DNA of 26,072 bases from an uncultured Mucilaginibacter sp. (lineage in GTDB: Bacteria > Bacteroidota > Bacteroidia > Sphingobacteriales > Sphingobacteriaceae), in the NCBI RefSeq assembly GCF_946481715.1, contig NZ_CAMLOV010000068.1, positions 1-26,072 on the forward strand, written 5' to 3'. The notes below the pieces were generated by a model. That model searched no databases and had not been told where the DNA came from. It saw only the letters and a list, made by a program, of their open reading frames with translations. Below are positions 1 through 26,072 of this stretch, piece by piece (position 1 is the first letter of the stretch; every line of letters begins with the position of its first letter). The position numbers and the translations under genes are program-made.

Positions 1-63
1 TCAGCCGGTTAGAGCATCTGACTGTTAATCAGAGGGTCGCTGGTTCGAGCCCAGCCTCAGGAG
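1..63 (+). tRNA. tRNA-Asn (GTT), 5' end missing
   Basis: The sequence reads from the D-loop to the discriminator base of a tRNA. The anticodon stem pairs TCTGA with TCAGA around the loop CTGTTAA, giving anticodon GTT (asparagine). The T-arm GCTGG-TTCGAGC-CCAGC follows at about 40-56. The 3' acceptor strand CTCAGGA and discriminator G end at 63. The 5' acceptor strand and the first bases lie before the window. A full CCA is not encoded, as is common in Bacteroidota. Confidence 0.95.
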
Positions 64-66
64 CAA

Positions 67-98
67 ATGGTCTTTACATATCGTAAAGACCATTTTTT
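67..98 (+). terminator. Rho-independent terminator of the tRNA
   Basis: An 11-bp perfect stem (ATGGTCTTTAC paired with GTAAAGACCAT, loop 78-82) is followed directly by a T run. It sits four bases after the tRNA, so it is the natural end of the tRNA transcript. Confidence 0.9.
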
Positions 99-638
99 AT
101 TTTATATCATTTTTAAACCTGCGTTTGAAGCAATGAGAGCCCATATTTTGGTTCGAGCCCATTCTGCCACGGAGACTGGTTTGAAAATTCAAGAAGGAAA
201 ATTTGTGGATCAGCAATTTATTGTTTTTTAGTAGCTGATAAGGATATATACTATATAACCTGGTTCGATGTTTGGCTTTCGGGCAGCGTATCATTAATTA
301 CCAATAAATAAGTGCCTACAACCTTAGCTGCCAAGAGATATAATAGATCTAAGTATTTTTAAGATAAGATTATTAGTGGTGTTTGATAATATCACCACAG
401 GCCGAGCCCGATACTCACCGTCAAAAATTAACGTTATCAACGGCGGCTCGATAGAACATCGTCAAATAACCCTATGCAGGACTTTGTTTGAAAAAAAATA
501 AATTAATCAAAACAAACCATTGTTCCCGGTTGTTGTTTGTATTCAGATTTTTCGCAGAATCAATTTAACGCTTTACTTTTGGCTTCCCGCTATGGGGAGT
601 TTACTACCTAATGTACCACTTATTGCAAAACCCATGCT
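99..638. other. Intergenic region, no convincing gene
   Basis: About 540 bp. Short open frames exist on both strands but look random, with no family resemblance. A 13-bp copy of the tRNA T-arm (TGGTTCGAGCCCA) recurs at 149-161, so this may be a decayed tRNA or attachment remnant. A TACTTTTG match to the Bacteroidota -7 element lies at 574-581, about 58 bp before the kinase start, and could be its promoter. The upstream -33 element is weak. Confidence 0.5.
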
Positions 639-3600
639 ATGGAATCAACTGTACTTGAACCCAAACACAAAAATTTTTCCCCTACCAACGATGCCGAGGA
701 CCGGCTTGATGTAAAAGAATTGTTAAATGTGCTTTCCCTGGTCAAAAATGGAAAACTGGATGTCCGGATGCCGGTCACGCAGGCCGGGATCAACGGCCGG
801 ATATGCGAAGTACTGAACGATATTATCGAAATGAATCAACGGCTGGTGGCCGAAATTTCATCCGCTGAAATAACCATAGGAAAAAAAGGGAATTTGGCCA
901 AACGGATTGAATTGCCGGATGCGAAGGGTGAATGGGCCAGGGGCGTCAATTCTTTAAATAACCTTATTGAGGATCTGACGTCGCCAACGCTGGAGATTGC
1001 CGGCATGATTAACTCGGTAGCCAACGGCGACCTTTCCAAACATATCCCGCTTGAGATCAAAGGCCACCCATTAAAAGGAGAATTTTTGCGGATAGCCAAG
1101 GAATCCAACCAAATGCTTTCCAAGCTTCAGTTATTTTCGATGGAGGTAACTCGGGTGGCGCGGCAGGTAGGGTCAGAAGGCAAACTGGGCGAACAGGCCA
1201 AAATTAAAGGGGTTGCGGGCGTATGGGCCGAATTAACAGATTCGGTAAACCAAATGGCAGGTAACCTAACAGCGCAGGTACGTAACGTAGCGGCGGTAAC
1301 CACAGCGGTAGCCAAGGGCGACCTTTCACGAAAGATCACGGTGGAAGCCAAGGGCGAAATACTGGAATTAAAAAACACTATTAATACAATGGTGGATCAG
1401 CTCAACTCGTTCTCATCCGAAGTAACACGGGTGGCGCTGGAAGTAGGTACTGAAGGTAAACTGGGCGGCCAGGCCAAAGTACCGGGCGTTGCGGGTACAT
1501 GGAAGGATCTAACAGATTCTGTGAACCGAATGGCAGGTAACTTAACCTCGCAGGTGCGCAACATTGCCGGGGTAACCACGGCGGTGGCCAATGGCGACCT
1601 TTCTAAAAAGATAACGGTTGACGTGAAGGGCGAAATGTTGGAACTGAAGAAAACCATCAATACCATGGTGGATCAATTGAACTCCTTTGCCTCCGAAGTT
1701 ACCCGTGTGGCGCTGGAGGTGGGTACGGAAGGTAAACTGGGAGGGCAGGCGCGCGTAAAAGGTGTAGGCGGTGTGTGGAAGGACCTTACAGATTCGGTAA
1801 ACCAAATGGGCAGTAACCTCACCGACCAGGTGCGTAACATTGCCGGGGTTACCACAGCGGTAGCAAAAGGCGATCTTTCCCGAAAAATTACTGTGGATGC
1901 CAAGGGCGAGTTGTTAGAGTTGAAAAATACCATCAATACCATGGTGGATCAGCTAAACTCCTTCTCATCCGAAGTAACGCGTGTGGCGCGCGAGGTGGGT
2001 TCGGAAGGGCAACTGGGCGGACAGGCGAATGTGCCCGGCGTTGGTGGTACATGGAAGGATTTAACCGACTCGGTAAACCAGATGGCCGGAAACTTAACCG
2101 GGCAGGTGCGTAATATTGCCGAAGTAACCACAGCGGTGGCCAAAGGCGACTTATCTAAAAAAATTACGGTTGATGTACAGGGCGAAATGCTGGAGCTCAA
2201 GATCACCATCAATACAATGGTGGATCAGCTCAATTCATTTGGTTCCGAAGTAACGCGTGTGGCGAGGGAAGTTGGCTCGGAAGGGCAATTGGGCGGGCAG
2301 GCTAATGTGCCCGGTGTAGGTGGTACCTGGAAGGATTTGACCGACTCCGTAAACAAAATGGCCGACAACTTAACCTCGCAGGTACGTAACATTGCCGAGG
2401 TTACTACCGCGGTAGCAAAAGGGGACCTTTCGCGGAAGATCACCGTAAATGCGAAGGGCGAGTTATTGGAGCTGAAAGACACCATTAATACCATGGTGGA
2501 TCAGTTGCGCGGCTTCGCGTCGGAAGTGACGCGTGTAGCGCGTGAAGTGGGTTCGGAAGGGCAATTGGGCGGGCAGGCCAATGTACCGGGCGTGGATGGC
2601 ACATGGAAAGATTTAACCGACTCCGTAAATAAAATGGCCGGTAATTTGACCGCGCAATTAAGAAATATAGCCGATGTATCCATCGCAATTGCGAACGGCG
2701 ATTTATCCAAAAAAATCACTGTTGACGTGCGCGGGGAGATCCTGCAGTTGAAAGAAACTATTAACACCATGGTTGATCAGCTCCGTGGTTTCGCATCCGA
2801 AGTAACCCGTGTGGCGCGTGAGGTGGGTACCGATGGTAACCTGGGCGGCCAGGCCTTTGTGCCGGGTGTTGCGGGCACCTGGAAAGATTTGACCGACTCG
2901 GTAAATCAAATGTCCAGTAACTTAACCTCACAGGTACGTAATATAGCCGAAGTAACTAAGGCAGTGGCCAGTGGCGACCTTTCAAAGACGGTTATCATCG
3001 ACGTAAAAGGCGAGATTATGGATTTGAAAAACACCATTAATACCATGGTGGATCAGCTCAATTCGTTTGCGTCCGAAGTAACCCGTGTAGCCCGTGAGGT
3101 GGGTACTGAAGGTAAACTGGGCGGGCAGGCACACGTAAAGGGCGTAGGCGGTACCTGGAAGGATTTGACCGACTCTGTAAATCAGATGGCGTCCAACCTG
3201 ACTGGGCAGATACGAGGTATCGCTAAAGTGGCTACTGGTATAGCCAAAGGTAACCTGAAACAGCGTTTATCCATTAACGCTTTGGGAGAAGTAGCGCAAT
3301 TAACGGACACCATTAACGAAATGATAGACACGTTGGCTGTATTTGCCGATGAGGTAACTACGGTAGCGCGTGAGGTGGGTGTGCAGGGCCGGCTGGGTGG
3401 GCAGGCCAGCGTACCGGGCGCGTCAGGTACGTGGAAAGATTTAACGGAAAATGTAAATCAGCTGGCGCAGAATTTGACAGTGCAGGTGCGTTCCATATCA
3501 GAAGTAGCATCGGCGGTAACCAAGGGTGACCTGACCCGCACCATCCGTGTTGAAGCCAAAGGCGAGTTGGAAGCTTTGAAGGATACTATTAACCAAATGA

Positions 3601-6284
3601 TTGCCAACCTAAAAGGCACTACACTGCGTAACCATGAACAAGATTGGCTGAAATCCAACCTGGCCAAGTTTGCACAGATGCTCCAAGGCCAAAGAGATAG
3701 AAACGCCGTTGCTAATAAAGTACTATCTGAATTGGCCGAATTGGTAAATGCCCGTTACGGCGCGTTTTATATTTTAGAACAGCCAGAGGGTGCCGATGAA
3801 ATTAAATTAAAATTATTTGCCGGCTATGCTCAAAACAGCCGGAAATTAATTAACCAGGAATTTTCGTTAAGCGAAGGATTGGTTGGCCAATGTGCTACCG
3901 ATAAGGAACGTATCCGGCTGGCCAATGTGCCGAATGAATACCTGCAGATCAGTTCGGGCATTGGCAATGCCGCCCCAATAGACCTGGTGATTTTGCCGGT
4001 GCTGTTTGAAAACAACGTGAAGGCGGTTATCGAGCTCGCCTCGTTCGAGAATTTCAGCGATACCCACATTGACTTTTTGGATCAGCTGACAGAAAGTATT
4101 GGTATCGTGTTAAACAATATAGAGACTAATACCCGTACAGAAGAGTTATTATCGCAATCACAATCATTGGCTGGTGAACTTTCGGCCCAACAAGAAGAGT
4201 TAAGGCGCGCCAACGACGAGCTGCACGACAAGGGGCGTTCGCTGGAAGAAAAAGCGGAACAATTAACCCTGACATCTAAATATAAATCGGAGTTTCTGGC
4301 CAATATGTCGCACGAATTGCGCACGCCGTTGAACAGCTTATTGATCCTTGCACAACAACTGTTTGAAAACCCCGAAGGTAACCTCACAGAGAAGCAACGT
4401 ATGTTCGCCAAAACCATCCATTCCTGTGGTGGCGATTTGATTCAGCTGATCAATGATATCCTCGACCTTTCTAAGATCGAATCGGGCGTTATCGCGGCGG
4501 ATGTGATGCCCGTAAGCTTTAAAGAGATCGCTTCGTTTGCCGAAGCGACCTTTAAGCCGATATCCGAAGCCAAGAACCTGAAGTTCGAGATCGAACTGGA
4601 AGAAAGCCTGCCCGAGCAGATGGAAACCGATATGCAGCGCCTGAACCAGATACTCAAAAACCTGCTTTCCAATGCCTTTAAGTTTACAGAAAAAGGGCGG
4701 GTCAAACTAAGCGTGTTCCGGCCGGGGGCGGGCCAGGAAAACCCGATGAGTGGCCAGGATACGGTGGCCTTCTCTATCGAAGATTCCGGCATCGGCATCT
4801 CCAAGAACACGCAGGGCATTATCTTCGAAGCCTTTCAACAGGCCGAAGGCTCTACCAGCCGTAAATACGGGGGCACTGGCCTGGGGCTTTCGATCAGCAA
4901 AGGTTTTGCCGAGTTGCTGGGTGGTACGATTACGGTAGGCAGTGAGTTGGGCAAGGGTAGTGTTTTTACTTTGTACCTGCCATTAAAATACAAAGAAGAG
5001 AAATCAGCGCCCCTTAAAACAAAAGAAAGCTCTCCGGTGGCCCATTTGCGCGCCAGTTTGATTGATACAACCGAGCTGGTGATAGATGATGACCGCCATA
5101 GTATTTTAGTGGAAGACCGGGTATTACTGGTGATCGAGGATGATCTTCGCTTTACCAAGATACTGATCGATAAAGCGCACGACCTCGGGTTGAAGGTTGT
5201 GGTAGCGATTAGTTACCTGGAGATATTTGACAGTATTCTTAAATATAACCCGATAGCGATCACGTTGGATGTAAACATGCCCGAATCTAATGGCTGGAAG
5301 ATACTCAAACTCATGAAGACTGATGCGAACCTTCGCCATATTCCAATCCATGTGATCTCTGGCGAGGATAATAAACTCATGGCCTTTAAACATGGCGCCA
5401 AGACGTTCAGCCTTAAACCCCTATCCAATACTTCTCTGCACGAACTGATGGCTGGTATTGTGCATTTCCATGAGCATACCCGCAAACGGGTGCTGATCAT
5501 CGAGGATAGCGAGAACGAATTGCAACGGCTTTCCGAGCTCCTGTCAAATGAACAGATTGAGGTGTTTGGCGCTACGACCGCTAAAAAAGGACTGGCCGTG
5601 CTGAAAAAGGAACTGTTCGACTGTATCATCCTGGATTTTGTCCTGCCTGATGCCAACGGGCTGGAACTGCTCAACAAGATTAATTTGCTCAAGCAGCGCG
5701 AAACCATCATTCTTCTGCACTCTGCCCGGGATTTTACTCAGGACGAATTGATTCAGCTAAAACGGCTGAACCACAAGATCATTACCAAAACCCCCTCCTC
5801 GCATATTTACCTGCTGGAAGAAATACTGGTCTTGCTGCATATCAACAAAAAATATATCAGCGAAAGTAAACTAAAAATGATCGATGGCATACGGGCAACC
5901 CCGGATGTGCTGGACGCCAAAAAAGTACTCGTCGTTGATGATGATGTGCGTAATTTATTCGCGCTTACCGCAGTATTTGAACGCTCCAATATCGAGGTGA
6001 TTACGGCGGAAAGTGGACGCGAAGCGTTGGAGGTACTGAATAAGGACAAGGCTATTGATATTGTATTGATGGATATCATGATGCCCGAAATGGATGGCTA
6101 CGAAACCATCCAGATTATCCGCAGAGAGCCAAAACATAAAAACCTGCCTATTATAGCGGTTACCGCTAAGGCGATGATCGGCGACCGGCAGAAATGCATT
6201 GCCTCGGGCGCGTCGGATTATATTACCAAACCAGTCAAGACCGAGCAGCTGTTATCGCTGATGCGGGTATGGTTGATTAAATAA
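639..6284 (+). CDS. Soluble poly-HAMP hybrid histidine kinase with three receiver domains
   Basis: A sensor kinase of 1881 residues that should autophosphorylate on histidine and relay phosphate through its own receivers. Order of parts: a divergent HAMP-like N-terminus (about 20-167); nine tandem 92-residue HAMP units (168-995) with the recurring cores [21 protein letters not shown] and GDLSKKITV; a GAF domain (about 1015-1160); a coiled coil; HisKA with SHELRTP and phospho-accepting H1225; HATPase with N1345, DSGIG at 1382 and a GGTGLGLS box; then receivers with aspartates D1544, D1666 and D1812. The second receiver is the most divergent (DFVLPDANG). No signal peptide or membrane helix is visible, so it should be cytoplasmic. 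The architecture resembles fungal group III (Nik1-type) kinases and their bacterial relatives. The ATG at 639 is the first in frame. A REC-kinase gene follows 20 bp later and is probably co-transcribed. Confidence 0.95.
1140..3623 (+). repeat. Nine tandem 276-bp coding repeats (HAMP units)
   Basis: Direct repeats of exactly 276 bp (92 codons) inside the hybrid kinase, with constant length over nine copies and no indels. Units 2-7 are the most alike; units 8 and 9 are more divergent ([26 protein letters not shown]). Each unit carries a canonical HAMP part (ending near TINTMVDQL) and a linking divergent part, as in poly-HAMP chains. High DNA identity between neighbours makes copy-number change by recombination possible. 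Confidence 0.93.
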
Positions 6285-6304
6285 ATAAAAAAAACATTTA
6301 GCCG

Positions 6305-7507
6305 ATGCCTGTAAAGATACTATTGGTGGACGATAATGAGAATAATCTGTTGTCGATGGAAGTGGCGCTGGAAAAGCAAAACTACAATTTTTTCCGTGCG
6401 AACTCGGGCAGGGAAGCCTTGCGGATACTGTTACATGAGGAAGATTTTACGCTGATCCTGCTGGATGTCAAAATGCCCATTATGGACGGGTATGAAACCG
6501 CAGAACTGATTTACCAACGGGACAAGCTGAAACAAATTCCGATCATTTTTATTACAGCACATGATTATGAAGAAGCGGCGATGTTTAAAGGTTACAAGGC
6601 CGGCGCGGTAGATTTTATTCGAAAGCCCTTTAACCCCGAGATCCTGCGTTCCAAAGTTGCCGTGTTTGCCGAACTGTACCGGAAAAACCGGCTCTTGCGC
6701 AGACAGGAGGAAAAACTACAACTCATTAATGCGGACCTGATGCAGCTGAATCAGGATTTGGAACAACGGGTATTGGAGCGGACGCTGGCGCTGGAGAGTA
6801 TGAACCAGGAACTACAGGCACTTAACCTGTCGAAAGACAAGTTTCTGTCCGTCATGTCGCATGACCTGCGTAACCCATTGACGGCGCTATTGGCTTCATC
6901 GGGCAAATTAAGCGAAGAACCCGAAAACCTGAGCCCGGGGCAGGTAAAACAACTCGCTCAAATCATTCACCGTACTTCGAACAAACTGCTCAACCAACTA
7001 AATGAGGTGATTGACTGGGCTAAAAAGCAAAGCCAGAAAACCAGTTTTTATCCGGAAAAAGTGCACCTGGTTGTCGGTATTGAGGAAGCGCTGGAATTGT
7101 TAAAAGGCAACGCCCTTCAAAAAAAGATACGCTTGCAAAACCATATTCCCGCAGATATAGAAGTCATGGCGGATGCGCTGATGCTGCGTTCCATTGTGCA
7201 GAACCTGGTTACCAATGCCATTAAATATACTCCCGAGGGCGGCTCGGTAGCGGTCAACGCCAAAAGGGACGGGCAAATGGCCTGCATTTTTGTCGAAGAT
7301 TCAGGCGTCGGCATGGCCCCCGAAGTGAAAGAGCGTTTATTCAGTACTTCCCGGCAGCCGTCGCAGTCGGGCACCAATAACGAACAAGGCAGCGGGCTTG
7401 GCATGGTATTGGTAAGCGACTTTGTTAACCAGCATGGTGGGCAGATACAAGTGGAAAGTACGCCGGGCGCGGGAACCACTATAACCTTTACGATACCGAC
7501 TATATAA
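6305..7507 (+). CDS. Receiver-histidine kinase (REC-HisKA-HATPase)
   Basis: A 400-residue protein with an N-terminal receiver (acidic pair D9/D10, phospho-acceptor D54 in LLDVKMP, K107). A coiled coil (about 125-175) follows, then HisKA with MSHDLRNP (H186) and HATPase_c with N304, DSGVG at 332-336 and GSGLG at 362-366. No membrane segment. With the receiver at the N-terminus, this kinase is probably itself switched by phosphate from an upstream kinase, most simply the poly-HAMP kinase encoded 20 bp before it. The close spacing indicates an operon. All catalytic residues are present. The final output is not visible from the sequence, since no DNA-binding domain occurs in the cluster. Confidence 0.95.
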   Translation: MPVKILLVDDNENNLLSMEVALEKQNYNFFRANSGREALRILLHEEDFTLILLDVKMPIMDGYETAELIYQRDKLKQIPIIFITAHDYEEAAMFKGYKAGAVDFIRKPFNPEILRSKVAVFAELYRKNRLLRRQEEKLQLINADLMQLNQDLEQRVLERTLALESMNQELQALNLSKDKFLSVMSHDLRNPLTALLASSGKLSEEPENLSPGQVKQLAQIIHRTSNKLLNQLNEVIDWAKKQSQKTSFYPEKVHLVVGIEEALELLKGNALQKKIRLQNHIPADIEVMADALMLRSIVQNLVTNAIKYTPEGGSVAVNAKRDGQMACIFVEDSGVGMAPEVKERLFSTSRQPSQSGTNNEQGSGLGMVLVSDFVNQHGGQIQVESTPGAGTTITFTIPTI

Positions 7508-7539
7508 ATAATTTGAGTTAGATACCTTTTAGATATGTA

Positions 7540-7902
7540 ATGAGTAAAAAGATACTGATCCTGGACGATGATAGCGATATCCTTGAAATTTTAACGCTTA
7601 TTTTGTCAGATGCGGGTTACGAGGTAAGCGCGTTAGAAAATGGAGAAATTATAAAAGAACAAATAGGCGAGTTTCAGCCTGATTTGCTCTTGATGGATGT
7701 CATGCTCGGCCCTATGGATGGCCGGATGATTTGCAGTAAAATAAAAAATGATCCCTCAACCGCAAATCTGCCGGTCATCCTGATTTCTGGTACGCATGAC
7801 TTGGCGCAGTCGCTACACCAGCCCGGCGCACCCGATGATTTTGTGGCTAAACCATTTGATATGCAACAGTTACTGGCCAGGATAGCCAGGCAGCTATATT
7901 AA
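7540..7902 (+). CDS. Single-domain response regulator
   Basis: A 120-residue stand-alone receiver (CheY-like): acidic DDD at 9-11, phospho-acceptor D53 in LLMDVMLG, S83 in the switch position and K104 in the FVAKPF motif. It has no output domain, so it acts as a phosphate shuttle or by protein contact. It lies 32 bp after the REC-kinase on the same strand and likely completes a three-gene phosphorelay. It could hand phosphate on to a partner encoded elsewhere. Confidence 0.93.
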   Translation: MSKKILILDDDSDILEILTLILSDAGYEVSALENGEIIKEQIGEFQPDLLLMDVMLGPMDGRMICSKIKNDPSTANLPVILISGTHDLAQSLHQPGAPDDFVAKPFDMQQLLARIARQLY

Positions 7903-7937
7903 CTGTGGAGATGCACTGGATACCCGATACTTGCCAC

Positions 7938-7974
7938 TTTTATGCACCAGGCGTGCTTGTCCCGGTGCATAAAA
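7938..7974 (+). terminator. Stem-loop after the two-component cluster
   Basis: An 11-bp perfect inverted repeat (TTTTATGCACC and GGTGCATAAAA) with a 15-base loop lies 35 bp after the response regulator stop. It has no T run on the + strand, so it is a possible but not typical terminator. Confidence 0.4.
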
Positions 7975-8020
7975 ACACAGTGTGACCGGTTGCAGTATAA
8001 GGTGCAATTTGAAGCGTTCT

Positions 8021-8060
8021 TATGATTTACCAAAGGATAGTATATTTACGGTAAATCATA
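8021..8060. promoter_or_regulatory. 11-bp inverted repeat before the AraC-type gene
   Basis: TATGATTTACC (8021-8031) and GGTAAATCATA (8050-8060) form a perfect inverted repeat with an 18-bp spacer, ending 13 bp before the AraC start codon. The spacer holds a TATATTTAC stretch that resembles the Bacteroidota -7 element. Its position fits an operator, possibly autoregulatory. No T run follows it, so a terminator is less likely. Confidence 0.5.
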
Positions 8061-8073
8061 CAATACCTTCGCT

Positions 8074-8796
8074 ATGAATCCTTTCCTTCTTGCCCTTAAA
8101 GCGCGTAATCTCACCGTAAAGATTCACCATCACTCCGCTTACCAGATCGTATTGTCGAACGACACACCCTTTAATTCGACCATCAACGGAACGCTCTACG
8201 AACGGATCTATGGTTTTTTGATCAAACCGCACGTGCCGCACTTTTGCGCGGCCGAAAAAGGGACGTTGAATGTTTTAAATATTGAGCCCTACTCCAATAT
8301 AGGCTTAGAACTGGCCGGCAAATTTGCAGCAGATCAGAATTATATTGTCTTTGAATCACCATCCGAAACCAATACTTTCTTTCAGATGCCCAAAGACAGT
8401 TTGGCGATTAACCAGATAGTTGATGCATTGATATCCAAATTGCCTGCTATCAATTATGATGAGAGAGTGACGAAAATAGTGGATTACATCAAAACCAATT
8501 ATTTCGAACAAAACATCACGCCGCAAACATTTGCCGATATCGTTTTTCTTTCTCCCTCGCGTTTAGCATACCTTTTTAAGCAGCAAACGGGCAGCAGCTT
8601 ATCCAAATACTTATTGTGGACCCGGTTACGCCAGGCGATCTATCTCACCCTTTCTGAAAAAGATAGGAGCCTCACCGAGATTGCCTACAACACCGGCTTT
8701 TACGATCTTCCCCAATTCAATAAGTACATGTACGAAATGTTCGGCATGCCCCCCAAAGCCCTAAAATTTGATAGTGATCTGATAGAGATTTATTAG
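8074..8796 (+). CDS. AraC-family transcriptional regulator
   Basis: A 240-residue protein. The N-terminal half (1-125) looks like a small cupin-type sensor region (IKPHVPHFC near 50-58). The C-terminal half has the two helix-turn-helix units of the AraC/XylS fold: ITPQTFADIVFLSPSRLAYLFKQQTGSSLSKYL and SLTEIAYNTGFYDLPQFNKYMYEMFGMPP. It contains a single cysteine, C58. It is followed on the same strand by two oxidoreductase genes whose upstream regions share an identical 20-bp box, so it likely activates them; that link is inferred. It sits behind its own inverted repeat. The ligand is unknown. Confidence 0.9.
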   Translation: MNPFLLALKARNLTVKIHHHSAYQIVLSNDTPFNSTINGTLYERIYGFLIKPHVPHFCAAEKGTLNVLNIEPYSNIGLELAGKFAADQNYIVFESPSETNTFFQMPKDSLAINQIVDALISKLPAINYDERVTKIVDYIKTNYFEQNITPQTFADIVFLSPSRLAYLFKQQTGSSLSKYLLWTRLRQAIYLTLSEKDRSLTEIAYNTGFYDLPQFNKYMYEMFGMPPKALKFDSDLIEIY

Positions 8797-8827
8797 TTAT
8801 GCGATAGTCAGTATTTTACATTTAGCC

Positions 8828-8853
8828 GCGGCACCTTTATTCGGAGGTGCCGC
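8828..8853 (+). terminator. Stem-loop after the AraC-type gene
   Basis: A 9-bp GC-rich perfect stem (GCGGCACCT and AGGTGCCGC, 8-base loop) lies 32 bp after the stop codon. It has no clear T tract, so termination strength is uncertain. Confidence 0.5.
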
Positions 8854-8866
8854 AGTGTGTTATCAC

Positions 8867-8913
8867 AACAGTGATTTGATACAAGTTTCGTGACCAAGCT
8901 GTCCGCATCTTTG
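8867..8913 (+). promoter_or_regulatory. Shared operator/promoter, copy 1 (before the MDR gene)
   Basis: The box AACAGTGATTTGATACAAGT (8867-8886) is identical to one before the Old Yellow Enzyme gene. A CAnnTTTG element ends at 8913, resembling a -7 hexamer. The distance from the TTTG within the box (8875) to this TTTG (8910) is 35 bp in both copies. A second shared word, CTGTCCGCA, occurs at 8899-8907. The start-codon region (8931-8950) also matches the other copy in 19 of 20 bases. Confidence 0.7.
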
Positions 8914-8945
8914 TGATATCATTTTAAACAATTAAAAATAAGATC

Positions 8946-9890
8946 ATGAAAGCAATAGTGTATGAAAAGTTTGGAACCGCGGATGTGTTACAGACTGTAG
9001 AACAAGCAAAACCTGCTATTAAAGCAGATGAGGTACTAATCAAAGTAAAGGCGTTTTCTATCAACCCAATGGATTGGAAGATCCGGAAAGGCGAAATGAC
9101 CTTCATGTCCGGTTCAAAATTCCCAAAGCATACAGGTGTCGACTTTGCGGGTATCGTAGAAGATCTTGGAGTTTCTGTCATTGGCCTAACAAAGGGTGAT
9201 GAAGTTTTTGGGGTAGTAAAAAACATGATGAAAGAAGGTGTATCTGCCGGGTATGTTGCCCTACCAATTTCATTAGTCTGGAAAAAGCCCGCTAACATCA
9301 GCTTCGCCCAGGCCGCTTCTATCCCTGTAGCCGGAACTGCTGCTGTTACTGCAATAGAAAAGATGGGTAACATCAGTTCACAAGCCAGCATTTTAGTAAA
9401 TGGTGCCACCGGAGGCTTTGGTATGTTCTTACTGCAATTATTAAAACAACGAGGAGCAAACGTAACAGCGGTTACCAGCAGCCAGGGGGCAGCATATGCA
9501 AAAAAATGGGGCGCAAATTCCGTGAAAGATTACAAAAAAGAAAATGTGCTTGCTCAGAAAACCGTTTATGACATCGTTATCGACTTATCCGGCAAAATGG
9601 GTTACAAAACTGCTAAACAGATCATGAAGCCTAAAGCCTTATTCTTAAACCCTTCACCAAAGCCGGTTGACATACCGCTATCGCTATTAGGTAACTTATT
9701 TAGGGGTAAAAAGCATGTGGTCGTTCTTTCCAGCCCAGCTACTAAATACTCGAACGTTCTGTTAAGTGCTGTGAATAATGGGCTGGAGATCGAAGTCAAC
9801 AAAGTATTTCAATTTGCGCAGTACAAGGAAGCTTATGAATATGCTGAGCGCGGCGGTTACATTGGTAAAGTAGTTATAGAGATTAGTTAA
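8946..9890 (+). CDS. Zinc-free medium-chain NADPH-dependent oxidoreductase (quinone/enone reductase type)
   Basis: A 314-residue member of the medium-chain dehydrogenase/reductase superfamily. The N-terminal GroES-like part has the motifs INPMDWKIRKG and GVDFAGIVEDLG. The nucleotide-binding part has NGATGGFGMFLLQL at 152-165. The cysteine lobe and catalytic zinc ligands of classical alcohol dehydrogenases are absent, which fits the quinone oxidoreductase/enoyl reductase branch that uses NADPH to reduce quinones or conjugated carbonyls. It is cytoplasmic. Its promoter region carries the same 20-bp box as the following Old Yellow Enzyme gene, suggesting joint response to reactive electrophiles. 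The exact substrate is not shown by the sequence. Confidence 0.88.
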   Translation: MKAIVYEKFGTADVLQTVEQAKPAIKADEVLIKVKAFSINPMDWKIRKGEMTFMSGSKFPKHTGVDFAGIVEDLGVSVIGLTKGDEVFGVVKNMMKEGVSAGYVALPISLVWKKPANISFAQAASIPVAGTAAVTAIEKMGNISSQASILVNGATGGFGMFLLQLLKQRGANVTAVTSSQGAAYAKKWGANSVKDYKKENVLAQKTVYDIVIDLSGKMGYKTAKQIMKPKALFLNPSPKPVDIPLSLLGNLFRGKKHVVVLSSPATKYSNVLLSAVNNGLEIEVNKVFQFAQYKEAYEYAERGGYIGKVVIEIS

Positions 9891-9962
9891 TTGCTGGTCA
9901 AGATAGATAATACTGTTCGTAAAATTAGTGCTAATGAAAGCAGTTAGCATTATGCTGACAGA

Positions 9963-9994
9963 TCCCCCTGCGATCATAAAAAATGATCTGGGGA
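9963..9994 (+). terminator. Stem-loop after the MDR gene
   Basis: GATCAT pairs with ATGATC around an A-rich loop, and TCCCC pairs with GGGGA outside a small internal loop. It lies 73 bp after the stop. There is no T run, so this is only a candidate transcript end. Confidence 0.3.
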
Positions 9995-10035
9995 GCGGCC
10001 AATTAGAAAACTGACCACCTGGAAGCAAAATTAAG

Positions 10036-10082
10036 AACAGTGATTTGATACAAGTCTGTCCGCAATTAAGCAGGCACCTTTG
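10036..10082 (+). promoter_or_regulatory. Shared operator/promoter, copy 2 (before the OYE gene)
   Basis: Second exact copy of AACAGTGATTTGATACAAGT (10036-10055), followed by CTGTCCGCA at 10056-10064 and a CAnnTTTG element ending at 10082. The box-to-TTTG distance is again 35 bp although the sequence between differs. This is what one expects of an activator site placed at a fixed distance upstream of a promoter. Confidence 0.7.
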
Positions 10083-10105
10083 TTGGTAACATTAAAAATA
10101 AAATC

Positions 10106-11188
10106 ATGAAATTATTAGAAAATACACAATTAGGAAATTTAACCCTAAAAAATAAAATGGTGATGTCGGCCATGACCCGCAGCCGGGCGGACATCAACGG
10201 CATTGTTGGTGATATGACCGTTAAATACTATACGCAAAGAGTAGGTGCAGGGCTGATGTTTACCGAGGCCATCCGGATCAGTGAAGAGGCGACCGGCAGC
10301 CCATTGACTCCGGGGATCTATACCCCTGAGCAGATCGCTGCCTGGAAAAAGGTTACGCAAGCCGTTCACAAAAATGGTGGCCTGATCATTGCCCAACTTT
10401 GGCATACCGGCCGCGCAGGACATTCTGTGGACCGGAATGGCAAATTGCCGCTGGCACCTTCTGCACTACCAATCACTGGCGCGCAGCATTTCACCTCACA
10501 GGGGCCGAAGGACTATGAAACGCCAAAGGAAATCACTGTTGCGGAGATCCAGCAAACCATCAGGGATTATGTGCAGGCTGCCAAAAACGCGATGGAAGCC
10601 GGCTTTGATGGAGTAGAATTGCATGCAGCAAATGGTTATTTACCAAGCCAGTTTTTGGCAGAAAGCGCCAACCAAAGGACAGATAACTACGGAGGCAGCA
10701 TTCCCAACAAAGCCCGTTTCGTGCTGAAGGTGATGCAGGAGCTGATCGATGCGGTGGGTGGCGGGAAAGTGGGTATAAAACTTTCGCCTTTCCATCCGTA
10801 TGGCGATATGGTTTTGGATGATCCTGCCGGAACCTACACATATTTAATTGAGGAATTGAACAAACTCAACTTTGCTTATGTAGAATTGATGAAGCGCAGT
10901 CCATACTTTCCTTCGCCTGCTCATTATCCGGCAGATGATGAAATTGCTTTTTTTGGCAGCATGATACAGCAAGTGGTTATTGCCAACGCCGGCTATGTTA
11001 AAGCATCTGCTGAAGCGGAATTGGAAAAAGGCATCGCTAAGCTCGTTTCATTTGGCACGCTATTTTTAGCCAATCCCGACTTGCCAAAACGTTTTGAGTT
11101 AGATGCCGAACTCAATCAGCCCGATAGGGCAACCATGTTTGGTGGCGGTGCGCAAGGTTATATCGATTATCCATCATTGAACAATTAA
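10106..11188 (+). CDS. Old Yellow Enzyme family alkene reductase (FMN-dependent)
   Basis: A 360-residue flavin-dependent ene-reductase with a TIM barrel. Visible landmarks are MSAMTRSRA (T24, near the flavin), AQLWHTGR at 96-103, the active-site trio H173, N176 and Y178 in HAANGYLPSQFL, and NQRTDNYGGS for the phosphate region. The family reduces the C=C bond of unsaturated aldehydes and ketones, nitroesters and similar compounds with NAD(P)H. Length is normal for the NemA-like branch. It shares its upstream regulatory box with the MDR gene before it, so both are probably under the neighbouring AraC regulator. The natural substrate is unknown. Confidence 0.95.
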   Translation: MKLLENTQLGNLTLKNKMVMSAMTRSRADINGIVGDMTVKYYTQRVGAGLMFTEAIRISEEATGSPLTPGIYTPEQIAAWKKVTQAVHKNGGLIIAQLWHTGRAGHSVDRNGKLPLAPSALPITGAQHFTSQGPKDYETPKEITVAEIQQTIRDYVQAAKNAMEAGFDGVELHAANGYLPSQFLAESANQRTDNYGGSIPNKARFVLKVMQELIDAVGGGKVGIKLSPFHPYGDMVLDDPAGTYTYLIEELNKLNFAYVELMKRSPYFPSPAHYPADDEIAFFGSMIQQVVIANAGYVKASAEAELEKGIAKLVSFGTLFLANPDLPKRFELDAELNQPDRATMFGGGAQGYIDYPSLNN

Positions 11189-11509
11189 GATACGGAACAG
11201 CATTAATTGCCGGACCAATAAACACATCGGCCCGGAAACAGTTAAACAATTATTGCAAAAGGGCTTTATGTTTATATTGGCAGCTGCGAACTGAATAGGG
11301 GCAGCACGCCATCAAAGAACTAAATCCCAAGTTTGAACAGTGTGGCGGCTGGTTCAAACAAAAACGGCATCCTTTTTATTGTGTTAGACCTTTTAGTTTA
11401 TTGCGCCGGGTAAATAAATACCTATGCAACAACACCAAATACGTGTTGCGTATTTGGTGTTGAGCGGCATCAGCCGGGGGGCGGCTGGCATTTTGTGAAT
11501 TGTTTACGT
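11189..11509. other. Intergenic region between convergent genes
   Basis: 321 bp with no intact gene. Short open stretches on the + strand (for example around 11245-11300 and 11308-11425) look faintly protein-like but are interrupted by stops and are not recognisable. The main element is the strong stem-loop at 11430-11462. Confidence 0.5.
11430..11462. terminator. Strong stem-loop between convergent genes
   Basis: A perfect 14-bp stem (CAACACCAAATACG and CGTATTTGGTGTTG) with a 5-base loop lies between the ends of the Old Yellow Enzyme gene (+) and the EthD gene (-). Its placement fits a bidirectional transcript end. It lacks a T tract on either side. Confidence 0.6.
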
Positions 11510-11917
11510 TTACCTTACCACCTCGCTCACCAAAATAACCGGGGCGACGTTTGTATAATTTGAAAAATCCGCACGAATGGCGTCCCGGTTAGGCCCGATA
11601 GCGGCTTGATACTCGCTTAAGCTTTTTATATAAAATGTGCCAATTGCCATAAAAGGCAGCGGTTGGTTAGGTATACCGTTGGCAAGCCCTTTTTCGATGG
11701 TGTATTTAACCAAATTCTTTCCTAAAAAAGCGGCTACCATAGGCATGTGCTTAGTTTCATAATACTCCATATTAAAGGTTTTACCTTCGGCATAAGGATA
11801 CAAAACGGATACTTTGATCAGGCCCTTTTCGGCACCGTGCATGTCTTGCTTTGCCTGGCTAAATGCGGCAAAATAACTTGTTAAAAGCAGAAACGACATG
11901 ATTAGTTTTAATTTCAT
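11510..11917 (-). CDS. Secreted EthD-domain protein
   Basis: A 135-residue protein with a signal peptide (about 1-21, LIMSFLLLTSYFAAFSQA). An EthD-type ferredoxin-like domain follows: IKVSVLYPYAEGKTFNMEYYETKHMPM with the conserved histidine of the KHMPM motif, then a C-terminal half FMAIGTFYIKSLSEYQAAI. EthD proteins are small dimeric alpha-beta barrels often tied to breakdown of ethers or polyketide-like compounds, usually cytoplasmic; a secreted form is less common. It is transcribed away from a LysR gene, with 123 bp between the two starts, and that regulator probably controls it. The biochemical function is unknown. Confidence 0.85.
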   Translation of the reverse strand: MKLKLIMSFLLLTSYFAAFSQAKQDMHGAEKGLIKVSVLYPYAEGKTFNMEYYETKHMPMVAAFLGKNLVKYTIEKGLANGIPNQPLPFMAIGTFYIKSLSEYQAAIGPNRDAIRADFSNYTNVAPVILVSEVVR

Positions 11918-11963
11918 AATTAGTTTATTTAAAAGATAAAATATTTGGTTTGAGTATTATTAC

Positions 11964-11994
11964 GCAAATATTGGCATATTGCCTTTATTGGCAA
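11964..11994. promoter_or_regulatory. Candidate LysR operator in the divergent promoter region
   Basis: Several half-sites repeat in alternating orientation: GCAAATATTGGC, GGCATATTGCC (11973-11983) and TTGCC-N6-GGCAA (11979-11994). They sit between the divergent EthD and LysR start codons, 46 bp before the LysR ATG, where LysR regulators normally bind T-N11-A type dyads. Confidence 0.5.
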
Positions 11995-12040
11995 AACGTT
12001 ATTTTTAGATGAAAACAATCTATAAAACCGATTTAAGAAT

Positions 12041-12907
12041 ATGGAGTTAAGACAGCTTAAATATTTTTTGAAGGCAAAAGAATTATTAAATTTTACCGAA
12101 GCAGCAAAAGCTTTAAATATCAGCCAAAGCACCTTATCCCAACAAATTAAGCAGCTGGAAGATGAGCTGAATGTGCCCTTGTTTAACCGCATTGGGAAAA
12201 GGATAACGCTTACCGAAGCAGGAGGCCTGTTTAGTGAATATGCTTTACAGAGTATAAACAGGGCTAATGAAGGGTTATTGCTTTTACAGGACCTGAAAAA
12301 TTTGGATACAGGAAAAATAACCGTCGGGGTAATTTACTCTATGCGGATACTGTTTGCCAAAAAATTGATACAGTTTGCAAAAGAGTATCCCAACATCAAA
12401 ATCCAGGTGGTATTTGGCACTACAAAAGACCTTTTGGAGAAACTTAATTTGCATCAGTTTGATTTTGTATTGACGTTTCATGAGAAAACCGACGACGCCC
12501 ACCTCAAATACCAAACCCTTTTACAATCAAACATGGTATTGGTAACCGCTAAAAAATCGCCGTTGGCACAAAAAACCGGTATATCACTTGCCGAAGTGGC
12601 CGGGTTGCCATTGGCTTTACCGTTTGGTGGTTACAGTACTATACAGTTTATTGAGGAATCGTTTAGCCAAAAAAAACTGGCTCCCAATATTTGTATGGAA
12701 ATAAATGATATACCAACCCTGTTTGAAATTGTAAAAACAGGGCATTGGCATACCATTTTGAGTGATACCAGTGTAAATGACCCCGATGTAATGGGTATTC
12801 CTATTGAAGGGAAAAACATGAGGCGAACCATTATGATTATTTCTGTAAGGGAAGCCTATGAAAAGAAAGCCGTAAAAAAATTCTATGAGATGCTGGCCGA
12901 AATTTAA
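12041..12907 (+). CDS. LysR-family transcriptional regulator
   Basis: A 288-residue regulator of usual LysR length. The winged helix-turn-helix is at 1-60 (RQLKYFLKAKELLNFTEAAKALNISQSTLSQQIKQLEDEL). The linker helix and the periplasmic-binding-protein-like effector domain (about 90-288) follow. It starts 123 bp from a divergent secreted EthD gene, with dyad half-sites between, the classical arrangement for a LysR controlling its divergent neighbour. It also lies upstream of the yeiH exporter on the same strand, and LysR proteins such as YeiE are known to control YeiH-type genes, so yeiH is a second possible target. The effector is unknown. Confidence 0.92.
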   Translation: MELRQLKYFLKAKELLNFTEAAKALNISQSTLSQQIKQLEDELNVPLFNRIGKRITLTEAGGLFSEYALQSINRANEGLLLLQDLKNLDTGKITVGVIYSMRILFAKKLIQFAKEYPNIKIQVVFGTTKDLLEKLNLHQFDFVLTFHEKTDDAHLKYQTLLQSNMVLVTAKKSPLAQKTGISLAEVAGLPLALPFGGYSTIQFIEESFSQKKLAPNICMEINDIPTLFEIVKTGHWHTILSDTSVNDPDVMGIPIEGKNMRRTIMIISVREAYEKKAVKKFYEMLAEI

Positions 12908-12965
12908 AGTTGGCGCACCAGCTATGGTGCCGATTGCCATACAATAATTTAAAAGCTTTTTATTG

Positions 12966-13003
12966 TAATAAACTATAAATTCTATGGATTTTATAGTTTA
13001 TTA
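12966..13003. promoter_or_regulatory. 14-bp inverted repeat upstream of the leader peptide and yeiH
   Basis: TAATAAACTATAAA (12966-12979) and TTTATAGTTTATTA (12990-13003) form a perfect 14-bp inverted repeat with a 10-bp spacer. It ends 10 bp before the TATATTTG promoter element and would cover the -33 region, so a bound dimeric repressor would block the promoter. The regulator is not identified. Confidence 0.65.
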
Positions 13004-13013
13004 ATTATTTTTA

Positions 13014-13021
13014 TATATTTG
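13014..13021 (+). promoter_or_regulatory. Bacteroidota -7 promoter element (TATATTTG)
   Basis: An exact match to TAnnTTTG, 23 bp before the leader-peptide start codon. It implies a transcript start near 13028, only about 16 nt before the leader ATG, with yeiH reached about 240 nt downstream. Confidence 0.65.
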
Positions 13022-13043
13022 CCGCGTAGAAAAAAACACAGCA

Positions 13044-13145
13044 ATGGAATCTTCTTTAAATAAAGAAAGAATTACTCTAAAGTTAACTAACGGCATACCT
13101 GCTACTCTCCCGGTCGGTGCATGCTGTTGTTGCCGTTGTTTCTAA
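13044..13145 (+). CDS. Polycysteine leader peptide upstream of yeiH (33 aa)
   Basis: A 33-codon open frame, ATG to TAA. It begins MESSLNKERITLK and ends LPVGACCCCRCF, with four consecutive cysteine codons (13122-13133; residues 27-30) and a fifth at 32, just before the stop. It lies directly after a clear promoter element and 123 bp before the exporter gene. Runs of codons for one amino acid in a short leader are typical of attenuators that sense charged tRNA. Here that would be cysteine, the end point of the sulfur pathway linked to the exporter. Polycysteine leaders with this role are described in mycobacteria; the use here is inferred. Alternatively, the peptide could bind a metal. Confidence 0.65.
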   Translation: MESSLNKERITLKLTNGIPATLPVGACCCCRCF

Positions 13146-13268
13146 ATAAAACCCAATTTTCGGGCTTTAAAATAACTGCGGGCCGTATTCCCGTAAATTA
13201 ACTACTTGCGTCTCTTAAGCCGGTTGTCCGGCAAATATTAATAGCTTTATTTTCAAAAAACAAAAATT
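13146..13268 (+). promoter_or_regulatory. Leader RNA between the polycysteine ORF and yeiH
   Basis: 123 nt containing small stem-loops: CCC-AATTTTC-GGG near 13150, CGGG-N7-CCCG near 13178 and GCCGG-TTGT-CCGGC near 13221. The last one lies about 35 nt before the yeiH start. The GC-rich segment CCGGTCGG near 13110-13117 in the leader ORF could pair with it, giving alternative folds. No strong T-tract terminator is seen, so translational or Rho-dependent control would fit better than intrinsic termination. Confidence 0.35.
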
Positions 13269-14525
13269 ATGTCATCAACCACTACTAAACTTACCCTGCA
13301 CGAAGACTGGGCAGTAGTAATTTTAGGCTCCCTTATCATTGTACTGGCTATTGCCGGCTTATTGGTTCCAATACCTGCTTTTGGCTGGGCAAATGGCACC
13401 GAACTAAGCACTAAAGTTTTCGGCCCCGAAAACTTGCTGAAGATACTTACTCAGTTTGCCTTTGTATCGGTTATTGGTGGGATTGGTGCATTTATTACAG
13501 GTAAATCTGTAAAAAACTACGCAATGGGTTTCCCGCTGGTTTACCTGGTAACCGTAGTTGCATTAATATTGGCCGGCAGCAGCCAGGCAAAATCACTCAA
13601 CCTGGAAGCAGTGATCTTTAGCCTGGTATTAGGTTTAGCCATCAGTAACTTTTTTAAACTTCCCCAATGGCTTAAAAGTTCGCTTTCTACCGAGTTGTTT
13701 GTTAAAGTAGGTTTAGTGCTGTTAGGTACCTCTGTTATTTTCGGGGATATTTTAAAGGCTGGTTCGCTGGGCTTAATTCAGGCCTTGTTGGTGGTTACTT
13801 CGGTATGGTATTTTGCTTTTTGGATTTGTAAAAAACTAAAGGTTGATGACGAAATAGCCATGATGATATCCAGCGCGGTATCTATCTGCGGTGTTTCTGC
13901 CGCCATAGCTACAGCGGGCGCAATCAAAGGCGACTCTAAAAAGCTATCATACGTTATTTCCATGGTGCTCATTACGGCTATCCCCATGATGATATTTATG
14001 CCCATTATTGCCAAATACTTTCATTTTACGCAGGAGGTAACCGGTGCCTGGCTGGGTGGCAGTATTGATACGACAGGCGCCGTTGTAGCATCGGGCACAT
14101 TGGTTGGCGAGGCTGCCTTAAAAATAAGCACCATAGTAAAATTCTCTCAGAATGTATTGCTTGGGCTTGCTGCTTTTGCTATCTCTATTTACTGGACTTA
14201 TACCAAGCACCCGGCAGCAAAAGATAAAGATACCAAGCCTACGCTTGCCGTGATATGGGAGCGTTTCCCCAAGTTTGTATTAGGGTTTATTGGTGCCTCG
14301 CTGTTATTCTCTTTTGTTGTTGGCCCCACAACTATCCTCGCTGTAAAAGACAGCCTGAAAAGCCTGCAGGGCCTGTGGTTTGCGTTGGCCTTTACCAGCA
14401 TAGGGCTGGAAACCAACGTCGCCGACTTGTTTAACGAGAACAGTAAAAAACCACTGTACGCGTTTTTAATTGCGCAAACCTTCAATATTTTTGTTACCCT
14501 GGGCATCGCCTGGATCTTATTTTAA
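13269..14525 (+). CDS. yeiH: YeiH-family putative sulfate/sulfite exporter
   Basis: A 418-residue polytopic inner-membrane protein with about ten hydrophobic helices. It shows family signatures: LGLAISNFF, VKVGLVLLGTSVIFGDI, the central MISSAVSICGVSAAIATAGAI and SIGLETNVADLF near the C-terminus. The YeiH/PSE family (UPF0324) includes exporters found beside sulfonate breakdown genes, where they are proposed to release sulfate or sulfite. No sulfonate enzymes are present in this window. Upstream are a palindromic operator, a strong promoter element and a polycysteine leader ORF, which together suggest tight control by sulfur or cysteine status. Transport direction and substrate are inferred from the family. 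Confidence 0.88.
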   Translation: MSSTTTKLTLHEDWAVVILGSLIIVLAIAGLLVPIPAFGWANGTELSTKVFGPENLLKILTQFAFVSVIGGIGAFITGKSVKNYAMGFPLVYLVTVVALILAGSSQAKSLNLEAVIFSLVLGLAISNFFKLPQWLKSSLSTELFVKVGLVLLGTSVIFGDILKAGSLGLIQALLVVTSVWYFAFWICKKLKVDDEIAMMISSAVSICGVSAAIATAGAIKGDSKKLSYVISMVLITAIPMMIFMPIIAKYFHFTQEVTGAWLGGSIDTTGAVVASGTLVGEAALKISTIVKFSQNVLLGLAAFAISIYWTYTKHPAAKDKDTKPTLAVIWERFPKFVLGFIGASLLFSFVVGPTTILAVKDSLKSLQGLWFALAFTSIGLETNVADLFNENSKKPLYAFLIAQTFNIFVTLGIAWILF

Positions 14526-14566
14526 AGCGGCAATACAGAAGGATAGGTCAATTTCCGTGTGTTTTT

Positions 14567-15754
14567 TTAATAATTAAAGGCCCGTTTTACGCCAAGCTCC
14601 AGCCCGCGCAACTCGGCCAGCCCTTTTAGGCGGCCTATGGCAGAGTAACCGGGGTTTGTTTTTTTGTGCAGGTCATCCAGCATTTTATGCCCATGGTCGG
14701 GGCGGAAAGGCATGGCGGTATCGTTGCGGCCTTGCGTAATTCTTTTTTGTTGTTCCTCCAGCAAGGCTTTCATCACTGCATACATATCTACATCGCCGGT
14801 TAGGTGGTCCGCTTCATAAAAATTCCCATCCTCATCGCGTTTTGTGCTGCGCAGATGGATGAAATGGATGCGATGGCCAAGCCGTTGAACCATGCCGGGC
14901 AAATCGTTACCGGCAATTACGCCGAACGAGCCGGTGCAAAAGGTAAGCCCGTTGTTGGGGCTGTCGGCAGCGTTGTAAATATCCAGTATATCCTGCTCGT
15001 TGCTTACTACGCGGGGCAATCCTAAAATAGGGTAGGGCGGGTCATCGGGGTGGATGCACATCCGCACCCCGGCTTGCTCGGCAGCAGGGATAACCGCCTG
15101 TAGAAAATACGCCAGGTTAGCTTTTAATGTTGCCGAATCGATATCGCCATAGGAGGCCAGCATTTGCAAAAACCTATCGGTAGTATAACCTTCTTCGGAA
15201 CCGGGCAAGCCGGCAATGATGTTTTTTACCAGTTGGTTTTGCTCTGCCTGGCTTAAACTATCGTAGTATGCTTTTGCCTTTGCTTTAATGGGTTCGGAAT
15301 AGTCCTTGCCCGCATCCGGCCGCTGTAAAATATGCAGGTCGAAAGCGGCAAAGGCGGCGGTATCAAAACGGAGGGCGGTGGAGCCATCGGGGAGTGGGTA
15401 ATCCAGGTCGGTACGCGTCCAATCCAACACCGGCATAAAGTTATAGCAAACAATGCTGATACCGCATTGGCCAATGTTGAGCAGGCTTTGCTTATAATTA
15501 TCCATATACTGTTTGTAATTTCCGCTTCGTTTTTTAATATCCTCGTGTACCGGTACGCTCTCAATTACCGCCCAGCTTAGCCCTGCATCTTCAACTATTT
15601 GTTTTCTTTTCAGGATCTCTTCAACCGTCCAAACTTCGCCGTTGGGGATGTGGTGCAACGCTGTTACTATTCCTGTTGCCCCGGCTTGCCGGGCATCGGC
15701 TAAACTCACCGGATCCTTTGGCCCGTACCAGCGCCATGTTTGTTCTAAGCTCAT
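14567..15754 (-). CDS. uxuA: Mannonate dehydratase
   Basis: A 395-residue enzyme converting D-mannonate to 2-keto-3-deoxygluconate in hexuronate (glucuronate) catabolism; cytoplasmic, Mn-dependent. Family motifs are [12 protein letters not shown] near 32-42, CIHPDDPP (H235, D237), TFCTGSFG (C273), FIHLRSTKR (H300) and [12 protein letters not shown] (D353, H354). The conserved His-Cys-His-Asp set is expected to bind the metal. Length is normal. It stands alone here, convergent with yeiH (41 bp apart) and divergent from a DUF4350-like protein gene. Partner genes for glucuronate isomerase or mannonate oxidoreductase are not in view, so the rest of the pathway must lie elsewhere. Confidence 0.96.
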
Positions 15755-15917
15755 TGTTGTTGCTTTTTGTGCGGCTAATTTACAAAGTATATTTTTTGCT
15801 ATCGATACCTAAAAATAATAGGCACCTCCATATCGATGTTGGCAGGTTTTGATTTTTTGGGTTAAACGATGTTTAAATAAATATGCACTAATTGTATTAT
15901 TGCTACACTAATCAATG

Positions 15918-15925
15918 TATTTTTG
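15918..15925 (+). promoter_or_regulatory. -7 promoter element (TATTTTTG) before the DUF4350-like gene
   Basis: A match to TAnnTTTG located 62 bp before the start codon at 15988. The upstream -33 element is poor, so this is a moderate call. Confidence 0.4.
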
Positions 15926-15987
15926 GTTTTGTGCTTTGTAAGTATTAACCGTTATAACCATCGCCCAGGCAATAATTATTTAAAAAA

Positions 15988-16779
15988 ATGAAACGCAAGC
16001 TGTTTGTTATTATAGTCTTCGTGTATTCGGGTTTTGCCCTGAACGCAGCGGCGCAAACCATTGCCCTGGATTATTACTTTAACCACGAGGTGCATACCAA
16101 TAAGGCGGGGCAGCCAGAACGGTTTCATTATTTGTGGGAAGAAACCGCCAATTCGGGGTTTTCTAAATGGGGCGATATTTTTAAATCGCAGGGTGCCGCA
16201 CTTAGCAGTATAGATGCTGCGCCTACCGCCCAAAACCTGAAAAATGTATCCGTTTATATTATTGTGGATCCTGATAGCCGTAAGGAAAGCCCCCAGCCGA
16301 ATTATATACAACAGGCAGATGTTGATAATATAACCCAATGGGTTAAAGCAGGGGGCGTATTGGTAATAATGGCGAACGATAGCGCCAATGTGGAGCTAAC
16401 CCATTTTAACCATCTTGCCGATGCGTTTGGCCTCCATTTTAATAACGACCTGCAAAACCATGTGCTTGATGACGCCCATTTTGAAGATGGCGTGGTACCG
16501 GCAGTCAATAACCCGGTGTTTAAAACGGCAAAAAAAGCCTTTATAAAAGATGCCTGCAGCATTGGCTTAACGGGTAAAGCAAAGCCATTGTTAAAGGCCG
16601 CAAACGGCACAACCTTAGCGGCGGTGGTAAAGCATGGCAAAGGGACAGTAATAGCTTTTGGCGACCCCTGGTTGTATAATGAATATGTTAACGGCAGGCT
16701 GCCCGCCGGTTTTGATAACGATAAGGCTGCTGCGGATATCGCCGCATTTATTTTAGCTAAAGTACACCCAAACCAATAA
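15988..16779 (+). CDS. Secreted DUF4350-like (glutamine-amidotransferase fold) protein
   Basis: A 263-residue protein with a signal peptide (1-22, ending NAAAQ). The mature part has an alternating alpha/beta pattern with the strands VYIIVDPDS, WVKAGGVLVIMAND and GTVIAFGDPWLYNEY, typical of DUF4350 and related class I amidotransferase-like folds that have lost the catalytic cysteine. In Bacteroidota such domains are found attached to or beside unsaturated glucuronyl or rhamnogalacturonyl hydrolases. Its divergent neighbour is mannonate dehydratase, which fits a link to uronic-acid sugars. It probably acts in the periplasm. An enzymatic role is not shown; it may be a carbohydrate-binding or scaffold protein. 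Confidence 0.75.
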   Translation: MKRKLFVIIVFVYSGFALNAAAQTIALDYYFNHEVHTNKAGQPERFHYLWEETANSGFSKWGDIFKSQGAALSSIDAAPTAQNLKNVSVYIIVDPDSRKESPQPNYIQQADVDNITQWVKAGGVLVIMANDSANVELTHFNHLADAFGLHFNNDLQNHVLDDAHFEDGVVPAVNNPVFKTAKKAFIKDACSIGLTGKAKPLLKAANGTTLAAVVKHGKGTVIAFGDPWLYNEYVNGRLPAGFDNDKAAADIAAFILAKVHPNQ

Positions 16780-16916
16780 CCCTATATACAGCAACCCTGG
16801 AAAAAAACTTTGCCGCGAACCATGATAACATGGGTGTGAATAGTTTTTTTAGAAATAACTATTACTTAACACCGATAAAGGGTTTTGTATAGTACTTTCG
16901 GGCAAAAATATTGTAA

Positions 16917-18170
16917 ATGCAAAAGGCTATTAAAATGGTTACACTGTTGCTGGCACTCTGCTGTGCCGCATCAGTTGCTACGGCTCAGATCAAGGTAAAA
17001 AAAGCACTTTTTATCATAGCAGATGGTATCCCTGCGGATGCTATTGAAAAATTAGCAACGCCTAACCTGAACGCAATTGCGCGGATGGGTGGTTATTTCC
17101 GCACACATGTAGGTGGCGATAAAGATGCATATAACCAAACACCAACCATATCTGCCGTAGGCTATAATAGTTTGCTAACAGGTACCTGGGTAAATAAGCA
17201 TAATGTTTGGGACAACGATATTGCCGCACCAAATTATAATTACCCCACTGTCTTCAGGCTGTTAAAGGACCAGTACCCCAATAAAAAAATAGGCGTTTAC
17301 TCCAGCTGGCTGGATAACCGCACCAAATTGGTTGGCGATGGCATGGCCGCTACCCGCAACCTGAATGTAGACTACCATGCCGATGGTTTTGAATTAGACA
17401 CCATCAACTTTAAGCACGATAACGAAAGTGCCTATATGCACCGTATAGACGAACGGGTTATTGCTGATGCCGCCGCAAGCATCAGGAAAGATGCCCCGGA
17501 CCTGTCATGGGTTTATTTGGAATACACCGACGATATGGGCCACCAGCATGGCGATAGTCCGCAGTATTACGCCGCTATACAAATGATGGATAAGCAGGTG
17601 GGCAAAATATGGGAGGCCATACAATACCGTGAAAAGAATTTTAATGAAGAGTGGCTCATTTTTATCACTACCGACCACGGCCGCGATGAAAAAACCGGGC
17701 ACAACCACGGCGGGCAATCAATTCGCCAGCGCTCCACCTGGATGTTTACAAATGCTAAGGGCTTAAATGCCTATCAGAAGTATTACTATCCGGGCATTGT
17801 AGATATTATGCCAACAATAGCAAGGTTTATGAATATCGCCATCCCGGTAAATTTAAAAAGAGAGATTGACGGGACACCACTCGCCGGCCCTGTTTCGATA
17901 GCCGAGCCAAAGGCAAACCTGGTGCAGGGCGCTATAGACGTAAGCTGGAAGGCATTGAGCAAAGATGAAAAAGTGAAAATATGGGTTACGCCAACCAATA
18001 ATGTTAAAGCCGGCCAGCCGGACGAGTATAAGCTGTTGGGCGAATTCCCAATTGGTAAGGAGCATGCCCTGGTATCCGTAAAAGATATGCCTTCGGATTT
18101 TTATAAGGTAGTGATAGAAGGTAAATACAATACCGTTAACCGGTGGATAGTACCTGATGTAAAAAAGTAA
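16917..18170 (+). CDS. Secreted alkaline-phosphatase superfamily enzyme (nucleotide pyrophosphatase/phosphodiesterase type)
   Basis: A 417-residue protein with a signal peptide (1-23, ending VATA). The catalytic domain shows IIADGIP (metal ligand D36), TPTISAVGYNSLLTG with a serine (S79) where NPP enzymes carry the nucleophilic threonine, YTDDMGHQHG (D202, H206) and FITTDHGRDEKTGHNHGG (D250, H251, H261). These make a two-zinc site for phosphate ester hydrolysis in the periplasm. A C-terminal fibronectin-like stretch (about 325-417) follows. It lies 137 bp downstream of the DUF4350-like gene, perhaps separately transcribed. The natural substrate is not evident; nucleotides, phosphodiesters or sugar phosphates are possible. 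Confidence 0.88.
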   Translation: MQKAIKMVTLLLALCCAASVATAQIKVKKALFIIADGIPADAIEKLATPNLNAIARMGGYFRTHVGGDKDAYNQTPTISAVGYNSLLTGTWVNKHNVWDNDIAAPNYNYPTVFRLLKDQYPNKKIGVYSSWLDNRTKLVGDGMAATRNLNVDYHADGFELDTINFKHDNESAYMHRIDERVIADAAASIRKDAPDLSWVYLEYTDDMGHQHGDSPQYYAAIQMMDKQVGKIWEAIQYREKNFNEEWLIFITTDHGRDEKTGHNHGGQSIRQRSTWMFTNAKGLNAYQKYYYPGIVDIMPTIARFMNIAIPVNLKREIDGTPLAGPVSIAEPKANLVQGAIDVSWKALSKDEKVKIWVTPTNNVKAGQPDEYKLLGEFPIGKEHALVSVKDMPSDFYKVVIEGKYNTVNRWIVPDVKK

Positions 18171-18312
18171 CGCAGAAAAGTTAATACGCCCCATTCCTGC
18201 TGATCTCAATATTCGGGTAATGGTGCTTTATATCAGGTGTTTGGCGTTAAGTGTTATAATATTATAGATCGACCGTTAGCTGGTTGATTTGAGATAATGG
18301 TGCTTAATTGGT

Positions 18313-18343
18313 AACGCGGCGGATGAAATCCGGGGCGTTTTTT
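18313..18343 (+). terminator. Rho-independent terminator after the phosphatase gene
   Basis: AACGC and CGGAT pair with ATCCG and GCGTT around a GAA loop (a GG/GG internal mismatch sits between them), followed by a T run. It lies about 140 bp after the phosphatase stop codon. Confidence 0.75.
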
Positions 18344-18491
18344 GAGTGCTGGATTTTGTCTGGCAAAAAAATACAATTTATGGTGAGTCAGCATTAAAGG
18401 TACCCTTCAACTAAGCGTATGCACTTATCAAAAAAAGCAACAAATTTTTGAAGCGGTTATGGCCATATAGCGTAAATGTAAATACTAATAG

Positions 18492-18499
18492 TAAATTTG
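18492..18499 (+). promoter_or_regulatory. -7 promoter element (TAAATTTG) before the RRM gene
   Basis: An exact TAnnTTTG match that would give an approximately 80-nt leader before the RRM start at 18587. A second match, TACTTTTG at 18558-18565, would give a leader of only about 15 nt. Confidence 0.45.
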
Positions 18500-18586
18500 C
18501 AGGCATAAACCCCCTGATGCAACAATTTTACGCTGTTAATGGCGTACTATTCTCTTTTACTTTTGTTACTTATTGCACGTTTTGAA

Positions 18587-18946
18587 ATGATAAAATTATT
18601 TGTTGGTGGGTTCTCACTTGACATAACCGAACTGGAACTGGTTCAGCTATTCGATCCGCATTGTAATGTGGTTACCATTAAAATAGTCCGCGATAAAAAA
18701 ACACGGGTGTGTAAAGGTTACGCGTTTTTAGAAGTTGCTACCATGGAGGAGGCCGAAAACGCGGCAATTCAACTGGATGGCAGCCCTATCGGCGACCGCA
18801 ACCTTACCGTTAATATTGTAAGGGAAGAAGATATTAAAAAGAAACCATCGCCATCATCTTTTACCCGCAGGCCTGTTTCGCCAGGATATGCGCGCCCGGC
18901 AGAGAGCCAGCCGGCCGGCTTAAGGCCAAGGCGGCCGCGTAAGTAA
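18587..18946 (+). CDS. RRM-domain RNA-binding protein
   Basis: A 119-residue cytoplasmic protein with one RNA recognition motif: RNP2 LFVGGF at 4-9 and RNP1 KGYAFLEV at 43-50, with the usual acidic and hydrophobic spacing. A low-complexity basic tail rich in Pro, Arg and Ser (about 85-119) ends in RPRRPRK. Such small RRM proteins are common in Bacteroidota, which often lack Hfq, and may act as general RNA chaperones. The start at 18587 is chosen because MIKLFVGGF begins the domain as in relatives; an in-frame ATG at 18539 would add a hydrophobic extension of 16 residues that makes little sense. It is probably transcribed alone. Confidence 0.9.
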   Translation: MIKLFVGGFSLDITELELVQLFDPHCNVVTIKIVRDKKTRVCKGYAFLEVATMEEAENAAIQLDGSPIGDRNLTVNIVREEDIKKKPSPSSFTRRPVSPGYARPAESQPAGLRPRRPRK

Positions 18947-18974
18947 CGGCGTTTATTAGCATTTTTTTTACTGA

Positions 18975-19231
18975 CTAATGGTCGAACTTTATTAGGTGCG
19001 TTTCTTTTGTGATTTTGCCCTTTTCGTTCTCAAAACCGGCAAATAGCTTCAAGTAATGTTTGCCAAATAAATCGCTGTCGACACAACTTCCTAAGTATCC
19101 GCAAAATTTATTGCAATCAGCTTACTATCCCTTACAGCAACGGCTTTGCTTTTGGCTGGCTCGCTTTTTTGACGGCAAGAAACTGCCAGTGCGGTAATGG
19201 TCAGGATAGTTATAATATATTCCGATCGCAA
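18975..19231 (-). pseudogene. Small lipoprotein gene with a frameshift
   Basis: On the minus strand, a frame from a TTG at 19231 reads MRSEYIITILTITALAVSC, a lipoprotein signal with a cysteine at 19. It continues RQKSEPAKSKAVAV and stops at 19091. Just before that stop a second frame becomes open and protein-like (GSCVDSDLFGKHYLKLFAGF, then ENEKGKITKETHLIKFDH) and ends at 18975. A single-base shift near 19095 would join them into one protein of about 85 residues. The family is unknown. It could be a real decayed gene or a sequence error. Confidence 0.5.
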
Positions 19232-19420
19232 AATATCTAACGGTTTAGTGTCGCAGCCGCTTCAATAAACTGCTGCAAACAAATACGCCGTTAAGGGCAT
19301 GTTATGGTTGTTTGCAGGGTTTAAATGCTGTATGCCGAACAGCCTGTGCAGCTTGTTTTTAACCTATTACCTTTAGTGCTTATTATTAATCATTTGCACC
19401 CACCATTAATGCCTTAACCC

Positions 19421-20452
19421 ATGCTGAATAGGAGAAAATTCATACAAAAGAGTTTAATAACCGGCGTAGCGCTGCACATGCTGCCCAAAGCATTATTTGC
19501 AGGCACTGCCGAAGAATTGGTAATGACGGTTACCGGCCCAATCCGCCCGGGCGATATGAAATTTACTTTAACGCATGAGCATGTACTGGCCGATTTTATA
19601 GGTGCCGAAAAATATAGTAAAGATCGCTATAAAGCCGATGAGGTGTATGCGCGCGCCTTGCCTTTCCTTACGGATGTTAAAAGCCGCGGCTGCGTAACCT
19701 TTGTAGATTGCGCGCCGGCATACCTTGGGCGCGACGTGAAATTGTTTAAACGCCTGGCCATTGCATCCGGATTGAATTTTATAACCAATACCGGCTACTA
19801 TGGCGCTGTTAACGAGAAGTTTTTACCTCCGCAGGCCTACACAGAAACCGCAGCCCAAATTGCCGCCCGCTGGACTGATGAGTTTAAAAATGGAATAGAA
19901 GGCACTGGCATAAAACCGGGGTTTATAAAAACCAGTGTGGATAAAGCACCGCTGACGCCAACCCAGCGTAAAATGGTGGAGGCTGCGGCATTAACGCATT
20001 TGGCCACAGGGCTTACCATTGCCATACACACCGGCGACGGCGAAGCCGCTAACGAGCAATTGCAAATATTGGCGGCAAAAGGTGTTGCGCCGGAAGCCCG
20101 GATTTGGGTGCATGCCCAAAACGAAACCGGTAAAGCTTATCACATAGCAACGGCCCGGCAAAAAGGCTGGGTATCTTTTGATGGCGTTAACCCCGAAACT
20201 ATACAGGCTAACCTAACGTTCCTTCAAAATATGAAGACGGAAGGTTTGTTGGGCAATGTGCTGGTTTCGCAGGATTCGGGGTGGTATAATGTGGGCGAGC
20301 CAAACGGTGGGAATTACAAAGACTACAACACCATATTTACCCAATTTATACCCGAACTAAAGCAAAATGGGTTCACTCAGCAAGAGATAGATAGGATATT
20401 TATAGTTAACCCGGCTAAGGCCTTTACCATCAGGGTGCGGAAACTAAATTGA
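19421..20452 (+). CDS. Phosphotriesterase-family metal-dependent hydrolase, Tat-type signal
   Basis: A 343-residue amidohydrolase-superfamily enzyme. The N-terminus NRRKFIQKSLITGVALHMLPKALFA looks like a Tat signal, suggesting export folded to the periplasm. All six metal-centre residues of the phosphotriesterase fold are seen: H52 and H54 in LTHEHV, K170 (carbamylated lysine) in GFIKTSVD, H203 in IAIHTGDG, H231 in WVHAQNE and D285 in VSQDSGW. Family members hydrolyse lactones, phosphoesters or acyl groups, so the physiological reaction cannot be assigned more closely. The preceding 190 bp (19232-19420) show no gene. The next gene, a sigma factor, starts 159 bp later and is probably a separate unit. 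Confidence 0.92.
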   Translation: MLNRRKFIQKSLITGVALHMLPKALFAGTAEELVMTVTGPIRPGDMKFTLTHEHVLADFIGAEKYSKDRYKADEVYARALPFLTDVKSRGCVTFVDCAPAYLGRDVKLFKRLAIASGLNFITNTGYYGAVNEKFLPPQAYTETAAQIAARWTDEFKNGIEGTGIKPGFIKTSVDKAPLTPTQRKMVEAAALTHLATGLTIAIHTGDGEAANEQLQILAAKGVAPEARIWVHAQNETGKAYHIATARQKGWVSFDGVNPETIQANLTFLQNMKTEGLLGNVLVSQDSGWYNVGEPNGGNYKDYNTIFTQFIPELKQNGFTQQEIDRIFIVNPAKAFTIRVRKLN

Positions 20453-20611
20453 GGCATGCCCGGCTCAAATTGGACGCGGCCTTTAGCGAATTTATGCGCA
20501 TTTGTTTTTTTCGGATGGATAACGCAGGGCTATTCGTTACAAAAATTTCCCGTTTTCAAAATAAACTTGTAATTATGCTGTACCAATTCATCAACCATTT
20601 TTTGTCCATTT

Positions 20612-21202
20612 ATGCTTCCGGAACAGGAATATCAAATGTGGCCCGATGCAGACCTTTTAGAGCTGCTGAGGCTGGATGACCGCAAGGCATTTGAGGTACT
20701 GTACAAAAAATATTCGCCCAGGCTTTATTACGCTGCGTATAATTTATTCAGGGATAAGGATGTTTGCGAGGATTTGGTGCAGGAACTTTTTATAGACCTT
20801 TGGACAAAGCGCAACAATCTCAACATCACCTCGCTGGAATGGTATTTAAAGGTGGCCATAAAAAACCGGGTACTGATGTATATCCGCACGCAAAGGGCAA
20901 CTTTAGATGTATCTGCCATAGAAGTACTTGCAGAAAAGTACAGCGCCGATAGCCAATTGCTGCAACACGATATTAGCCGGGTATTGGACGATAACGTTGC
21001 CCAACTGCCCGAAAAATGCCGGCAGATATTTACCCTCAGCCGTAAAGAATACCTCAGCAATAAAGAGATAGCAACCCGCTTGGGCATATCTATAAAAACG
21101 GTAGAAAACCAAATGACCATCGCCCTGCGCTACCTCCGCACCGGCCTAACCGACTACTTGCCCTCGGTAGCTATAGTGTTGCTGATGCATTTGCTGCAAT
21201 AG
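20612..21202 (+). CDS. ECF RNA polymerase sigma factor, FecI type
   Basis: A 196-residue sigma-70 family member with region 2 (AFEVLYKKYSPRLYYAAYNLFRDKDVCEDLVQELFIDLW) and region 4 (LPEKCRQIFTLSRKEYLSNKEIATRLGISIKTVENQMTIALRYLR). It matches the expanded Bacteroidota group that works with FecR anti-sigma factors and SusC/SusD-type outer membrane systems. Such genes nearly always lie just before fecR. Here the next + strand gene, a fecR, lies 4.3 kb away beyond a minus-strand block. The start could also be the ATG at 20636; the 20612 ATG is used as the first in frame. The C-terminus (VAIVLLMHLLQ) is normal for the group, so the gene looks intact. Confidence 0.94.
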   Translation: MLPEQEYQMWPDADLLELLRLDDRKAFEVLYKKYSPRLYYAAYNLFRDKDVCEDLVQELFIDLWTKRNNLNITSLEWYLKVAIKNRVLMYIRTQRATLDVSAIEVLAEKYSADSQLLQHDISRVLDDNVAQLPEKCRQIFTLSRKEYLSNKEIATRLGISIKTVENQMTIALRYLRTGLTDYLPSVAIVLLMHLLQ

Positions 21203-21210
21203 CGATTACG

Positions 21211-22008
21211 CTACACCCTCGGTACCCTGTAATTCAAACCTGCGGTTGTGCCGCCGGTTACATCGATAGTACAACCCGTTATTTTGCCTGCCATATCTGA
21301 TGCCAGGAAAACGGCGGTATTGGCAATATCGGCCATTAGCGGCAGTTGTTTTAGCATGCTATCGTTTTCCATTTGGCTTAGTACGCCGCCCATCACATCC
21401 GGAATGCTATCGAGTGCATCTTTAAACACCTTTGAATCGGGCGAGCCGCCCGAACGGATATTCACCACGCGTATGCCATAAACACCAAGCTCGGATGCCA
21501 GGTTGCGCGAAAAGCTTTCCAGCGCGCAGCAGGCCGCAGCAAAGCCACCTGTAAAAGGGTAACCAATGCCGCCCGGTGTTGCCGTAAGCGATATAATTAC
21601 ACCGAAGCCTTGTTTCATCATGGCGTTACCTGCCGCCTTTGCGGTTAGGAAACGCGTTTGCAGGGTTTGGGTTACAGGGAGAACAAACTCATCCACAGTG
21701 AGGCTAACCAAGGGCACCCCCTGCTTAACATTTACCCCCACAGCATTAAACGACACATCCACCGTGCCTGCTTTTTGAATAAGCGCATCCAGATGGCTGT
21801 TAATAGCATTTTCGTCAAACGCATCTACCTCTGCAACTTCGGCCATTCCGCCGTTTGCGATGATCTCATCCGATACTTTTTGTACCGAAGCCAGGTTGTG
21901 CCCTGTTAAAAATACTTTAGCACCTGCTTTGGCAAAAGCTTTAGCCACCGCGCTGCCCAGCGAGCCACTTGCTCCGTATATTACAGCATTTTTATTTTGA
22001 AGCATCAT
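21211..22008 (-). CDS. SDR-family protein lacking the catalytic Tyr-Lys pair
   Basis: A 265-residue short-chain dehydrogenase/reductase fold. The start is set at the ATG of 22008, two bases after the upstream reductase gene ends; an upstream ATG at 22041 would overlap that gene. The nucleotide motif GASGSLG, the NAVGV motif and the C-terminal TGCTIDVTGGTTAG are present. Where active SDRs carry YxxxK, this protein has GFAAACCALESF, so Tyr is Phe (156) and Lys is Cys (160), and the active-site serine position is also altered. It may be a divergent enzyme, a binding protein or a decayed member. It is co-transcribed with the DHFR-like gene and ends 8 bp from the convergent sigma factor gene. Confidence 0.88.
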   Translation of the reverse strand: MMLQNKNAVIYGASGSLGSAVAKAFAKAGAKVFLTGHNLASVQKVSDEIIANGGMAEVAEVDAFDENAINSHLDALIQKAGTVDVSFNAVGVNVKQGVPLVSLTVDEFVLPVTQTLQTRFLTAKAAGNAMMKQGFGVIISLTATPGGIGYPFTGGFAAACCALESFSRNLASELGVYGIRVVNIRSGGSPDSKVFKDALDSIPDVMGGVLSQMENDSMLKQLPLMADIANTAVFLASDMAGKITGCTIDVTGGTTAGLNYRVPRV

Positions 22009-22010
22009 AT

Positions 22011-22565
22011 TTACTGTTTTACATAATGAAGCGCCACGCAACCCGATTTAAATATCTTCGAGTCCACAAGTTTTAAGCCTAATGCCTGCGGCAGGTTGAT
22101 GCCGCGCAACAGCCGGGTTCCTTCTCCGGCGATAAAAGGTTGAACCACAAAATGGTACTCGTCAACCAGGCCAAGCGCTATCAGGTGCGAAGAAAGCGCC
22201 ACCCCGCCAAGCGAAATAGGCTTCCCTTCGTCTTGCTTTAATTTCAATATTTCTTCTTCGGGCTTCGCGCGACTAAGGGTAGAGTTTTTGTCGTCAACGC
22301 TCTCCAACGTTTGGGAGAAAACAAGTTTGGGTATTGAATCAAACACCCGGGCAAATTCGTTGGAAGTTTTGCCCATCGATTGGTTTTTTGCAACCTCGGG
22401 CCAGAAAGGTACCATCAATTCATAAGTTTTACGCCCGTAGGCCAACAGGCCCATACCGCTCAGCAGTTCAGTAAAATACTCGTGCAATTCTTCATCAGCA
22501 ATTCCTTTGGTGTGGTCGCAGCAGCCATCTATGGTAATGTTGGTGGCATATATTACTTTTCTCAT
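22011..22565 (-). CDS. DHFR-like (RibD C-terminal) reductase
   Basis: A 184-residue protein of the RibD C-terminal/dihydrofolate reductase-like family: MRKVIYATNITIDGCCDH start, LLAYGRKTYELM near 40-51, KLVFSQTLESV near 80-90, and GKPISLGGVALSSHLIALGLVDEYHFVVQPFIAGEGTRLL near 114-155. These proteins bind NADPH, and many have unknown substrates. It is the first gene of a two-gene unit with the SDR that follows by two bases. Upstream is a long palindrome placed between a TATTTTTG promoter element and the start codon, so a dedicated repressor is likely. No obvious link to the neighbouring arsenic operon. Confidence 0.9.
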   Translation of the reverse strand: MRKVIYATNITIDGCCDHTKGIADEELHEYFTELLSGMGLLAYGRKTYELMVPFWPEVAKNQSMGKTSNEFARVFDSIPKLVFSQTLESVDDKNSTLSRAKPEEEILKLKQDEGKPISLGGVALSSHLIALGLVDEYHFVVQPFIAGEGTRLLRGINLPQALGLKLVDSKIFKSGCVALHYVKQ

Positions 22566-22579
22566 GTGCCTGGTTTTAG

Positions 22580-22618
22580 TTTTGATTTACTGAATAGGTT
22601 ATTTAGTAAATATCAAAA
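22580..22618. promoter_or_regulatory. Palindromic operator before the DHFR-SDR unit
   Basis: ATTTACTGAATA (22585-22596) and TATTTAGTAAAT (22600-22611) form an inverted repeat with one mismatch in 12 and a 3-bp centre, flanked by TTTTGAT and ATCAAAA. On the minus strand a TATTTTTG -7 element occupies 22621-22614, so the palindrome covers the likely transcript start, a typical repressor position. Confidence 0.6.
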
Positions 22619-22706
22619 ATAAAAGAATGCATTGATCAGTTTGAGGGCTATTGCGACAAAAAAACGGCGTTTTAAGCCAGAAGCTATTGAAGATATAATT
22701 AACAAT

Positions 22707-23357
22707 TTATACTGTCGCGCTATAGGTAAGGTATTTCCAGGTGGGTATAGCTAAGGCGGATCCGGCAACAGGCGCAACAATATACAACCAAAGGTGCTCC
22801 GTATGGCCCGAAACGATTGCCGGCGCAATAGAGCGGGCGGGGTTCATGGATGCACCACAGATAGGGCCTGCAAACATGGCTTCCAGCCCAATTACCGCAC
22901 CAATGGCAATACCGGCAAACTGCCCTTGTTCTTTACTGCCTTGCGCCACGTTCATGATCACCAGCATTAAAAAGTAGGTCAAGAGTAATTCGAGGATAAA
23001 CGACTGCATATCGGTGCCTGCCGGCATTGTTGCACCCAATAATGGGCTGGTGGGGAAAAGAAATTTAAGCGTGAGGCTGGCCAATACTGCCCCAGCTACC
23101 TGGCTAATGATATACCCGGGCAGCAGCCGGGCCTTAAAACGGCCCGCTATGGTAAAAGCGATACTTACCGCAGGGTTGATATGGCAGCCCGATACGTTGC
23201 CAATACTGTAGATCAAACTCATTACAATTAACCCCCAGGTAATGGCTACGCCTACGTGGCTTACGGCACCGCCCGTTTGCTGATCGATCACCATAGCGCC
23301 CGTGCCGCAAAAGACAAGTATAAACGTGCCGATCAACTCGGCCATACATTTCCTCAC
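22707..23357 (-). CDS. Aquaporin-family channel, likely arsenite exit channel of the ars operon
   Basis: A 216-residue MIP-family membrane channel with six hydrophobic helices and both half-helix NPA motifs: SGCHINPAVSIAF near 56-68 and GASMNPARSIAPA near 168-180. It overlaps the arsC stop region by four bases, so it is translated with arsC. No ArsB or Acr3 efflux pump is present. In rhizobia an aquaporin (AqpS) takes the pump's place: arsenate is reduced inside and arsenite leaves through the channel down its gradient. The same role is inferred here. The 141 bp beyond the gene carry the palindrome and promoter of the next unit. Confidence 0.88.
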   Translation of the reverse strand: MRKCMAELIGTFILVFCGTGAMVIDQQTGGAVSHVGVAITWGLIVMSLIYSIGNVSGCHINPAVSIAFTIAGRFKARLLPGYIISQVAGAVLASLTLKFLFPTSPLLGATMPAGTDMQSFILELLLTYFLMLVIMNVAQGSKEQGQFAGIAIGAVIGLEAMFAGPICGASMNPARSIAPAIVSGHTEHLWLYIVAPVAGSALAIPTWKYLTYSATV

Positions 23358-23770
23358 GCTATATGTGCTTTTATAAAATCGGCGGAGTAAACTTTTATCA
23401 TGTCCCTCACCCGGCGAAACTCGTGCATTACCTCTTCGGGGTTGCCTGTTGCTTTAGCGGGGTCGGGGAAGTTGTAGTGAAAACGTTCTACATTACCGGG
23501 GAAGAAAGGGCAGGCCTCCTTTGCATTATCGCATACGGTGATAACCATATCAAAGGGGATAGCCAGGTACTCATCCACATGGTTTGAGGTGTGGTTGGAA
23601 ATATCAATATGGTCTTCTGCCATCACCTGGATAGCTTTGGGGTTTACGCCGTGCGTTTCGATACCCGCACTGTAGATATTTGCTTTACCACCTGCAAAGT
23701 AACGCAGGTAGCCTTCGGCAATTTGGCTGCGGCAGCTGTTTCCGGTGCACAGCACTAATATGTTTTTCAT
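23354..23770 (-). CDS. arsC: Arsenate reductase, thioredoxin-coupled type
   Basis: A 138-residue low-molecular-weight phosphatase-fold arsenate reductase. The P-loop CTGNSCRS gives nucleophile C8 and R14. The relay cysteines C80 and C87 in VCDNAKEACPFF have the same spacing as Cys10/Cys82/Cys89 of the staphylococcal enzyme, which indicates regeneration by thioredoxin. The FPDP motif supplies the general acid D103. It reduces arsenate to arsenite in the cytoplasm. It lies one base after the acetyltransferase stop and overlaps the aquaporin start, so all are one operon. Confidence 0.95.
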   Translation of the reverse strand: MKNILVLCTGNSCRSQIAEGYLRYFAGGKANIYSAGIETHGVNPKAIQVMAEDHIDISNHTSNHVDEYLAIPFDMVITVCDNAKEACPFFPGNVERFHYNFPDPAKATGNPEEVMHEFRRVRDMIKVYSADFIKAHIA

Positions 23771-23771
23771 T

Positions 23772-24200
23772 TTATGCGATTGATTTTTTCATTACGATTG
23801 CGGATGCCGGGCAAGCATAGCTAAACTCCGAAGATTGCTGTACGGCAGCGGGTACGTCGTCCCGTGTAATTTTAGTAAAGCCTTTTTGCTCAAAGTATGC
23901 AGGCGCGGTTTCTGTCAGCAGGTATAATTCCAGCAGCCCGTTCTGTTTGCTCATGCCCTCCAGATGCGCCAACAGTGTTGTTGCAATACCTGCACGGCGA
24001 TGCTCTGGATTCACAGCTAAAGAACGGAGCAATCCGTAATTTCCATAAACTTCCACGCCGCCAACGCCTGCTACTGTACCATCGTTAGTGGCAACAATAA
24101 AATTATCCAGCGTTTCGGGCAGGTCCGCTACCGGCAGCTTTTCAGCCGCTAACAGTTCAATTATTTTCTCTCTGTGGGGTTGTGCGTTTTCTATCGTCAT
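23772..24200 (-). CDS. arsN2: ArsN2-type GNAT acetyltransferase
   Basis: A 142-residue GNAT acetyltransferase. The acetyl-CoA-binding motif is LRSLAVNPEHRRAGIATTLLAHL (about 69-91), followed by LYLLTETAPAYFEQKGFTKI. This matches the small acetyltransferase that regularly occurs with arsC and arsR genes and is named ArsN2. Its exact substrate is unclear; the related ArsN1 acetylates arsinothricin. The start at 24200 is chosen because MTIENAQPHREK begins the domain and leaves 11 bp to the preceding gene. An upstream ATG at 24242 would overlap the DUF6428 gene by about 30 bases. Confidence 0.85.
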   Translation of the reverse strand: MTIENAQPHREKIIELLAAEKLPVADLPETLDNFIVATNDGTVAGVGGVEVYGNYGLLRSLAVNPEHRRAGIATTLLAHLEGMSKQNGLLELYLLTETAPAYFEQKGFTKITRDDVPAAVQQSSEFSYACPASAIVMKKSIA

Positions 24201-24211
24201 TTTATTTGTAT

Positions 24212-24778
24212 TTAGCAGCAGCCTCCGCCCGGTGTGCAGCAAGCTTCTGCCGGGGCGGCCAGGTTAATTAATTTCACTTTCGGTGTTTCGGCAACCGGGG
24301 CACAGCATTCTTCGCCTTTATCGTTAGTGCCGCAACTGCCGCCACGGGTTTGGGCTTTGCATTGTACCGCATCGGGGCGCAGGTCTATGGTTAACGCTGT
24401 TCCGCTTACTATCATTTCGTTCGGGAACATCTGGCGGGTATCAAATTCCGAATTGCCAAACTCTATCTTTACCGTGCCGTTCGGATCAAGCGGTAGCATT
24501 TTTTCTACAATGTTTACAATGGATAAAGCTTTATCCACCTTCATCGAGCGCTCTTGCTGCTCGCCCTCGGGTACCCATAGCTGCACAATGATCTCCGTCC
24601 AGGCGTTCATCACCCCGCCGCAATCTACCGAAGTAATTGGCGCTTGTTTTATCTCCGTAATATGGTAAGCCGCATCTACCAGTTTGCCTTCGGCGTATTG
24701 AAATTGCAGGTGCAGGCCCGGGTGCTGCAACAAGGTGTCTTTAAAAGTTTTCCAGTTTATCGCTTCTGCTTTATTCAT
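24212..24778 (-). CDS. DUF6428 protein with cysteine-rich tail (ars operon)
   Basis: A 188-residue cytoplasmic protein with no signal peptide. The main part (1-135) includes ITSVDCGGVMNAWTEIIVQLWVP and a second conserved stretch, FGNSEFDTRQMFPNEMIV. It ends in a tail with many cysteines: VQCKAQTRGGSCG, EECCAPV and a final EACCTPGGGCC. It matches the DUF6428 family, frequently next to arsR and arsC in Bacteroidota but without known function. The cysteine pairs could bind As(III) or a metal. An ArsR-type operator 22 bp upstream suggests it has its own arsenic-controlled promoter. Confidence 0.8.
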   Translation of the reverse strand: MNKAEAINWKTFKDTLLQHPGLHLQFQYAEGKLVDAAYHITEIKQAPITSVDCGGVMNAWTEIIVQLWVPEGEQQERSMKVDKALSIVNIVEKMLPLDPNGTVKIEFGNSEFDTRQMFPNEMIVSGTALTIDLRPDAVQCKAQTRGGSCGTNDKGEECCAPVAETPKVKLINLAAPAEACCTPGGGCC

Positions 24779-24799
24779 GGCTTGTTTTTTTTAATATTG

Positions 24800-24815
24800 A
24801 TTGTAATATTGCGAT
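24800..24815. promoter_or_regulatory. ArsR operator, copy before the DUF6428 gene
   Basis: ATTGTAATATTGCGAT matches the reverse complement of the palindrome before arsR in 15 of 16 positions. It lies between the arsR stop and the DUF6428 start, so the operon has a second arsenic-responsive control point. Confidence 0.7.
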
Positions 24816-24833
24816 GGATTTAAGTAAATTTTT

Positions 24834-25163
24834 TTAACAGCAGTTATTCATGTCTTTATAAGACGAGAACAACGCATTTAACTCGTTTTGCAGTTTTTGC
24901 CAGGCTACAGGCTCTATACAATAACAAACGCTCACGCCTTCAATAGTCCCTTGTATCAACCCTGCATTTTTTAATTCTTTTAAATGCTGCGATATGGTTG
25001 CTTGCGCCAGGCCCAGTTCGCCTACCAAATCGCCGCAGATACAGGCATTAACTTTTATCAGTTCCTGCAAAATGGCAATACGCGCCGGGTGTGCTATAGC
25101 TTTCAGCTGCACGGCCAGTTGGTTTTGCGCTTCGGTATAAATTTCTGATTTAGTAATGCCCAT
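24834..25163 (-). CDS. arsR: ArsR-family arsenic-responsive repressor
   Basis: A 109-residue winged-helix protein with the recognition helix QATISQHLKELKNAGLI (about 54-70). The As(III)-binding pair C41 and C43 is in NACICGDLV at the start of the DNA-binding helices, as in classical ArsR. Further cysteines are C80 and C82 (VCYC) and the terminal C108-C109. Binding of arsenite should release it from DNA. A matching palindrome lies 6 bp upstream of its own start and another before the next gene, so it autoregulates. It is the first gene of the operon. Confidence 0.94.
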   Translation of the reverse strand: MGITKSEIYTEAQNQLAVQLKAIAHPARIAILQELIKVNACICGDLVGELGLAQATISQHLKELKNAGLIQGTIEGVSVCYCIEPVAWQKLQNELNALFSSYKDMNNCC

Positions 25164-25169
25164 AATTAT

Positions 25170-25185
25170 ATCGCAATATTACGAT
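25170..25185. promoter_or_regulatory. ArsR operator before arsR
   Basis: ATCGCAATATTACGAT is a near-perfect palindrome ending 6 bp before the arsR start codon. Its reverse complement recurs with one difference before the DUF6428 gene, which marks it as the ArsR binding site. Confidence 0.75.
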
Positions 25186-25278
25186 GAATGAATCAAACAA
25201 CAAAATTATTAGAGATTTATTTTTTTTGGAAGGATAGAAACTTACAACTGTGGCTTAAGTTCTGCGCAAAAATACCAT

Positions 25279-25309
25279 CCAAATGGTGCGACACTGTCGC
25301 GCCATTTGG
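25279..25309. repeat. Large inverted repeat in the arsR-fecR gap
   Basis: CCAAATGGTGCGAC (25279-25292) pairs with GTCGCGCCATTTGG (25296-25309), 13 of 14 positions, with a 3-bp centre. No T run follows. It may be a REP-like element, a transcript end or a protein-binding site. An open frame from 25188 spans it but looks like chance. Confidence 0.5.
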
Positions 25310-25416
25310 GGTTTGTAGTGAATGCCGCGTCGAAAAGCTCACAATGGAAGAATTGGGAAGCCTTCTCACAAGTTAAGCGCCATCCTCCTCCCTCAAAAAA
25401 TATTTTCTTTCCCTTT

Positions 25417-25430
25417 AGGGGGTACCCCCT
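25417..25430. repeat. Perfect 14-bp palindrome AGGGGGTACCCCCT
   Basis: A perfect palindrome inside CTTT and CCAA flanks, 46 bp before the FecR start. It is GC-rich and unlike the local composition. It could be an intergenic repeat or a junction left by an insertion. Confidence 0.4.
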
Positions 25431-25475
25431 CCAATTGCATCTTACCTATATAAACCACCAATAAAGTTTACCTTC

Positions 25476-26072
25476 TTGAAAAAACGTAACCAGCCCGGCG
25501 ATAATTCGCTGCAGGAAAAACTTGTAGAAAAGTACTTCGACGACTTAAAGCTTAATGAGCAAAGGGCCGCCGACCATGGCGTGGAGTTTGATGGAGAAGG
25601 CGTGTACAGCCGTATTATTTCGGCCATTGGCGAGCCTGCCCAAAGGCGCATCATTTCGCGCAAATGGATGGTGGCCGCTTCGGTTTTATTGCTGGCGCTT
25701 TCATCGGCGGTGCTGGCCACTTTTCATAACAACATCCTCAATTATTTATTCCCCATACAAACTAAACAGCTTACCGCTGCCAACGGGCAGGTAGTAAATT
25801 ATACCCTTGCCGATGGCACCAAAGTGTGGCTGAACGGCGGCAGTAAATTAACCTATCCAAACAAATTCCGTGGCAACCTGCGCGAGATCACGCTGGAAGG
25901 CGAGGCTTACCTGGAGGTTGCGCACGATGCCGCAAAATCATTTATTGTACATACCGGCGCTATCCGCACCCAGGTATTAGGCACCAGCTTTAATGTAAAG
26001 GCCTACCCCGAGGATGCTTTTGTAAAGGTGGATGTAGTAACAGGCAAGGTAGGCGTTATCCCGGCGGGCGAT
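25476..26072 (+). CDS. FecR-family anti-sigma factor, C-terminus outside the window
   Basis: 199 codons to the window edge. A short cytoplasmic N-terminus (SLQEKLVEKYFDDLKLNEQ) precedes one membrane helix (about 65-83, MVAASVLLLALSSAVLATF). The periplasmic FecR domain follows (LADGTKVWLNGGSKLTYP and GEAYLEVAHDAAKSFIVHTG, then VLGTSFNVKAY). It should hold the FecI-type sigma factor until a TonB-dependent receptor signals. No ATG is available; TTG at 25476 is the likely start. Relatives usually have roughly 15-25 more residues before the helix that starts here at SLQEKL, so the 5' end may be lost or altered. The normal partner, the sigma factor at 20612-21202, is separated by a minus-strand block. 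Confidence 0.88.
   Translation, partial: MKKRNQPGDNSLQEKLVEKYFDDLKLNEQRAADHGVEFDGEGVYSRIISAIGEPAQRRIISRKWMVAASVLLLALSSAVLATFHNNILNYLFPIQTKQLTAANGQVVNYTLADGTKVWLNGGSKLTYPNKFRGNLREITLEGEAYLEVAHDAAKSFIVHTGAIRTQVLGTSFNVKAYPEDAFVKVDVVTGKVGVIPAGD

Follow-up and report, generated by a model that had tools for sequence, protein, structure and literature searches.

A candidate cysteine-responsive leader peptide before yeiH in an uncultured Mucilaginibacter and its counterparts at sulfur-linked operons of Bacteroidota

What is a short open reading frame that ends in a run of cysteine codons doing between a promoter and a gene for a putative sulfate/sulfite transporter? The frame lies in a 26,072-nt stretch of DNA from an uncultured Mucilaginibacter sp., which is called the window in the following. 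Bacteroidota are abundant in soil, water and guts, and they are known feeders on sulfated polymers.

The frame and its surroundings in the window

The frame occupies 13044-13145 on the plus strand. It starts with ATG, has 33 codons (MESSLNKERITLKLTNGIPATLPVGACCCCRCF) and closes with ACCCCRCF and a TAA stop, as the first-pass annotation had described. Its Cys codons are TGC TGT TGT TGC at 13122-13133, followed by an Arg codon (CGT) and one further Cys codon (TGT, 13137-13139), all on the plus strand. The promoter element claimed just upstream was found as TATATTTG at 13014-13021 (+, read from the sequence), with a spacing of 22 nt to the ATG; we call it -7-like on the basis of TAnnTTTG, which we take to be the Bacteroidota -7 consensus. 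Further upstream, an inverted repeat AAACTATAAA...TTTATAGTTT (12970-12999, no strand assigned, read from the sequence) encloses a box, TCTATGGATTTTATAGT, at 12981-12997 (no strand assigned), which has one mismatch to the palindrome TCTAY-N7-RTAGA discussed below. Counted from the first base of this box, the leader ATG is at +63, and the final T of the box is also found in orthologous leaders (TCTATAGATTTGGTAGT). The 123 bp claimed between leader and yeiH likewise agree with the sequence: the untranslated stretch covers 13146-13268 (+), from the leader stop to the ATG at 13269.

The gene behind it (13269-14525, +; 418 aa) is yeiH-like and matches PF03601 with 180.7 bits (cut-off 24.5); against TIGR00698, the YeiH model, it reaches 97.2 bits, below the cut-off of 232.6. 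The immediate upstream context is a gene for a LysR-type regulator (12041-12907, +; HTH_1 and LysR_substrate matches). At E 1e-10, none of the other loci compared has a homologue of it; for this reason we rejected it as a general regulator of leader loci, and it is probably context, outside the general leader design.

It had been argued that four adjacent Cys codons are very unlikely by chance, and this argument fails. The bare DNA TGYTGYTGYTGY (four adjacent TGY) has 67-134 matches per genome in 12/12 Mucilaginibacter genomes, against 7-21 per genome for the reversed-pattern control in the same 12; bare TGY runs are common, and the improbability of the run was therefore dropped as an argument. 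What stands above chance is the place and conservation of Cys-ended ORFs, not the Cys run itself. Peptide queries were not productive in finding relatives: the leader peptide recovered 5 plasmid records (E 6-10) in a similarity search, and with an E limit of 1 it matched 94/301 family genomes; the best E was 0.0057, and internal stops interrupt many of the matches. The CCCCRC pattern TGYTGYTGYTGYMGNTGY occurs in 154/301 family genomes, most inspected matches not being leader-like; with a stop added, it occurs in 8/395 phylum genomes versus 3 for the reversed-pattern control. In the best 80 of 150 yeiH loci, the 500 nt before yeiH never contain an ORF with three Cys in a row, and in 9 they contain some ORF with CC. 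A Cys-run ORF directly before yeiH is thus not found in these relatives, and the absence before orthologous yeiH, taken alone, would have weighed against the finding.

Relatives of the leader and the palindromic box

The relatives of the leader were recovered by a DNA query. Positions 12900-13330 matched 60/149 genomes of the genus at E up to 0.001, some of them via the yeiH start only. The best match covers promoter and leader (window 12974-13149) with 80% identity and comes from the Mucilaginibacter MAG RYN_316, which is also the genome of the closest yeiH relative among the best 80 of 150 loci. Its leader reads MKSSLNKERIILQLTYCMSAAPKAGACCCCCC and ends ACCCCCC before the stop, with six Cys; the window leader end differs from it by one codon change and a 2-nt difference in the Cys run. 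We fetched 40 loci, the better matches of the list, for DNA resemblance to the window promoter and leader. A Cys-ended short ORF is present in 27 of them, in 23 with its ATG no more than 6 nt from the homologous position; the background in the same loci is 38 Cys-ended among 1507 short ATG ORFs, probably including these 27. The other 13 loci have no Cys-ended ORF, and the similarity there is mostly in the box/promoter part, often before other genes or none.

In ten further Mucilaginibacter loci, yeiH is preceded by enough DNA for comparison (L300, L301, L339-L346), and eight of these loci share one co-directional order: box, Cys-ended leader, SusC (1043-1044 aa), SusD, a 453-aa protein, a 533-539-aa protein, an FAD oxidoreductase (missing from the L301 operon) and yeiH. 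In L339 and L344, yeiH is present, and leader and SusC are absent. For L345, domain matches bear out SusC, SusD and the oxidoreductase, and the two middle proteins match nothing in Pfam. Downstream of yeiH in L300, a cytochrome c and a molybdopterin oxidoreductase carrying a Mo-co dimer domain are encoded, which we take to be the make-up of a sulfite oxidase. In the window, the leader block ends at about 13149 and the pre-yeiH block starts at about 13247. SusC, SusD and the rest of the middle genes are missing between them, so that the leader abuts yeiH; most simply they would have been deleted, and relocation could also account for this. The sequence at about 13150-13246 has no match to the relatives and marks the place expected for the missing operon genes. 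Direct contact of a leader with yeiH was seen only in this window. The ORF and its Cys codons are thus conserved in related genomes (27/40 loci; 8/10 yeiH operons), and the lack of conservation named in advance as a refutation of the first-pass proposal did not occur. The proposal of a leader device for yeiH stands as to a leader-type ORF, a Cys run kept in relatives and sulfur genes alongside; it is not specific to yeiH, because the usual place of this leader family is at the head of SusC/SusD operons, with yeiH as a distal gene.

The same design recurs beyond this family. Short ATG frames that carry a Cys run close to the stop were sought in 199 sequences; besides the window, this gave five frames that begin 11-27 nt past a TAnnTTTG and overlap no long frame (two in L064, one each in L114, L121 and L139); four of the five have a gene downstream, L121 being the exception. 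The DNA upstream of these frames yielded the palindrome TCTAY-N7-RTAGA, which sits before the promoter and has 46 copies in 1.09 Mb versus 2.0 in a Markov control, many of the loci being homologous or overlapping. A survey independent of cysteine was made with TCTACTWWWWNNRTAGA in 20 genomes, where it has 54 matches versus 13 for the reversed-pattern control; all places were examined except two, both in G148, which had been seen earlier in L139 with leaders. This gave 48 distinct box sites, 7 of them within genes and 38 eligible intergenic ones. Short ATG ORFs whose final 8 residues include 3 or more Cys follow 14 of the 38; in 200 dinucleotide shuffles, the number of such sites averages 0.19 and never exceeds 2. 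The sites are partly non-independent, one and the same PhyH leader accounting for four of the 14. In a looser test, 16/56 box loci compare with 177/3000 random intergenic points; for yeiH loci, CCC tails number 0/29 versus 30/3000 and CxCC-type tails 15/29 versus 34/3000.

No such Cys-ended ORF is present at the other 24 eligible sites, two of which have ORFs whose Cys run is shorter or more distant (L219, ...TACC; L249, ...NCCCCCRGFSRM). The 24 include boxes before APS kinase, redoxin and aminotransferase-V/NifS-like genes (L213, L240, L208, L230 and others) and before Pedobacter yeiH. Because boxes without a Cys leader precede APS kinase, NifS-like and redoxin genes, the box regulon is suggested to be wider than the leader set. 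At Pedobacter yeiH, the box and a -7 element lie about 250 nt upstream (at L013:3748 and correspondingly in L014, L017, L020 and L044); in L013, a hairpin resembling a terminator, AAAAGCCAGGTTGGATGACCTGGCTTTTT, lies in the 5' leader, which has no evident Cys ORF.

The leaders fall into groups by the genes behind them. The middles of the peptides vary and their lengths differ; the start position and the terminal Cys codons are kept. PhyH leaders read MRMP(L/F)....MCSCCC in 6/6 aligned, and leaders before SusC-like receptors end in ...HTACCCC, ...TAMCCC, ...QSCCCCC and others. In Flavobacterium, a frame of 27-28 codons ends MCxCC (x = F, S, I, M, G or K) in 21/22 full frames; the remaining full frame ends MSICC, and one further copy is interrupted by a stop. 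The start codon of this group is uncertain, because the counted TTG overlaps the -7 element. The Pfam domains behind leaders, in the loci tested, are SusC-like Plug, PhyH, AhpC-TSA/thioredoxin, FGE, Peptidase_S10 and sigma-70 region 2, and a sulfatase lies behind leaders in L021 and L061. The gene in L243 has no Pfam match, and neither for it nor for the Peptidase_S10 target (L064) is a role in sulfur metabolism evident. L064 also has the order leader, thioredoxin-like gene, yeiH. A receptor with a Cys-ended leader adjoins sulfite reductase/cysH genes in three of the seven cys clusters fetched (L279, where domains were identified in the genes, L280 and L284), and not in L282, L283, L285 and L286.

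Several further arrangements were seen. Tandem Cys-ended short ORFs (...SMCCCN and ...LCRCCCQPV) precede an AhpC-TSA gene on the minus strand of L236. In L139, L200, L203, L205, L212, L220 and L243, the strand opposite the PhyH leader carries another Cys leader nearby (e.g. ...YCCCR); it precedes a secreted protein of unknown kind, with an SDR-like gene between in L139. On the minus strand of L053, a box (at 5528 of the reverse complement), the short ORF MKLINCNMCKMMPEFSAAFLL and the terminator AACCTCTGCAAACCGCAGAGGTTTTTTT precede a MetY-like gene (Cys_Met_Meta_PP); this locus may be a classical-type Met/Cys attenuator.

RNA features between leader and gene

The first-pass annotation likened the frame to amino-acid attenuators. 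The likeness stands for its placement, its Cys codons and the sulfur genes; it does not extend to a terminator, as a terminator scan found none between the window leader and yeiH. Among 32 leaders, an intrinsic terminator lies behind one. The stretch from leader to gene is C-rich and G-poor, with a C-over-G skew of 0.39 (n = 32); the upstream stretches of 577 control genes have 0.08 (Mann-Whitney p 1.5e-10, the loci being treated as independent despite their kinship); the window stretch has a skew of only 0.16. The Cys codons do not generally pair better than in shuffles, with a mean z of -0.49 for the stretch behind and -0.41 for the stretch before, and single groups pair more strongly, e.g. 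Flavobacterium with the upstream stretch (z -1.7 to -5.8). In the predicted structure of the PhyH group, 2/40 pairs changed on both sides. No common competing pairing or switch was found across the leaders, and the combination of terminator and competing antiterminator that marks the classical trp type is absent.

The SusC family to which the window leader belongs has a conserved structured RNA element between leader and SusC gene, consisting of the hairpin ACCGGCAAGGAAGCCTTGCCGGT plus another helix, 4/6 pairs of which show changes on both sides (19 sequences). It is present in 29 fetched loci at 27 distinct places, each behind a Cys-ended leader (examples are L340:6798, L299:2239 and, on the minus strand, L345 at 6873), and it matched no Rfam family in the 7 loci tested. 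The element was not seen in the 123 nt of the window. The other leader groups, with a spacing of 54-340 nt from leader to gene, do not have it either, so it would be an addition rather than a requirement. Rfam at curated score gave nothing but one tRNA on the window and only tRNAs in 10 loci; at E up to 1, it gave tRNAs and one Thr_leader far below cut-off in 7 loci.

A proposed cysteine-reading leader and its alternatives

We propose, with a probability of roughly 0.7, that the frame is a cysteine-responsive leader peptide of a sulfur-scavenging regulon, lying in the window directly before yeiH. It would be of the broad kind of amino-acid leader-peptide attenuators: an ORF conserved in place between promoter and gene, codons of the presumably sensed residue near its end and kept in homologues, and behind it genes that appear to belong to the metabolism of that amino acid, some targets being of unclear role. 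Through the leader, the cell probably gauges how much cysteine it has, because the same design precedes many sulfur-scavenging genes in related bacteria. In the proposed process, a promoter under the palindromic box would give an mRNA in which a disposable leader with terminal Cys codons comes first. With ample Cys-tRNA, the ribosome would complete the leader and depart, and the sulfur-scavenging genes would be held back; with scarce Cys-tRNA, it would wait at the Cys codons before the stop, and the downstream genes would be expressed. The waiting ribosome may relieve Rho-type termination, or the leader may act as a translational switch; either is likelier than a trp-type terminator, because the leaders are mostly without a terminator and the stretch behind them is C-rich and G-poor. 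The leader thus probably works without an intrinsic terminator; the C-over-G skew favours Rho-type termination, and translational control is also possible. In the window, a leader adjoining yeiH would bring the transporter under cysteine control. The sequences themselves show an ORF fixed in place behind box and -7 element, Cys codons that persist while the rest of the peptide changes, sulfur-linked genes downstream and, in the window, the loss of the middle genes from this place; translation, stalling, the direction of the response, the mechanism and a working window copy are what we infer from them.

Four other explanations deserve weighing. That the window leader is a chance ORF is highly improbable: TGY runs are indeed common in these genomes, but the shuffle control and the homologous leaders at the same place contradict it. 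The window copy may, however, be partly decayed; its regulatory ability is in doubt because the RNA element is absent and the Cys-run end altered. It is possible, though we consider it unlikely, that the family works as an attenuator and the window copy is a remnant that has lost SusC, SusD and the UTR element, so that only the promoter with its box matters. The missing middle genes and RNA element, the codon change and 2-nt difference at the leader end and a leader-yeiH contact found in the window only would all fit such a remnant. Yet the window frame is intact with five Cys codons, and the other leader groups, if they work, do so at their spacing without the RNA element.

The peptide itself could also matter. 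Fixed C-terminal motifs such as MCxCC and MCSCCC would suit an arrest peptide, whose nascent chain stalls the ribosome on another signal (sulfite, redox state) and not on low Cys-tRNA. The residues between the Cys vary freely, however, as is expected if only codon identity counts, and we regard arrest as quite unlikely. A functional small Cys-rich peptide, e.g. metal- or thiol-binding, co-expressed with sulfur genes seems a shade less probable still; translation is plausible and Cys-rich ends could bind metals, but the middles are very variable and the lengths differ with only start position and terminal Cys codons kept, and the Cys stand at the very end, immediately before the stop.

Beyond the single leader, the loci may reflect a two-layer sulfur-starvation regulon of Bacteroidota, a proposal for which we see even odds. 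A putative regulator would act at TCTAY-N7-RTAGA, and cysteine-counting leaders would act on many operons (SusC/D uptake, sulfatases, the yeiH operon); charged Cys-tRNA would gate outer-membrane uptake, in one large group jointly with a new structured RNA, and rearrangement would hand a leader to another gene, as in the window. If this is true, Bacteroidota carry a cysteine sensor on outer-membrane uptake systems, the leaders flag, by sequence alone, which uncharacterised SusC/SusD systems supply sulfur, and the regulon and its putative regulator are directly testable. The leaders also place YeiH and uptake genes in one operon, joined in one annotated locus by a sulfite-oxidase-like enzyme, and this helps to pin down what YeiH does.

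Leaders of this kind have been described elsewhere. Mycobacteria have polycysteine leaderless short ORFs (Canestrari et al. 2020, Mol Microbiol, as cited in PMC13236596), which resemble the present ones as short upstream Cys-run ORFs with a cysteine-responsive attenuation attributed to them there (PMC13236596). They differ in phylum and in serving, as described there, cysteine biosynthesis genes, whereas mainly uptake and scavenging genes are served here; the shared palindromic box is a feature of the Bacteroidota leaders, unlike these ORFs. The mycobacterial ORFs are leaderless; judged by position only, the window ORF would not be, its ATG lying 22 nt past the -7 element, and the ATG is closer to that element in some other loci. 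Candidate Cys leaders were also reported before cys operons of Mycobacterium and Propionibacterium acnes and before cbs of Bifidobacterium (PMC1262725); according to that report, they have runs of Cys codons near the stop and no conserved terminator, and Rho was considered there too, but they belong to single operons of Actinobacteria, compared with a regulon of many targets here. Leader-peptide attenuation is on record in Bacteroidota, before amino-acid operons of Flavobacterium psychrophilum (PMC9723704); these are biosynthesis operons, and cysteine leaders do not appear in the main-text passages of that paper. In Salmonella, the LysR protein YeiE binds sulfite and regulates yeiH, with a part in sulfite resistance (PMC12880088). 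YeiH beside a LysR gene and sulfite handling are common to both cases; the control described there is by LysR, in contrast to the box, leader ORF and SusC/SusD operon here. We found no report of Cys leaders in Bacteroidota in the main text of the open-licence literature searched. As far as could be seen, the kind of leader is known; the novelty lies in the phylum, in the box that the leaders share, in the uptake genes behind them and in the RNA element.

The window has other features as well. A tRNA is cut by the window start (1-63, Rfam). On the minus strand, 22707-25163 holds what by eye is an arsenic-type-like cluster of ArsR-like, acetyltransferase-like, phosphatase/reductase-like and aquaporin-like genes, and this cluster includes a DUF6428 gene, supported by a profile match, with a CC..GGGCC end.
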